Of a stretch of DNA of 64,000 bases, positions 1-64,000 are shown in pieces. Source of the stretch: an uncultured Pirellulaceae bacterium (GTDB lineage Bacteria > Planctomycetota > Planctomycetia > Pirellulales > Pirellulaceae). The translations under genes were made by a program, and so were the position numbers. The DNA is taken from the NCBI GenBank assembly GCA_937944405.1, contig CALDYR010000027.1, positions 1 through 64,000 of the forward strand. Direction: 5' to 3'. The first letter of the stretch is position 1. Each line of letters opens with the position of its first letter. Below the pieces are notes generated by a model. The model ran no database searches. It saw nothing but the letters and a program-made list of their open reading frames with translations, and was not told the origin of the DNA.

Positions 1-103
1 AAGGGGGCCTTGCGCTCATGAAGTCAACAAATTCAAAATTCGGGCTGCGAAAACGAATCGCGCGGAAATTCTAAAGCAACAACAGCCCCATGAAATATCC
101 GTC

Positions 104-700
104 CTAAGCGTGGTGCATGGTGGCTGATATTTTCCGGCGGAAAGCGAGCAGCGTGTCTTGCGACAACGAGTTGTTCGTCACATCGATCTCTTTAAGAAAA
201 CGGCAGTACTCGAACTTCAGCAGCGTTTTTCGGTTCAGATCGCAATTGGCTACGTTGAGGCTGGTAAGATTATGAATCTGCTGAAGGCTGGCGATCGTTC
301 GCGCCGACACATGTTTCCCGGCTAAATTGATTTGTACATCGCTAAGGAGGTAACGCATGACGCCGGTAAAACCGTCCGGAGTGCTGATATGCCCGCCAAC
401 TTTTGCGACTTGGGCGATCGCAGATTCAGATCGATAACACAGGTAGATGTGCCACAATAAGAAGGTCGCGACGGCTGCCGCAAGGGCCATAAAAACCGGT
501 CGCAGATCGCGCAGACTGAAACCCTGTGACGGTTCGGCGGCGGTTTGGGCGGCCGATAAAGGCGTCTTTGAGTGCGCTGCGTTGCTTATCGTGAGGGTGC
601 CGACGAGCGGTTTGAGCGGTTTGGAAACCAGCGTACTGATTGAGGTCGCGACCAAAATCACGACAATCAGCTGACAGGGAATGGAGAGTAGAAACTTCAT
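104..700 (-). CDS. Small membrane protein with LRR-like C-terminus
   Basis: 198 residues. Two hydrophobic segments are visible (about residues 5-27 and 69-88), joined by a polar stretch rich in Ser, Thr and Ala. After the second segment comes a soluble domain with two leucine-rich-repeat-like units (LTSLNVANCDL and LKEIDVTNNSL, about residues 143-180), resembling the short LRRs common in planctomycete proteins. It is probably anchored in the membrane with the repeat part as a binding surface; no enzymatic motif is seen. It lies 61 bp downstream of aceF on the same strand and could be its last operon member, but the ATG sits inside a perfect 13-bp inverted repeat (698-730) and no Shine-Dalgarno is visible. 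Function unknown. Confidence 0.6.
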   Translation of the reverse strand: MKFLLSIPCQLIVVILVATSISTLVSKPLKPLVGTLTISNAAHSKTPLSAAQTAAEPSQGFSLRDLRPVFMALAAAVATFLLWHIYLCYRSESAIAQVAKVGGHISTPDGFTGVMRYLLSDVQINLAGKHVSARTIASLQQIHNLTSLNVANCDLNRKTLLKFEYCRFLKEIDVTNNSLSQDTLLAFRRKISATMHHA

Positions 701-730
701 GCGTAAGAATAGGTTTTATTCTTACGCATG
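698..730 (-). promoter_or_regulatory. Perfect 13-bp inverted repeat covering the start codon of the 104-700 gene
   Basis: Arms at 698-710 and 718-730 are exact reverse complements, separated by 7 nt. On the minus strand the right arm contains the ATG of the small membrane protein gene. The transcript of aceF would run through it. No U-tract follows, so an intrinsic terminator is unlikely; sequestration of the start codon, or a protein-binding palindrome, fits better. Confidence 0.55.
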
Positions 731-761
731 AGATTAGAAAATTTGAATTTTCACATATATG

Positions 762-2111
762 TTAGAACGCCAGCAAAAGTCGGCTGGGAGCTTCTAAATA
801 ACCGATGACCTCGTTGAGGAATCGTGCTGCGGCACCACCGTCGACCAACCGATGATCATACGAGAGGCTCAGTGGCATCATCAATCGCACGGCAATTTCG
901 TCGTTTTCAACAACGACGGGTAATTTACGTGACCGGCCAACCAAGAGAATGGATGTTTCGGGGGTGTTGACGATTGGGGTCGAATAGGTACCGCCGATGG
1001 CTCCGAGATTACTGATGGTGAAGGAGCCGCCTTTTAAATCATCCATTGAGAAATTATTTTCACGGACTCGGGCTGCAAGATCCATCAGTTGTTTCGCAAT
1101 TTCACCAACGCTAAGTTTGTCAGCATTGCGAATCGAGGGCACGACTAAGCCACGTTCGGTGTCCACCGCGATGCCGATATTGACGTAGTCCTTGTAGATG
1201 ATCTTGCCGGCTTCCATGTCGACCGAAGCGTTGATCACCGGGTGGTGTTTCAGCGACATTGCGATGGCTTTGATCAAAAACGGCATCGTGGTGAGTTTGA
1301 TTCCTTGTTCCGCATAATCGGATTTGCTGTTTTGACGCATGACTTCCAATTTGGTCACGTCGGCGTCATCAAAGTTCGTCACGCGCGGGACGGTGGACCA
1401 TGATTCGTGCATCTTCCGCGCGATAGCCTGGCGGATTTTCGGCATCTTTTCGATATGAACTGGGCCGAAACCGTCTGATTCGCCGGTCGTAGCGGGCGCG
1501 CTAACACCGGCAGCGGCGGAACTGCTCCCGCTTCCCGAACGGACAACGGCAAGGACGTCTTCGCGTGTTATACGACCGTTTTCACCAGTACCAGAAACCG
1601 ATCGGAGGTCGACGCCGACTTCGCGCGCGAATCGCCGAATCGCTGGGCCAGCAGCGACTTTAGAGAGGTCCGATGCGGGGGCGGTTTTAGCGGGGGCCGG
1701 TGTTGGTGCCGGCGAAGCGGCGGCAACCGGAGTCGGTGTCGGCGTAGCAGGTGTTGGAACCGGAACCGTGGCCTGGGGGGCCGGTGCGACAGGTTCGGGA
1801 GTCGCAGGTGGTTGCGGCGGTGCGGCCGCCGCAGGTTGGGGAGTTTCGACCGGTGCCGGTGGGGCTCCCGATTGAGCCGCTTCGACGGTCATGATGATTT
1901 GGCCAACTTCGACGGTGTCACCTTCTCCGACGCTGATCGAGATAACTTTACCGGCGTGGTCGCTGGGCACGATGACTGTCGCTTTGTCGGTCTCCATTTC
2001 GACTAAGCCTTGGTCTATGTCGATCGTATCGCCTTCGGTAACTAATAGTTCCAAGACATCTCCGGAATCAACACCTTCACCGAGTGATGGTAATTTAATT
2101 TCAACGGCCAT
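762..2111 (-). CDS. aceF: Pyruvate dehydrogenase complex E2, dihydrolipoamide acetyltransferase
   Basis: 449 residues. E2 moves the acetyl group from E1 to coenzyme A and forms the core of the pyruvate dehydrogenase complex in the cytoplasm. Domains in order: one lipoyl domain (residues 2-76, lipoylated Lys43 in ETDKATV), a long Pro/Ala/Thr linker (about 80-150), a peripheral subunit-binding domain (about 153-190, GPAIRRFAREVGVDL), and the acyltransferase domain (about 215-449) ending with the catalytic DHRLVDGG motif (His420). It has a single lipoyl domain, unlike the three of E. coli AceF. It follows aceE on the same strand after 300 bp, so the two probably form one unit. No E3 (lpd) gene is in the window. 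The ATG at 2111 starts the lipoyl domain directly; the upstream AGAGATA is a weak ribosome binding site. Confidence 0.95.
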   Translation of the reverse strand: MAVEIKLPSLGEGVDSGDVLELLVTEGDTIDIDQGLVEMETDKATVIVPSDHAGKVISISVGEGDTVEVGQIIMTVEAAQSGAPPAPVETPQPAAAAPPQPPATPEPVAPAPQATVPVPTPATPTPTPVAAASPAPTPAPAKTAPASDLSKVAAGPAIRRFAREVGVDLRSVSGTGENGRITREDVLAVVRSGSGSSSAAAGVSAPATTGESDGFGPVHIEKMPKIRQAIARKMHESWSTVPRVTNFDDADVTKLEVMRQNSKSDYAEQGIKLTTMPFLIKAIAMSLKHHPVINASVDMEAGKIIYKDYVNIGIAVDTERGLVVPSIRNADKLSVGEIAKQLMDLAARVRENNFSMDDLKGGSFTISNLGAIGGTYSTPIVNTPETSILLVGRSRKLPVVVENDEIAVRLMMPLSLSYDHRLVDGGAAARFLNEVIGYLEAPSRLLLAF

Positions 2112-2411
2112 TTCGTATCTCTATTCTTAGTGTCTAGTGTCTTTGTTTTCGTTTGAATCAATTGTGGTAAGGCCGATTTGGAATCGGTCCTACGCACCGT
2201 TGATTGATTTTACTGGCCCACGTTGTTTGAAGCCGATGGTGCAAACTCAGTACGCGCGCTGAGGCGGGATGGTGGAGCGGTAGGCAAGTTTTTTATATGG
2301 GGCCAATGGGTTGCTGTTTGGGTTACTGTTGGGGGAAGGAGATTCACGCGCTTCGGCGGCGAGCTTGTGTTTTGGGGGACTCGCGCGCTTGGGCTGCGGG
2401 ATTGTCTGGGA
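2112..2411. other. aceE-aceF spacer, no gene seen
   Basis: 300 bp between aceE and aceF. Open frames on the plus strand are short shadows without recognisable content. No clear hairpin terminator is visible, so read-through from aceE is possible. Confidence 0.5.
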
Positions 2412-5153
2412 TTATGCGTACAGGGGTGCTGTTTTCTCTGGGTCGACGCCTAAATCCTTAATCGCTTTTTCAACTACCGTTGGCTCGATTTTGCCCTCTT
2501 GGGAAAGCTGGTAGAGGGTCGCGATGACGATCGATTCAGCGTCCACTTCGAAGTGACGACGCAGATCGGGCCGAGTCGCACTGCGCCCCATGCCATCGGT
2601 ACCCAAGGCGAACATTTCGCCTGGAACAAACGGGGCGACCTGTTCGGCGAGCGCCTTGACGTAGTCGCTGGACGCGATGACGGGGCCTGTACAGTCTTGC
2701 ATCACCGTTTCGATGTAGCTTTTCTTAGGCGGTTGAGTCGGATGTAGCATGTTCCAACGGCGACACTGATCGGCGTCGCGCCGCAGTTCGTTGTAGCTGG
2801 TGACCGACCAAAGGTCGCTGGAGACGTTGTACTTTTCAGCCAAAATCTCCTGAGCCCGAATTACGGAGATCATGATCGCCCCGCTACCGAACAACTGCAC
2901 GTGGTGTTGGCTATTGGTGGCGGCGGTCGATTTGAACTTGTACATTCCTTTGACGATGCCTTCTTCACAGCCCTCTGGCATGTCGGGCATCACGTAATTG
3001 TCGTTCCCTACCATGATGTAGTAGATTGCGGTTTCACCATCGGTGTACAGTTTTTTCAGACCGTCGAAAATGATGACGGCGGTCTCAAAATGGAAGGCAG
3101 GATCGTAGGCACGAACCGTCGGGAAAGCGATTGCGTTAAGCAGGCTGTGACCGTCTTGGTGCTGAAGCCCTTCGCCATTTAGGCTGGTTCGGCCGGCGGT
3201 TCCAGCCAATAGGAACCCTTTGGCGCGCATGTCCGCGGCGGCCCAGATCAGATCGCCAACGCGCTGAAAACCGAACATCGAATAGTAGATGTAGAACGGA
3301 ATCATGTTCACGCCGTGGGCACTGTAGGCGGTACCGGCGGCGTTGAAGGAAGACATAGCACCGGCTTCAGTGATCCCTTCTTCGAGCAGTTGTCCGTCCT
3401 TGGCCTCTTTGTAGAACGCCAGTTTATTGTCCGAATCGACCGGTTCGTAAAGCTGTCCCACGTGGGAGTAGATCCCGACTTGTTTGAACATCCCCTCCAT
3501 GCCGAAGGTCCGTGATTCATCGGGAACAATGGGAACGATATTGTTACCAATTTTTTTATCGCTACACAGACGCGACAACAATCTTACGACGCCTTGAGTC
3601 GTCGAAATTTCCTTGCCACAGTCGCGCAGGACTTGTTTTGAGTAATCCTCAAATGCGGGGACATCGATCAACGGGTGTTCTGTGGGACGTGAAGGTACAG
3701 GCCCGCCCAATTCGGCGCGGCGCTGCTTCATGTACTTCATTTCGGTGCTGTTTTCCGAAGGACGATAGAAGGGCGCTTTGCCGACTTCTTCGTCGGAGAT
3801 CGGAATGCCGAACCGAGTGCGGAATTCCAGCAATTCGTCTTCGTTCATTTTCTTTTGGTTGTGAGCGATCATGCGTCCTTCGCCCGCTTCGCCCAATCCA
3901 TAGCCCTTGATGGTTTTGGCAAGGATCACGGTCGGTTGACCTTTGTGTTCAACCGCAGCTTTGTAAGCCGCGTAGACTTTTTCGGGATCGTGCCCACCAC
4001 GCCGCATCGTTTCAAGTTTCTCGTCGGAGAGATTCTTCGCCAATTCCAGCAGTTCAGGGTACTTACCGAAGAAGTGCTCACGGGCGTAGCTACCGGGCAT
4101 GCCGACGTACTTTTGGTACTGACCGTCGACGATTTCGCCCATACGTTTGACCAAGAGGCCTGTTTCGTCGGCTTCTAATAATGGATCCCAATCATCGCCC
4201 CAGACAACTTTGATGACATTCCAACCGGCGCCACGGAAGATGGCTTCGAGTTCTTGAATGATTTTTCCGTTTCCGCGAACGGGACCATCAAGCCGTTGTA
4301 GGTTGCAGTTGATAACGAAGGTGAGGTTTTCCAGTTTTTCGCGACCGGCCAAGGTAAGAGCGCCGAGTGTTTCGGGTTCGTCACATTCACCGTCGCCAAG
4401 GAACGCCCAAACCCTTTGGTCGCTGGTGTCTTTGATGCCCCGGTCCTTGAGGTATTCGTTGAACCGAGCCTGATAAATTGCCATGATCGGCCCAAGCCCC
4501 ATCGAAACAGTGGGGTATTCCCAGAACGACGGCATCAACCAAGGGTGTGGATAAGACGATAGTCCTTGGACGTCCGGGTTGAGTTCCTGGCGGAAGTGCA
4601 GCAGATTTTCTTCCTTGAGCCGTCCTTCCATAAAAGCGCGGGAGTACATGCCGGGTGAACCGTGGCCTTGGAAATAGATCTGATCACCGTTGTACCCGGT
4701 GTCGCCTCGACCACGAAAGAAGTGGTTATATCCAACTTCGTAAAGCGTGGCAGAGGAGGCGAAGGTCGAGATATGCCCGCCGACACCGCCGAGCCCGGGG
4801 GCGGAGGTAGCTTTGTTGGCTTTTACCACCATCGCCATCGCGTTCCAGCGCACGAAGCTTTTGATCCGCCGTTCGATCTCGCGGTTACCGGGATAGGCCG
4901 GTTGTTGTTTCTTGTTAATCGTGTTGATGTAGGGCGTATTGGACTTCATCTCCATATCGACGCCCTCAAGCCGTGCCCGGGCCTCGAGCGCTGAGAGCAA
5001 GTACTTGGCGCGATCGGCCCCTTTGCTCTTGATGATGTAGTCGATCGAATCCAGCCACTCCTGCGTTTCGGCTGGGTCCATGTCGACCGTTTGCTTGAGG
5101 TAAGGTTCGTTTTCTTCGATAGCTTGGGCTGACGATTTGATCACGTCCGACAT
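2412..5153 (-). CDS. aceE: Pyruvate dehydrogenase E1, homodimeric type
   Basis: 913 residues, close to the 887 of E. coli AceE. It decarboxylates pyruvate with thiamine diphosphate and acetylates the lipoyl group of E2. The thiamine diphosphate motif starts with GDGE at residues 253-256 and ends with the Asn pair in VINCNLQRLDG near 283. The region around residues 125-170 (GGHISTFASSATLYEVGYNHFF) carries the histidines typical of the single-chain E1 family. The ATG at 5153 is supported by an AAGGT ribosome binding site about 9-12 nt upstream. It is first in the aceE-aceF-membrane protein series. The single-chain E1 contrasts with the alpha2beta2 E1 of many bacteria. Confidence 0.96.
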   Translation of the reverse strand: MSDVIKSSAQAIEENEPYLKQTVDMDPAETQEWLDSIDYIIKSKGADRAKYLLSALEARARLEGVDMEMKSNTPYINTINKKQQPAYPGNREIERRIKSFVRWNAMAMVVKANKATSAPGLGGVGGHISTFASSATLYEVGYNHFFRGRGDTGYNGDQIYFQGHGSPGMYSRAFMEGRLKEENLLHFRQELNPDVQGLSSYPHPWLMPSFWEYPTVSMGLGPIMAIYQARFNEYLKDRGIKDTSDQRVWAFLGDGECDEPETLGALTLAGREKLENLTFVINCNLQRLDGPVRGNGKIIQELEAIFRGAGWNVIKVVWGDDWDPLLEADETGLLVKRMGEIVDGQYQKYVGMPGSYAREHFFGKYPELLELAKNLSDEKLETMRRGGHDPEKVYAAYKAAVEHKGQPTVILAKTIKGYGLGEAGEGRMIAHNQKKMNEDELLEFRTRFGIPISDEEVGKAPFYRPSENSTEMKYMKQRRAELGGPVPSRPTEHPLIDVPAFEDYSKQVLRDCGKEISTTQGVVRLLSRLCSDKKIGNNIVPIVPDESRTFGMEGMFKQVGIYSHVGQLYEPVDSDNKLAFYKEAKDGQLLEEGITEAGAMSSFNAAGTAYSAHGVNMIPFYIYYSMFGFQRVGDLIWAAADMRAKGFLLAGTAGRTSLNGEGLQHQDGHSLLNAIAFPTVRAYDPAFHFETAVIIFDGLKKLYTDGETAIYYIMVGNDNYVMPDMPEGCEEGIVKGMYKFKSTAATNSQHHVQLFGSGAIMISVIRAQEILAEKYNVSSDLWSVTSYNELRRDADQCRRWNMLHPTQPPKKSYIETVMQDCTGPVIASSDYVKALAEQVAPFVPGEMFALGTDGMGRSATRPDLRRHFEVDAESIVIATLYQLSQEGKIEPTVVEKAIKDLGVDPEKTAPLYA

Positions 5154-5715
5154 TCAGTCTACCTTCTAATAAAAATTGGATGATGGTTGTGCTGGGATCG
5201 CTGTAAGTTGAGATGCGGCAGTCCGCTGCCGCGAAACTGAAGGCCGCATCAACAAATGCACGCGCGGTTTGAACCACGCATTGGACTCGCTACTGCCATT
5301 GTCCGATCCAATGGAGCAACAGGCGACCACTGTCAACAGATCGGCGATTGTGTTTGGTGGCTTCGCATGTTTGCGTTCCGATCCACCAAGCTGGCTAATT
5401 CTCGTAAATAGAACAGCTTTCGTAAAGAACGTAAGCGTGAAATATCATTAACGAGAATATGGTGTCCCCTAGGGCGGTGTGTCGCGGTTATTTTGGTTGT
5501 CCAGTGATGAATCGCGACGATTTGGAGCCAAGGTAGTGCCGGTTGGGATGGCCGAGTTGGCATGATTGTTCAAGAATCCGGGGGCATGGGCTAATTATAA
5601 AACCGGTGTTAGGCGCAGATCTTTCGCAATCGTGAGGACAAAAGCGCTAAATTCAGACCTTCGGTTTAGGAAAACTGCAGGCCGCTGCCGTTGGCTGAAT
5701 CGCATCCTGAGCAAA
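5154..5715. other. Non-coding stretch upstream of aceE and the decayed esterase
   Basis: About 560 bp. It should carry the aceE promoter, but no confident -35/-10 pair can be named. Its right end may hold the unrecognisable 5' part of the decayed acetylesterase. No RNA gene seen. Confidence 0.4.
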
Positions 5716-6084
5716 AGTATCTTTTCATCAAGTGCTCTCAAGGGGGGAAGTCATTGTACCGAGCTTGGAGTCCTAAATAGTCTTTGGAAAAATCGCAAGC
5801 TGTTGAAAAAAGGGGAACGGAAACAAAACCTCAAACTTTACCCCAACCATGTCCAAGCCATTAAGACCAACCTTGCCGAATTAGAATCGCAAGACACGCC
5901 CTATGAGGTCATTGGGACGGCTCGGATGCAGGGTGAGAACGACGCGGCGAAAGAGATTTCGGCAGTCAGCTATGGGAGTAATTTAAAGAAGTTGGTTGCT
6001 GCGTATCGCATTGAATTTGAGTTTCCGTAATTGCCGTTCGTCTGTGGGCAGATCAACTCTAATTACGCCGACGCCTTGGGATGC
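5716..6084 (+). pseudogene. Remnant of a SASA-type (sialate O-acetylesterase-like) carbohydrate esterase
   Basis: In the frame that runs to the TAA at 6028-6030, the translation carries a KGG-S block (from 5740), then LYPNHVQ, then the signature MQGENDA and a helix ending AAYRIEFEFP, as in SASA/DUF303 acetylesterases of planctomycetes. After the stop the same frame continues with LPFVCGQINSNYADA, which is what follows this helix in the family, so the stop lies inside the old gene. The N-terminal GQSNM nucleophile block and the C-terminal catalytic His region are missing. Homology then changes abruptly to a sulfatase near 6085. The piece is a decayed internal fragment and not a functional enzyme. 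Confidence 0.6.
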
Positions 6085-6956
6085 TCCCAACCGTTTTGGG
6101 AATCGGATCGAAGGTTATCCTCCTAGTGTCATACCGGTAGAGTGCGTGGTGGAAGATGTTGACGTGCCGAAGTTCCTTCCCGGCCCGCCCCAATGCCGTG
6201 CGGAGTTGTCCCAGTACTATCAATCCGTTTCCAGAATCGACCAAGGGCTGGGGCGATTGCAAACGCTGCTGGCCGAAGCTGGTAAAACTAAAAAAACGAT
6301 CGTCATTTATTTGTCCGACAACGGCGTCGCTTTTTCGGGCGCTAAAACGACGGCCGACGGCTTACGAACCGGGGATTCGATTGCATTTGATCGTCAATGG
6401 CCCTCGGGAGGGCAAATCCGATGTGGTGAACCATGCGATGGTTTCGTGGACGGATTTGACACCGACTGTGCTTTACTTTACCGAAGTAAAATATAACGCT
6501 GACGAATTTTCCGGCCGTAGTTTCCGGCCTGTTCTGGCCGAAACGAATCCGTCGGGTTGGGACGAAATGTTTGCGGCGCATAATTTCCATGAACTTACGT
6601 TGTACTATCCGATGCGCGTGTTGCGTCAGAACGATATGAAATTGATTTTCAATATCGCGTGGAGGTTAGATTATCCTTTTGCGTCAGACCTGTGGGCGTC
6701 GTCGACGTGGCAGAGTATCCATCGCAGCGCAAATCCAATGTTTGAAAATCGGAAGGTGAAAGACTATTTGTTTCGCAAAGAACTCGAGTTGTACGATTTT
6801 GCCGGCGCCCCCGAGGAACTAAACAATCTGGCGGCAAATCCGAAGTACGTAACGCAACTGGCGAAATCGAAAGCGACGCAAATCAAAACAAAAGATCCTT
6901 GGCAAATCGTTTGGGGCAACGAAAGCCAAGTTCACGGCACCGGTGTCGGGCTTTAG
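6085..6956 (+). pseudogene. Truncated and frameshifted sulfatase remnant
   Basis: The C-terminal half of an arylsulfatase-family enzyme, read in two frames. From about 6085 one frame gives VPKFLPGPPQCRAELSQYY and SRIDQGLGRL, then IYLSDNGVAFSGAKTT. At 6348-6361 the 7-mer CGACGGC is present twice in tandem, and the alignment continues in another frame with YEPGIRLHLIV, WTDLTPTVL and the family C-terminus up to the stop at 6954-6956. Removing one 7-mer restores the usual AKTTAYEPGIR junction. The N-terminal half, including the formylglycine motif C-x-P-S-R, is absent and replaced by the acetylesterase fragment. No activity is expected. Confidence 0.8.
6348..6361 (+). repeat. 7-bp tandem duplication that frameshifts the sulfatase
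   Basis: CGACGGC occurs at 6348-6354 and again at 6355-6361. It sits exactly where the sulfatase homology changes frame, and deleting one copy rejoins the frames. Confidence 0.85.
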
Positions 6957-7233
6957 GTTAGGACGCCCGAGGGCAGTTTTCTAACAAACATCCCTTTGAT
7001 TCATTTTGCACACTTAGGTAAACAAAACAGTGAAATTCCAAAACACGTTGTTAGCGGTTTGATTAGGGAATGCGTTATCCTGCTACGGGATTGCGACCGC
7101 GAAACAACCTAACGGTGGTCATTACTTCGGATAACGGCCCGAGATGGTTGCTGAAATGCGCTATTATAAAAGAGGTTGTATCCGAGAAAGCCACCAGCGA
7201 AAAACAACTTAATTAAAAACGGTTGGGATTTTA

Positions 7234-9903
7234 ATGTCCTCCCCTCCCCTTGCTATGAAAGAAATGATGCCTTTTATGATTCGATTTTTTGCAGCGCTGT
7301 TGACGAGTGCAAGTCTGTTGTGCGTTGGCGGCGGGAGCTTCGCCCAAGATTCCGTCAATTTTGACGAAGGCTGGAAGTTCGCCCGTTTTCGGGCAAACCC
7401 AGAAGGAAAGTACGTTGAGGTTGAACCCCAGAAACCGAAAAGGAAAAAGGGTAAAAACGCCAAAATTAATGCGAAAACGAACGCCCGAGGCAACACGAAA
7501 CGTAAGACCGACAAAAAGACGGACTCACCGGTCCCGCAGAAGATTACAAACGCTGACCAAAGCCAAGGCCGAAGCAATTGGCCACCTGAGTCACGGAAGC
7601 TGCACACCGTTGAATTTGACGATTCCCAATGGCGGACTTTGAATTTGCCGCACGATTGGGCGATTGAAAGTGCGTTCGATATCCGGTTACCCAATCGCTC
7701 GGGAAAACTTCCTTGGCCTGGAATCGGATGGTATCGGAAGTCGTTTGACGTTGCGCCCACAGACGAAGGAAAAAAGGTTTTCATTGAATTTGACGGTGCG
7801 ATGTCGGGAACCAACGTCTGGGTCAATGGCGCTTGGGCCGGCGAGTGGCCTTACGGATATTCGTCTTTTCGTTTTGAAATTACGGACCATTTAAAATTTG
7901 GCCAATCCAATGTGATCGCGGTGCGGTTGGACAATAAACCGGAATCGTCTCGTTGGTATCCGGGAGGCGGCATCTATCGACACGTGCGCTTGGTGAAGAA
8001 GAATCCGGTCCATGTCGCTCAGTGGGGCGTCTTTGTGGCGACACCTCAAATTTCTTCAGAACGGGCGACGTTGGAGATTCGCACCGAATTGAAAAATAAC
8101 GCACCTGACGTTCAGGTTCAACATGAAGTTTCTGAATTAGGATCAGCCGAGGTACTGGCGGTTTGTTCGGGAACTTTAGCGGTCGCGGAAATCGTTTCGC
8201 CAAAACTTTGGGATCTTGATACGCCGCATCTTTATCAGGTGAAGACCACGGTGCTCAAAAATGGGCAGCCCGTTGATGCCGAAACAACCGAGTTCGGGAT
8301 TCGGTCACTTGAATTTCGCACTGACGGTTTTTTTCTTAATGGGCGCAAGGTTCGTATCAATGGCGTCTGCCAGCACAGCGACTTGGGGCCTTTGGGGATG
8401 GCGGTCAATCGACGCGCGATGCAGCGGCAAATTGAGATCTTGCAATCTTTCGGTTGCAACGCAATACGGACAGCGCACAATCCGCCAGACCCAGAGTTCC
8501 TGCGGCTTTGCGATCGAATGGGGATGCTGGTTCAAGTCGAAGCGTTCGACACGTGGCGTCGGGAAAAGTTGGTTAATGATTATCATCGTTTCTTCAACGC
8601 GTGGCACCAGCGCGATCTGCGGGCGATGGTGCGACGCGATCGTAACCACCCTTCAGTGATCATGTGGAGCACTGGCAATGAAGTGCTCGAACAGCTCGAT
8701 TTAGCCAACACGGCGGTGGTGAAAATGCTGGCCGCGATTTTAAAAGACGAAGATCCAACACGCGCTACAACCTTTGGCTGTAGCAAGCCCGATGCGGCGG
8801 TGAACGGATTTGGCGCGTCGGCCGAAGTGATGGGAATCAACTATAAACCTCACTTGTATGCCGAGATCCGTGCGAAATTTCCTGATGTGCCGCTGTACGC
8901 CAGCGAAACCACTTCCAGCATCAGTTCGCGCGGGGAGTACTTTTTTCCTGTTTCCCAAAACCAGCGCGAAGGCTGTGGTGGATCCTTTCATGTCAGCGAT
9001 TACGGTCTGTACGCTTCGCCCAATGGGTATCCCGCCGATACTGAGTTTGCGGCCCAAGATAAGCACCCTTTTGTGATGGGAGAGTTCGTTTGGACGGGTT
9101 TTGATTACATCGGGGAGCCCACGCCGTATAACAAAGACCGAACCAATTTGCTAAATTATTCCGATCCACAAGAGCGTTTGCGAGTCAAACACGAAATGGA
9201 ACGATTGGGGAAGAACATTCCGCCACGCAGTTCGTATTTTGGAATCGTTGATCTATGCGGATTCCCCAAAGACCGATACTACTTGTATCAATCCCGTTGG
9301 CTGCCGGAGCTTCGATCGGCCCATATCTTGCCGCACTGGAATTGGCCAGAGCGGATCGGAGAGGTAACGCCGGTTCACGTTTATACCTCTGGCGATGAAG
9401 CGGAACTGTTTCTTAATGACAAATCATTAGGGCGCAAAAAGAAGAAACCTTTTGAGTACAGGTTGCGTTGGGACGATGTCGTTTACCAGCCGGGAGTCTT
9501 GAAAGTCGTCGCCTATCGGGCGGGCCAATTGTGGGCCGAATCCACGGTGAAGACCACCGGCGCGGCGGTCGGATTAAAATTGTCGGCCGACCGCGCAACG
9601 ATTGCCGCTGACGGAGAGGATCTTTCATTTGTCACCGTCCAAGTCGTTGACAGTGAGGGCGCCGTTGTGCCAAGGTCTGATAATGATATCAAGTTTACAC
9701 TGAAAGGGCCGGGCGAAATTTTAGCGATCGGAAACGGAGATCCAACGTGCTTGGAGCCATTTAAATCGCATCAACGACCGGTGTTCAATGGGTTGGCTTT
9801 GGTGATCATCAGGTCACAAAAAGGCGGGGCTGGAACACTGCAGCTAAAGGCCACGACCGAAGGACTTGAGCAATCGATCATTGAGATAACGACGGAAAAG
9901 TAA
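7234..9903 (+). CDS. Exported glycoside hydrolase family 2 (beta-galactosidase-like)
   Basis: 889 residues. Signal peptide-like N-terminus (about residues 15-38, cleavage after SFA), then the GH2 sugar-binding domain, Ig-like domain and TIM barrel. The acid/base Glu483 lies in STGNE and the nucleophile is probably Glu558 in YASET. A DUF4982-like domain follows (about 715-785) and then a C-terminal Ig-like domain typical of GH2 (about 790-889). It would cleave beta-linked glycans in the periplasm; the sugar cannot be read from sequence. Odd: residues 67-110 form a Lys/Arg-rich insertion in the N-terminal domain. ATGs at 7255 and 7276 are alternative starts, the latter giving a more compact signal peptide. 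It lies downstream of decayed esterase and sulfatase genes, which suggests a former polysaccharide-use locus. Confidence 0.88.
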   Translation: MSSPPLAMKEMMPFMIRFFAALLTSASLLCVGGGSFAQDSVNFDEGWKFARFRANPEGKYVEVEPQKPKRKKGKNAKINAKTNARGNTKRKTDKKTDSPVPQKITNADQSQGRSNWPPESRKLHTVEFDDSQWRTLNLPHDWAIESAFDIRLPNRSGKLPWPGIGWYRKSFDVAPTDEGKKVFIEFDGAMSGTNVWVNGAWAGEWPYGYSSFRFEITDHLKFGQSNVIAVRLDNKPESSRWYPGGGIYRHVRLVKKNPVHVAQWGVFVATPQISSERATLEIRTELKNNAPDVQVQHEVSELGSAEVLAVCSGTLAVAEIVSPKLWDLDTPHLYQVKTTVLKNGQPVDAETTEFGIRSLEFRTDGFFLNGRKVRINGVCQHSDLGPLGMAVNRRAMQRQIEILQSFGCNAIRTAHNPPDPEFLRLCDRMGMLVQVEAFDTWRREKLVNDYHRFFNAWHQRDLRAMVRRDRNHPSVIMWSTGNEVLEQLDLANTAVVKMLAAILKDEDPTRATTFGCSKPDAAVNGFGASAEVMGINYKPHLYAEIRAKFPDVPLYASETTSSISSRGEYFFPVSQNQREGCGGSFHVSDYGLYASPNGYPADTEFAAQDKHPFVMGEFVWTGFDYIGEPTPYNKDRTNLLNYSDPQERLRVKHEMERLGKNIPPRSSYFGIVDLCGFPKDRYYLYQSRWLPELRSAHILPHWNWPERIGEVTPVHVYTSGDEAELFLNDKSLGRKKKKPFEYRLRWDDVVYQPGVLKVVAYRAGQLWAESTVKTTGAAVGLKLSADRATIAADGEDLSFVTVQVVDSEGAVVPRSDNDIKFTLKGPGEILAIGNGDPTCLEPFKSHQRPVFNGLALVIIRSQKGGAGTLQLKATTEGLEQSIIEITTEK

Positions 9904-9955
9904 ATCGGTTGTGGCTGCAGAATTCAGGCAGATGGCGTTGTGATACGGGGTAGTT

Positions 9956-11929
9956 CTACGACTCGTCGTCTGCGCTGATTTTGGCAAGCACGCTGAAGTC
10001 TTCTAGGGTACTGACGTCGCCGGCGGCTTCTCGGCCGGCGGCGATGTCACGTAACAGTCTCCGCATGATTTTTCCGCTGCGTGTTTTGGGAAGGGCTTCG
10101 GTGAATCGGATGTCGTCGGGAACCGCTAATGCGCCGATTTCCTTGCGGACATGGAGTTTAAGTTCGTCGCGCAGTTGATCGGAAGCTTCGGTGTCTTTGA
10201 TTGACACGAACACCGCGATAGCCTGGCCTTTGAGTTCGTGAGGCCGTCCGACGGCCGCACATTCAGCGACGTTGGGATGCGACACCATCGCGCTTTCGAC
10301 TTCAATGGTGCTTAACCGATGGCCCGAAACGTTGATGACGTCATCGATGCGGCCCATAATCCAGTAGTAACCGTCGTTATCGATCCGCGCGTTGTCTCCG
10401 GTGAGATAGTTACCGGGATAGGTTGACCAGTATTGTTCGGTAAACCGTTGGTCGTCGCCCCAGATACCGCGCAACATGCCCGGCCAAGGTTTTGCGATGC
10501 ACAACATTCCGCCTTGGTTGGGGCCGACCGGCGTAAGCGACTCATCGACGATCACCGGCACGACACCGGGCAGTGGTTTTGTGCAACTGCCGGGTTTGGT
10601 GGACGTTGCCCCCGGTAAAGGGCTCATCATGATGCCGCCTGTTTCGGTTTGCCACCACGTATCGACGATGGGGCAGTTTCCGCCGCCTATTTTTTCGTGG
10701 TACCAGATCCAAGTTTCGGGGTTGATGCCTTCGCCGACGGTGCCCAGCAGTCGCAGTGAAGAGAGATCGTGTTTTTCGATGTGTTGATCTCCCCATTTTA
10801 CAAACGCGCGGATCGCGGTGGGCGCGGTGTAAAGGATGGTGACTTTGTGGCGTTCTACGATGTCCCAGAAACGGTCGGGGGCGGGGTGATTGGGGGCCCC
10901 TTCGTACATCAGGCAGGTCGCGCCGTTGGCCATCGGGCCGTAGACGATGTAGCTATGACCGGTAATCCACCCGCAGTCGGCGGTACACCAATAAACGTCC
11001 TCGGGCTTCCAGTCGAAGACCCATTGAAAGGTTTTCTTTGCCCAGATGTTGTACCCCGCGGTGGTGTGGCGAATGCCCTTAGGTTTTCCGGTCGATCCAC
11101 TGGTGTAGAGAATGAAGGACGTTGCTTCACTGTCCAACGGCGTCGCAGGACAATCCGGCGACGCGCCGTCCATCAGTTCATGCCACCAATGGTCCCGACG
11201 GTCGGTCATAGGGCAATCGTTTTGAGCGCGTTTGAGCACGATGCAGTTTTCGACCGACCGCGATTTCTCAAGCGCCGCGTCAACGGTCTCTTTTAATGGT
11301 AAAGTTTTGCCACGACGAAAAAGTCCGTCGCTGGTAATTTGAAGCTTTGCCGAGGCGTCGTTGTTGCGGTCGGCGATCGCTTCGGCCGAAAATCCCGCGA
11401 AAATGACAGAGTGAATCGCACCGATGCGGGTGCAGGCCAGCATCGCGATCGCTAATTCGGGGGTCATCGGCATGTAGATGGAAACAACATCGCCGACACC
11501 AATGTCTAACTTTTTCAGCACGTTGGCGAACTTACAAACTTCGGCGTGCAGTTGGGCGTAAGAAAGAGTGCGCTGGTCGCCGGGTTCGCCTTCCCAGATG
11601 ATCGCCGCGCGGTCTCCATTTCCCGCCGCAATATGAGCGTCCAAGCAATTAAAAGACATGTTCGTTTGACCACCGGCGAACCAATGAACGTCTTTGCCGT
11701 TCTGTTCAACGACGCGGTCAAACGGTTTGAACCAGTGCATCTCTTGGTTGGCAATGTCGGCCCAGAATTTATCTGGATCATTCTTGGCTGCATCGTAGAG
11801 CGTTTGATAGTCGGACATCGAAGCGATGTTCGCCTGTTGGCTGAAATCGGCCGACGGAGGAAAAAGGCGTTCTTCGTGGAGGACGTTGTCAATCTGACCG
11901 GTGTTCGGGTCGGCGTTCTGATCGGACAT
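9956..11929 (-). CDS. acs: Acetyl-CoA synthetase
   Basis: 657 residues (E. coli Acs has 652). It activates acetate with ATP and CoA through acetyl-AMP. Visible ANL-family motifs: the P-loop [11 protein letters not shown], the aromatic motif [29 protein letters not shown] before the hinge, and [11 protein letters not shown] near the C-terminus, whose Lys is the acetylation-controlled catalytic residue. The ATG at 11929 gives the usual family length; the open frame continues upstream to a TTG at 12001 but that extension has no family counterpart. It converges on the GH2 gene. With aceEF it feeds the acetyl-CoA pool. Confidence 0.95.
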
Positions 11930-12037
11930 CAAGGACTTTCTGGCTGCACGATTGTTGCTGGAGAAGGACGTCGATTGTAGACCGTTAACAAATTCGATCA
12001 AGAAGAAGTGAACGCGGACTGGAAAAAAGCGAATTTA

Positions 12038-12415
12038 TCACTCGTTTCGGCGAATGATCTCTTTTTCTTCGAGTAGCGCGCGGAAACTACTGAAACGTTC
12101 CAACGAGTTGAGAAAGTCCTGTTGAGTGACCGTTACGGTCTGCACAACCTCGGGAGTAGTACCTTCACCGGTGAGCTTAATCAAATCGAATCGGACGCGG
12201 TTCGTACTGTCCAAACCGATGGTTCCGACACCATTAGTTTCTAAATCAATTGCCAGTTCGGCGCGGTCTGTTGGTGCCGCGGCACTGTCGGTGGTGCTGG
12301 GGATGTAGTAAACAACATGAGCCAGCAAAGCACAGGTAATCATCAGATTGAGAATCAATAAGATGATGGTGGGCGTATGCGAGGTCGCGTTTACGATTGT
12401 GGGCTGTTTAACCAT
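12038..12415 (-). CDS. Small single-pass membrane protein, unknown
   Basis: 125 residues with one strongly hydrophobic segment (about 17-40) and a mostly polar C-terminal domain that would lie on the far side of the membrane and ends in a charged helix (RALLEEKEIIRRNE). It lies upstream of acs on the same strand, 108 bp from the acs ATG. No family recognised. The start ATG at 12415 fits a short cytoplasmic N-terminus. Confidence 0.55.
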   Translation of the reverse strand: MVKQPTIVNATSHTPTIILLILNLMITCALLAHVVYYIPSTTDSAAAPTDRAELAIDLETNGVGTIGLDSTNRVRFDLIKLTGEGTTPEVVQTVTVTQQDFLNSLERFSSFRALLEEKEIIRRNE

Positions 12416-12599
12416 CGAGGTGTCCGGAAAAGTTGGGCGAGTTGAAACCGGTATTCTGTTCCAGACGATCAGAAGTTCAATATGGAAATTGAAAACGAAA
12501 AGGCTGTGGTAACAATTCGGGTTGGAGATTGACTATTAGGCGGTATGGGGAGGCCGATGCTGCGTTTTTGCCGAACTATCGTCTACTTTTGTTTTGATC

Positions 12600-12643
12600 G
12601 AAAACGCTGAAATTTGAAAACGCTGAAACTTGAAAACGCTGAC
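12600..12643. repeat. 16-bp tandem repeat, 2.8 copies
   Basis: The unit GAAAACGCTGAAAYTT occurs at 12600-12615 and 12616-12631 and partly at 12632-12643. It lies just downstream of the stop of the 12645-13019 gene. Confidence 0.8.
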
Positions 12644-12644
12644 G

Positions 12645-13019
12645 TTAGAGTCCTAAAACATTGAGGACAACCACCAATGCGACAATGAACAACGGTGTCC
12701 ATGCGAACACGGAGATGATCCCTCGCGCGAAAAATAATTTTAAAAACCAGTTTACCGGTTGGCCAGCTTCAATGCGGTTTTTCACCACATCCTTCACACA
12801 AAGCGCGGCCCCCAGAAAAGCTCCCGCGATCGCAGATCCGGCTAAAACTACGATCGCAGTTTGCTGGTCGGGGAAAGGTTCCTTTCCCCGACGCGCCATT
12901 TTTCGGGCTGCCCCGAACACAACAACCGGCACGACTAAGGCGGCACCGATAATTTTCAACCAGACAGAAGTCCCGCCTGAAAACAGATCGTTAAATGATG
13001 ATTTCACGTTGAACTCCAA
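12645..13019 (-). CDS. Small multi-pass membrane protein, unknown
   Basis: 124 residues. Three hydrophobic segments (about 19-36, 54-74 and 98-122) with positively charged loops (ARKMARRGKE) that suggest the inside orientation. Short hydrophobic protein of a type often left as hypothetical. It is followed by a 16-bp tandem repeat. No homologous family recognised. Confidence 0.5.
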   Translation of the reverse strand: MEFNVKSSFNDLFSGGTSVWLKIIGAALVVPVVVFGAARKMARRGKEPFPDQQTAIVVLAGSAIAGAFLGAALCVKDVVKNRIEAGQPVNWFLKLFFARGIISVFAWTPLFIVALVVVLNVLGL

Positions 13020-13393
13020 TTTAAGCTTGGGAAGTAGAGCGCGCCCGGTATAGTCTATCAGCGCCTTCCTTGGAGCAAGTAAATTCCTGAGCGATCGCCG
13101 CTGATAATCCTAAACAAGCAACACTGCGATTTACGTTGACTGCGATCATCATCTTCGATCGCGGTGGATCGATCCGACCCGTTTGAACCCGTTTGAACCC
13201 GTTTGAGCGCGGCCAACAGCGCCCAGAAAAGCGCTGCAAACGCCGGGCTGATTGGGAGTATCGACCGGTGGAGGTTTGAATTTCGAGCATTGGATCGCCG
13301 CCGCGATTGGCGAATTTGACGACGGTAACCAGTCGCCATTAAATTCCCGGAAGCCTTTTTGGTTTACTGAACCGGGGGGGACTGAACCGGGGT
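13020..13393. other. Repeat-containing spacer, no gene seen
   Basis: 374 bp downstream of the TolC-like gene and upstream of the small membrane protein gene. It holds a 10-bp tandem repeat (13178-13206) and most of a 15-bp repeat (13361-13405). Open frames here are low-complexity shadows. Confidence 0.5.
13178..13206. repeat. 10-bp tandem repeat, 3 copies
   Basis: CCCGTTTGAA repeated at 13178, 13188 and 13198, the last copy incomplete. No coding context. Confidence 0.8.
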
Positions 13394-13405
13394 TTACTGA
13401 AACTG
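13361..13405. repeat. 15-bp imperfect tandem repeat, 3 copies
   Basis: Period 15 around ACTGAACCGG, at 13361, 13376 and 13391. The last copy overlaps the stop codon and the last codons of the TolC-like gene, so the C-terminal tail of that protein may have been rebuilt by duplication. Confidence 0.65.
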
Positions 13406-16342
13406 GTTTTGAACTGGGATTCGTTGATGGGCGGGCGTAGTTACAGTTTGCGTTTGCAGTCGGATCGCAGGAGTGTCGCTGATGATTTGACGGTCGAATG
13501 TTACTTGCTGACGCATCAGCAGCGTACCCATTGAACGTTGCAGGGCGACTTCGGCTATCTTCAGTTCCAGTTCGGCTTGGGCGTAAACAATTTCGGTTTG
13601 CGACAATCGTTCTTGCGAATCGAGGAGCTGATCGAGGATGGTGGTGGGGGTGGCTCCATCGGCGATATCGCCCTCCACTAAGGCGAACGATTCCCAACGC
13701 GTTTGGTTCTGGTTCAGGTCGGCGCGGGCGGCAACGATGGCTTCTTCGGCTGCGGAAAGCGTTTGTACCGCAGAATCGATTCGCCGGAGTGCGATTTGCG
13801 ATTCGGCAATCACATTCTGAATGACTTCTTCAAGTTCGTTTTGCAAACGCTTGAATTGTAGATGGCGTTGCTGGAAACGACTTCGTGCGGCTCTATTTCT
13901 TTTGGGTAGTTCATACTCCAGCCCGAAGCTGTAGCCTGGTGTTACTTCGCCGAACTGATCGGTAAAGGCCCCCAACACATCGCTTTCGCCTTGTAGTGCA
14001 CTGACGTAGGTTCCAAAAAGAAACGAAAGTTCGGGCAGCAATTCGTGCTGAGAGACATCGCGTTGGATGCCCGCGATTTTGATTCGGCGGACTGATTCGC
14101 GAATTTCTGGTCGGTGGTTCAAGGCCGTCTGGACGACTTGGTCGATTCTCCAGCCAACATCCTCAACCGTTGGTAGTTCTTCGGGCAACAATTCTAGAGA
14201 CTGGCTGGCCATCCAATTTCGATCGGCGATTCGGCGGCGAATTTCTGTTTCGGCGTTCCGGATGTTTCGAAATGCGTTAGCCAGTTCTGTTTTGCGAGTT
14301 TGGACCGATGATTTTGCACGCGCTATTTGAGCCGGCAGGGAATCTAATGCGCGGCGACCGTTGAGTCGATCGAGGATGGCTTGGCCGCGCTGGACGTTGC
14401 GTTTGCGTTGCAAGTAGATGCTGCGATTGAGGTACAGTTGCCAGTAGGCGCTGACGACACCTTCGAGTTCCTCTTGAAGTTCCTGTTGGAATTCCTCCCA
14501 TGCGACGGCACCGGTAGATTGAGCGATCAGAATTTGAGCTTGGTTGAAAACGCGGCCTCGTCCTCGGAGCAGTGGTTGGGTGACGTTTAATGCCAGCGTT
14601 GCGGTTCCTTGGTCCTGTGGTGTGAAGTTGTTGGAGTTGCTGTTTTGAAAACCAAGTTGCTGTGAAACGGTTAAGTCGGCACCGGTGCGCAGTTTGCGGC
14701 GGATTCCGCCTTCGGCGGTCCAGATGTTGTCTCTGAGAAATTGTTCGGTGCTGCCTTGACCGATGGTGAGGCTGCTGCCGACGGGGTCAACGCGGTCTTG
14801 GAATTGGCTGCGGACGAAACGGACTGGATCGAATTCAGCGTCTGCTTCGACGACTTGGAGTTCGCGAATCAACGGCGTTTTACTAACCGCTTGAATGCGT
14901 GGCGAATTCTGTAGGGCGGCAAATACCAAGCCGTTGCTATTGATTGTTAGGGTGTGATTTTCAGGATGAAGCGGTTGGATTACCTGCGTTTTCCACCAAG
15001 TCGGCGATTCCTCTTTGGACACCATCTCCGTGGTCATGCTGTTTGCGTCAAATTCCGCGTTAAAGGTTTGGGACAGAGTTTCTAATTCTTCTTCCAATGA
15101 CTTCAGTGACTTCTGCGGTTGGGAAGTCTGCGGCGGTTGCCAATCGTCGAGGCTGCCGAAGTCGTCTGAAAAACCGTGGTTCGATGGCGGACGCGGAATC
15201 GATTCTAGCGGCGTTGGTGGATTCGCGTTTGCTGATTCCGCATCGTTCCACGGTGCTTGGACGGAAGGTTGTTTGGTGGGTTTGCTGGGTAACGTGTCGA
15301 TACGCTGCGGAATGAAATCCGGTGCGGCAGCGTTGGGGGATTGCTCGAATGTCCGGGGACTAATGAATTCGGGTGTTTTAATCGGGCGGGTGTCCTCCAA
15401 TGAGAAATCACCTTGCACGGTTTGACGTGGTGTGGGCGTGAAGAAGTCGCCAAATTTGAGTCCATCGGGGTGTTTCTCGGATTCAGCGACACGCGTCGCG
15501 GGCGGTGTTTGTGACGCCGGCGGTGAATTGATGTATCGGTACGCGCGCTCGAATTCCTGTTTGAAAGCGTTTTTGGGGAGGGCGACGCGGGTTGCCTTGG
15601 CGGGGGCAGGTTGCGGTTGAATTTCAATCGCCGCACTCGGTTGCGGTGGATCGAAATCAGCTTTGGAAGGCGCCGATAGGTCGATCGAAGGCGGACTGGC
15701 GGTGGTTACCATTGCCAATCGGGTTGATGCTGGAGTGGCGGTTGCGTTGCTCTTTTCTAAAATTGAATACGGCGTTTTGTTACGCTGTTGTTCGAAGCGC
15801 GCGGGCCCGATGTCTGTTGGCTGGTTTTGGGGTTGGTAACCGGTTGTTTCAGCATGTGTGCGTTTTTGCGGAGTGGATGCCAAATCCTGTGGCCGATGGA
15901 TGTAGACCACGTTTTGGGTGTCGTAGGCTTGTGGGTTGGGCCGGTTGGCTTGATGCGAGGCGTTCTGTGGTGAGACGGGAGGTCGGTTTGGCGACCGCGG
16001 GGCGCGCGTGGCCGGGACAGGGTAGAGAGATGAAGATGAAAACGAGGGTTGGGCCGTTTTATTGCTGCGAGAGAACAATCTCGAAAACAAGGAGGGCTTT
16101 GCAACCGCTTGCGGGACGGTGGCAACCGGAGGAACAGTTGTCGGAACAACCGGGGGGGCGTTGGGGGCGCTGTGCAGAGAGTTGTTGAAATTAGCGTTTT
16201 CTGAACCACGACTGAACAGCGCTGGACTTCCCGCAGGATAGTCGAATGACTGCGCGATAGCAGCGGTAGAATACGCTGAAACAGCCAACACAAATAGTGC
16301 TGACGCTTTAGCGGACTGTTTTACAACTCGAAAATTTCGCAC
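13394..16342 (-). CDS. TolC-family outer membrane protein with long Pro-rich N-terminal region
   Basis: 982 residues, about twice the size of TolC proteins. A signal peptide covers about residues 1-31 (ends TAAIAQ). Residues about 35-450 are low-complexity, rich in Pro, Ser, Gln and Thr, without a recognisable fold. The C-terminal half (about 470-960) is the outer membrane efflux domain, with the VTQPLLRGRG beta-strand motif and long helices rich in Glu, Arg and Gln. It would form a trimeric outer membrane channel. The GTG at 16342 is chosen because GGAG lies 6 nt upstream; a TTG at 16357 is also in frame. No inner membrane pump or adaptor gene is adjacent. The N-terminal stretch may span periplasm or act at the cell surface. 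Confidence 0.8.
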   Translation of the reverse strand: MRNFRVVKQSAKASALFVLAVSAYSTAAIAQSFDYPAGSPALFSRGSENANFNNSLHSAPNAPPVVPTTVPPVATVPQAVAKPSLFSRLFSRSNKTAQPSFSSSSLYPVPATRAPRSPNRPPVSPQNASHQANRPNPQAYDTQNVVYIHRPQDLASTPQKRTHAETTGYQPQNQPTDIGPARFEQQRNKTPYSILEKSNATATPASTRLAMVTTASPPSIDLSAPSKADFDPPQPSAAIEIQPQPAPAKATRVALPKNAFKQEFERAYRYINSPPASQTPPATRVAESEKHPDGLKFGDFFTPTPRQTVQGDFSLEDTRPIKTPEFISPRTFEQSPNAAAPDFIPQRIDTLPSKPTKQPSVQAPWNDAESANANPPTPLESIPRPPSNHGFSDDFGSLDDWQPPQTSQPQKSLKSLEEELETLSQTFNAEFDANSMTTEMVSKEESPTWWKTQVIQPLHPENHTLTINSNGLVFAALQNSPRIQAVSKTPLIRELQVVEADAEFDPVRFVRSQFQDRVDPVGSSLTIGQGSTEQFLRDNIWTAEGGIRRKLRTGADLTVSQQLGFQNSNSNNFTPQDQGTATLALNVTQPLLRGRGRVFNQAQILIAQSTGAVAWEEFQQELQEELEGVVSAYWQLYLNRSIYLQRKRNVQRGQAILDRLNGRRALDSLPAQIARAKSSVQTRKTELANAFRNIRNAETEIRRRIADRNWMASQSLELLPEELPTVEDVGWRIDQVVQTALNHRPEIRESVRRIKIAGIQRDVSQHELLPELSFLFGTYVSALQGESDVLGAFTDQFGEVTPGYSFGLEYELPKRNRAARSRFQQRHLQFKRLQNELEEVIQNVIAESQIALRRIDSAVQTLSAAEEAIVAARADLNQNQTRWESFALVEGDIADGATPTTILDQLLDSQERLSQTEIVYAQAELELKIAEVALQRSMGTLLMRQQVTFDRQIISDTPAIRLQTQTVTTPAHQRIPVQNQFQ

Positions 16343-16713
16343 AACGGGCTCCAGCAATACTAACAGGTGTCACAGACCTTAGTGCTTACCATCGCCCTAC
16401 AACCGTTAAGACACGAAGTAAACCCGCTTAATGCAGAGTAATACTTTCGTTACAGGTGGCAGTATCGTTACAACCGTCAAACTTTGACTCGGCGTGCTGG
16501 CAAAGCTATTTGCAGAGCTGGTGTAGGGGGGAAATTACGCGACCACGATCGTGAGGCCTAATTGTCGGTGGGGAAAGCCGCATAGAAAAAAGCTCAAAAA
16601 CACGGCGTAATACTATTTGAAACCTATGTTTATTCGATTGCGACATCGATCTTCGCGATTCCCATTGCTTATGCTGACCCGCTTACCTGCCTTATGGCAA
16701 CGCTTTTTTAAAA
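16343..16713. other. Divergent promoter region, no gene seen
   Basis: 371 bp between the divergent TolC-like and GGDEF genes. It should hold both promoters; no box can be named with confidence. Not coding. Confidence 0.4.
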
Positions 16714-19176
16714 ATGTTGAAACTACGAACTACAGCCCGGCTTTCAGTCACCATTGGCCTGCTGGCCGGAATTATGGTTTGGGTTGCGTTGCAGTTGAAC
16801 CTCGTGCCGTCCCCGCACGAGTTCGAGCGCCAGCATCGTGCCGCGCTGACGAAGTCGATGACTTTGGCATTGGGGCCAGCGTTGCAGCGCGGACGGGTTG
16901 GAAATTCGGGCGCGTTAAAGCAACAAATCGAAAGGTTGGCGCAAGCTGACGGCCATGTGAAGTGTTTGGTGGTTCGGAATCAGTACGGGAAAATTTTACA
17001 AACCAGCGACCCAAAGTTTGGCAGATCTGTTGAATTCGAAACTGCCCCAGAAGATTTAGCGGTCGTTGAGTATGAATCAAAGGGCCAAGTCCTCGGTAAG
17101 ATAGAAGTCCATTTTCATTCGACCGGCTTTCAAGGACTGCTGCGGTATTTTAGTTTTCCTTATGATCTACTGATGTTTACCATCGGCAGTGTTTCGTTGG
17201 CGACGTGGCTGTTATTTTCGCGGGTGCTGAAGTATCTGAATCCTTCGAACATCGTTCCTCAGCGCGTTCGTTCAGCGTTCGACACGTTGACCGAAGGGGT
17301 CGTGTTGGTCAACAAATCGGGGGCCATTGTTCACTCCAACCAAGCGTTCCAGAAAATCGTCGGATGTGAAGAAGGCCAATTGTTGGGCGATCAAATCGGT
17401 CGTTTCAATTGGAAGCTTACGGACTCTGGAGACGCGTCGCAGAGTTGGTTGGATTGTGTCACCAAACGCCGGCCGCTGATTGGGCAGCAGGTTAATTTCA
17501 CCGATCACCGTGGGGTGTTTAAGTTCTCCGTCAATGCATCTCCAATCGTTAACGACCAGGATGTATGTCGCGGTGCGATCATTAGTTTTGATGATATTAC
17601 TGAATCCGAAAAGAAACGTGAGCAACTGTCGCAAACGATCGCGACCATCGAGTTACAAAACGAACAGCTGTACTTTTTAGCGTCGTATGATTCGCTGACG
17701 GAGTGTCTCAACCGAGCCCCGTTTTTGGAACTATTATCGAAGGCTTGGGAGGAGGTGGATGCCGAAAAGTTGTCAGTAATGATGGTCGACGTGGACCATT
17801 TTAAATCGATCAATGACACCTACGGTCACAGTGTCGGTGACAAAGTATTAAAGGCGATCGGACAGCGCATCAAACAAAGCGTTGGCGACCGCGGTTCGGT
17901 TTGCCGTTATGGCGGCGAAGAGTTCGTGGTGATGATTCAAGATTTAGATTTGGAAAGAGCTGTTGATGTTGCTCATGAGATTCACCGCGCGATCGAAACC
18001 ACTCCCGTCGGAAATATTTCGGTCACCGTTAGTGTTGGTTTCTCCAATCGCTCATTTATGGCAATGGACGCTCAGCATTTGATCGACCAAGGGGATCAAT
18101 GTTTGTACGCTGCGAAGCACTTGGGGCGTAATCGTGTTGTGCGATTCGATCAAATGCCGGAAGAGGCAAACGGCGAAGTTCCGACCGATGGTTCAGGCGA
18201 AGATTTATCGAAAAATTTATCCAAAACCAGCAGTCAACAATCCTATGTTCGCGCTGATATGGATTACTCTGCCGCGATGGGGCTGCTTTCAGCACTTTCG
18301 TTCCGCTCCCCCGAGACGGCCAATCATTCCTTGCGGGTCGCCAAATTAGCGGTGAAGGTTGGCGAAAATTTGCTGAACCGGAGCGCCCTTCATCGTGTTG
18401 AAATGGCGGCACTGATGCACAGTATCGGCGTCCTTGGATTGTCAGAGTCGATTCTTTACAAACCCGGACCGTTGAAACAAGACGAATTAGTGGAGATGCG
18501 TCGGCGGGAGGAGATCGGGATTCAAATCGTCAGAAGCACGTTCGCGTCCGATGAAATCGCCGGTATTTTAAAGTGTTGCCAGTATCGCTTTGACCAGAGT
18601 GCAGGGATTCCAGGCCAAGAACTGTTTGGAAAAGGGATTCCGGTGATGTCGCGGATTATTTTTGCCTGCGATGTGTTTGACACGATGGTTCATGAGCACC
18701 CCCACGGAAAAGGGATTTCCGTTTCCGAAGCGCTCCAAGAGTTGGCGGATTGTTCACCGGAGCAATTCGATCCTGAGATCGTTGGGATTTTGGCCAATCA
18801 CATTGGCGACAATGGATATGAGTTGAACGTCGAGGAAACGAAAGCAAGTATTGATCCCAGAACGGCGGTAGCGATTGGTGGGCATATTGAAAGAGTCTAC
18901 GACGTTTTAGAGTCCGGTCAGTGGGGAGATTTACTTCGCACGACCGAAGTGTTGCGAGAGCAGGCGAATGATGTTTTCGCGACACCTTTGGTGGACGCCA
19001 TCGATCAGCTGCGTGACGCGATTGGTGGTGAACAAAGTGATCAAGAGATAAGCGCTTTGGCCAGCGATATGATTGACTTATGCCGTGACACCCGCAGCGC
19101 GTTGATCGACGTACACCGCGTTTCGGATCGCAGCGGCGACGATAAAGTCGCGGCGGCGTCAAACAAAAAAGATTAA
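16714..19176 (+). CDS. Membrane sensor with PAS, GGDEF and degenerate HD domain
   Basis: 820 residues. Two membrane segments (about 12-28 and 150-172) flank a periplasmic sensor region. Then follow a PAS-like domain (about 188-300), a coiled linker, a GGDEF domain (about 325-480) with intact GGEEF at 400-404, and an HD-type domain (about 525-730). The GGDEF domain should make cyclic di-GMP; no RxxD inhibition site is visible at the usual place. In the HD domain the catalytic His-Asp pair is His569-Ser570 and the GYP motif is lost, so it is unlikely to degrade cyclic di-GMP and may only bind a ligand or partner. The C-terminal 90 residues are helical. It is divergent from the TolC-like gene. 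Confidence 0.85.
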   Translation: MLKLRTTARLSVTIGLLAGIMVWVALQLNLVPSPHEFERQHRAALTKSMTLALGPALQRGRVGNSGALKQQIERLAQADGHVKCLVVRNQYGKILQTSDPKFGRSVEFETAPEDLAVVEYESKGQVLGKIEVHFHSTGFQGLLRYFSFPYDLLMFTIGSVSLATWLLFSRVLKYLNPSNIVPQRVRSAFDTLTEGVVLVNKSGAIVHSNQAFQKIVGCEEGQLLGDQIGRFNWKLTDSGDASQSWLDCVTKRRPLIGQQVNFTDHRGVFKFSVNASPIVNDQDVCRGAIISFDDITESEKKREQLSQTIATIELQNEQLYFLASYDSLTECLNRAPFLELLSKAWEEVDAEKLSVMMVDVDHFKSINDTYGHSVGDKVLKAIGQRIKQSVGDRGSVCRYGGEEFVVMIQDLDLERAVDVAHEIHRAIETTPVGNISVTVSVGFSNRSFMAMDAQHLIDQGDQCLYAAKHLGRNRVVRFDQMPEEANGEVPTDGSGEDLSKNLSKTSSQQSYVRADMDYSAAMGLLSALSFRSPETANHSLRVAKLAVKVGENLLNRSALHRVEMAALMHSIGVLGLSESILYKPGPLKQDELVEMRRREEIGIQIVRSTFASDEIAGILKCCQYRFDQSAGIPGQELFGKGIPVMSRIIFACDVFDTMVHEHPHGKGISVSEALQELADCSPEQFDPEIVGILANHIGDNGYELNVEETKASIDPRTAVAIGGHIERVYDVLESGQWGDLLRTTEVLREQANDVFATPLVDAIDQLRDAIGGEQSDQEISALASDMIDLCRDTRSALIDVHRVSDRSGDDKVAAASNKKD

Positions 19177-19378
19177 TCAATCGTTAAGCTTCATAGCGCT
19201 TCGATGATTTTAGTGGCAAGGTTCAAAATCGCAGTGGATTAGCCAGAATTCTCGGTGGCTGTGATTACCGGAGTGCGGACCAATTCCCCAGCCCTCACGA
19301 GAGAAAAGGCAAGCTTTGGCCGCACTTGGTGCCACAAAGTTCCGAGAAGAACCCTCAAGTTAACCGCTGACAAACCCG

Positions 19379-20374
19379 CTACCGGTTGCTTGATTGCTTT
19401 GACAGCGAAATTTCAAACACCAGTGGATAGTGGTCGCTGCCGGCGAATTGCCCGATCACCCGTGAGTGGACGTGGATTTCAGGGGAAACCAGCGCGTGAT
19501 CGATCGGGAGCCAAAGATAGGGGCGTTCGGCATGCCAAGAGGCTTGATACCCGAATCCGTTGCGGCTGTCACGGAGATTCAATCGATCGATGAAGTCAGA
19601 GAGAAAAGGCGACCATGGGGTGCAGTTAAAATCTCCCATGACGACTGTTGGAATAGGACGTTGGATTAAATGATCAGCAATTTCTTTTAGCTGCCGATTG
19701 CGGATCTTCAACCGTTGACGGTTCATGGGCGACAGCAGGTGCAGCCCAGCCAACCTCACGGGGCGTCCGTCGATTTCGATGTCGGCGGTGATCAACGGAT
19801 TATCAGTCACGTCTCGGGTGATCAATTTGGAGGTGGAATTGCTAATGGGGCGTTTACTGAAAATAGCAATTCCAAACCCGTGCCAACGCGGTTGCAGCAG
19901 ACGGTAGGGGTAGGTGTCATTTAAACGTTGGAGAACGGTTGACCACTGATTGGCGTATTCTAAAACGGTAACAACGTCGGGATCGTGTTGTTGGATTCGT
20001 TGGACGACGGCGTCAAATTGCCGGTTAATCCCTAGGACGTTGAAGGACATGATTTTCACAATCTCATTGCCTCGTGGAGGCTGGCGATGAGGCAATGCGG
20101 GGGTCAACACGCCGAAACTGCTCCACAACGCCGCAACGCCGAAAATCAAAGCGCGATTTCGTTTACCCATCAGCCCCAGAATCAGGCCGCAGGGGATCAG
20201 CATCGCCAAGATGTAGGCACGGAAATTACCGATCATTTCGCAGAGATAAAAGTGCCTACCCAGCAGCGACGCCACGAACAACAACAACGGGACCAGCATC
20301 GATGCGTAAACGAAGGCCCAAAGAATAGCCACCGCAATAACAGGGCGCTGGCGCGAAGAGGATATGTCTGACAT
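19379..20374 (-). CDS. Membrane-anchored endonuclease/exonuclease/phosphatase family protein
   Basis: 331 residues from the ATG at 20374. Three hydrophobic segments (about 12-40, 48-68 and 75-90) precede an EEP domain (about 105-325). Family motifs: MSFNVL at the start, an acidic strand (DVVTVLEYAN) in place of the usual metal-binding Glu strand, VMGDFNCTPWS, PIDHAL and GSDHYPL with the catalytic Asp-His. Such membrane-tethered EEP proteins are usually extracytoplasmic nucleases or phosphodiesterases; the substrate cannot be read. It follows the DUF4254 gene directly, and an in-frame TTG at 20389 abuts that gene's stop, so the pair is likely co-transcribed. Confidence 0.85.
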   Translation of the reverse strand: MSDISSSRQRPVIAVAILWAFVYASMLVPLLLFVASLLGRHFYLCEMIGNFRAYILAMLIPCGLILGLMGKRNRALIFGVAALWSSFGVLTPALPHRQPPRGNEIVKIMSFNVLGINRQFDAVVQRIQQHDPDVVTVLEYANQWSTVLQRLNDTYPYRLLQPRWHGFGIAIFSKRPISNSTSKLITRDVTDNPLITADIEIDGRPVRLAGLHLLSPMNRQRLKIRNRQLKEIADHLIQRPIPTVVMGDFNCTPWSPFLSDFIDRLNLRDSRNGFGYQASWHAERPYLWLPIDHALVSPEIHVHSRVIGQFAGSDHYPLVFEISLSKQSSNR

Positions 20375-20389
20375 GAGCGAGGTGGGCAA

Positions 20390-21022
20390 TCAAGCGCTGG
20401 CTTTCAACGCACCGGGATGATCGGACACGCGATTTTTGGCGTTATAGAGGTAGGGATTGAGCGTCGGGTCGTTATACATTTTGAATTGACGATACGTCAA
20501 ATGGCGTTTAGTGCCCGCTGCGATCGCGTGGACCAATTGCTGCAACGATTTCGCCAACTCCGATCGTTGTAATTGGCAGACGTTGATTTTCTGTTGGACC
20601 GATTGGCGGTGGGCTTCACTGGCGTCACCTCGATGTAGTTGTTCGTCCAAGTGGTACAAACGCAACGCCATGATCGACAGCCGGTCGATAGCGCTGCCAG
20701 GCGTTTCGGTGTTCAGTTCGGCATCGTCATGCGGTTGAACCTTACGGTCGGTAATCATCTGAGCGATTTGGTCGTCGATTTTTTCGATCCAGTCATTACG
20801 TTGTTGATTGAAACGATCGATAGATCGTTTGACCCTCGCGATTTCTTGGTCGGAGGCGTCAGGGCTGCGGGCGATGTCTTCTTCGTGCCATAGCTGGTAG
20901 TTGAACGAATGCTGAGTGCAAACGGTGGCCAAGAAGCCGGTTGCGGTGTTTTCGATGGGGCCCGAGTGCCAATCGGCAACTGTTTGGGTTTGTAGTTTAA
21001 TGATGTCTTGAATTGCAATCAT
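20390..21022 (-). CDS. DUF4254 family protein
   Basis: 210 residues, soluble and mostly helical. The opening helix with the N-x-L-W-H-E-E-D pattern (NYQLWHEEDIAR), the central NDWIEKID helix and the GSAIDRLSIMALRLYHLDEQ helix match the DUF4254 family as I know it from planctomycetes and Bacteroidetes. No biochemical function is established for the family; in some genomes it neighbours glycosyltransferases, which is not the case here. It lies directly upstream of the EEP gene. Confidence 0.75.
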   Translation of the reverse strand: MIAIQDIIKLQTQTVADWHSGPIENTATGFLATVCTQHSFNYQLWHEEDIARSPDASDQEIARVKRSIDRFNQQRNDWIEKIDDQIAQMITDRKVQPHDDAELNTETPGSAIDRLSIMALRLYHLDEQLHRGDASEAHRQSVQQKINVCQLQRSELAKSLQQLVHAIAAGTKRHLTYRQFKMYNDPTLNPYLYNAKNRVSDHPGALKASA

Positions 21023-21105
21023 GGTTCAATCACGGGTGGCGGGGATCGGTTTCGTTTTTCATTAAATCGATTATAGAAACGTCAGGAAGATCTCCCCATA
21101 GCAGT

Positions 21106-21543
21106 TCAATTGGCTTTGTCGTGGGAAAAGAACGAAAAACGAAAATGGTCAGGCTGAATTTCGATCATTTCCACGACCAGGCTATGCTTTGATGTGTGCA
21201 GCAGCACTCGATCTGGGGTCGCCAGTTGATAATTGCCAGTGAGCATCATTTGGACCGTTCCACGGCCTTGGGAGACAGGGCCTTGGTGGGTCAAGTAAAA
21301 CTTGCGATGCAACGGAAGTTTGATCGCGCCGCAATTTTTCCCGACCATCGGCAGGCACCCCATCGCCCAGGTCAGCAGTCCATCGTCAGATTCGAGCATC
21401 AAATCAAAGTGAACGTCATGTCCCTTGGGGACGGCGCCAATGGTTGCTTTATCAGCCCCGTCGGCCATCATCTGTAAGTACCGGCGGCGTGGGAAAGGGA
21501 CTTGTTTGATGGGCTGAGTGTGCTTTAGGACGACGAATCTCAT
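21106..21543 (-). CDS. Stand-alone LigD-type 3'-phosphoesterase-like domain
   Basis: 145 residues from the ATG at 21543. The pattern FVVLKH, then HDVHFDLMLESDDGLLTWAM, LPLHRKFYLTHQGPVSQGRG, and a closing VEMIEIQPDHFRFSF strand follows the phosphoesterase domain of bacterial LigD, which trims 3' ends in non-homologous end joining. Here it is a separate small protein with no ligase or polymerase domain and no ku gene nearby. The first His of the family's H-x-D-F-R-L motif is present as HFDLML, so the metal site may be retained. The frame stays open upstream to 21759, but that part translates the 6-bp microsatellite into Cys-Gln repeats and overlaps the dus start, so I reject it. Confidence 0.65.
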   Translation of the reverse strand: MRFVVLKHTQPIKQVPFPRRRYLQMMADGADKATIGAVPKGHDVHFDLMLESDDGLLTWAMGCLPMVGKNCGAIKLPLHRKFYLTHQGPVSQGRGTVQMMLTGNYQLATPDRVLLHTSKHSLVVEMIEIQPDHFRFSFFSHDKAN

Positions 21544-21608
21544 GGGTTCACCGGTTCCCCAGGAATGACATTGACATATGAATTGATTTCGGCAGTGACA
21601 TCGATACC

Positions 21609-21662
21609 GGCACTGGCACTGGCATTGGCATTGGCATTGGCACTGGCATTGGCACTGGCAAT
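21609..21662. repeat. Hexanucleotide microsatellite (GGCAYT)8-9
   Basis: Eight uninterrupted GGCACT/GGCATT units and one decayed unit, between two divergent genes, 66 bp upstream of the phosphoesterase start and 75 bp upstream of the dus start. Confidence 0.9.
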
Positions 21663-21737
21663 CGCAATGGGATTGAATGGTTTTGAGTTTGAAAAACGGA
21701 GATTCACCATCGATCAGTTTTCGGCTAAAATTGAGGG

Positions 21738-22805
21738 ATGAACAACGCATCGGAATCAAATCTTGAACCGGCCTACATTCTCCCGAATATAAAACCGTTG
21801 CATATTGGGGATGTGATTGTTGATCCGCCGATTTTACAGGCCCCTATGGCGGGATTCACCAATTATGCCTTTCGTCAGATTGTGCGCGAATACGGGGGGA
21901 CGGGGCTGATCGCGACCGAAATGGTCAACGCGCGCGGTTTCGTTTGGCTTGACGAACACGAAGCTGAACATCCTGACCGTTTATGGGGCGTGCGTGAGGA
22001 GGCTCGGCCTTTGGCGGTCCAAATTTGGGACAATCAACCCGCGACAATGGCCAAAGTAGGTCGTCGGTTGGTCGAAGATTATGAGGTCAGTGTCGTGGAT
22101 ATCAATTTTGGCTGCCCCGTCAAACAGGTGACGGAGAAAGCGAAAAGTGGATCGTATTTACTGCGAACCCCTGACAGGATGGGGGAGATCATCAGCGAAG
22201 TGGTGAAGGCTTGTGCGCCCACGCCCGTAACGGCAAAAATTCGCCTTGGTTGCACGCGCGACAACATCAACGCGATCGACGTCGCTCAAGTCGTGGAAGG
22301 CGCTGGTGCGAAAGCGCTCACCGTTCACGGACGGACGGCTCAGGATATGTTTAAAGGCCATGCAGATTGGGATCGCATCTCCGAAATCAAACAACACTTG
22401 AAAAACATTCCGTTGATCGGCAACGGTGATCTCGATAGCGCTGAAAAAGTTGTCGATGTGTTTCGGCGATACGATGTCGACGGCGTGATGATCGCGCGGG
22501 CTTGTTTGGGGCGGCCATGGTTATTTGCTCAGGCCACCGCGGCGATAAAAGGCGAACCGGTCCCGCCGGATCCGACTCTCGAACAGCAGAAACAGTGTTT
22601 GCTCAGGCATTACGATTTAGTGGTTGCCCGTTTCGGTGAAAACAAGGGCTCGCAGCTGATGCGTCGATACGCTTGTTGCTACGCTCAAGGCCGTCCGGGG
22701 GCTCGGCATTTCCGAACACATGTCGCCAAAGTTAAAGACGCTGCGGATTTTCATCGCATCGTCAAAGAGTATTTCCCCACTGATAAAGAAACCGTTACCG
22801 CATGA
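21738..22805 (+). CDS. dusB: tRNA-dihydrouridine synthase
   Basis: 355 residues. An FMN enzyme that reduces uridines in the tRNA D-loop. Motifs: ILQAPMAGFTNYAFR at the FMN site, INFGCPVKQV with the catalytic Cys, TAKIRLG, LTVHGRTAQDM, GNGDL and GVMIARACLGRPW for phosphate binding. The B type is likely but not certain. Its stop overlaps the mch ATG by 4 bp (ATGA), so translation is coupled to mch. Confidence 0.93.
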   Translation: MNNASESNLEPAYILPNIKPLHIGDVIVDPPILQAPMAGFTNYAFRQIVREYGGTGLIATEMVNARGFVWLDEHEAEHPDRLWGVREEARPLAVQIWDNQPATMAKVGRRLVEDYEVSVVDINFGCPVKQVTEKAKSGSYLLRTPDRMGEIISEVVKACAPTPVTAKIRLGCTRDNINAIDVAQVVEGAGAKALTVHGRTAQDMFKGHADWDRISEIKQHLKNIPLIGNGDLDSAEKVVDVFRRYDVDGVMIARACLGRPWLFAQATAAIKGEPVPPDPTLEQQKQCLLRHYDLVVARFGENKGSQLMRRYACCYAQGRPGARHFRTHVAKVKDAADFHRIVKEYFPTDKETVTA

Positions 22806-23812
22806 CACAATCACTTTTGACCCAGCTCAATTCCGCAGCCACCACGATCGCCACCGACGCGATGCGCAATCCGGCGTTAGGGATTGCGTTGGCCGATGGA
22901 TACGATGAAGCCCGAGTGTTGAGTTTTTCCGGGAATTGTGAATCAGGGCACGGTGGTCGCGGTACGATCGCAGCAGGGTTGAAATTAGCAGAAATATGCA
23001 TGGGGGGATTGGGGCAGATTTCATTATCTCCCGCGACCTGCGCCGATTTCCGATTCCCGCGGGTTAATGTTTCAACCGACCATCCGCTGTTGGCTTGCAT
23101 GGCGGCTCAATACGCGGGGTGGCCATTGGCCGGCGAGGGGTTCTTCGCAATGTGCAGTGGGCCTGCACGCGCCTTGCGGGGGCAAGAGAAAGTGTTACAG
23201 CAGTACGGTTTGGTTCACGCGGCGACCGATTCGACCGAAGCCATTGGCGTACTGGAGGCCAATGCCCTGCCGTCTCCTGCGGTCGTCAATGATTTCGCGA
23301 AGCAATGTTCGGTCGATGCTAAGAATGTGATGCTGTGCGTCGCGCGGACCGCTAGTTTGCCCGGTACGATCCAGGTTGTCGCGCGGTCGGTGGAAACGGC
23401 ATTACATAAACTTCACGAACTTGACTTTGATTTGAGCACCATTAAGAGCGCGTTTGGTTCGGCGCCCTTGCCGCCGATCGCGAAAGACGATCTCACCGCT
23501 CTCGGTTGGACCAACGATGCAATTCTTTATGGCGCGACGGTCAATTTATTTGTCGATACTACTGATGAAGCGATCGAAAAAATCATGGGTGTTGTATCCA
23601 GTTTTGCGTCATCCGATTTCGGCACGCCGTTTTTGGATATTTTTAATCGTTACGATAAAGATTTTTATAAAATCGATAAACTGTTGTTCAGCCCAGCTCA
23701 GGTGGTGGTCAATAATTGGGCGACCGGGCGCGTATTTCAAGTCGGCGAAATTCGAAACGACATCTTGCGACAGTCTTATGCCGTATCCCAGTTCTGCGAT
23801 CAGACGGTATGA
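22802..23812 (+). CDS. mch: Methenyltetrahydromethanopterin cyclohydrolase
   Basis: 336 residues, the usual family size. It hydrolyses methenyl-H4MPT to formyl-H4MPT in the tetrahydromethanopterin-linked formaldehyde oxidation path. The translation matches Mch along its length, for example CESGHGGRGTIAAGL-like, VNVSTDHPLLACMAAQYAGW, CSGPARAL, FGSAPLPPIAKDD, and the closing RYDKDFYKIDKLLFSPAQV-like block. In bacteria this pathway is known from methylotrophs and planctomycetes. ATGA overlaps on both sides join it to dus and to the ATP-grasp gene. Confidence 0.95.
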   Translation: MTQSLLTQLNSAATTIATDAMRNPALGIALADGYDEARVLSFSGNCESGHGGRGTIAAGLKLAEICMGGLGQISLSPATCADFRFPRVNVSTDHPLLACMAAQYAGWPLAGEGFFAMCSGPARALRGQEKVLQQYGLVHAATDSTEAIGVLEANALPSPAVVNDFAKQCSVDAKNVMLCVARTASLPGTIQVVARSVETALHKLHELDFDLSTIKSAFGSAPLPPIAKDDLTALGWTNDAILYGATVNLFVDTTDEAIEKIMGVVSSFASSDFGTPFLDIFNRYDKDFYKIDKLLFSPAQVVVNNWATGRVFQVGEIRNDILRQSYAVSQFCDQTV

Positions 23813-24684
23813 GAATCGGGGTTCTGGCGGAATCCAATAGTTGGCATTTTTTAGACCTGCACCGGGCCGGCGGCGATCACCATGAAATCATAAGCATTTC
23901 GTATCGGGATCTGTGGACACAGTTCAGTCCCGGTGGGATGAAGTTCTACAGTGCTGCGTTGGACCTTGAGGTGCTGGATCGTTTGATCGTGCGGACGATG
24001 CCGAGAGGTTCGCTGCAACAGATTGTTTTTCGAATGGATCTGCTGGGGCGGCTGGAATCGGCTGGGGTAAAAATCACCAATCGGCCTAAAACGATTGAAA
24101 CGGCCGTCGACAAGTATCTTTCGCTTTGCGTGCTGGCGAAGGCGGGGATCGCGGTTCCTCCGACGGCGGTAGCCGAAGACCTGCAGTCGGCGATGGGCTG
24201 TTTTGAGCGATTGGGGGGGGACGTGGTTTATAAACCAATTTTTGGGAGTATGGGCAGGGGAATTGTACGTTTATCGGACGCGCCGACGGCGGCGCGTTTT
24301 TTTCAGTCGCAAATCTTGACCGGACAGGTCATCTATTTGCAGAAGTTTATTGACCACGGAGACTGGGATATCCGAGTTTTGATTGTTGGGACACAAATGT
24401 TTGCGATGAAGCGACAGCGGTCGGGGCATTGGTTAACCAACATCGCACAAGGGGCGGTAGGGATCTCCCACACGCCTAATTCTCAAGAGGCTGGTTTGGC
24501 CAAACAGGCCGCCGCGATCACCGGGTGCGACATCGCTGGGATCGATATTTTCTACGACGCACAGACCGGGACACCGATGGTTTGCGACATCAACGCTGCT
24601 CCGGGGTGGAAGGCCACGTCTAGTACGCTCGGCATCGACGTGGCAAAAGCCATTCTTGAACAAGTGGCGCGGCCGCAGAATTAG
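23809..24684 (+). CDS. RimK-like ATP-grasp ligase, probably linked to tetrahydromethanopterin
   Basis: 291 residues from the ATG at 23809, which overlaps the mch stop (ATGA). The ATP-grasp core is visible: DVVYKPIFGSMGRGI (glycine-rich loop), VIYLQKFIDHGDWDIRVLIVG, and GIDIFYDAQ with CDINAAPGWK at the metal and ATP site. Family members add amino acids, often glutamate, to a carboxylate. Next to mch the natural reading is a ligase for the cofactor's side chain or a biosynthetic step of H4MPT, as ATP-grasp genes are known in bacterial H4MPT clusters; that substrate is inference. A G8 run occurs inside the gene (about 24213-24220). Confidence 0.8.
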   Translation: MRIGVLAESNSWHFLDLHRAGGDHHEIISISYRDLWTQFSPGGMKFYSAALDLEVLDRLIVRTMPRGSLQQIVFRMDLLGRLESAGVKITNRPKTIETAVDKYLSLCVLAKAGIAVPPTAVAEDLQSAMGCFERLGGDVVYKPIFGSMGRGIVRLSDAPTAARFFQSQILTGQVIYLQKFIDHGDWDIRVLIVGTQMFAMKRQRSGHWLTNIAQGAVGISHTPNSQEAGLAKQAAAITGCDIAGIDIFYDAQTGTPMVCDINAAPGWKATSSTLGIDVAKAILEQVARPQN

Positions 24685-24725
24685 AAGATCCCAGCTGAAA
24701 ATCTACGGTTTTGGAGATTTGATCC

Positions 24726-26105
24726 TCACGACGCGTCAGGGGAGTGTTGATTTGACGTTTGTTGGTTTGACGTTTGTTTATGAGCATCCATTTGTTGACG
24801 TTGGTCTTCGTCGTTATAGGTTTTGCGCACGTTTTCAACATCAGTTAAACGTCGGAAGAATGCGTCTAAGACGACCGGGTCGAATCGGGTTCCGCGTTCG
24901 GACAGCATGATCTCTAAGCATTTTTCTAAGGAGAAGGCCTTTTTGTACGGGCGGGCACTGCATAACGCGTCATACACGTCGGCAACACAGGTGATGCGGC
25001 CTTCGATCGGAATCATTTCCCCTATTATTCCCTGTGGGTATCCGGTGCCGTCCCATTTTTCATGATGGGTCCGCGCGATCAACGCCGCTAATTCCAGCAT
25101 CGGTGAATCAACGCCGGCCATGATGAACCCGCCGACTTCGGCGTGACGCCGAACGACGCTACCAGCGGTTTCGGCCAGCGGTTCCATGATCTCTACCCCT
25201 AGCGAACAGTGCGCCTTCATCATGTCAAACTCTTCCGCATTGAGCCTGCCGGGGTTGAGTAGAATTGAGTCGGGGATTCCAATTTTGCCGACATCGTGAA
25301 GTTGGGCCGCGAGTTCAATCTGTTGGCAGTAATCTTCCGTGAAACCGAGTTCCTGGGCGATGATGCCGGCGTACTTACCGACGCGAATCACATGGGCGCC
25401 CGTTTCGTTGTCTCGGTATTCTGCCGCGCGAGCCAGACAGTGGATGATTTGTTCGCGCGACCGTTGGATTTGCTGAGTTCGAATTTGGACCTGGCGTTCT
25501 AGTTCGGATGCGTAGTCGGCCAGCCGATCGTGGTGGTTTTTGACGACCAGTGAATTCCGCACCCGGACCGTCAAGTCGCTTGAGTCGACCGGTTTGGCCA
25601 GAAAATCGGTCGCACCTAATCTCAGCGCGTCCCGTTTGACTTGGCTTTCGGAAGTCGCGCTGAGAATGATGAACGGGATATGATGAAACTCAGGAGCCGC
25701 CTGCCGCATCTTCAACAGGTCCAACCCCGTGACGTGCGGCATCATAATGTCCAACAGCACTATATCGGGCTGTTCGCGTTGAATAACGGAAAACGCATCG
25801 CGCGGGTTAGTGAGGGTGACGAAATCGGAATAACCGTCGGCCGCAAGAAACCGCTTCACAACGCGGATCACCAGTTCTTCGTCGTCGATGATCATGATTT
25901 TCGCGTTGTAAATTACCGGATCGTCGGCAAGCAATTGAGAGGACTCGATCTTTCGAAGGTTGGGCGTTTCTTGTTTAGGCGCGACCTTATCCTGTGGTTG
26001 AACGTTGTGAATTTTTTGTTCCTCCCCTGAGATAGGGGGTAGCGGAACCGGAGCTTGGCCTATCGAAGCTTGAGAAGGAATAGCGGGATTGAAAGAGCTT
26101 TCCAT
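24726..26105 (-). CDS. Response regulator with HD-GYP phosphodiesterase domain
   Basis: 459 residues. A Pro/Gln-rich N-terminus (1-60), a receiver domain (about 68-190; acidic pair in IDDEE, phospho-acceptor Asp119 in VLLDIMMP, Lys171), a coiled coil (about 195-222) and an HD-GYP domain (about 225-430) with His270-Asp271, His347-His348 and GYP at 355-357. It should degrade cyclic di-GMP when phosphorylated; all active-site residues are present, unlike the degenerate HD domain of the 16714-19176 gene. The C-terminal tail repeats QTSNQ because of a 15-bp tandem duplication (24751-24780). ATG at 26105 is preferred over the GTG at 26147. The sensor kinase is not nearby. Confidence 0.9.
   Translation of the reverse strand: MESSFNPAIPSQASIGQAPVPLPPISGEEQKIHNVQPQDKVAPKQETPNLRKIESSQLLADDPVIYNAKIMIIDDEELVIRVVKRFLAADGYSDFVTLTNPRDAFSVIQREQPDIVLLDIMMPHVTGLDLLKMRQAAPEFHHIPFIILSATSESQVKRDALRLGATDFLAKPVDSSDLTVRVRNSLVVKNHHDRLADYASELERQVQIRTQQIQRSREQIIHCLARAAEYRDNETGAHVIRVGKYAGIIAQELGFTEDYCQQIELAAQLHDVGKIGIPDSILLNPGRLNAEEFDMMKAHCSLGVEIMEPLAETAGSVVRRHAEVGGFIMAGVDSPMLELAALIARTHHEKWDGTGYPQGIIGEMIPIEGRITCVADVYDALCSARPYKKAFSLEKCLEIMLSERGTRFDPVVLDAFFRRLTDVENVRKTYNDEDQRQQMDAHKQTSNQQTSNQHSPDAS
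24751..24780. repeat. 15-bp in-frame tandem duplication in the HD-GYP gene
   Basis: Two nearly identical 15-mers (TTTGACGTTTGTTGG and TTTGACGTTTGTTTA) at 24751 and 24766 encode a doubled QTSNQ motif close to the C-terminus. Confidence 0.8.
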
Positions 26106-26511
26106 TGTGCTAATCTCTTTGGCGTGGACGGGGTATGCAAGTTTCACCGGTTGAGTCTGGCAACGGAGGTCATTCCGTTTTCAAACACAGACTTTCGATA
26201 TATCGAAACTTTCGGCCGGTCGACTGAATCCTCAGCCCAAAGAATGAAACGAAAAACACAAGCCGTAAGTTTTTCGTTCGGGTTATGCCACCGCGACCGC
26301 GCAAAATACGATTGGCGCGGCGTCAGCCCAGCAATGTGGCAACACGTTTTTACCGAACCTTGATCGCCTCTCCCCCATTGCGGGGGGAGGACGCGGTGCA
26401 AGGAAGAGAAGCCCCGGTTTGGTTTGTTTAGCACTCACCGGGGGGGAGCTTGATGGACATCATGTCGTTCATCACCGCAGCCCACTTGTTTACAATTCAT
26501 CTCTGACACCA
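26106..26511. other. Spacer upstream of the HD-GYP gene, no gene seen
   Basis: 406 bp between purU and the HD-GYP regulator. It contains short G-rich runs near 26380-26450 but no clear terminator or RNA gene. Confidence 0.4.
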
Positions 26512-27363
26512 TCAATTAAAAACAATCGTTTTGTTGTCGTAAGTAATCGTTTTGTGTTGCAGAACTTTTCCTAATGCTTGAGCGAATACCTGTTTCTCCA
26601 CTTCGCGCCCTATCCTTTTCATGTGCTCCACCGAGTCACCGGGTTGAACACGAATGACTCCCTGTTCGATGATCGGTCCTTGGTCGAGTGCCGGGATGAC
26701 GTAGTGCGATGTCGCGCCGATCAATTTCACGCCACGTTGATAAGCCAGTTCGTAGGGCTTGGCTCCGATGAAACTTGGTAAAAAGGAATGATGGATGTTG
26801 ACGATTGGGCATTTCGCGGTGGCGATAAAATCAGCCGAAAGAATTTTCATGTATCGGGCCAATCCGATGACGTCGGGTTGGTACTGCCGGATCATTTCAA
26901 GTTGTTGTTCTTCGTGCCGTGCGGGATCTTTGAAGGTCTTTATGAAATGGAACGGGATTCCATGGCGAACGGCGTACTTTTCCATCGCCGGTGAATTTGA
27001 AATTAGAAAACAGATTTCGGTGTTGGGGTAATCGCCGGCTTCGGTTCTGTTGATCGCTTCGATCAGCGTGTGCGGTTCTTTGGACGCAAACAGCCCCAAC
27101 CGTTGCGGTTGGTCAAAAAAGTAGGTTCGATGTCGAGCGCCCTCGAATTGACCGGTAATGGTTTTAAAAACGTCATCGAATTCTGCCACCGACCCCCATG
27201 GATGGTCTCCGTGCCACTCCAGTCTCGCAAAAAAGTACTGTTGGTCTGTGTATTCTTCAAAACGAGAAATTGAGACTTGGTGGGCTTTAAAAAAGCTTAC
27301 CAGTTCTGCGATGATTCCGACTTTGTCGTTGCATTGAAAAAGTAAACACGCTGAACGTTCCAT
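26512..27363 (-). CDS. purU: Formyltetrahydrofolate deformylase
   Basis: 283 residues. It releases formate from 10-formyl-THF, balancing the one-carbon pool. An N-terminal ACT domain (about 4-75) is followed by the formyltransferase-fold domain with the catalytic triad Asn189, His191 and Asp227 (NIHHSFLPSFIGAKPY; ALDQGPII). The ATG at 27363 has GGAAA about 9 nt upstream and gives the usual length; an in-frame TTG at 27393 is less likely. Confidence 0.95.
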   Translation of the reverse strand: MERSACLLFQCNDKVGIIAELVSFFKAHQVSISRFEEYTDQQYFFARLEWHGDHPWGSVAEFDDVFKTITGQFEGARHRTYFFDQPQRLGLFASKEPHTLIEAINRTEAGDYPNTEICFLISNSPAMEKYAVRHGIPFHFIKTFKDPARHEEQQLEMIRQYQPDVIGLARYMKILSADFIATAKCPIVNIHHSFLPSFIGAKPYELAYQRGVKLIGATSHYVIPALDQGPIIEQGVIRVQPGDSVEHMKRIGREVEKQVFAQALGKVLQHKTITYDNKTIVFN

Positions 27364-27457
27364 TTTGTTCGTTTCCACATTTTTGAATCGCAAAATCAGT
27401 GATTGCGAGGGGCAGTTAGTGTGATTGGCCGCAACCGATAGTGCGACGTTTGTGAGA

Positions 27458-28750
27458 CTACGGATGACCGACGGTTTTGACCGATTGCCCGGCCAGCCAT
27501 CCGGTGCTGAAAGCGGATTGGAAATTAAATCCGCCGATCGGCCCGTCTAAATCTAATACCTCGCCGGCAAAGTACAGGCCGGGCACATGCTTGCTTTGCA
27601 TGGTGCTGCTGTCGACTTCATCTAAATTGACGCCCCCAGCGGTGACTTCCGCTTTTTCAAAACCGAGCGTTCCGTTGAGCGCGAATTCGGTCTGTTTAAT
27701 CTGATGACAGATTGCCATCAGAGAGGATTTTGAAAGTTCAGCGTTTTTGGCGTCCGAGGCGACACCTGATTCAATCAAAATACTATCGGCCAACCGTTTG
27801 GGGAACATCTCGTTGAGCAAATTTCCCGTGATTTGTTTGCCATCGGTTTTTCGTTTACGTTCCAGTCCATCAAATAGACGATCGGGTTTGGTGTCGGGCA
27901 AAAAATCAACTTTCAACGTCAGAGACTTCCGATTGGGATGTAACGCGACTTCCCTGCTGACATCGAGTGCGGTCGGCCCAGAGAATCCAAAATGGGTGAA
28001 CAAAAAAGAGCCCGCCGTTTTTGCTAACGGTTTGTTCTTTTTGGTTTTCTGATTTGCGATTTTCGGCGGCGTCGACTGCCAGACTTCGATCCCTGCGTTT
28101 TCGACGGTGATCCCTTTAAGGTCGTTCGCCCAAGTGCAATTATTCAACAGCGGCACCAGCGCGGGCACCGTTCGCGTGATCGTGTGGCCCAGTTGCTTTG
28201 CCCACGGATAACCGTCGCCGGTCGTGCCGCAACCGGGATACGATTTTCCGCCAGTGGTGATCAAAAGATTACCGCCGCGGAATTGGCCAGCATCGGTGGC
28301 CACCGAAAAATCGTTTCCGTCTCGATCGACCGACGTCACAGCACAGTTGCTGATGACTTCGGCCCCAGCGTCTCGGGCCATCGACACCAAAGCGTCGCGC
28401 ACGTCGATCGCGCGGTCGCTGACGGGGAAGATCTTTCCGGTATGTTCTATTTTCGTAGCGACGCCTTGGGCTTCAATTTTTTCGATCACCGTTTCCGGCG
28501 GCAATGCGTGCAGCGCCGAATGCAAGAAGTTGCCTCGTTTTCCAAACCGTCTCACGATCTCTCGAGCGCTGCAATTGTGCGTGATATTGCAGCGTGTGCC
28601 CCCAGACATCAAAATTTTGACGCCCAGTTTTTTGTTTTTCTCCAAAAGCAAAACGCTTAACCCGCGGCTGGCGGCACTTGTCGCGGCCATTAGCCCCGCT
28701 GCACCTGCTCCAACAATAACTAAGTCGTAGGTAGTTTGGGAATCAGGCAC
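27458..28750 (-). CDS. HI0933/BaiN-like FAD-dependent oxidoreductase
   Basis: 430 residues. The N-terminal dinucleotide-binding motif GAGAAGLMAA is followed by the family signature GGTRCNITHN; a second FAD contact is GLYFAGEVLDLDGPIGGFN near the C-terminus. These flavoproteins are widespread and poorly characterised (some reduce bile acid intermediates). The start is GTG at 28750. It is upstream of purU on the same strand with 94 bp between, so co-transcription is possible. Confidence 0.9.
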   Translation of the reverse strand: MPDSQTTYDLVIVGAGAAGLMAATSAASRGLSVLLLEKNKKLGVKILMSGGTRCNITHNCSAREIVRRFGKRGNFLHSALHALPPETVIEKIEAQGVATKIEHTGKIFPVSDRAIDVRDALVSMARDAGAEVISNCAVTSVDRDGNDFSVATDAGQFRGGNLLITTGGKSYPGCGTTGDGYPWAKQLGHTITRTVPALVPLLNNCTWANDLKGITVENAGIEVWQSTPPKIANQKTKKNKPLAKTAGSFLFTHFGFSGPTALDVSREVALHPNRKSLTLKVDFLPDTKPDRLFDGLERKRKTDGKQITGNLLNEMFPKRLADSILIESGVASDAKNAELSKSSLMAICHQIKQTEFALNGTLGFEKAEVTAGGVNLDEVDSSTMQSKHVPGLYFAGEVLDLDGPIGGFNFQSAFSTGWLAGQSVKTVGHP

Positions 28751-29216
28751 AAGAAAATACAGTCAAGGTGTGGCTTCGGATGGAATTCCGCATTTTGACG
28801 CTGTTGCGACCAAAGATCAACGGCGTGACCGGCATTTGCTGTAGGTCGGTGGATTGTAGCTGCTTTTTTTAAATTAGGTTCTTGCGGGAGTTTAACCCTG
28901 CCAGTGTTTTATCACCGATTAGCTTAATAAGATGGTACCTGGATTCGCCAGATTTCAGAGCCTGTTGAGAAAACCGGGGCTTCGCCTAGATGGATGATCT
29001 GAACAGCGCTAATTTTTAACTCTGACGAACCAAAGAAATGGAAGCCGGTGAACTCTCCGAAGAACCTTAAATTTAAGTTTTTTATCGGCGGTGCTTACTG
29101 ATGTGTCGATATGGATGGGCTACAGAAACACGGCTCTGACCAAAGCTGTAGATTGTGCCGTCTACCGGACAACAACCGTCGACTGAGTTCGATCAAGGCG
29201 ATATATTTAAGAGTTC

Positions 29217-29248
29217 AATGATTTAGGTGATCAGTGATTTAGGCGATC
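29217..29248. repeat. 16-bp tandem repeat, 2 copies
   Basis: AATGATTTAGGTGATC and AGTGATTTAGGCGATC at 29217 and 29233, two mismatches, upstream of the aminotransferase gene. Confidence 0.75.
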
Positions 29249-29287
29249 TATTAGAGTGGCCTGAGAATTTTCAATGGCTTTTTCGCG

Positions 29288-29297
29288 CCCCCCCCCC
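29288..29297. repeat. C10 homopolymer upstream of the aminotransferase
   Basis: Ten C in a row end 17 bp before the ATG at 29315, in the leader of the gene. Confidence 0.85.
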
Positions 29298-29314
29298 ACA
29301 GAGCAAAAAGAACG

Positions 29315-30724
29315 ATGGCAAACGATTCCCTGCTTTTATCGAACCAATTAAAATCCGACCCGCGTTTGGCTGAAGCAAAGCGTTTGATTCTCGCCGCCGT
29401 CGCCGACCACCAGAAAACAATGCTGTCGGTGCGTCCGCCGCGCACCGAACTCCAAGACCAATATGAACAGATGCTGGAGAAATTCGGTAACCTCCGCAAC
29501 GGCGATCTCTTCTTCCGGTATCTTTCCAGCGGGATCGGAAACGGGCCTTTCGTCGAATTGGCTGACGGCAGCGTGAAGCTTGACATGATCACCGGCATTG
29601 GAGTGCATGGTTATGGTCACAGCCATCCTTTGCTGGTTGAAGCGGCGATCGATTCCGCCGTTGCCGACACCGTGATGCAGGGCAACCTTCAGCAGAACAC
29701 TGAAAGCTACGAACTGTGTGAACTGTTGGTCAATTTAGCCAATCAAACCGGCGGTAAATTCAAGCATTGTTTTCTGACCACCAGCGGAGCGATGGCGAAC
29801 GAAAATAGCCTAAAGATCGCGTTTCAAAAAAATGCACCGGCCAATCGTGTCATCGCCTTCAGCCATTGTTTCGCGGGACGCACATTGGCACTGGCTCAAG
29901 TGACCGACAAAGCATCATATCGAGTCGGTTTGCCGGACACCATCGCGGTAGACTATTTGCCGTTTTTCAAACACGACGACCCGCAACGCAGCACCGAAAT
30001 CGCCGTCAGCCATCTGCGCTATCTGCTCGACCGCCACCCTGGGAAATATGCGGCACTGTGGATGGAACTGATTCAGGGCGAAGGGGGATACTACCCCGGG
30101 GACGTCAACTTTTTCAAAGCCCTAATCGAAGTGGCCAAAGAATCTCACGTTTGCGTCATCGCCGATGAAGTGCAAACCTTTTGCCGTACCACGCGCCCCT
30201 ATGCATACCAGCATTTTGGGTTAGATGAACTTGTTGATGTGGTGACGATCGGCAAAATTTCTCAGGTCTGTGCAACGTTGTTTACCGACGAGTATAAGTT
30301 CCAGCCCGGGTTAATCAGCCAAACCTTTACCGGCAGCACGATGGCGATCAATTCTGCGCTGGCGATCGTCAACGGGTTGGTGAATCAAGGCAACTTCGGC
30401 GAAAACGGCCGCAACCAAACCTTGCATGATTATTTCGTCGCGGGTATCAAGAAAGTCGGTGAAGCGTTTCCCGGTTCAATTGCCGGGCCACACGGTTTGG
30501 GGGGCATGGTCGCGCTGACGCCGTTTGACGGAACCCCAGAAGTTGCCAGTGAAATGGCGAAGCGATTGTTCGATGCCGGGTTGATGTCCTTCATGGCCGG
30601 CGGGGCGCCTGCCCGTTTACGTTTCTTGATGCCGATTGGGTGTGTGACTCACGACCACATCGACCTCGCGTGTCAGATACTGGAACAGGTCGTCGGCGAA
30701 ATGTTCGAACAGAGAAACGCCTAA
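29315..30724 (+). CDS. Class III PLP-dependent aminotransferase
   Basis: 469 residues. Fold-type I aminotransferase with the class III layout: HPLLVEAA near the substrate entrance, TTSGAMANE for phosphate binding, SHCFAGRT, an acidic ADEVQTF strand, and the PLP Lys314 in TIGKISQV. Members transfer the terminal amino group of acetylornithine, GABA, lysine or similar substrates; the substrate cannot be fixed here. No arginine or lysine pathway genes are adjacent. AAAGAAC upstream may serve as ribosome binding site. The C10 tract in the leader could influence expression. Confidence 0.85.
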   Translation: MANDSLLLSNQLKSDPRLAEAKRLILAAVADHQKTMLSVRPPRTELQDQYEQMLEKFGNLRNGDLFFRYLSSGIGNGPFVELADGSVKLDMITGIGVHGYGHSHPLLVEAAIDSAVADTVMQGNLQQNTESYELCELLVNLANQTGGKFKHCFLTTSGAMANENSLKIAFQKNAPANRVIAFSHCFAGRTLALAQVTDKASYRVGLPDTIAVDYLPFFKHDDPQRSTEIAVSHLRYLLDRHPGKYAALWMELIQGEGGYYPGDVNFFKALIEVAKESHVCVIADEVQTFCRTTRPYAYQHFGLDELVDVVTIGKISQVCATLFTDEYKFQPGLISQTFTGSTMAINSALAIVNGLVNQGNFGENGRNQTLHDYFVAGIKKVGEAFPGSIAGPHGLGGMVALTPFDGTPEVASEMAKRLFDAGLMSFMAGGAPARLRFLMPIGCVTHDHIDLACQILEQVVGEMFEQRNA

Positions 30725-31020
30725 GCACGATGGGCGACAGAGTTTTTGATTTTCTTGGGAACAAGCGGAAAATAACTTTGGGATTTGGTCAATGACCGGT
30801 TTGCGATCGAGTTTACTTGCGATCGCGTTTATTTGCCCTCGAGCTCAATGCAAAAGTTTGCGTCGCCCACCACGAAATTCACCATCAATCGCGTTGGAAA
30901 CCCAAAACAAGTCTGCCCGTAGGGTTTCGTCGGGGGGCGGTCAGAGGTTGAAAAGCGGTCGAAGGGGCCTGTGGAAGCCGGACAAGTAAAATCCCGTTTG
31001 ATTTTTTAGGTCGTTTTGAA

Positions 31021-32115
31021 ATGTCCGACAACTTCGTTTCTCACATTGAATCTGAGCCCTTGGAAACGCTCTGCGCTGAAATTTCGAGCATCAGCAAACA
31101 GCAAACGGATTGGACCGTCAACGGTTGGCCACATGAGCAACTGCAACGGATTGCTCAGGCCGGGGTCTATCGATGGTTCGTTTCGGAACAACACGGTGGC
31201 TTGGGGTGGGACGCAGGAGACGTGGCGCGTGGTTACATCCGCCTTGGGTCTGCGTGCATGACGTCGACGTTCATTGTGACCCAGCGTGTCGCGGCGCTCA
31301 AACGAGTCGCAACCAGCGGTAATGCGGCGTTGGTCGAACGCCGTTTGCCAGCGATGCTTGATGGCAGCGGGCCGGGCACCGTGGGAATCTCGCACCTCAC
31401 CACCAGTGGTCGACATTTGACCAAACCGTTAATGTCGGCGGTGCTTGATGGCCGAGGGTATCGGGTCAATGGAATCGCACCGTGGGTCACCGGTGCCAAC
31501 GGGGCGGCACAACTGTTGTTGGGGGCAGTGTTGGGGGATGGACGCGAGATTTTGTTTTTAGTCGACGTTGCGGCGCAAGGGGTTTCCGTCGAAGCGGGAT
31601 TTGATCTGGTGGCGTTATCGGCCAGTCACACCGGTGTGGTAAAGTGTGTCGATGTGGTTGTCGATCCCGAAATGATTGTTGCCGGTCCCAAGGAATCTGT
31701 GTTAGTCAACAGCGCTGGAAAAGGGGGCGGTGCCGGCGGCGTACAGACGTCGGCGTTGGCGTTGGGGTTGGCCAAATCGGCAATTGAATTCATCGCTTCG
31801 GAAGCACGAAAACGATCCGACTTAGTTCCCACCCACGACGCGCTTCAGGATCAACTGAATTTCATCACCGGTCAAGCGTTGGCGTTGGCGACCGGCCAAC
31901 AAGACCGTCCTGGCGAATTGCGAGCCAACGCGAACAGTTTAGTGATGCGTGCGACACAGGCCGCCATGATCGCGGCCAAAGGCGCCGGATTTGTGAAAGG
32001 GCACCCAGTGGGACGGTGGTGCAGCGAAGCCCTGTTCTTTTTAGTCTGGAGTTGTCCGCAGACTGTCGCCGACGCGAATCTTTGCGAACTTACCGGTGGG
32101 GGCGTTGAAGGGTAA
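31021..32115 (+). CDS. Acyl-CoA dehydrogenase-like flavoprotein
   Basis: 364 residues. The N-terminal helical domain (WFVSEQHGGLGWDAGDVARGY), the middle beta domain (GISHLTTSGRH, YRVNGIAPWVTGA) and a C-terminal helical domain ending in EALFFLVWSCPQTVAD match the acyl-CoA dehydrogenase fold. It is shorter than classical members and the catalytic Glu cannot be pinpointed, so it may act on another substrate or only bind FAD. The 297 bp between it and the aminotransferase show no gene. Confidence 0.75.
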   Translation: MSDNFVSHIESEPLETLCAEISSISKQQTDWTVNGWPHEQLQRIAQAGVYRWFVSEQHGGLGWDAGDVARGYIRLGSACMTSTFIVTQRVAALKRVATSGNAALVERRLPAMLDGSGPGTVGISHLTTSGRHLTKPLMSAVLDGRGYRVNGIAPWVTGANGAAQLLLGAVLGDGREILFLVDVAAQGVSVEAGFDLVALSASHTGVVKCVDVVVDPEMIVAGPKESVLVNSAGKGGGAGGVQTSALALGLAKSAIEFIASEARKRSDLVPTHDALQDQLNFITGQALALATGQQDRPGELRANANSLVMRATQAAMIAAKGAGFVKGHPVGRWCSEALFFLVWSCPQTVADANLCELTGGGVEG

Positions 32116-32278
32116 GTTTTACGTAACCGTTCATGGGTTTCAAAGGCGGGACTGCATATGGAGGGGGCGATGACACGGGCTGCAAGATATCGTCTACTGG
32201 CACCACAGGCACCGGTCGTTCCATTTCAAAAACCGTAGTTTTGGGCCAATTTGCACAAACCCGTGAACGGTTACAGTT

Positions 32279-32632
32279 TCACGGTTTGGGCCGAATGAAT
32301 TTTGTGAAAAAGGAAAATGCGGCCAACACCGCACACAACACCAAGACAATTTTCGAAAGGTTGGGCCTGGCCGCAATTAACACCAAAACGCTCAATCCGA
32401 CCGCGATCACCAGTGCGGAAAAGTATTTTGACAGATGAAGGATTTGATCGAACGCCAGCCATATCACGCACAACAACATGCCAACACGGATCAACAAAGC
32501 GCTGATGATAAGGTTTGCCGCCGGGGCCGCGAAATACATCGCGCCGCCAATGGACAACAGCGCGGCGCCGATCACGCCCAAGGTGATGCGTTGGTACTTG
32601 GTTACCGAAGGGTTGGTGTGGGGTGGGGACAT
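32279..32632 (-). CDS. Small four-helix membrane protein, unknown
   Basis: 117 residues with four hydrophobic segments (about 15-35, 40-60, 66-86 and 92-110) and a positively charged end (KFIRPKP). No family recognised. It converges on the acyl-CoA dehydrogenase gene, and repeat copy A lies upstream of it. Confidence 0.55.
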   Translation of the reverse strand: MSPPHTNPSVTKYQRITLGVIGAALLSIGGAMYFAAPAANLIISALLIRVGMLLCVIWLAFDQILHLSKYFSALVIAVGLSVLVLIAARPNLSKIVLVLCAVLAAFSFFTKFIRPKP

Positions 32633-32730
32633 GAAATTTAACAGGCCGCTTCGGATCGCGGGATTTAAAAGTTCGGCTTTTGAAGCCAGTGATTTTCTCT
32701 CGGTTGACCGTTAGCCGACAGAAGCTATCA

Positions 32731-32850
32731 GGCGTGCTTGTTTGTGGTCACTAAAACACGCATGCGCGCTCTCTGGCAGGTGACGTTAAAAAACTCGGGC
32801 ACAAACGGGGGCGTCGACCAAATACGCAAGTTGTTTTTTCCCGTTTCTTG
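32731..32850 (+). repeat. Dispersed ~125-bp repeat, copy A
   Basis: Shares with copies B and C the blocks TTTGTG, CTAAA-CACG, GTTAAAAAA, GGGCACAAACGG, CGACCAAAT, AAGTTGTTT and CGTTTCTTG in the same order. GTTTGTG near its left part and CACAAAC about 60 bp later are inverted repeats. Confidence 0.75.
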
Positions 32851-32968
32851 ATCATTCGCATCGTGTTGGTAATCTTTTTAAGCATATCCTATTCTCGCGC
32901 TGCTGCCAGCGATAGAATTAGGCTGGATTTCAAGCCTGTTAAATTGCTTTTGAAAAGATTGGACTGCC

Positions 32969-34141
32969 ATGCGGGTGTACTCAAATTTTCTGAAGCTCGT
33001 GCTCTCTCTGGCGATCACCGTTTGGGTTTCGGTCCTGTCGGCATTAGGGCTGGCGCAAACCGAAAATCCGGCGGTATTGACGATCGGGTCCAAAGCCCCC
33101 AGTTTGGACATTGAGCTGTGGTTCAGCGATCGCGAAGGCGCGTTCAAACACACCACTGATTTTGAAACCGGCAAAGTTTATCTCGTTGATTTCTGGGCGA
33201 CTTGGGTGCCAGCAACGCATTCGTGGATGGCCAAGTATGCTGATTTGCAGGACCGATTTTTCGACGACGGAGTCCAAGTAATTCGAGTCACTGACGAAGA
33301 CGAGGACTCTGTCGCCGACTTTCTTGAACTCGATGTCGACGACGAATCTGAAATGATTTACGCCGAACAGGCGTTGGGGTATTGCCTGACCAGTGACCCC
33401 GATCGGTCAGTTTTCGAAGACTATATGGAGGCCGCCGGTCGGACAAAACTTCCCACCGTTTTCATTGTTGGGAAAACAGGCATCATCGAATGGTTGGGCC
33501 ACCCCCAAAAAATAAGGCGTCCGTTGGAAGCGGTCGTCAATGATAAATGGAACCGTGAAGCCTTTAAAAAAGAGGCCGACATTAAACGGCAAAAGAAACA
33601 ACTGGCGATTGATATCCGAAAACACTTGAACGCCGGCAACCCTCAAGGCGCGTTGAGAATCGTCGAACAGAGGCTCAAAGATGCACCCGATTCGAAAGAA
33701 AAATTCATGCTGGCTCGGGTCCGATTGGGCATCATGTTGCAAATTGATTCCCCGAAACTGGCCGAAGCGTTCACCGCAGTCGCTCAGACTCCAGGTTTCG
33801 GTTCTTATGAACTCAACGAGCTCGCTTGGGCGGTCGTCATTCGGGAACAGAGTGGGAAATCGGTCGACGATGAACTCGTTGGCGTAGCAATGGAAACAGT
33901 CGCTCGCGCCGTCGAAATTGCTCGCAGAGAGAACGACGACGATCACCTCGGCGCGATCTTGGATACCGAAGCCCACCTTGCTTTGCTGCAAGGGAACATC
34001 GATCGCGCGGTTGAGCTTCAGACCGAAGCGGTTGAATTAAGCCCACGACAGGAGATTCAAGATTATCTTGATGAATTGAATGAGAAAAAAATGCGGGGCG
34101 AAAAAGACGGCGCTGAAAATCCCGCAGTCCAGTTACCGTAG
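32969..34141 (+). CDS. Exported thioredoxin-fold protein lacking the CXXC motif, with TPR-like tail
   Basis: 390 residues. A signal peptide-like segment (about 8-29) precedes a TlpA/AhpC-type thioredoxin fold (about 35-190). Where relatives have WATWCGPC, this protein reads WATWVPAT, so both redox cysteines are gone; the cis-Pro strand KLPTVFIV is kept. The region after about 215 is helical and TPR-like (repeated LNAGNPQGALRIVEQRL and LLQGNIDRAVELQTEAVEL). It therefore looks like a non-redox binding protein in the periplasm. It lies between repeat copies A and B and upstream of ribBA. Confidence 0.75.
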   Translation: MRVYSNFLKLVLSLAITVWVSVLSALGLAQTENPAVLTIGSKAPSLDIELWFSDREGAFKHTTDFETGKVYLVDFWATWVPATHSWMAKYADLQDRFFDDGVQVIRVTDEDEDSVADFLELDVDDESEMIYAEQALGYCLTSDPDRSVFEDYMEAAGRTKLPTVFIVGKTGIIEWLGHPQKIRRPLEAVVNDKWNREAFKKEADIKRQKKQLAIDIRKHLNAGNPQGALRIVEQRLKDAPDSKEKFMLARVRLGIMLQIDSPKLAEAFTAVAQTPGFGSYELNELAWAVVIREQSGKSVDDELVGVAMETVARAVEIARRENDDDHLGAILDTEAHLALLQGNIDRAVELQTEAVELSPRQEIQDYLDELNEKKMRGEKDGAENPAVQLP

Positions 34142-34587
34142 GATCGGGGTGTCACTCCCGTCCCAGAAGATACCAGAGTGGGGCGTGGAATGGCCGGCGT
34201 TCCGGCGGGGGCAGGGACATGGGGGAAGGCGGCCTTCGGATCGCGACGTTTTAAAGGTTGGAGTCTTCTTCAATCGCGCGATTTTGTTTCGATTAACCGA
34301 GCCCAAGCCGCAAGCGTTTGTGTGCGCTAAAGCACGTACGCCTCCGGCTAACGGTTAAGCAAAAAAATCGGGTGCAAACAAAACCATCGCAAGCGGTGCA
34401 TCAACCAAATCCCCAAGTTGTTTACCGCGCGTTTCTTAGGCCGCTGGCGTCACATGATGAACCGTTCGGCGCTAACGCTAAGGTTGGAATGCGATGTTGT
34501 TGCGATTCTGGTTAACACCTTTTGGTCCTGATCGGTTCGCCTATAATATCGACCTTACGTTACCGCTGAATCACCGGAAATCGCCTG
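34142..34587. other. Leader of ribBA with repeat copy B, no riboswitch seen
   Basis: 446 bp. It contains repeat copy B (34310-34440). I looked for the conserved FMN-riboswitch blocks in front of ribBA and did not find them. Confidence 0.5.
34310..34440 (+). repeat. Dispersed ~125-bp repeat, copy B
   Basis: Same block order as copies A and C, with an extra ~10 bp in the middle. It contains CCAAATCCCCAAGTTGTTT, the best conserved stretch, and CGCGTTTCTTAGG at the end. Confidence 0.8.
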
Positions 34588-35793
34588 ATGACCACCACTT
34601 TTTCTACCATTCCCGAAGCCGTCGAAGCCATCAAACGCGGGGAAGTGATCATCGTCATCGACGACGAAGATCGCGAAAACGAAGGTGACTTTATCTGTGC
34701 CGCCGAACTGGCGACAGCCGAGTCGATCAATTTGGTGATGAGCGGTCGGGGGGATTTTTGCTGCCCCATTTTGCCTGAAACGGCTGAACGTTTGAAGCTG
34801 CATCCGATCGTAGAGGATAATAACTCGACCAATCAAACGGCATTTCTAACGCCTTTGGATCACTTGACCGCGCGGACCGGCATTACCGCCGAAGAACGAG
34901 CCCAGTGTGTTCGCGCGATTGCCAATTCTGAATCGCGCCCCGAGGATTTTCAGCGTCCGGGGCATGTCCATATGCTGATGGCAAAGGCGGGGGGAGTTTT
35001 GCGTCGGGCCGGTCACACCGAAGCAGCTGTTGATTTAGCGCGAATGGCGGGACTGGCTCCTGCGGGCGTGTTGTGTGAAATTCTCAACGAGGATGGTAAT
35101 CGTGCCACACGCGATGATTTGGTGAAAATTTCGCAAGAGAAAAATCTCAAATTCATCACTATCGAAGACTTAATCGCCCACCGACGTGTGTCGGAGAAAC
35201 TCGTTACGCGCGTCGCGGAATCGGATTTGCCGACCAAGTATGGCGACTTCCGTATCTACGCCTATCAAGTCCAATACGAAGCGCAGGAACCAATCGCGAT
35301 CGTGATGGGGGATCCCGCTAACCAACCCCAAGCCCCGTTGGTCCGGATGCACAGTAGTTGTTTTACCGGCGATTTGATCAACTCACTTCGGTGCGATTGT
35401 GGTGACCAACTGCACATCGCATTGGAGACGATCGCGAAAGAAGGCCACGGCGTGCTGGTTTACCTGCCGCAAGAAGGACGCGGTATTGGGTTGGCTGAAA
35501 AAATTAAAGCTTACGGGCTTCAGGACCAAGGACTGGACACCGTGGAAGCCAATACGGCGTTGGGGCACAAAGCGGATATGCGGGATTACGGCGTCGGTAT
35601 CCAGATTTTAAAAGATATCGGGCTGAGCGCAGTGAGATTGTTGACCAACAATCCGAAGAAAACAGAAGCGTTTAACCTGCGTGGGTTTGCGCTGACGGTG
35701 GTCGACCAAGTGCCAATTATTTCACCAGTGAATCAGCACAACCAAAAATATCTGGATACCAAACGCGATAAAATGGGGCATAAACTGCCTTAG
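34588..35793 (+). CDS. ribBA: Bifunctional dihydroxybutanone phosphate synthase / GTP cyclohydrolase II
   Basis: 401 residues. It makes both precursors of riboflavin. The N-terminal RibB domain (about 1-205) has the acidic DDEDRENEGDF motif; the C-terminal RibA domain (about 206-401) has the zinc ligands Cys258, Cys269 and Cys271 and the GTP-binding YLPQEGRGIGL. Full length with both catalytic sets visible. No other rib genes adjacent. Confidence 0.96.
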   Translation: MTTTFSTIPEAVEAIKRGEVIIVIDDEDRENEGDFICAAELATAESINLVMSGRGDFCCPILPETAERLKLHPIVEDNNSTNQTAFLTPLDHLTARTGITAEERAQCVRAIANSESRPEDFQRPGHVHMLMAKAGGVLRRAGHTEAAVDLARMAGLAPAGVLCEILNEDGNRATRDDLVKISQEKNLKFITIEDLIAHRRVSEKLVTRVAESDLPTKYGDFRIYAYQVQYEAQEPIAIVMGDPANQPQAPLVRMHSSCFTGDLINSLRCDCGDQLHIALETIAKEGHGVLVYLPQEGRGIGLAEKIKAYGLQDQGLDTVEANTALGHKADMRDYGVGIQILKDIGLSAVRLLTNNPKKTEAFNLRGFALTVVDQVPIISPVNQHNQKYLDTKRDKMGHKLP

Positions 35794-35868
35794 GTTCGCA
35801 GGATTTATAGGTATAGGTATCGGGTTTTCAAACCAGCAATTTTCTTTTGTCAGTTGTTAACCTTTAGG

Positions 35869-35990
35869 CCTGCGTGTTTGTGAGCGTCCAAACGCGCACG
35901 CCTGCTTTCCAGCGGTTTAACAAAAAAGAATCACGCACAAACGGATCATCGAACAAATCCCCACGTTGTTTGTCGGGCGTTCCTTGGTGC
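35869..35990 (+). repeat. Dispersed ~125-bp repeat, copy C
   Basis: Third copy, in the convergent spacer between ribBA and the DUF151 gene. Blocks GTGTTTGTG, CACGCCT, GCGGTTTAA, CAAAAAA, GCACAAACGG, CAAATCCCC, GTTGTTT and CCTTGG are in the same order as in A and B. Confidence 0.8.
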
Positions 35991-36010
35991 TCCGACATCG
36001 GGATAGGAAC

Positions 36011-36418
36011 TCACTGTGACGCTAAGGCGTCTTCCAAGACATTTTCATCGATCCAAATCGGTAGCGGCGGATCGTTGGTCACCGCCACCGCGATCGCGTC
36101 GGAGGGCCGCGCATCAATTTCGATCAGTTCACCATCGCTGCGCAGTCGAAGTTTTGCGTAATATGTTTTACTGCTCAGTTCGGTAATTATGACGCTGTGG
36201 AGTGCGCCCCCCAACATCTCTACCACGCTAATAATCAAATCATGAGTTAGCGGCCGTGGGCGTTCCACTTTTTTGATGCGCCGGTCGATACTGGTCGCTT
36301 CAAAGATACCGATGACGATTGGAAATTGACGTTCCCCGTTGACTTCTTTTAAGTAGACGTATTGATTTTCGTTGATCTCGCTGATGATGATGCGAGAGAG
36401 TTTCATTTCAACGGGCAT
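36011..36418 (-). CDS. Bifunctional nuclease family protein (DUF151)
   Basis: 135 residues, one BFN/DUF151 domain. Family features: FPIVIGIFEA near the start, THDLIISVVEMLGG, and DARPSDAIAVAV. Members from other bacteria and plants have been reported to have DNase and RNase activity; here only the family is certain. AGAGGC about 8 nt before the ATG at 36418 is a fair ribosome binding site. Confidence 0.9.
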   Translation of the reverse strand: MPVEMKLSRIIISEINENQYVYLKEVNGERQFPIVIGIFEATSIDRRIKKVERPRPLTHDLIISVVEMLGGALHSVIITELSSKTYYAKLRLRSDGELIEIDARPSDAIAVAVTNDPPLPIWIDENVLEDALASQ

Positions 36419-37037
36419 GAGATAGCCTCTAACAGTGCGATTTCCGTGAGCTTAATTGAGTTATCCTAACGAGATAATCTCACTGCAATGAGTATATCAT
36501 CTTCGCCGCATTATTGAACGCACTACCTTGAACGCACTACCGGATCGACTTTGCCTGGTCTGGTCTAACCGACCGACACCCAGTGGATACCAACAACGCG
36601 ATTTCGACCGATTGTTTAGGCCGCGCGCGACGCTTGATCAACGCGCAAAAGCAGGCTTTTGATCCAATTAGCGTCCGTCGGATAACCCGCAGCGCCGATC
36701 GGTGCGGTAACATTTGCCGAGAGGTTGCTTTGCCAGTTCGATGGTGAGGGCGAATACTAAATTGCCATCGCGTCTAACGCGGTGAAGTGCGCGAGCCAAG
36801 TTGTCCAGTAGGTAGCTACGATTGTAAAGCAACGTTAACGAATCAGCCTCCTTGAGGCAGCAACCAAAATGAAGTTCGTCGTTTCCAGATGTCGGTTATT
36901 TTGTCGCCTTGGTGATAGGACGTTAAGGCTCGCGCTCGGCGAATTTCACTGTGACCGGCCTCGAAACCCTTTCACTTGTCTAATTCTTAAAATTCCATCT
37001 ATGGCATTGTCCACGGGCCCATTGTAAATTTGCCGCA
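36419..37037. other. Divergent spacer with a 14-bp duplication, no gene seen
   Basis: 619 bp between DUF151 and the small membrane protein gene. A perfect 14-bp tandem duplication lies at 36514-36541. Nothing else recognised. Confidence 0.5.
36514..36541. repeat. Perfect 14-bp tandem duplication
   Basis: TTGAACGCACTACC at 36514-36527 and 36528-36541, no mismatch. Confidence 0.9.
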
Positions 37038-37346
37038 ATGAGCCCTGTTCCCAACAACCCACTGCCTGACTTAGATCAAACGCGCTCGCCGGCGCGTCGC
37101 GTTTTAAGGTTTTCGTTTTCGCTAGGTTCGATGCTGGTGATTATGGTCGTGGTTGCGTTTCTTGGGATGATTCTCAGCCAGCTTTTTCAATCGGTCATCG
37201 ACCCTACTCCAGCCAAGGTCGGATATTTTGCGCTCGCCGCTTCAGTAGCCCCAAGTGCGATTTTGATCGTCGCCGGTAGCGTATTTAAAGTAATGCGTTG
37301 GCTAAAGCGTAAGCCGGCAGCGCCACCGAGTGAATCGGGCGTCTAG
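37038..37346 (+). CDS. Small two-helix membrane protein, unknown
   Basis: 102 residues with two hydrophobic segments (about 31-54 and 64-84), a polar N-terminus and a basic C-terminus (MRWLKRKPAA). It precedes the 1,418-residue gene by 156 bp on the same strand and may be co-transcribed with it. No family recognised. Confidence 0.55.
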   Translation: MSPVPNNPLPDLDQTRSPARRVLRFSFSLGSMLVIMVVVAFLGMILSQLFQSVIDPTPAKVGYFALAASVAPSAILIVAGSVFKVMRWLKRKPAAPPSESGV

Positions 37347-37349
37347 CGT

Positions 37350-37382
37350 CACGCTGACATCACGCTGACATCGCGCTGACTC
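37350..37382. repeat. 11-bp tandem repeat, 3 copies
   Basis: CACGCTGACAT at 37350 and 37361, then a slightly changed third copy at 37372, directly after the stop of the small membrane protein gene. Confidence 0.85.
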
Positions 37383-37502
37383 CAAACACAGAAAACATCG
37401 TGTCTGGAAGCTTAAGAAATTGGTGCCGCCCCTAGACCAAATGGCAACTGATTTTTACGATGGTGACTTGTTTCAAGCCGCAATCATTTTGGAAGCTTCT
37501 TT

Positions 37503-40500
37503 ATGGGTCAGGCCGCTTCAGAAAAACCAGTTGATGAATTGCTGGACAAGATTCTGGGCCACCTGAATTTTTCCTCCGGTCAGCACGATCCAAAATTCGT
37601 CGCTAACCTTGACCAGTTGTTTCGAGTCCACGAGGTTTCGGGACATACCAATTTACCGGCCAGTGTGGTCGACCCAGTCGGGGAATATGATGCCGCCCCC
37701 CCCGTGCTCCCGGCACAGTCTCCTTTAATTCAGGAAGCTGTCGTTGTGGCAGATGTCAACCGACGCCTGCGGCAGCGGTTGGAAGAGGTAAAGCAGGCCA
37801 GTCAAACCTTTCGGGACTCGGTGCAAGTCGAAACGATTTTGAATCTGGTCTTCGACGATTTTTTACCGGCCTACATTTTGCATCATCGAGACTTGCTGTT
37901 TCATCAATCCCAAGAGTTCATCTTCAATTCGTTTTTTGTGGCGCGGGTTTTCGAAACCGTCATGCGGAAGACGAACACTTGCGACAGCCCCCAAGGTGTG
38001 ATCGCTGAATCCTTGAGTGTAGTGAATGACTATTTGGGGCACCGGCCGGTCGCTGTTTTGACGTCTCAGAAGATCGAACCTTATGCTCATGAATGGGTAG
38101 CGCCGACGCCGGTGTATCTCAGCACGGTGGGAACTGCGACCGGGCGGTACGAAGCTCTGATTCGGCAAACGGTTGAAATTTTAAAATCCACCGACCCCGA
38201 CGTGTTGGTGGCGGCTCAGTTTGATCCCGATAATTTGGATGAACTTTGCATCGACCCGCGCGCATTTGACTTTGACCACCCGGTAAATAAACGGCCCAAC
38301 CATCATTTTGGCACGTGGGATGAACAGCATGTCAACAACCAAGGGTTTTACTCCCGTTTCATTGTCCACCAAGTGACGCTTGATTCGCTTTTAGCACGGA
38401 TCGCCGAAGCACGACGATCGCCCGACAATGAAATCGCCGAAGACGAATTGTTGTTTGAGTCTGCTGCTGCATTAGCGGGAACGATGTTGATGGGGTCGGG
38501 GATCAGCGGCAACGGCCCCGGCGCACATGATTCGACGGTGACGCTCGGTAGTTTGCTGCCTAGTATCGCCGCTTATCGCGACCAGTTTTATCTGTCGTTG
38601 ATTGGAAAAACGCCTGCGGCCCATCGCGCGCGTTTGGAAAAAGAAGCCACCGCACGGAAACAGGTTTTTGGCGCGGTCCGACAACATCTTAATGCCCAAC
38701 TCTCAAGCCATCGCGCGTATCAGTTGGTGAACTGCCGGCTGGCTTCAATTTTTGCTCGGATGGGGCGTCCCCAGGCGGCCCAAGAACAATCGCGTTTGGT
38801 CCCGGTGACTTCGGCCCGCATCATTTGCCAGATCGATTGTTTGTTAAGTGAAGCTAACCGAGCGATCAAAAACGGACAGTTGGAAACAGCGCTGAAAAAA
38901 TTTCCTAAAATAAAAGAGCTGTTGCTGCGCGGTATTCAATGTGGAGCCATCGTTGACCCTTGGAACATTCTTGGGTTTGACGGCAACTATAGTTTGTTTC
39001 CAGCGCTTGAGAACTCCGTGCGTGACCACCGCGTGTTTGATCTTGCGGATTTGATCGAGTGCATTTTTGCGCTGTATTCGCGATTGTGGAGTGAAGCCGC
39101 AGCGGTCGACGATGAAGCCATCATCAACGCAACACGCGAAGAATTCTCAGAAATTGTCGAGTGGTGGCGGCAGTATGCGGCCCATGAAGTGATGGCGGTC
39201 GAATCCGTCGACGCAATCGAAATCTTCCAAGCCTCCGAATTGGTTGCCCAAGCACTGAGGCTGTGGCACATCGGGGGGGCTGAAACAGGTGATATCAGCT
39301 TTTGGGCACAGCACGCAGAACTGTTTGATTCCCCCAAAGCGTACGCATTAGTCGTCGATGCACTGATCCAACGCCGGGACTACACGACCGCGATGGCGCT
39401 GCTAGTACACTGGTTGAGCCAAGCCGATCAGATTGGTTTGCAACAGGGAGATAGCTCGTTTCACAATCTTGCGTTTCGTTGGATCGTTGAACAGAAAAAG
39501 CTATTGCTTCAACAAGATAAAACCGTCGACGTTGAATCAACCACCGGCGGGGGGGATGCACAGCCTGCCGTGGAACGACACCAGCACGGTGACGACTTGC
39601 ACGAAGCACCGGAAGTCATTTGGAAACGAATTCGAAAATTTTACGATTTCATCGAAGCAAACGCTGATTCCTATTGGGAGATACCGGACTTCGATATTAA
39701 CCGCAGCGTTTCGACCGGGCATACCGCAGAAGCATTCATGCAAGAGGTCGACCAATTTGACACGCTCAATGATGATGATGATGACGATGACCAAGAGGAT
39801 GATCAATCTCTGTTCAGCGCTGCCTACGACAACATGGTGTTCAGCGATTCTGCGGATGACGGCAACGAGGGTGAAATCTTCGATGGCGGATTTGAATCTG
39901 ATGAAGCGCTGGAGGCTGAAGTTGACAGAATTCTGGATCGCTTGGATTTCTTGGGTACGATTGCCAGTTATTGGCGTATCGCGGCAACGATTCCACTGCC
40001 GGTGGACCGTCAAAACGGTGTTCCCGAACTGACCGATGATGTCGAAAATCGACTGCGCCAACGATTGGATTCGGTCACCGGATGGCTGAACCAAGCCAAA
40101 CGTAATTACGAAAGATTGATGGAACTGTGCGATTCAATCAATGGATTCGACGTTTCACTTTCGGGCACCGATCAAGATTCGATGATGCAGTACGACCAGA
40201 GCATGGTTTACAAGGAGTCGTTGGTCAATCAATCGATTCTTACGTGCGTCGAATGCGAAAACGCGATCAAAGCCTTACAGGGAGTGTTTCGGGCGATCAC
40301 TATTTTGTTGTCGCCGGAAGAAAATTCACTGCAGCAATTGGCACTGTCGGATCCGGGATCTGGCGACGCGTTGGTGGAGACTTACGCTGGGATTCTGCTG
40401 CGGGATCCCGATCGGATTTTAGCCGCGTTTGATGAACTGGTGGAGTTTTTCTCTGACCGTACGACGCTTTATGTGCCGCTGTCTAAGAACGGAACACCGC

Positions 40501-41759
40501 GTGATATCGTGGACGCGCGGGCAACGCAGACGGCAATGCTGGATCTGTTGCGGTCGTTGCCTGATCTGGGATTGATCGTGCCTACTTATGAACTGACGCG
40601 TACGGCGTTAGACATGGAACGGAACCAACCGTCGTTGCCAGGGGCGGTGACCGAATACGATGAAATCTTCGAAGTCGCGTTCACGTCAATGGTGCAAGCA
40701 GTTACCCAGTCGACCACCGATTACCAATTGCGGTTGAGAGACTCAGGCCGGCCGGAAAATGAGATCACCGATCAGTCTGAAAGCGTGCTGTTTGATTGCG
40801 TTGAAATGCTGACCGAATCAATGTTGGTGTTATGGTTAAAGCACAGCCAGACGCTGCGATTGAGCGTTTTGGAGAAAGTGCAAAAAACGGAACGCTGGGA
40901 AGAAACCGTTGAATTCATCAAAGCTTACGGCAGGGATTTGTTAACGCAGAACTTCCTTCATGTCGGAAACATTCGCGCGATCCTACATCAAGGCGTCGCG
41001 GAATGGTTGGTACAGGTGGCTCAGTCACATGATCCGCCGGACTTGGCGTTATTTAAAGATCTCCAAACGAAGCTTCCCTTAAAAAAAGCGGCGAAGCATT
41101 TGTCGTTAATTTTAGAATCGGTGCTAGAGAACTTCAACGAATACAGAGACTACAACACGACCACGACGCAATCCGATAGCGGCGAACTCTTGTTTATCTT
41201 CTTGGATTTTTTGATTTTAAGGACGCGTTACGATCGTGTTTGTTGGAAATTGAACCCCGTCGTTTGGGCGCATCGTATTCTGGTCAGGAAACAGCAAAAC
41301 AATGTCGCTCGCATGTGGCGTCGATCACTGAAACTTCGGGTCGGTGAAGAAGCAAACCGATATATAAACCTGTTGCAAGAGTTGCGTGAAAAACATTCGG
41401 TTCAGATGAGTTCTGTCGGACGGCGGATCGAAGGTAAATTCGGGTCCGAAATGCAAATCGATCGTTTGACCGCGCTGGTGAAACCGGCGATGTGTGAAGA
41501 AGACAAAAAAAAGGCGGACCGTGCATTTTCAATTCTCAAACAGGAATCGAAAGCGTTTTCGCGCACCACGATCGGAGTCGGAGTTGACCTTCCGCCTTGG
41601 CTGGCGGCGTTGGAACATGAGGTGCAACAGCGGTTGCTTCCGGTGCGATTGCGATCACTGCAGACCTCTCAGCATTGGGGGCAGCGTCGTGTTTTGCCAA
41701 TCGCCGAGATCCGGGCGCAATTAGAAGAACTACCGACTCGCAATTCCGAAGGCGGATAG
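37503..41759 (+). CDS. Very large cytoplasmic orphan protein (1,418 residues)
   Basis: 1,418 residues without signal peptide or membrane segment. The sequence is predominantly helical with Leu-rich amphipathic stretches throughout (for example residues 80-140, 455-500 and 1170-1260) and TPR/HEAT-like spacing, but I cannot assign a domain. Residues about 757-768 are an acidic run (seven Asp, then Gln-Glu-Asp-Asp) encoded by GAT repeats. The middle third has a block around ALVVDALIQRRDYTTAMALL that resembles a TPR helix pair. GGAAG about 7 nt before the ATG supports the start. Size and helical make-up suggest a scaffold or multi-protein assembly factor; this is inference. I know similar-sized conserved hypothetical proteins in planctomycetes. 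Confidence 0.75.
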   Translation: MGQAASEKPVDELLDKILGHLNFSSGQHDPKFVANLDQLFRVHEVSGHTNLPASVVDPVGEYDAAPPVLPAQSPLIQEAVVVADVNRRLRQRLEEVKQASQTFRDSVQVETILNLVFDDFLPAYILHHRDLLFHQSQEFIFNSFFVARVFETVMRKTNTCDSPQGVIAESLSVVNDYLGHRPVAVLTSQKIEPYAHEWVAPTPVYLSTVGTATGRYEALIRQTVEILKSTDPDVLVAAQFDPDNLDELCIDPRAFDFDHPVNKRPNHHFGTWDEQHVNNQGFYSRFIVHQVTLDSLLARIAEARRSPDNEIAEDELLFESAAALAGTMLMGSGISGNGPGAHDSTVTLGSLLPSIAAYRDQFYLSLIGKTPAAHRARLEKEATARKQVFGAVRQHLNAQLSSHRAYQLVNCRLASIFARMGRPQAAQEQSRLVPVTSARIICQIDCLLSEANRAIKNGQLETALKKFPKIKELLLRGIQCGAIVDPWNILGFDGNYSLFPALENSVRDHRVFDLADLIECIFALYSRLWSEAAAVDDEAIINATREEFSEIVEWWRQYAAHEVMAVESVDAIEIFQASELVAQALRLWHIGGAETGDISFWAQHAELFDSPKAYALVVDALIQRRDYTTAMALLVHWLSQADQIGLQQGDSSFHNLAFRWIVEQKKLLLQQDKTVDVESTTGGGDAQPAVERHQHGDDLHEAPEVIWKRIRKFYDFIEANADSYWEIPDFDINRSVSTGHTAEAFMQEVDQFDTLNDDDDDDDQEDDQSLFSAAYDNMVFSDSADDGNEGEIFDGGFESDEALEAEVDRILDRLDFLGTIASYWRIAATIPLPVDRQNGVPELTDDVENRLRQRLDSVTGWLNQAKRNYERLMELCDSINGFDVSLSGTDQDSMMQYDQSMVYKESLVNQSILTCVECENAIKALQGVFRAITILLSPEENSLQQLALSDPGSGDALVETYAGILLRDPDRILAAFDELVEFFSDRTTLYVPLSKNGTPRDIVDARATQTAMLDLLRSLPDLGLIVPTYELTRTALDMERNQPSLPGAVTEYDEIFEVAFTSMVQAVTQSTTDYQLRLRDSGRPENEITDQSESVLFDCVEMLTESMLVLWLKHSQTLRLSVLEKVQKTERWEETVEFIKAYGRDLLTQNFLHVGNIRAILHQGVAEWLVQVAQSHDPPDLALFKDLQTKLPLKKAAKHLSLILESVLENFNEYRDYNTTTTQSDSGELLFIFLDFLILRTRYDRVCWKLNPVVWAHRILVRKQQNNVARMWRRSLKLRVGEEANRYINLLQELREKHSVQMSSVGRRIEGKFGSEMQIDRLTALVKPAMCEEDKKKADRAFSILKQESKAFSRTTIGVGVDLPPWLAALEHEVQQRLLPVRLRSLQTSQHWGQRRVLPIAEIRAQLEELPTRNSEGG

Positions 41760-42124
41760 TCTTTAGTGGTTGATCTGAGCAGGGCGGCAATGGTTCGTTT
41801 TAGTTTCTCGTTCACGTGTCGTGTTTCGAGATTACCGATCGCTAGGCGGCACAGAAAATGTTAGAGGGACTTCAAACCCGGTTTCCCGATGCCGCTGGGC
41901 TTTGGGCTTTTTGAACCAATGGCGACGCGCATTGGCTTTTTCGCGGCATCTGGGAAAAGCGGCTGAACAGTGTCCAGTCGCCGGTCTGGCTACTGAGGGC
42001 GTGTGCGAATTTTGCTTGTTCGAAAGAACGCTTCTTCAGATTTTCAAGCACGCATTTTGCAGTTTTCGCCTCTACAGGACTGTCACCGCAAATTTTTCTT
42101 GGACCGGCCTGCGCTGGAACAGGG
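41760..42124. other. Convergent spacer, no gene seen
   Basis: 365 bp between the large orphan gene and the hydrolase gene. The one open frame (41821-42153) has no recognisable content. No clear terminator hairpin. Confidence 0.4.
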
Positions 42125-43399
42125 TTAATAGACCTTGGCGGCGACTCGGTTGAGCACTCGGTTCATCGCCCGTTGAACGGTTGGTGCTTTCGTATAACGT
42201 TCGATGGCGTGTTTTCGGCTGATCTCCTGCGACACTTCGAAGAATTCGATTGGTCCTAACGGAAGCCGACGGCAGCGCGCGAGTTTGGAGAACCGGTCGC
42301 GCGCTTCAGGGCATTCGCGACGTACCACGACACGCATCGCTTTCACAGCGCGGTCGTCGGAATTCACGATGACGGTGCTTTTTTCTACAATTGAAGTTTC
42401 GACGTTGCGATCGATAACGTCGCAGACATAAGCCGGGTCGGTCGCGGGTGCAATTAAGGCGATTTGATATTGGTCACGCGCGGATGACAATGAAGCGGAT
42501 TGACAGTTCGGTTCGAGTTGCTCTAAGGATGACATAACCACCTGAGCTCCTAAGCTGAAGCCAACCACTGCCAGTTTGCGATTCCCCATGGCCTGGAGTG
42601 TTTTGGTAAGCGTCTTCCCCATTAAGACAGCCCTTTCCGATTTAATTAAATAATCCGGGTACAGGCGAGGCAGTTCACGTTCGCTTTTCCACACCCAAAG
42701 GACCAGTCGCAATGGAGCTCTTGGACCGTCGTAGTCGACGAAGAGGTTATTGTAAAATTGAAAACCGCGTGCAATGGCGTACTCGTAATTGGTTTGGTTA
42801 CCATGAACGTACATCATCGTTGCCCGTTGAGTGTCACATTGATGGGCCGTCGTCAATGCGCTGAGCGTGGTGGATTTCCAGCGGTTGCTTTCTAGTTTCA
42901 GTACCTTGAATAACGCCACGTTTTCAGGGTCCGGGACACAGTCACGCACCGACACAATCCAAATTTCGTCCCGCGACGGTATCGTGTAACAGGCCTTGCA
43001 ACCCAATACGTTTTTTCGCAATAAGATGTTTTGATGACCGGGTTGCCCCTGGCATGCAATGATTTCAGTCGCGGCAGAGGTGGCGGCGGTGGCAATTTTA
43101 ATGTGTGGGCTTGAAAAGGGGACGGACAACCCCACCGGAAATTCAAAACAGGGGGCTGTCTGAGATTCAAAGGGTAAAGCTTCAGTCGCGGAGGAGGCGT
43201 CGATCACTGAAACTGCAGGGGAAATCGAAGCCACATCTGGCGACGAATTTAACGTCGGTTCGATTGAGCGTACGCGTATCTGTCCATCGGCGCGGTCTGA
43301 TTGGAAACAGAGAAAACCCGTAATTACCAGACCAACAACAGACACCCATTTAGCGCAACACTTCGAACGTTCCAAATTTATTAATTTACATCGGGGCAT
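42125..43399 (-). CDS. Alpha/beta hydrolase (DUF900-like), exported
   Basis: 424 residues from the ATG at 43399. A hydrophobic segment near residues 18-35 acts as signal peptide or anchor. The hydrolase part (about 190-400) shows the oxyanion strand TMMYVHGNQTNYEYA and the nucleophile elbow GFSLGAQ; the His is probably in the C-terminal region. The family hydrolyses esters or related bonds; the substrate is unknown. A GTG at 43414 is an alternative start. It diverges from the lipoprotein gene. Confidence 0.7.
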   Translation of the reverse strand: MPRCKLINLERSKCCAKWVSVVGLVITGFLCFQSDRADGQIRVRSIEPTLNSSPDVASISPAVSVIDASSATEALPFESQTAPCFEFPVGLSVPFSSPHIKIATAATSAATEIIACQGQPGHQNILLRKNVLGCKACYTIPSRDEIWIVSVRDCVPDPENVALFKVLKLESNRWKSTTLSALTTAHQCDTQRATMMYVHGNQTNYEYAIARGFQFYNNLFVDYDGPRAPLRLVLWVWKSERELPRLYPDYLIKSERAVLMGKTLTKTLQAMGNRKLAVVGFSLGAQVVMSSLEQLEPNCQSASLSSARDQYQIALIAPATDPAYVCDVIDRNVETSIVEKSTVIVNSDDRAVKAMRVVVRRECPEARDRFSKLARCRRLPLGPIEFFEVSQEISRKHAIERYTKAPTVQRAMNRVLNRVAAKVY

Positions 43400-43854
43400 T
43401 GAAGGCCAATCCACTGGTCTACGCTCGGTCCATGAAGTTACCTTCGGGGTCCACAGGGGCGTTTCACAAGCGGAATCAAAGGCTGAAAGTTAAAGTTATC
43501 GACGACTCAGGCGACGAAATTTTGCTTCACGGACACAGTTTACGGTTAACGAAAAATTCACTATTGCGAGATCGCCGGTTTGAGTATGAACCGGTTGTTG
43601 GTAACACTGGGAACGATCGGTTGCTGCGCTATCGGCGTCTTTGTTCGTTCCTTCGTCAGACGTTTAAGAGTAACCGCTGATTACGTGCGCGTCGGCAAAG
43701 GGCCCAATTTTGAAAAAAATACAAACATTAAGTTGCGAGGGCTTAAGTGTGATGTACGTTTTTAGACCCCACAGTCTTGGTAAAAAATCGCATAACAAAA
43801 AAATTCGGTCAAACCAATTTGACATCGAGCCCCGACTCCTTAAGGAAGGATTCA
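43400..43854. other. Divergent spacer, no certain gene
   Basis: 455 bp. A short open frame at 43580-43765 begins with a hydrophobic stretch but lacks a good start and a family, so I do not call it. Confidence 0.35.
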
Positions 43855-44316
43855 ATGAAACGCATCATCTTAATCGCAGCCATTTTTGGTCTACTTTTAG
43901 CTACCAGTGGCTGTTCTAACGGTTTTTTACGCGGCGGCCTTATTGGTGCCGGTAGAGATTGCTGCGGCGCTGCTGGTAACGGACTGTTTGGTGGCAATGT
44001 TCTGCCCTCAAACTTTTTGCAAGACGGTCCTGTACGGCAGTGGCTGCGTGGTGACGCCTGCGATTCTTGTAATGTTCCTGCCGGACAGATTTCGATTGAC
44101 AGTGGACTGGGAGCGAATTGCGAAGGCGGAAATTGCTTTGGCGCCACATCGCCGGTGATTTCAAGGTCCGTTCCCGGGCCAGTCGTTTCCCAACCTGCGG
44201 CTAACTACTACCCAAGTTTTGACCAAAACGCAACTCCGTTAAACAGTTTGAACGAAAACCAGTTTTTTGATGGCGTGAGCGACAATGTCGAATTGCCGCC
44301 GCTGATTGGAAACTAA
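43855..44316 (+). CDS. Small Cys- and Gly-rich lipoprotein
   Basis: 153 residues. Signal peptide with lipobox LATSGC (Cys20 lipidated). The mature part has a Cys- and Gly-rich first half (CC, CDSC, C-x5-C patterns) and an Asn/Pro-rich second half. The start ATG at 43855 has AAGGAAGG just upstream, a strong ribosome binding site; the frame is open further upstream but without signal. It is followed by a clear intrinsic terminator (44407-44435), so it is probably a single-gene unit. Function unknown; a surface or cell-wall role is possible. Confidence 0.75.
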   Translation: MKRIILIAAIFGLLLATSGCSNGFLRGGLIGAGRDCCGAAGNGLFGGNVLPSNFLQDGPVRQWLRGDACDSCNVPAGQISIDSGLGANCEGGNCFGATSPVISRSVPGPVVSQPAANYYPSFDQNATPLNSLNENQFFDGVSDNVELPPLIGN

Positions 44317-44406
44317 AGCCCCCTACGTTTTTAGTTTTGATTGGCCATTCAAGGACGCGCAGTCGGTCTCCCCATCCTGATCAAAGTCGACGCCAATTGA
44401 AACTCG

Positions 44407-44435
44407 AAACCCGCTTTACCTAAGGCGGGTTTTTT
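44407..44435 (+). terminator. Intrinsic terminator after the lipoprotein gene
   Basis: AACCCGC and GCGGGTT form a GC-rich stem with a short inner extension, followed by six T (44430-44435). Confidence 0.85.
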
Positions 44436-45018
44436 GCTGCGCTAGGAAGTTGTTAGGGCTTCCGGGACTGAAAGGGGTTCGTTTTTTGGCAACGCATAAT
44501 TATAGCGTAGCGAGATTGTGCAGGATTGGGGCCACCGCAGGTAGAGATTGGATTGCGAAGAAAGATGGATTGGAATCGCCGTTCACTGGATCGCCGTTCA
44601 CTGGATCGGCACGCATTGCAGATTTCGCGCGTGTGATGAGGAAGCTTTTCCCCTACCCGCCTCTGGTACTGTCGTCGAAGTGGCTGAAACAGCGACTTGG
44701 CAATGGTTGCTGCCCATCTGTTTGTGGAGGATTCGCAGAGAATTGGAGGGCTGCTGCTTTCAAAGTCACGTGATTTTAGAGTAGCTAGATTGGGCCATTG
44801 GCCAACTGATGTTTTACTCTGACAAACCACTACCGTTATGGAATCTGACAAACCATCGGCTGCTTTGGAGATCCTAAGTTCTTTCTTGGAAGAGGCATTA
44901 AAAGAAACGCGCTGTACCACGACGCAAAAGATTTTCGACGATGCAAAAGCGTTTCAGCGGTGGACGGCCCTGCCGTAGTTGCGACCGAACCATGCCATTA
45001 TTCCCAATTCCCCAACGC
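44436..45018. other. Spacer with 15-bp duplication, no certain gene
   Basis: About 580 bp. It contains a perfect 15-bp tandem duplication (44575-44604). Two short open frames (44453-44920 minus, 155 codons; 44838-44978 plus, 46 codons) have no recognised family. Confidence 0.4.
44575..44604. repeat. Perfect 15-bp tandem duplication
   Basis: ATCGCCGTTCACTGG at 44575-44589 and 44590-44604. Confidence 0.9.
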
Positions 45019-46620
45019 TTACTTCATCGCTGGAGGGACTACCGTTTCAAACAGCTTTTTTACGTCGGGATAGGCTTCGTCGGTATCGCCGGCTTTGACG
45101 CGCGCCTCGTACAATTCAGTTTTCAGTTGATTGAACGTTTCCTTGTAGGCGGGATTGTCAATTAGATTGACCATCTCTTCGGGGTCGTTTTTAATGTCGT
45201 ACAACTCCCAAAAAGGTTCGGTGTTGCTGACCAGATCGGGATTGTAAAACGCGGAATCATCTAACTTCCGGCCGTAAAAGAAAATCAGCTTGTACTGCTC
45301 GTTGCGGATTCCGAAATGGGCGGGATTGTCGTGATGCGCCATATGCATCCAGTATCGATAATAAGAACTCTTGGGCCAATCTTGGGGAGTGTTGCCGCTG
45401 AGATTGGCGACAAAACTGCGTCCTTGTAGCGCTTGGTCGGGCTCCAGTTCATCGACCAAGTGGTCGGCTCCAGCTAACTCTAGCAACGTCGGGCAAAAGT
45501 CCACGTTGTTGATGATGTCGTGATTCACGATCCCTGATTTAAAACACGCCGGGTAACGCACCAAAAACGGCATCCGTAGTGACTCTTCGTACATCCAACG
45601 TTTATCGATATAGTCGTGTTCGCCCAGCATGAACCCCTGATCGGCGGTGTAAATGATGATCGTGTTGTCTAACTCTCCTGTCGATTCCAAATAATCCAGC
45701 AACCGTCCGACGTTGTCATCGACGCCTTTGACGGTGCGCAGGAATTTCTTGATGTAGCGTTGGTAAGATACGGTGGTATATTGCTGATCATCCAATTCGG
45801 GTTCGACAAACATGTGCATTCCCATGTTGCGCCGTTTGTTGCGTTTGGACACACTGGTCCCGTAGATCTCAGCGTCTTGAGGGCCATGGTGGCCCCGGTT
45901 GCGCAAGCTATCGGGTTCGGGGATGGTTTCGTTTTCATAAAGAAAATCGTAACGCTCTGCATTTTCAAAATCGTCATGAGGTGCTTTAAAGTGGTGCATC
46001 AAAAAAAACGGTTTGTCTTTTTGTGCGCGTTTTCGCAGCCACTTCAATGAAATGTCGGTAATCGCATCGGACGAATGTTTGTTGACGCGGATCGTGTTTT
46101 GGGGCCACGGTTTGGGACCACGGACTCGGAACTCAGGATTGTGGTACCAACCTTGGCCCGGCAACACGGTATAAAAATCAAACAGTTCGGGTTCGACTTT
46201 TAAATGCCATTTTCCGACCATCGCCGTTTCGTAACCTGCTTTTTTAATCAGCCTTGGCACCGTATGTTTGCGAACATCAAGCGGTTGGATCAGTGTCGTG
46301 ACGCCGTTGACGTGCGAGTACTGTCCGCTGAGGATCGTCGCGCGGCTGGGGGTGCAGATACTGTTGGTGCAAAAACAGTTGGCTAATCTTACGCCTTGGG
46401 CGGCCAAACGATCGATGTTGGGCGTCGGATTCAAGTAAGCCAGGCGACCGCCATAACATCCGATTCCCGTTGAAGTATGGTCGTCGGACATGATGTAGAG
46501 GATGTTTGGTTTTTTAACGTCGCCGGGATTTACGTCGCGCGGTTTTTCCTCCGCCCGTCCGACTTGCACCAACAACAACACAAAGCAAAAAAATGTAATC
46601 GTCCGCATGGATTGAGCCAT
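45019..46620 (-). CDS. Exported sulfatase
   Basis: 533 residues from the ATG at 46620. Signal peptide about residues 5-23. The sulfatase domain has the calcium-binding Asp pair Asp46-Asp47 (MSDDH) and the formylglycine motif C89-T-P-S-R, which must be modified by an anaerobic or aerobic maturase for activity. Further motifs are VGKWHL, HFKAPHDDF and YTADQGFMLGEHDYIDKRW. It would remove sulfate esters from algal polysaccharide in the periplasm. It follows the DUF6786-like gene (94 bp) on the same strand. Unlike the remnant at 6085-6956 this copy is intact. The open frame upstream of 46620 reaches into the neighbouring gene and lacks a signal peptide, so I do not use it. Confidence 0.92.
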   Translation of the reverse strand: MAQSMRTITFFCFVLLLVQVGRAEEKPRDVNPGDVKKPNILYIMSDDHTSTGIGCYGGRLAYLNPTPNIDRLAAQGVRLANCFCTNSICTPSRATILSGQYSHVNGVTTLIQPLDVRKHTVPRLIKKAGYETAMVGKWHLKVEPELFDFYTVLPGQGWYHNPEFRVRGPKPWPQNTIRVNKHSSDAITDISLKWLRKRAQKDKPFFLMHHFKAPHDDFENAERYDFLYENETIPEPDSLRNRGHHGPQDAEIYGTSVSKRNKRRNMGMHMFVEPELDDQQYTTVSYQRYIKKFLRTVKGVDDNVGRLLDYLESTGELDNTIIIYTADQGFMLGEHDYIDKRWMYEESLRMPFLVRYPACFKSGIVNHDIINNVDFCPTLLELAGADHLVDELEPDQALQGRSFVANLSGNTPQDWPKSSYYRYWMHMAHHDNPAHFGIRNEQYKLIFFYGRKLDDSAFYNPDLVSNTEPFWELYDIKNDPEEMVNLIDNPAYKETFNQLKTELYEARVKAGDTDEAYPDVKKLFETVVPPAMK

Positions 46621-46690
46621 TAAATTGTCAAGTAGATTAAGTGAGAGGGGTGTGGTATTGGATTTCTTCAGTAGGCGGTAGCGGCGGGCG

Positions 46691-46704
46691 GTAGTCGGTA
46701 GTCG
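46691..46704. repeat. 7-bp tandem duplication between sulfatase and DUF6786 genes
   Basis: GTAGTCG at 46691-46697 and 46698-46704, in the spacer. Confidence 0.7.
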
Positions 46705-46714
46705 GTCCTGTTTT

Positions 46715-47890
46715 TCAGGTGCATTCCCCAAGCGGCTTGAGAGCGGATTCGATTTTTGAAAGTGAGACTCCGAAAACGGCAACCGAGATTTTCTCAAGCC
46801 CATCACGATTGCCCGATAGGCGCGTCGTGCGGGGGGCATGAGTAAAGCTTTCCTCGGGTTGGAGCGCCAGCGCCGGGCTGATGGTTTCCAACTCAAAAAA
46901 TCCGCCTAATTTCCCCCCCGAATCGTTAGGGCCATCGTTGTAGGCATTGATCACGTCGCCGGCAAAGGGGTGGTCTTGAAACTCCCAAAGATTATTGGTG
47001 TAACCATTGGGAGCGGTCTGGGGTAAATTAAATTCGACGATTGTCAATGTTCCGGTCGAACGATTCCAGCTTCCGATTGGCGAACGTGATCGTCCGAACG
47101 ATAGGCCCAACTTACTGCGGAAGTTTCCATCGCCACGCAGGAAGATCAAATGATCTTCCTCACATATAACCAACCGATCGTCTGCAAGTTTTCCAAAATA
47201 ATCGGCTGTTACGATCTTTCCCAGTTCCGATGCGTCCCCCGGTTTATAGGGGATCACCATAACCGCATCGTCCGCTGGCGGATTCATGCACAAGGACCAT
47301 AGGCCGATCAATCCCGTTTCGGCCACCCACGGCGATTGCCCGGTATTGGTGATTGTGTTGAATGCTTCATGGGAGACCGCTTCGACATCTTCCCCAAGGG
47401 ACACGTCGAAGGTTTTTTCGATTTCCGATCGGCTCCTCAGTTCAACGCGCCGCTGAATTTCAAAATCAAACGTAAACCCGCTCATATTGGTGACCGATGC
47501 TGTTTTCTGATAGGTCAAAGAACGCGCGGTGCGACCAACCCTTTCAAAACCTTCAGAATCGATGCACGGCGGCGTCCGCCAGTTGGCAAACGACATTTCG
47601 ACCTCAGGATCGAAAAACACCGAAAACTGTCCACCTTCAGGCGAAATCCAAATCCGATCTTCGCCACCAAAAAGGTTGATTTGCGGATCGACCATCCCTT
47701 TTTCAAACGCGCTGTAGTTGATGTAACCGTTGCTTCGACCACTGTCGCCGGTTGCGGTGGAGGTCATCGTCCTCCCCTGTAGCGCCGCGATGCAGACGAC
47801 GCGCGCTCCTTCATGGTTTTCCAGTACATCTACTTCGTGAAACTTTTTTAAGAAATCGATATCTTCTTGGAAGGTCGCTAATTTGGCCAT
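46715..47890 (-). CDS. DUF6786-like protein, beta-rich, sulfatase neighbour
   Basis: 391 residues, soluble, no signal peptide visible. The pattern near the N-terminus (ENHEGARVVCIAALQGRTMTSTA, then NGYINY) and the later strands GVTNMSGFTFDF-like and WVAETGLIGLWSLCM resemble the DUF6786 family of planctomycetes and verrucomicrobia, whose fold recalls aldose-epimerase/galactose mutarotase proteins. Function is not established. It stands upstream of the sulfatase on the same strand and may share its transcript. Confidence 0.6.
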   Translation of the reverse strand: MAKLATFQEDIDFLKKFHEVDVLENHEGARVVCIAALQGRTMTSTATGDSGRSNGYINYSAFEKGMVDPQINLFGGEDRIWISPEGGQFSVFFDPEVEMSFANWRTPPCIDSEGFERVGRTARSLTYQKTASVTNMSGFTFDFEIQRRVELRSRSEIEKTFDVSLGEDVEAVSHEAFNTITNTGQSPWVAETGLIGLWSLCMNPPADDAVMVIPYKPGDASELGKIVTADYFGKLADDRLVICEEDHLIFLRGDGNFRSKLGLSFGRSRSPIGSWNRSTGTLTIVEFNLPQTAPNGYTNNLWEFQDHPFAGDVINAYNDGPNDSGGKLGGFFELETISPALALQPEESFTHAPRTTRLSGNRDGLEKISVAVFGVSLSKIESALKPLGECT

Positions 47891-48199
47891 AAATAGTTAT
47901 TTCAGTGGGGTATTCAAAGCGGGACAGTTACGAACGCTAATTGTAAGCAAAATCGGACTTGGCTTGGAAAAATGCAGCACGCGTTTGACGCAGAATCTGT
48001 CAAAAACAGTGTCCGATGAAGCTGCGCTCCTTCCAAAATTGCACAGGCGAGAAACAGCCCCGCTTTCGTGTCAAACCTTGCCGCCTGCGAAGCTTGGTCG
48101 GGTCGCGGTGGGGCTGCTGGAAGGAAGGGTAATCTTGGTGATGCCAATTGTCGGGGCCGATGATAAAGCTAAACCTCTGCACCCATTCAGTGACCCAAT
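47891..48199. other. Divergent spacer, no gene seen
   Basis: 309 bp between the DUF6786-like and TolC-like lipoprotein genes; nothing recognised beyond the expected promoters. Confidence 0.4.
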
Positions 48200-50122
48200 A
48201 TGACTCTGCAAACCATCAAAAACAATCGGACGTCTCGCCGCCGGCGCTGGCAGGCCTATGTTCTCTTGTTTTTATCGTTAGCAACTTTGGTGGGATGTGC
48301 GGCTTCAGCGAAGTCCAACCTGAACTTCGATCACGTGACCGAAACGCCAGTGCAAAGCTTCCTTCAGCAGATCGAAACCCCCGAGATTGCCAACGACGCC
48401 ACCACCTCTATCGACGACTTGCTGACCGGTGTTCCGTTAACGATTGGAAACTATCAAGAACAAAAGCCTTGGGAACTTACAATTGATCAGTGTGTAGAAA
48501 CCGCGTTGGCCAATAGTAAAGTCCTGCAGAAATTGGGCGGCGTGGTGGTTAACGCCCCTCAAGGCGTCAGTACGTTATTCGACCAAGCCATCCAAGAAAC
48601 CAGCGCCGCAAGCGTCGAAAACGCGCTATCGGCTTTTGATGTCCAGCTCACCTCGAGTTTTTTCTACAACCGCAGCGAGCGTGAATTCAACAACCTTTTC
48701 TTCGGTGGTGGAACGCCGCAGTTAACCAGCAATACCTCGAACTTCAACACGCAACTGACAAAACAAACAGCCGCGGGAACGTCTTTCGCGATCCGAAACT
48801 TTACCGCTTACGATCGGAACTCGTCACCGGCGAACTTATTTGGTTCGACCTTCGATGTCCTTAATCAGATTGAAGTACGCCAACCCCTATTGCGTGGCCG
48901 TGGCACGGCGATCAATCGAATCGCAGGGCCCAATGCGTTGCCCGGTCAATACGATGGCGTGTTGATTCGTCGCATCCGCAGCGACATCTCACTGGCTGAC
49001 TTCGAGATTTCGGTCCGCGACTTAGTGCGCGATGTCGAACAGGCGTACTGGGAGCTCTACTTCGCCTACCGTGATTTAGACACCAAATTAGCTGCCAGAG
49101 AATCGGCGCGGGAGACTTGGGAAAATCGCAAGCTGCGATTCGATAACGGGTTGGAACGCCCCGACGACGAAGCTCAAGCGCGGCAGCAATACTTTGCGTT
49201 CGACGTCCAAGCCAAAAACGCACTCGCCGGCACCCTCAATGGACCACCGGGCGTGCTTGGGGCTCAGCGGAATTTGCGGCGTTTGATGGGGGTGGCTGCT
49301 GCCGACGGACGATTGATTCGCCCGGTCACCGAACCGGCACTGGCTCCGGTGGCGTTTGATTGGGCCCAATCCCAATCCTCAGCCCTGCGGTCGCGCGTCG
49401 AAATTCGCCGGCAGCAATGGGCGGTCAGCCAACGCGAACTGGAATTGTTGGCCTCAAAGCAATTAAACAAATGGCGTTTCGATGTCGTTGGCCAGTACGG
49501 GTTCCGCGGATTTGGCGACAATCTATTGGGATCGCGTGGCCGCCCCAACGGCAGCGCGGTCAGCGAACTGTTCGAAGGAAATTTAGACGACTGGCAGTTG
49601 GGCGTTGAACTTGGCGGAGCGATCGGTAACCGCGCCAGTCATCTCGCGATCCGCAACGCCGAACTCGCCTTGGCAAGAGAGAGAGCGATTCTAAAAGAAC
49701 AGCAACGTCAAATTTTGCACGACCTCAATGCCGCTTATACGGAGGTTGACCGGGCACTGGAAACGATGAAAACAAATTTCAACGCGCGCGTGGCCGCATT
49801 TGACGAACTCGAACCCAAACGTAAACGGGTCGAAGAAGGTCAGGACCAAGTGTTTTTTCTGCTTGACGCTCAGTCGCGCACGGCAACCGCGGAAAGCGCC
49901 GTCCATCGCGCTGTGGCCGACTACAACCAAGCCCTATTGAACTATACGTACGTCTCGGGAGACCTCTTGTCGCAGTACAACATCCGATTGACCGAGGGGC
50001 CGTGGGACAGCTACGCCAACGATCGGGCACTTGAAAAGGCTCAACGGCCGAAGAATCAGCCCGCTGTGGGCGGCTTAAAAGACCTCCCCGCGGTCAGCGC
50101 CGGCGCTGCTGCGCGACCCTAA
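48200..50122 (+). CDS. TolC-family outer membrane lipoprotein
   Basis: 640 residues. Basic N-terminus (RRRRW), hydrophobic segment and lipobox LVGC with Cys33. The outer membrane efflux domain begins near residue 95 (WELTIDQCVETALANS) and carries the RQPLLRGRG strand motif shared with the 13394-16342 protein, followed by long helices. It should form an outer membrane channel for export. No pump or adaptor gene is adjacent. It is preceded by a long divergent spacer and followed by the VWA gene after 172 bp. Confidence 0.88.
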   Translation: MTLQTIKNNRTSRRRRWQAYVLLFLSLATLVGCAASAKSNLNFDHVTETPVQSFLQQIETPEIANDATTSIDDLLTGVPLTIGNYQEQKPWELTIDQCVETALANSKVLQKLGGVVVNAPQGVSTLFDQAIQETSAASVENALSAFDVQLTSSFFYNRSEREFNNLFFGGGTPQLTSNTSNFNTQLTKQTAAGTSFAIRNFTAYDRNSSPANLFGSTFDVLNQIEVRQPLLRGRGTAINRIAGPNALPGQYDGVLIRRIRSDISLADFEISVRDLVRDVEQAYWELYFAYRDLDTKLAARESARETWENRKLRFDNGLERPDDEAQARQQYFAFDVQAKNALAGTLNGPPGVLGAQRNLRRLMGVAAADGRLIRPVTEPALAPVAFDWAQSQSSALRSRVEIRRQQWAVSQRELELLASKQLNKWRFDVVGQYGFRGFGDNLLGSRGRPNGSAVSELFEGNLDDWQLGVELGGAIGNRASHLAIRNAELALARERAILKEQQRQILHDLNAAYTEVDRALETMKTNFNARVAAFDELEPKRKRVEEGQDQVFFLLDAQSRTATAESAVHRAVADYNQALLNYTYVSGDLLSQYNIRLTEGPWDSYANDRALEKAQRPKNQPAVGGLKDLPAVSAGAAARP

Positions 50123-50294
50123 AACTTTCCACCGCAGGTCTGTCAATTTTGCCGAAGGCGTGCGTTCTCGATTTAAACTTCCCAATTGGAATCCCCACCA
50201 GCGACGCAAAAGGCGTGCGACATTGCTATACTCAATTCCCTACAGCAACCACACGTCGTTAATTGCTTTCTATCAAACGAAACGCTGAGTGTTT

Positions 50295-53200
50295 ATGGAT
50301 TTGGGTTTCATAATTGGATTTGACCGGCCGGAATTTTTGTGGTTGCTGCTGATCATCCCGTTGACCTGGTACTTCAGCTTCAATAGTCTTGCTGGACTGG
50401 GGCCGTGGCGAAGGGTTTTCTCTTTGCTGTTGCGAACGTTTGTTTTGGGGTTGGTGATCGCCGCCCTGTCTCAAATGCAATGGCGGTTGAAAACCGATGC
50501 GTTGACGGTGCTGTACCTATTGGATCAGAGTGACAGCGTTTCGGCGTCAGACAAACGCCTGATGCTGGAGTATGCGTTTCGTCAATCCGAAATGCACCGG
50601 CGCGAACATGACAAAGCTGGCGTGATCGCGTTCGGTGCCAACGCGAAAATCGAAGCCGCCCCTTTCGCCGGTAAACTTCCGTTTTCCAGTCGTATCGATT
50701 CGGCCAACCAAATCAACACCGGCGGTACGTCGATCGAATCGGCCCTCAAGATCGCCCAATCAGCTTTCCCAGAAGGCACCGCGCGGAGAGTCGTAATCGT
50801 CTCCGACGGCAACCAGAATATCGGTGACGCACTGGGCATCGCCCAATCGATGGCCCAACAGGGCATCGGAATCGATGTGGTTCCTGTCAAATTGCTGGCC
50901 TCGCAGGACGTGGCGGTAGATAAAGTCGACATCCCATCGAACATTCGCAAAGGCCAAGACTTCGAAATCCGCGTCGCACTTACCAATAAAACGCAACCGT
51001 CGCAGGAAAATCCCACGGGCGAAGTCACCGGCGAACTTTCCATCACCAATAACATCATCAGCCGCAACTCAAAAGACGGATTGCTGAAACAAACGGTGAC
51101 CCTGCAGCCGGGCAAAAATATCTTTTCCTTTCAACACAAACTTCAACGATCGGCAATGTATTCGTTGACCGCGGAGTTTGAACCGGATAACGTTTCAGCC
51201 GACGTGATCAGCGAAAACAACACCGCGTCCGCCTTTACCCATGTGCGTGGCAAAGGCAAAGTCTTATTGATCAAAGATGCTTCCACACCCAACGAAGCGG
51301 ATTACTTGGTCGACCGACTTACCGCCAGTGAAATTGAAGTCGTCGTCGCGCAGTCCAGCACCGCCTACCAATCTTCTGCCGATTTACTTCAATACGACAG
51401 TGTGATTTTGGCCAACGTGGCCCGCGCGTCGGACGAAGGCAATAACGAATCCGATGTCGATGCGTTTTCAGATGCTCAAATCAAAATGCTGGTCGATAAC
51501 TGCGAACATTTCGGTTGTGGCATCGTGATGATCGGTGGCGATCGTTCATTCGGGGCAGGAGGTTGGTCCAATTCGTTGCTGGAAAAGGCGATGCCTGTCG
51601 ACTTCCAAATCAAAAACAGTAAAGTCGCGGCGGTGGGCGCGTTGGCGATGGTGATGCACGGCTGTGAGATGGCAAACGGCAACCACTGGCAGATTAAAGT
51701 CGCCGAAGAAGCGATCAAAGTGCTGGGACCGATGGATTATTGTGGCGTTATTGATTGGTCCGACTACAACGCCCAACCACGTTGGCTGTGGAAGTTTGAC
51801 CGGATCAATGGCGGAGTTGATCGCGTCTTTGGCAACCGAAAAAAAATGTTAGGTTTAGTCAGTCGCATGAACACCGGCGACATGATGGACTTCAATGCAC
51901 CGATGCGAACTATTTTGGCCGGACTTGATAAAGTCGACGCCTCGATGAAACACGTCATCATCATCAGCGACGGCGACCCGACCGCACCGACCAATAAATT
52001 GCTGAACGATTTCGCCAAACGCAAAATCAAAATCAGCACCTGCGCGATCGGCACCCACGGCCCGGCGGCCAGCGCGACGTTGAAGAAAATCTCGAAGGTT
52101 ACCGGCGGCAAGTATTACGTCGTAAAAAAACCTTCGGCGCTGCCGCGTATTTATCAGCGCGAAGCCCGGCGGGTTGCCAAACCGGTTATCTTCGAATCTC
52201 AACAGGGCATCGGCGTAACCGCTTCTTCGGCCTATGCGGATCACGAAATTATCAAAGGGATTGATCTTACGAAACTGCCACCGTTTTTAGGCTACGTGAT
52301 GACCACGATCAAATCCAGTGGTTTAGTCGAACGCCTAGCTTTAGCAGACCGGCCGACGCAAGCCGGCACCGAAGACAATCGCACTTTGCTGGCGACGTGG
52401 CGGTACGGTAACGGCCGAACCGTTTGCTTCACCAGCGACGCTGGTGACCGTTGGACCAAACAATGGGCCGCGACGCCGCAGTATCAAAAATTGTTTTCTC
52501 AGATGGTACGTTATTCGATGCGGCCGATCACCGAAAAAGGCAACTTTACCGTTGCCTCTGAGGTGCGAAACGGGAAAGTTCGGATCACTGTCACGGCGCT
52601 TGATGAAGACGATGAATTCTTGAACTTTTTAGATATTTATGGCTCCGGTTTGGGGGGCACCGATTCGGTCGATTTGGACTTCAAACAGGTTGGCCCCGGT
52701 CGATACGTAGCCAATCAGGAGATCGAAGGCAAGGGGAATTGGTTGTTTACGATCTTCCCGGGAAAAGGTTACCAGCGTCTGATGACCGGGCTCAGTGTGC
52801 CGCACTCCAAGGAATACTCCGACCGTGAATCTAACTACGCGATGTTGGAATCCTTAGCCGCCTTTGAACCACGTGGGGGTGAAACAGGAAAGGTCACCGA
52901 CGTATCGCTGAACAAAGCGTCGATGGACGAACTGCTGGCGTTCAACACATTCCGGCCAACGTTGACATCGGCGATCAGCATCCAAGACATCTGGCCGTTG
53001 CTGGTGACGCTGTGTGGGGTGGTGTTTTGCGCTGACGTTTTGGTGCGGCGAGTTGCGATTTCATTCGATTGGATTGGCCAAAGTTGGCGTTGGTTCACCG
53101 CGCGATTTTCCCGCCGTGAAAACGAAACCACCACTACCAGTATTGCAAAATTGCAATCGCGCAAAAACGAAATCGAAAAAGACATTCAATCCAAACGCGC

Positions 53201-53405
53201 CGCTGTTAAATTTACCCCTGACAACCCCTCCGCGTCCTCCAGCGGAAAACAACAACTCGAAGACATCATCGCCAGCGAGATCGAGAAAACGCCTGCGGCG
53301 CTCCCCAAGATCGATCGCCCTCCTCAACAGGAAGACGAATCCTCCTTCACCCAACGCCTGTTGGATGCGAAAAAGAAGGCCCGCAAAGGTCAAGACTCTA
53401 GCTGA
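50295..53405 (+). CDS. Membrane-bound von Willebrand factor A / glutamine amidotransferase-like protein
   Basis: 1,036 residues from the ATG at 50295 (a GTG at 50289 is also possible). Two N-terminal membrane helices, then a VWA domain with MIDAS motif DQSDSVS near residue 77, a GATase1-like region with a CGIVMIGGDRSFGAGG block (about 405), and a second VWA-like part (VIIISDGDPTAP, about 560). A membrane segment near residues 898-920 is followed by a charged cytoplasmic tail (coiled, Lys/Glu-rich). Such proteins sit beside MoxR ATPases, as here, and probably work in MoxR-driven assembly or quality control of envelope proteins. Confidence 0.85.
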   Translation: MDLGFIIGFDRPEFLWLLLIIPLTWYFSFNSLAGLGPWRRVFSLLLRTFVLGLVIAALSQMQWRLKTDALTVLYLLDQSDSVSASDKRLMLEYAFRQSEMHRREHDKAGVIAFGANAKIEAAPFAGKLPFSSRIDSANQINTGGTSIESALKIAQSAFPEGTARRVVIVSDGNQNIGDALGIAQSMAQQGIGIDVVPVKLLASQDVAVDKVDIPSNIRKGQDFEIRVALTNKTQPSQENPTGEVTGELSITNNIISRNSKDGLLKQTVTLQPGKNIFSFQHKLQRSAMYSLTAEFEPDNVSADVISENNTASAFTHVRGKGKVLLIKDASTPNEADYLVDRLTASEIEVVVAQSSTAYQSSADLLQYDSVILANVARASDEGNNESDVDAFSDAQIKMLVDNCEHFGCGIVMIGGDRSFGAGGWSNSLLEKAMPVDFQIKNSKVAAVGALAMVMHGCEMANGNHWQIKVAEEAIKVLGPMDYCGVIDWSDYNAQPRWLWKFDRINGGVDRVFGNRKKMLGLVSRMNTGDMMDFNAPMRTILAGLDKVDASMKHVIIISDGDPTAPTNKLLNDFAKRKIKISTCAIGTHGPAASATLKKISKVTGGKYYVVKKPSALPRIYQREARRVAKPVIFESQQGIGVTASSAYADHEIIKGIDLTKLPPFLGYVMTTIKSSGLVERLALADRPTQAGTEDNRTLLATWRYGNGRTVCFTSDAGDRWTKQWAATPQYQKLFSQMVRYSMRPITEKGNFTVASEVRNGKVRITVTALDEDDEFLNFLDIYGSGLGGTDSVDLDFKQVGPGRYVANQEIEGKGNWLFTIFPGKGYQRLMTGLSVPHSKEYSDRESNYAMLESLAAFEPRGGETGKVTDVSLNKASMDELLAFNTFRPTLTSAISIQDIWPLLVTLCGVVFCADVLVRRVAISFDWIGQSWRWFTARFSRRENETTTTSIAKLQSRKNEIEKDIQSKRAAVKFTPDNPSASSSGKQQLEDIIASEIEKTPAALPKIDRPPQQEDESSFTQRLLDAKKKARKGQDSS

Positions 53406-53492
53406 AATGTTTGGTAAAACAGTGAATTGGTTTGCCGAGTTCATCGCGCTCCCCGGGCCCCCATCACCTCCAATCGAAAGCCGCAAAACTCC

Positions 53493-54497
53493 ATGAGCAA
53501 CGTCGACTCGTTTCAAAAACAAGCCCAAGAGTTTTGCCAGCGTTACCATCAAGTCAAAGACGAAGTCGGCAAGGTCATCGTCGGCCACGATGATATCGTT
53601 CACGGCGTATTGACGTGTTTGATGATCGGCGGTCACTGTCTGTTGGAAGGCGCACCGGGGTTAGGCAAGACGTTGTTGGTGTCCACGCTTTCGGAGGTAC
53701 TGTCGTTGGATTCCAACCGCATCCAATTTACGCCCGACCTTATGCCGGCAGATATCCTGGGCACTAATATGGTCACCGAAACGCTGGACGGCAAACGCTC
53801 GTTTCAGTTCCAAAAAGGACCAATCTTTACGCAAATTTGCTTGGCCGATGAGGTCAACCGCGCCACCCCCAAAACACAATCTGCGATGCTCGAAACGATG
53901 CAGGAAGGCACCGTTACCGTCGGCGGCGAAACGTATCGGCTGAAACGTCCATTCTTTGTTCTGGCCACCCAAAACCCGATCGAACAAGAAGGAACCTATC
54001 CGCTGCCGGAAGCCCAATTGGATCGTTTCCTGTTCAAACTGATCGTGGGTTATTCCAATCGAAAAGAACTGTCTGAAATTTTAGAACGCACTACCCAGGG
54101 GGGGGCTGCCGAAATCAACCCGATTATGGACGGTGATGAGATTTTGAAATGGCAAAAAATGGTTCGGGAAGTCATTCTCGCCGAACACCTGCGCGATTAC
54201 ATCGTACGGCTGGTGATCGCCACCCATCCCCAAGGCGCGCACGCCACCGACATCACCAATCAGTATTTACGTTGGGGAGCGAGCCCTCGGGGGGCCCAGG
54301 CGATTGCTTTAGCCGCAAAAGTCCGAGCGCTTTTAGAAGGCCGGTTCAACGTGAGCTTCGAAGATATCCGCGGAGTTTATCTGCCCGCGATGCGGCATCG
54401 GGTCGTGTTGAATTTCGAAGCCCAAGCCGAATCGATCAGCGCTGACCAAGTCCTGCTGGAAATTTTGGACTCCGTGAAAGAAAAAGTAGACGTTTGA
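53493..54497 (+). CDS. MoxR-family AAA+ ATPase
   Basis: 334 residues from the ATG at 53493. Walker A GAPGLGKT (residues 53-60), Walker B CLADEVNRA (about 113-121), sensor 1 in FVLATQNPIEQEGTYPLPEAQ. MoxR proteins act as chaperones with VWA partners; the partner gene lies directly upstream (50295-53405). A G8 run at about 54098-54105 lies inside the gene. Its stop overlaps the start of the uracil-DNA glycosylase gene. Confidence 0.93.
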   Translation: MSNVDSFQKQAQEFCQRYHQVKDEVGKVIVGHDDIVHGVLTCLMIGGHCLLEGAPGLGKTLLVSTLSEVLSLDSNRIQFTPDLMPADILGTNMVTETLDGKRSFQFQKGPIFTQICLADEVNRATPKTQSAMLETMQEGTVTVGGETYRLKRPFFVLATQNPIEQEGTYPLPEAQLDRFLFKLIVGYSNRKELSEILERTTQGGAAEINPIMDGDEILKWQKMVREVILAEHLRDYIVRLVIATHPQGAHATDITNQYLRWGASPRGAQAIALAAKVRALLEGRFNVSFEDIRGVYLPAMRHRVVLNFEAQAESISADQVLLEILDSVKEKVDV

Positions 54498-55219
54498 CCT
54501 CGAATCAACTCAAACCACCTCAAAGCCTAACATTGAATCGCCCGCTAAAACAACTCAACCTTGAGATCGAAACCTGCACGCGCTGCCCGCGTCTCATTAA
54601 GCACTGCAACCAAGTCGCGATCGATAAACGTGCCGCCTATCGCGACGACGACTATTGGGGCAAACCGGTGCCTAATTTCGGTGACGCACCAGCCGAAATT
54701 TTGATCGTGGGGCTCGCCCCGGGCGCTCACGGAGCCAACCGCACCGGTCGGATGTTCACCGGTGACCGCAGCGGAGATTGGCTTTACCGCGCCTTGCATA
54801 AATCCAAACTGGCCAACCAAGGAGTGTCGATTGACCGTTTCGACGGTACTAAATTGATCGGGTGTGCGATCACGGCGGTTTGCTGCTGTGCGCCGCCGGA
54901 CAACAAACCCACCACCGAAGAAATCAACACGTGCGCGACGTTTCTCGATCGGGCGATTGATGTCTACCAACCCAGAGTCTTGATCACGTTGGGCGGATTA
55001 GCGTGGCGGGCGACGCTGAAGCACACGATTGAGCGCGATTGGGTGATCGCCCCTTCTCCGCGCCCCAAATTTGGTCATGGTGCAAAAGTGAAACTCACCG
55101 ACGGTCGCTGGATGCTCGGTAGCTATCATCCGAGTCAGCAAAACACGTTTACCGGACGGCTGACCGAGAAAATGTTGGACAGCGTTTTCAAGACGGCAAA
55201 ACGATTATCCAAAACATAA
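54494..55219 (+). CDS. Family 5 uracil-DNA glycosylase (UdgB type)
   Basis: 241 residues from a TTG at 54494 that overlaps the moxR stop; no ATG or GTG is available before the iron-sulfur cysteines. It excises uracil and other deaminated bases. The motif GLAPGAHGANRTGR lacks the catalytic Asp of other families, as usual for family 5. Iron-sulfur ligands Cys28 and Cys31 (CTRC) pair with cysteines in the CAITAVCCCAPPDN region. The HPSQQNTFTGRLT block near the C-terminus is diagnostic. Translation is likely coupled to moxR. Confidence 0.9.
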   Translation: MTSNQLKPPQSLTLNRPLKQLNLEIETCTRCPRLIKHCNQVAIDKRAAYRDDDYWGKPVPNFGDAPAEILIVGLAPGAHGANRTGRMFTGDRSGDWLYRALHKSKLANQGVSIDRFDGTKLIGCAITAVCCCAPPDNKPTTEEINTCATFLDRAIDVYQPRVLITLGGLAWRATLKHTIERDWVIAPSPRPKFGHGAKVKLTDGRWMLGSYHPSQQNTFTGRLTEKMLDSVFKTAKRLSKT

Positions 55220-55241
55220 ACCAGAATTTTACCCTCTGGTT
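55219..55241. terminator. Bidirectional terminator-like hairpin between convergent genes
   Basis: AACCAGA (55219-55225) and TCTGGTT (55235-55241) form a perfect 7-bp stem with a 9-nt loop, followed by T-rich sequence on both strands. Confidence 0.55.
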
Positions 55242-55262
55242 TTCTCGTTGCACGATTCAAGG

Positions 55263-55811
55263 TCACTTGCGGTATTTAGCCATGAAGATCCGATTGCCGT
55301 TAGCGTTGAATTCGACTTTGTCCATTAACGCCTGGATCAAAACCAATCCGCGTCCGACGCCATCTCGGTAGCTTTCAGGATCAGTAACTTCGGGCACGGT
55401 CGCAGTATCAAATCCGGGCCCTTGATCGCCAATGGTGAATTCAACGGATTGCGGTGTGATCAACGCACGTATCGAAACTTTTCGATCGGGGCAGGTTTGC
55501 GTGGATAAATGTTGCACGATTGCCGCCGGACTGATGACCGGAAACGCGTCGCGCCCCATTTCCAAATTGCCTCGGAACATCGCGTTTGTCAAAGCGTTCT
55601 CAAGAGCAACACCGACCTGAACTTGCGTCTTGCTGTCAAGCGCTCCTTGACCAACGGCCACCTGTTGCATCATGTCAATTAAGGGTTGAATGATGTCGAG
55701 ATCGGAAATTAAATCAAATTCGAATTCAGATTTGACGGTACACTCGAGCAACTTCTGGTAGCTATTATCGGTTCGCGCAATCGCCAAAAGGTGCATGACC
55801 GTTTCGCTCAA
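55263..55811 (-). CDS. Anti-sigma-type ATP-binding protein, 5'-truncated relative of response-regulator/ATPase fusions
   Basis: 182 residues from a TTG at 55811 (an ATG at 55796 is also in frame). A HATPase domain is visible: N-box ENALTNA (about 70-77), DQGPGFD (about 131-137), GVGRGLVLI (about 151-159). Such kinases of the RsbW/SpoIIAB type bind or phosphorylate regulatory partners. In-frame sequence upstream (55812-55880) still reads ANGAASFVPKTDLAESL, the end of a receiver domain that precedes this ATPase in related planctomycete proteins, but an 18-bp tandem duplication and a stop follow and no start codon exists for it. The receiver with its phospho-acceptor is therefore gone. The product may be constitutive, or the gene decaying. 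Confidence 0.65.
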   Translation of the reverse strand: MSETVMHLLAIARTDNSYQKLLECTVKSEFEFDLISDLDIIQPLIDMMQQVAVGQGALDSKTQVQVGVALENALTNAMFRGNLEMGRDAFPVISPAAIVQHLSTQTCPDRKVSIRALITPQSVEFTIGDQGPGFDTATVPEVTDPESYRDGVGRGLVLIQALMDKVEFNANGNRIFMAKYRK

Positions 55812-55877
55812 ACTTTCGGCAAGATCGGTCTTGGGGACGAAACTGGCGGCCCCATTGGCAAGGGCTTGGGCGGCGAT

Positions 55878-55913
55878 CGCTTCACTGCCTCTGTACGCTT
55901 CACTGCCTCTGTA
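55878..55913. repeat. Perfect 18-bp tandem duplication upstream of the truncated ATPase gene
   Basis: An 18-mer starting CGCTTCACTG occurs at 55878-55895 and 55896-55913 with no mismatch. It is in frame with the remaining receiver fragment. Confidence 0.9.
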
Positions 55914-56086
55914 TAGACTATCTGTATATCAACGTGCGAGTCAATTCCACCAAAATACATTTCGACTTTGGCTTGTTCTTCAAGCGTGAATCAACACCAA
56001 CAAACGACTCGACCTGCCGTTGCGATAGTGTCTATTTAATTTTCTCAGTAATCATCGCGTCTGCATACGTTTTGTTGATCCGTTAG

Positions 56087-57322
56087 TTACGCCGGTACAA
56101 GATCATTTCTAGGGCCGACTACCACAGTCATGGGATCTTCCATCGGGTACTGTTTCAACGCCGCGTTGACTTGATCGAGAGTTACGTCTTGATAAACGGC
56201 CGCGATTTGCTCAGGTGTCCGGAAGCTTTGCCGATTAAGCCACTGGGTACCGACTGAGAACATGCGCGTTTCGGTTCTCTCGCTGGCTAAAAGGATGTGG
56301 GATGCGATTTTCTTCTTCGCCATCACCAGTTCCTTTTCGGTCACGCCTTGGTCCACGGCGCGGCTGAGCACGTTTTTGATTCGAGCGAGATTATTTTGGG
56401 CTTCCTCGGGATCGCAACATACGACTGTCATAATACTTCCGCAGCCCTGATACTCATTGGCCCCCACGCCAGCCGATTCCGCCAAACCGGAGTCCAGAAA
56501 CTCCCAATAGAATCGACTTCCCGCGTCATCGCCAAGGATCGTTGCCGCCACCCGCGCCGCAAACCGATCATCGCTTTCGATCGACGCTCCGGGGGCCAGT
56601 TGCAAAATGTACTGCTGGTTGGCGTTGGGGTTATGGATCGTGGTGAAACCACTATTGTAATCGGGAGTGACCGGTTCCCGCGCGGTTTCGAAACGATCCC
56701 AGTTCCCGCACTGCTGTTCGACGGTGGTGACCAGCGCGTCGAAATCAATTTTCCCCGATGCTGCGAACGCCATATTCGAAGGGCTATAACGAGTGCGAAA
56801 GTATTCACGCATTGAATCGGGCGTCAGATGGGTCACCGATTCAACCGTTCCCAATACGCTCTGGCCCAACGGGTGATCACCGAAGAATGACTCCATAATT
56901 TTTTCATACCCGCCGTAAGGAGGTTGGTCGGCGTACATCATGATCTCTTCAACGATGACTTTTTTCTCAGTCTCGAAATCTTCTAAACGAAGGCTCGGCC
57001 GCATGATATCGGTCAAAAGTTCGACCACTCGGGTCTGGAACTCGGGCAGCACCGCAGCATGATAAATCGTGCTCTCTTCGCCGGTGCGCGCGTTACTGTG
57101 GGACCCCATCTCATCGAGCTGTAAATTGACCTCGGCGGCGGAACGATTGGGGGTTCCCTTGAACACCATGTGTTCGAGAAAATGACTGACCCCACTGATG
57201 GCGGCCGTTTCGTCACGCGCCCCCGCGCGGACAAAAAAACCAAACGCCGACGTGTGAGCCTGTTCGTTGCATTGGGCCAATATCTGGAGGCCATTATCGA
57301 GAGTATGAGTGCGGTAGTTCAT
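56087..57322 (-). CDS. M16 zinc peptidase, catalytic subunit
   Basis: 411 residues. The inverted zinc motif H47-F-L-E50-H51 and the distal Glu in KKVIVEE (about 125-126) are complete. Members are processing peptidases or peptidasomes that degrade small peptides. It follows the second M16 gene (57441-58691), which lacks this site, on the same strand with 118 bp between. The two probably make a heterodimer, like the mitochondrial processing peptidase. Confidence 0.9.
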   Translation of the reverse strand: MNYRTHTLDNGLQILAQCNEQAHTSAFGFFVRAGARDETAAISGVSHFLEHMVFKGTPNRSAAEVNLQLDEMGSHSNARTGEESTIYHAAVLPEFQTRVVELLTDIMRPSLRLEDFETEKKVIVEEIMMYADQPPYGGYEKIMESFFGDHPLGQSVLGTVESVTHLTPDSMREYFRTRYSPSNMAFAASGKIDFDALVTTVEQQCGNWDRFETAREPVTPDYNSGFTTIHNPNANQQYILQLAPGASIESDDRFAARVAATILGDDAGSRFYWEFLDSGLAESAGVGANEYQGCGSIMTVVCCDPEEAQNNLARIKNVLSRAVDQGVTEKELVMAKKKIASHILLASERTETRMFSVGTQWLNRQSFRTPEQIAAVYQDVTLDQVNAALKQYPMEDPMTVVVGPRNDLVPA

Positions 57323-57440
57323 TGAAGTAGATGGTGGTTAGCGTGAAGCAGCGATTGACGGCGAAGAGCGAACAACGACTCGAAAACGGGTTGAAATGAC
57401 TTGAGAATCGCAAAAAACACGATTTCGGTTTTTACGAACA

Positions 57441-58691
57441 CTAAACAGGTTTGGCATCGCTGAGTTGCAATGCTGTGCTGCCTAAGGTCACCAGAGAAAA
57501 GTCTGCTGGCGGGTGAGCATTTAGGTAGTCGTTGACTTTCGCGACCGTCATGGCATTGATGTTCTCCAAAATTTCATCCAAAGTGCGGACGCGCCCCAAG
57601 TGAAACCAATTGCTATTGATCGCATTAGCACGGGCTCGACAGGATTCCTGTTGAGCGACCAAACCGCTACGAATCTGGATTTTTAATCGCTCGAGTTCCG
57701 CTTCGGTGACTCCACGACTGAGTTCATGCAGCTGTTCCAAGATCACGTCCAACGTCTCTTGGGCTCGCGCGGCGGTGGTGCCGCTGTAACAGAACACCCC
57801 TGCGGCGTCCTTGACGCTGTGGTTGGACGCAAAAACGGTGTAGCACAGCCCACGTTTCTCACGGACTTCGGTGAACAAACGTGAACTCATTCCGTCGCTT
57901 AACACCCCGACCGCACATCGATTGAGGTAATAATTTTCATCGGAATAGGTACACCCCTTAAATCCAACAACGATATGAGTTTGTTCGCTTTCAAACGGGA
58001 TATGTTCGACACCATATTCGGGGGCAACGGGCACCACTTCAGCCAACGGTTGGCGCTGCCAGTCGTCGAACAAATTTCCAACTTCTTCGACGACGGCATC
58101 GAAATCAAATTGCCCCGCCACAGCGATCGTCATCCCGGTGGGCTGATAGTATCGCTGATGGAATTTTTGCAAATCGTCGATCGAAATCTTTTTAATCGAT
58201 TCGATTGTTCCATCGCTGTCGCGCCCGTCAGGATCTCCATAAAACCGGAGCTTCATGCGGTTCATGGCTTGTTGCGGCAGATCATCAGCGGTGGCCGCAA
58301 TTTCCTGCAGGCACACCAAACGTCCTTCTTCTAATTGATTGGCCGGAATATGCGGACGCCGCAGCACATCGGCCGTAATCCTGAGCGCCGGCAGCAGTTC
58401 GCTGGCGATCATCGCGCCGCCATAGTGCGTATGATAGTTTCCGGCGGATGACGAAAAATCCACACCCAGCATCTGCAGTGCTTCGACAAATGCGCGACTG
58501 TGATAGTCACCACAACCGCGTTGAACCATCTCACATAGAAAATTAGCGGTGCCAATTTTGGTGGGATCGTCGTAGCGACTGCCCGCAGGGACCGACAGCG
58601 CAAAGGCGGCCGATTGCAGCCACTGCATCGGTTGACCGATTAAGGTTAGTCCGTTGGGGAATTGATGAGTCAGGATCGTCTGTTGCTTCAT
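57441..58691 (-). CDS. M16 peptidase-like protein without zinc site
   Basis: 416 residues with the M16 fold along its length (FPNGLTLIGQ, SAAFALSVPAGSRYDDP and NHSVKDAAGVFCYSG typical). Where the catalytic HXXEH should be, the sequence is N50-F-L-C53-E54, so all three zinc/acid residues are changed. It should be the substrate-holding partner of the active M16 protein encoded next. Start ATG at 58691. Confidence 0.85.
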   Translation of the reverse strand: MKQQTILTHQFPNGLTLIGQPMQWLQSAAFALSVPAGSRYDDPTKIGTANFLCEMVQRGCGDYHSRAFVEALQMLGVDFSSSAGNYHTHYGGAMIASELLPALRITADVLRRPHIPANQLEEGRLVCLQEIAATADDLPQQAMNRMKLRFYGDPDGRDSDGTIESIKKISIDDLQKFHQRYYQPTGMTIAVAGQFDFDAVVEEVGNLFDDWQRQPLAEVVPVAPEYGVEHIPFESEQTHIVVGFKGCTYSDENYYLNRCAVGVLSDGMSSRLFTEVREKRGLCYTVFASNHSVKDAAGVFCYSGTTAARAQETLDVILEQLHELSRGVTEAELERLKIQIRSGLVAQQESCRARANAINSNWFHLGRVRTLDEILENINAMTVAKVNDYLNAHPPADFSLVTLGSTALQLSDAKPV

Positions 58692-58922
58692 CCAAAAACC
58701 GAATTTGAAGAATCGAGCGGAAACACAAACGGGCTATCTTAGTCGATTTGTGCCAATTGAATAATCGGGGATCGACCAAGTCACGTCTTAATTGTGAGAA
58801 CTGCCAAAAAATAAAACGGTGCCAAGCAAAAACGCTCAGCACCGTCGGAGAATCAATTCCATCGGCCGCATCCAACAACGGCTAGGTCACCCGTTGGCCG
58901 CTTCCGTCTTTAGCCGAATCGT

Positions 58923-59717
58923 TCATTCCTTACCCGCGATCGCTTTGACCGCCGCGACAACGTCACTCGGTTCGGGGCGTTTGGTATAATCCGCATCGAT
59001 AAACGCATACTGAATGGTTCCCTGCCGGTCGATTATGTAGGTCGCCGCCAGCGGCAGTTCCATATCGTCGTTGCCGTTGAACTCGTTCATCTTCAGCATG
59101 TCTCGATACAGCGGCACAATGCCTTCGTGTAATTGGAACACTAATCCATAATCACGGGCGACTTTGTTGTTGATGTCCTGGAGCGTGGCAAAAGTGCTTT
59201 TGTTTTTTTCAGCAGTTTCTTTTGCCTTTTCCGCAATCTCGGGGCTAAGTACGACCAATTGTGCTCCAGCGCCCTGAATCTCTTTCAGCTTCGCATCGAC
59301 GGCCTGCAACTGCAGGTTGCAGTACGGTCACCAACCGCCACGATACCACATTAACACAATCGGACCCTGCTTCCATAAATCGCTCAACCGCACCGATTGG
59401 CCGTTGAAGTTGGTCATGGTCGCATCGGGCGCGACATCACCGACTTTTTTCGCCGTTTTTTCGACGCCTTCTTCGCGCGCCGCTTCCACTCCTCTTTTCA
59501 TTTTGGCTATCATTTCCGCCGGAAACTTTTTCGCACCCATGGCGGCTGTTTCTTGGAGTAGCTGGGTTAGCGTGGGCGTTTGGTCAGTCATTGTTTTAGA
59601 ACTCGATCCTGATTTTACTTTAGTTTTCGATCCGCGTGAGCTGTCTTGGCCGGTGGTAACCAGCGGGGCCATCAACAGCAGCGCTGCGATGGCCATGATT
59701 GATATTTTGCGTTTCAT
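58923..59717 (-). CDS. Exported peroxiredoxin-like protein, probable selenoprotein (UGA at codon 130)
   Basis: 264 residues if the in-frame UGA at 59328-59330 is read as selenocysteine. Signal peptide (about residues 5-23), a helical spacer, then a thioredoxin-fold peroxiredoxin of the PRX-like2 kind. The strand VLMWYRGGW is followed by the UGA and then PYCNLQLQAVD; relatives have Cys there (GGWCPYC), so the UGA replaces the peroxidatic Cys of a CxxC motif (UxxC here). Downstream the same frame is open to the normal C-terminus (AATYIIDRQGTIQYAFIDADY) with no other lesion. A hairpin directly after the UGA could be a bacterial SECIS. It would reduce peroxides in the periplasm. Alternative: a recent nonsense mutation (TGC to TGA). 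Selenocysteine machinery genes are not in the window. Confidence 0.75.
59303..59330 (-). promoter_or_regulatory. SECIS-like hairpin after the UGA of the peroxiredoxin gene
   Basis: On the minus strand two overlapping stems are possible right after the UGA: CTGCAAC/GTTGCAG (7 bp, loop CTGCA), and CCTGC/GCAGG (5 bp, loop AGTT). The second places a G in the first two loop bases, 16 nt after the UGA, close to the bacterial SECIS rule as I know it. Confidence 0.55.
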
Positions 59718-59951
59718 TTTATAGCGTCCTTAGTTAATTCTCGATGGAAGTGCAAAATCCGCACGCGCTTTGACGATCAGCGTATCACATATATTACCGA
59801 CAGGGTGAAGCACCGACAAAATCGGTCCCAGATCTCTCACCAACGGGCAAATCGTCGCACGGGCCGAGAGTCCACGGTTTTACGAACCGGCAAACATCGA
59901 GTAAACTCTCGGTTTTGGCTTTGCGACGCACTTTACGCCCACGATTTGACC

Positions 59952-62008
59952 ATGAATTCGCCCGACGCTCCTCCGCCACAAGATGATCGCTACCAAGTCG
60001 TGGCGTTACGCTATCGCCCACAGTCTTTTGGATCATTAGTCGGGCAGGGACACATTGCGACCGCACTTTCTAACGCAATCAACCAAAATCGGGTCGGCCA
60101 CGCGTATCTTTTTACCGGCGCCCGGGGAGTGGGGAAGACTTCTTCGGCTCGGATTTTTGCCAAGTGTTTGAACTGCGAAAAAGGCCCGACTACCGAACCG
60201 TGCAACGATTGCGACACCTGCCAATCGATCTCAGTTGGTGAGGACGTTGATGTTCTCGAAATTGACGGAGCCAGTAATCGCGGCATCGACGAAATCCGTC
60301 AACTTCGATCCAACGTCGCCGTCCGGCCCAGTCGATCACGTTTTAAAATCTACATCATTGACGAAGTCCATATGCTGACTCAACAGGCCTTCAACGCACT
60401 GTTGAAGACACTTGAGGAACCGCCGGGCCATGTCAAATTTATTTTTTGCACGACCGATCCCCAAAAAATCCCGATCACCGTTTTATCGCGTTGCCAACGG
60501 TTTGATTTTTCCCCGGTGGAAACCGATAAAATCGCGCTGCGATTAAAAGAAATCTCGGACACCGAAGGGGTTTCGGCCAGCACCGAAGCCCTGCAATTGC
60601 TGGCCCGTCGGGCCAACGGTTCGATGCGTGACAGCCAGTCGTTGTTGGAACAACTGTTTTCGTTTTGCGGTGACGAAATCACGGTCCAAGAAGTCCACCA
60701 GCTCTTGGGTACCACCGACATCGGACGCGTTGGTGAAATCGCTGCCGCGATAGTCAACAAGGACACCAACGGAACGCTGGCGCTGATCCATGCGAATCTC
60801 AGTTCAGGAGTCAACGCCGGTCAACTGGCCGGGCAATTACTGGGATACTTCCGCGACATGATGGCGGTGCGCGTTGGCTGTAATGAAGACACCCTGATCA
60901 ATTGCGCCGGTCCAGATATTCCAGTTTTGGAACAACATGGGCAACAGTTAGGACTTGAGACGATTCTATCCACCGTTCAAGTTTTCGATAATGCGATCGT
61001 GCGCATGCAAACCAGCCTCCACAGCCGAACGCTGCTAGAGGTCGCTGCGGTGCGCGCCTGCGGACTGGAACACGTCGATTCTATTTCAGCACTGGTCAAA
61101 GCCCTTTCGGCTGCTGGAAATTTAAGCGCCGCGTCGCAAGTGGGAGAAAAAAAAGCTCAAAAAAAAAAGAGCCAGCCCAAGTAAGTGACGCTGCCAACGC
61201 GGTAGATGCTGTCGATGATCATAACGCGGTTGACCTCAGCAACGCGGTTAACGGCGCGAGTGCAGTTGTCCCTCAGGCTGGTCTATTACCCGGCGACCAA
61301 TTGCAAAATGGGCCACTGAAAAACAGCAAATCACAAAAAAACAGCAAATCACAAAACAGTGATCCCTCAGCAACCCGCACCGACACAGGACAGCCGGTGG
61401 TCGATTCGGTCGCCCCAGTTGCCGTTTCGTCAGAAGTTCCTCCCCCTGTTTCGTCCATCGCCCCATTGGCCCAACCGCCCTCATCAGGCATCGTCCCCGA
61501 ACCCAACCAAGGCACCGATCATAACCACGGTGCCCCCAATGAATCGGAAGCTCCTACGGCCCTGAAAACAACAGGATCTAGTCCCAATGACGCGGGTGAG
61601 ACGGGTGGTGCAGGGGCGCGCGGCGTTAACCCCGTCAAGGACGATCCGGTTCCGATTTATAGACAGGCGCTAACTCAATTGACCGACATGACGGCGGACA
61701 TGGCGGCGAACTTTGAACAGATAAAATGGGTCGACAACCGAATGGTCGTTACCTTGGTTGACGCTTACAATATGAAGATGTGCTCTAAGCCCGATCGCAA
61801 AGCGAAGATCGAAAGCGCGGTCGGCGCGATCGCAGGCCGGGCGATTCGAATCGACTTCATCGCCTCGAAAAAACAACCTGCGGTTTCTAAGAAGACAAAA
61901 CCTAAACTCAGTCGCGTACAGCAAATCAGACAACTACAAGAACACGTTTTTGTGAAAGAAGCCATTGATTTGTTCGACTGTGAAATTTCAGATTTCTATC
62001 AACGTTAA
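59952..62008 (+). CDS. dnaX: DNA polymerase III gamma/tau; full-length tau needs a -1 shift near 61169
   Basis: The clamp-loader ATPase. The first frame (59952-61184, 410 residues) has Walker A GARGVGKT (56-63), a zinc site (Cys72, Cys75, Cys84, Cys87, Cys90), Walker B DEVHML and domain III, and ends shortly after an A-rich run. The second frame (-1) is open from there to 62008 and ends in a tau-like C-terminus (VKEAIDLFDCEISDF). Shifting at AAA-AAG (61164-61169) gives about 685 residues. The sizes, 410 and 685, compare with 431 and 643 for gamma and tau in E. coli. The run of 10 A would also allow transcriptional slippage as in Thermus. Start ATG 59952; the frame upstream lacks homology. ybaB and recR follow. 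Confidence 0.85.
61159..61169 (+). promoter_or_regulatory. Slippery site in dnaX
   Basis: Ten A (61159-61168) and one G; the last seven bases (61163-61169) read A-AAA-AAG in the zero frame, the E. coli dnaX heptamer. An earlier A8 run (61147-61154) also allows a -1 shift. GGGAG at 61142-61146 could act as an upstream Shine-Dalgarno-like stimulator. The zero-frame stop is TAA at 61182-61184. Confidence 0.75.
61322..61352. repeat. 18-bp period repeat in the dnaX tau linker
   Basis: AACAGCAAATCAC occurs at 61322 and 61340 and encodes a doubled KNSKSQ in the disordered linker of tau. Confidence 0.8.
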
Positions 62009-62028
62009 GCAACGACAAGGAACCCCCT

Positions 62029-62391
62029 ATGTTTAAAGGACTCGGCAATATCGCCTCTCTGCTCAATCAAGCCAAAACAATGGGCCCCAAGATGGAGGCG
62101 ATGCAGGAGAAATTGAATTCGATGCAAGTCACCGGGGCCAGCGGCGGCGGCATGGTCACCGTCCATGCCAGTGGATCGGGCGCGATTCTGCGCGTCGAAT
62201 TTGACGATACGCTCACCCAATCCCAAGACCTAGAGATGGCGAAAGATCTACTGCCCGCTGCGATCAATGATGCCATCGAAAAAGCCAATGCGTTGCGGGC
62301 CCAAGAGATGAAAACCGTCACAGAGGATCTCCCGCTACCGGATAACATGGAAGACATGATGAAGAAATTTTTAGGCGGTGGAAACGGTTAA
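62029..62391 (+). CDS. ybaB: YbaB/EbfC nucleoid-associated protein
   Basis: 120 residues. Small DNA-binding dimer. N-terminal helix with LLNQAKTMGPKMEAMQEKLN, then the Gly-rich strand GASGGGMVTVHASGSGAILRVEF, then a helix; typical YbaB. AAGGAAC 5-11 nt before the ATG is a good ribosome binding site. It lies 20 bp after the dnaX tau stop and 3 bp before recR, the common dnaX-ybaB-recR order. Confidence 0.94.
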   Translation: MFKGLGNIASLLNQAKTMGPKMEAMQEKLNSMQVTGASGGGMVTVHASGSGAILRVEFDDTLTQSQDLEMAKDLLPAAINDAIEKANALRAQEMKTVTEDLPLPDNMEDMMKKFLGGGNG

Positions 62392-62394
62392 CCC

Positions 62395-62991
62395 ATGGAA
62401 CTCTCCGATTCGGTGTCGCACATGATCGAGCAACTTTCTCGATTACCGGGCATCGGTAAAAAATCTGCGGAACGTTTGGCGTATCACCTTTTGCGGGTCC
62501 CCGAAATAGAAGCCTTCGCCCTTGCCGATTCGATTCGCACGGTCCGGGAAAACGTGCGCTATTGCAGTGTTTGTTATAATCTGGCCGAATCCCAACAGTG
62601 TCGAATTTGTTCCGATCCCCAACGGGACCAAAAGACGTTGTGCATCGTGCAACAGCCGCGTGACTTGATGGCGTTAGAAGAATCGGGAACCTACAAAGGC
62701 CTTTACCACGTGCTGTTGGGACGATTGGCCCCGCTGGAAAACATTGGCCCTGACCAACTGACGATCGAAGCCCTCGTCGACCGAGTCAGCGCCGGCAATT
62801 TTGAAGAAGTCATCATGGCAACCAACCCGACCGTCGAAGGAGACGGCACGGCGTTATATATTTCTAATCAGCTGGCCGACTCAAAAGTGCGTTTAACCAA
62901 GCTCGCGCGCGGGATAACGACGGGAAGCATTTTAGAATATACGAACAAGGAAATTCTTGCCGATGCGATCTCAGGCCGCCAACCGCTGTGA
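62395..62991 (+). CDS. recR: Recombination protein RecR
   Basis: 198 residues, the usual size. It helps RecF and RecO load RecA at gaps. Helix-hairpin-helix LSRLPGIGKKSAERLAY, a C4 zinc site (Cys57, Cys60, Cys69, Cys72), and a Toprim domain (CIVQQPRDLMALEESG, ATNPTVEGDGTALYI). Co-transcribed with dnaX and ybaB. Confidence 0.96.
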   Translation: MELSDSVSHMIEQLSRLPGIGKKSAERLAYHLLRVPEIEAFALADSIRTVRENVRYCSVCYNLAESQQCRICSDPQRDQKTLCIVQQPRDLMALEESGTYKGLYHVLLGRLAPLENIGPDQLTIEALVDRVSAGNFEEVIMATNPTVEGDGTALYISNQLADSKVRLTKLARGITTGSILEYTNKEILADAISGRQPL

Positions 62992-63421
62992 GGCTTCAAT
63001 GTTCCCGGGTTGGTTTGCCCAATGGCCGCGACTAGGCCGCAACCGGGCCGCTGGCCAGCAAACTTGTACAGAAGGAGTTCGCCATTTGTTTCAACGGAGT
63101 CAATTAAAAACATGGAGGAAGCTTCTTCGTATAGATTTCACACCAAAAATAGGGCGATTTACTGTTACAATTGTCCGATTGCACCCTCAAACCGACTACC
63201 GACCAAGAAACATCGGCACCGTTGTTGAACAAGGGCTATGTTTTGGTGTCGTTGGCTGAGTTATTCTCTTTATCCAACCCCACCCCGTATATAGCACGGT
63301 TTAGACGTAGCACGATTTCAACGTTCGACAGCATCCGCTTCCATTTCCAACGACCAGAATTTACACTCCCAACGATTAAACGAGCAACTGACACCCCCTT
63401 TTTTACGTACTAGACGCTCCT
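62992..63421. other. Spacer upstream of rpoN, no gene seen
   Basis: 430 bp. It ends at the rpoN ATG; no confident promoter or terminator. The open frames here lack family content. Confidence 0.4.
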
Positions 63422-64000
63422 ATGAAATTCTCTTTCGGCCAGAATCTGCAGCAGAAGATGTCGCAAACGATGTCTCCCCGGATGTTCCAGTCGATGGAGA
63501 TTCTGCGCCTTGCCCAAACGGAACTTGATGAAAAGATCGAACAGGAATTGATCGACAATCCCGTATTGGAGATGCTCTCCGACGGTCCCGAAAATGACGA
63601 AAAACCGCAAAAGGAACCCAAAGAGAAAGACGTCGACCAAAAAGAACTGGTGATTGAAGAATCCCAGGATAACGCCGACGATTTTGAGCGGCTGCTGAAT
63701 CTTGACCAGGACAATCCTGAGTATTTCGATGAACGACCACGTATGTCGGCCAATCGAATTCAGGAAAGCAGCGATCGGCAGCATGACATCATGGCCAACG
63801 TTGAAACTCGCAGCGAAACGCTGCACGATCATCTGTTGCAGCAATTGCACGAACGCGACATCGAACCGCAGGTACTGAAGATTGCCGAACGTATCGTGTC
63901 GACGTTATCGGCTTCCGATGGCGGCTATTTCCGAGCCAGCCTTACGGATTTGCTGCCCGTGGGGGCCACCGCCGAAGATGAAGAGCTGGCCGAAACGGCA
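63422..64000 (+). CDS. rpoN: RNA polymerase sigma-54 factor, N-terminal part
   Basis: The first 193 codons; the gene continues beyond the window. Region I is Gln- and Leu-rich (FGQNLQQKMSQTMSPRMFQS, then LRLAQTELDEKIEQEL) as in sigma-54, followed by the acidic region II (about residues 55-110, DGPENDEKPQKEPKEKD) and the beginning of the core-binding region. It directs transcription from -24/-12 promoters with an AAA+ activator. Confidence 0.93.
   Translation, partial: MKFSFGQNLQQKMSQTMSPRMFQSMEILRLAQTELDEKIEQELIDNPVLEMLSDGPENDEKPQKEPKEKDVDQKELVIEESQDNADDFERLLNLDQDNPEYFDERPRMSANRIQESSDRQHDIMANVETRSETLHDHLLQQLHERDIEPQVLKIAERIVSTLSASDGGYFRASLTDLLPVGATAEDEELAETA

Follow-up and report, generated by a model that had tools for sequence, protein, structure and literature searches.

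An apparently exported peroxiredoxin-like protein of a Pirellulaceae bacterium with a probable selenocysteine in place of a redox cysteine

Does the in-frame TGA in a gene for a peroxiredoxin (Prx)-like protein of an uncultured Pirellulaceae bacterium encode selenocysteine (Sec)? The gene lies in a stretch of 64,000 nucleotides that was analysed as a whole (contig CALDYR010000027.1; hereafter the window), and a preliminary description had placed Sec at the first Cys of its CxxC motif, a proposal that is now supported by the Cys column of the relatives, the sel genes of the genome and the open frame downstream of the TGA. We consider it very probable that UGA130 inserts Sec in place of the first Cys of CxxC in an exported, Prx-like oxidoreductase of the AhpC/TSA fold. 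Computation shows the reading frame, a TGA placed in a column of conserved Cys, the full set of Sec genes in the genome and a hairpin that agrees with most terms of the bSECIS model.

The coordinates given in the preliminary description, 58923-59717, proved exact, and the gene occupies the minus strand (Table 1); the plus strand holds no open frame over the same interval. When TGA is read as U, the codon at position 130 is the sole internal stop, and the conceptual active-site motif becomes MWYRGGW-U-PYCNLQLQ. Standard ORF calling cuts the gene at this codon into 129-aa and 128-aa pieces, so that standard annotation splits the gene in two and the enzyme is missed. The earlier claim of an intact downstream domain was confirmed as well: the frame continues without a further stop and the AhpC/TSA domain extends across the TGA, with PF00578 scoring 99.7 bits in the window protein against a gathering score of 26 (E 1.4e-28). 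From its translated sequence, the protein looks exported. The neighbours on one side are presumably two M16-type peptidase-like genes and those on the other side what we take to be dnaX, ybaB and recR-like genes; this surrounding suggests no functional partner.

Table 1 Features of the Prx-like gene in the window
Feature	Coordinates	Strand	Remarks
Exported-looking Prx-like gene	59717..58923	minus	ATG at 59717, stop TGA 58925-58923; 265 codons, 264 residues including one probable Sec
In-frame TGA, codon 130, probably read as Sec (U of GGWUPYC)	59330-59328	minus	From translation; Cys in 34/34 clade relatives compared
Second Cys of UxxC, codon 133	59319..59321	minus	Matches catalytic Cys of solved Prx by alignment; invariant in 32 aligned sequences
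AhpC/TSA (PF00578) thioredoxin-fold domain	59007..59444	minus	Spans the TGA; residues 92-237
Probable signal peptide, KRK then hydrophobic stretch ISIMAIAALLLMAPLV	59649..59717	minus	Translation judged by eye
bSECIS-like apical hairpin CCUGC-AGUU-GCAGG	59303..59316	minus	Loop begins 16 nt past UGA, G in loop position 2

Alignment with Cys-containing homologs, a check proposed in the preliminary description, put the TGA at the exact Cys column: all of the clade relatives compared have Cys there (TGC or TGT; 34/34), with W before and P-Y-C-N after it, both invariant. The exported-looking WYRGGWCPYCN Cys proteins, found in the same family, order and class, are 48-65% identical to the window protein and share its domain and motif, and differ in having Cys where the window protein would have Sec. 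A recent nonsense mutation at this codon would have left a pseudogene making only the 129-residue N-terminal piece, which we regard as very unlikely. The TGA falls exactly at the redox Cys, the rest of the frame is open with no second internal stop, and the identity to the clade after the TGA (60.5%) is near that before it (62.6%; 34 comparisons); the rates at codon positions 1, 2 and 3 are also similar. The mean distance of the window gene is raised on both sides, to 0.374 before the TGA (other clade rows: average 0.288, maximum 0.359) and to 0.395 after it (average 0.267, maximum 0.368), and divergence on both sides argues against a stop that released only the downstream half. On the side of a pseudogene are the somewhat larger excess after the TGA and the departure of the gene from 14 of 88 conserved columns, compared with seven at most in the eight clade members listed; these two features leave room for relaxed constraint. 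We read the distances as showing a faster-evolving lineage. The combination of Cys-bearing relatives with decay of this copy had been named in advance as evidence against Sec; the relatives do have Cys, but clear decay of the window copy was not found. A separate idea, that residues 138, 140 and 141 are unusual because they are forced by the hairpin, was dropped (p 0.073; two of these columns are also atypical in the Cys gene L029).

The source genome (3.95 Mb in 161 contigs) contains all of the genes looked for in connection with Sec insertion: tRNA-Sec with the anticodon TCA (66 bits), selB (343.5 bits), selA (579.8 bits) and selD (254.4 bits, within a frame of 741 aa), each above its cut-off. 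The search for these genes had been suggested as a check and their absence as a ground for rejecting Sec, a ground that does not hold with the full set present in the genome. The same set speaks against the TGA being read as some other amino acid, through a code change or Trp suppression, a reading for which we found no point in favour and which we regard as exceedingly improbable. TGA is the natural terminator of 5 of the 11 window genes checked, including the Prx-like gene itself, and code reassignment therefore does not account for the internal TGA; the invariant Cys of the clade relatives at this column weighs against any other amino acid. Across the genus, tRNA-Sec was found in 24 of 28 genomes and in all 16 of good quality; the four genomes without it are less than 90% complete. 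A Sec-type paralog is present in G303, yet tRNA-Sec was not found in its 88%-complete assembly. As an observation in its own right, the 741-aa selD frame of the source genome (L018; C29:1788-2708, minus strand) is maybe fused to an NADH-dehydrogenase-like part; Ndh-SelD fusions are described in the available text of PMC2398784.

We also evaluated the RNA that follows the UGA. The bSECIS model, as laid out in the available text of PMC13188914, has a loop of 3-9 nt, a stem of 4-16 bp, a G in loop position 1-2, a spacing of 16-37 nt and an MFE <= -7.5. The window hairpin has a loop of 4, a stem of 5 and a spacing of 16, with a local energy of -6.8 versus the -7.5 of the model, and an enclosing longer fold reaches -12.4. 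In the bSECIS search proposed earlier, spacing, loop, stem and the G in loop position 2 thus agree with the model, and the energy reaches -7.5 only if the longer fold is counted. Comparison of the hairpin with synonymous recodings gave values of 0.024, 0.060 and 0.037, depending on the codon weights and the exact rules. The scan of other loci against their synonymous recodings yielded p<=0.05 in 77 of 134 other Sec loci and in 2 of 50 Cys loci, and so tells the two groups apart; under a first hairpin scoring, nine of 50 Cys loci equalled the window's hairpin. A further 34 Sec loci, two of them from the source genome, 31 from elsewhere in the genus and one from a different genus of the family, include many close relatives and are hence not independent; 29 of these 34 reached p<=0.05, and 29 likewise have a GGUC or GUU loop. 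A plain fold around the TGA, calculated on a stretch that took in bases upstream of the UGA and was therefore ill suited as a test, was not significant (z -0.75), and an Rfam search of the gene region returned no match up to E 5. Taken together, the hairpin is weakly significant and consistent with Sec insertion, and is no proof alone.

For the fold prediction, the window protein was combined with sequences of 31 homologous loci, which are those remaining from 36 loci above 100 bits after five with two or three stops were left out. The predicted structure, which is of good confidence overall (pLDDT 84.2, pTM 0.80) but unsure for residues 1-31, places residue 130 directly ahead of a helix (131-141), and the best-ranked solved structures were BCP/PrxQ, AhpE and ResA. 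In the alignment to Aeropyrum BCP (2cx3), Cys133 lies opposite a Cys, which we take to be the peroxidatic Cys, and residue 130 opposite a Ser. Classical peroxiredoxins carry the motif PxxxT/SxxC around the peroxidatic Cys; the T/SxxC motif is absent from the window protein, where the site reads R-G-G-W-U-P-Y-C and Sec would occupy the T/S position. The designation as a peroxiredoxin in the preliminary description therefore stands with respect to the AhpC/TSA domain, but the missing classical motif and the UxxC site make "Prx-like" the more fitting term. We propose that SelB, acting on the hairpin, would deliver Sec-tRNA at UGA130, and that, after export, Sec130 would be the nucleophile acting on a peroxide or disulfide. 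Cys133 would then resolve Sec130 as a selenenyl-sulfide, and a thioredoxin-type partner would reduce this Sec130-Cys133 bond. The substrate and the reductant are ones that we infer, and we hold the catalytic details proposed for Sec130 and Cys133 with moderate confidence.

How does this protein relate to known selenoproteins? A family of UxxC Prx-like selenoproteins is documented in the available text of PMC1088965 and PMC2398784, its members having been in print since 2005-2008; a Sec-containing Prx-like thiol:disulfide oxidoreductase appears in that of PMC1794560, and the 2026 review PMC13188914, in the corresponding part, lists Prx-like selenoproteins with UxxC. The window protein has the same combination of an AhpC/TSA domain and a (here probable) Sec in the first position of UxxC (UPYC) as the Prx-like thiol:disulfide oxidoreductase and Prx-like 1 selenoproteins, and differs from both in that it looks exported and belongs to a clade that otherwise has Cys. 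The Sec-containing classical peroxiredoxins (TxxU) and BCP/PrxQ have the same fold, whereas the Sec of the window protein would be located at the T/S position of TxxC and not at the position of the peroxidatic Cys. The scores of the window protein against the SelL-related model NF040769 (47.1 bits) and the PrxU model NF040737 (25.4 bits) are far under the respective cut-offs of 120 and 270. We presume that the window protein belongs to cd02970 PRX_like2. This name appears in a table of PMC13188914. Literature searches combining selenocysteine with Pirellulaceae found no paper, and those combining selenoprotein-rich or selenoproteome with Planctomycetota found nothing relevant. A wider search reached PMC4807772, the available text of which reported planctomycete selenoproteins and Sec machinery in 2016, so that the novelty once attached to finding such a protein in a planctomycete is reduced. 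This kind of selenoprotein is already known and widespread, and what is new is this member and its likely independent Sec origin.

The origin of the Sec codon was analysed in a tree of 109 rows (58 Sec, 50 Cys and one other, L041, with Ser), built with an X masking the Sec/Cys column. Matches above E 1e-20 and rows short of residues 100-245 were left out, as were the loci L165-L181, the window duplicates L166 and L232, and L205, which repeats the place of L245. Sec rows from outside the family came largely from the TGA-motif search, and because they were picked by motif, the frequency of Sec in the clade is readable only from the codon-blind homolog searches. With the codon disregarded, homologs at E <= 1e-30 were found in 24 of 198 class genomes and in 55 of 241 family genomes, and those at E <= 1e-45 in 31 of 397 class genomes, these samples overlapping one another. 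Among the best 46 family places (E <= 7.7e-69), a TGA lies inside only at the window's own and a TAG in two. A TGA inside the G027 match was rejected as a Sec candidate; it is not at the Cys column, and the alignment to residue 261 has WCPYC without a stop. A plasmid search gave 69 records, all of them homologs of less than 60% identity.

In the tree, seven changes between the Sec and Cys labels are needed, five of which are forced by well-supported branches. The window gene is the sole Sec row of a 35-row clade (support 100/97), the other 34 rows being Cys; the next five rows that join this clade are also Cys, and the clade beyond has a single Sec row, L091, besides four with Cys. The most parsimonious history has a single Cys-to-Sec gain on the window gene's own branch, in a tree whose bootstrap is not fully settled and in which the base of the 35-row clade lacks a clear branching order. 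The Phycisphaerae record L068 groups with the same-phylum row L234, in keeping with a planctomycete source of the window. A Sec codon confined to 1 of 35 clade rows, to 1 of the best 46 family places and to one assembled genome would also be expected from a sequencing or assembly error, with TGC or TGT as the true codon and an ordinary Cys-type exported Prx-like protein as the product; a one-base change suffices for this, and the assembly is in 161 contigs. Such an error would have had to hit, by coincidence, the first Cys of CxxC, the usual place of Sec, in a genome that uses Sec, and the TGA so created would also have to be trailed by a hairpin fitting the bSECIS spacing and G rule; we regard an error as quite unlikely. 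From the tree, an independent Cys-to-Sec gain on the lineage of the window gene appears likely, within an otherwise Cys-bearing clade that offers near relatives with Cys. If true, it would provide a natural case of Sec gain that can be compared with these relatives.

Other genes of the genome and the genus also carry such codons. In the source genome, 3 of 17 PF00578 matches contain an in-frame TGA, the window gene included, and in the other two the TGA is the first Cys of CxxC. One of these two (L165; C60:3050-3697, minus strand) is a second exported-looking AhpC/TSA gene with the motif FRSANWUPFC; genes of its type match in 7 of 28 genomes of the genus, with one TGA in seven of nine places, and the TGA is at the first-Cys column in all four loci read. 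The other (L171; C14:42351-42893, plus strand) belongs with L250-L273 to a TlpA/ResA-like family in which the TGA is the first Cys of CxxC (WSPTUPPC, WGDWUPPC). This family matches in 21 of the 28 genomes, in up to seven places per genome, with one TGA in 68 of 80 places; in the loci read, the TGA is at the first Cys in 24/24, each followed by a GGUC-loop hairpin with a spacing of 31. The genus may thus be selenoprotein-rich, with many TGA-bearing TlpA-like UxxC redox genes, and is perhaps worth a study of its own. We think that the window gene probably represents a recent, independent Cys-to-Sec replacement in one lineage of an exported Prx-like clade, within a genus unusually rich in TlpA-like and Prx-like UxxC selenoproteins. 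A genus with so many of these genes is useful for asking why exported redox enzymes gain selenium.

The preliminary description had regarded UxxC peroxiredoxins as known mainly from metagenomes and deltaproteobacteria, a view that gave way to a motif found in many phyla, in 32 of 392 genomes of a phylum sample and in paralogs within the genus. A TGA-specific motif pattern, applied to 84,980 species genomes, matched at least 119 stretches. Of the 119 matches listed, 111 keep the frame past the TGA open over 105 codons or more before a stop, and the remaining eight show no stop before the stretch ends. On the upstream side, 112 have 32 or more open codons, and in seven the open frame runs as far as the stretch does. 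Similarity to the window protein at E <= 1e-8 was found for 81 of the 119. When the listed matches are taken with 30 phylum-sample loci, 101 of 149 match the window protein, the window itself counted, and the non-matching stretches among those listed may belong to more distant families. The lineages among the matches listed include Acidobacteriota, Poribacteria, Myxococcota, Thermodesulfobacteriota, Pseudomonadota, Chloroflexota and Planctomycetota, and the reversed-pattern control of the phylum sample was 0 in every row listed. Paralogs with a TGA at the same column occur in five further genus genomes (G317, G311, G313, G303 and G295) and in G260, from another genus of the family; the paralogs in G316 and G314, within the genus, have Cys at this column. 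The Sec paralogs of the five genus genomes are like the window gene in the alignment column of the TGA, but are only 30-33% identical to the window protein and lie elsewhere in the tree. The G260 locus (L238, on C6) has UQYC in place of UPYC (RGFW-TGA-QYCN), and in the tree its sister is a pair of Cys rows from the genus. A frame with FYRSAAW-TGA-PFC (L037, positions 15-437, minus strand) lies near a Cys-type homolog in a different genome of the class.
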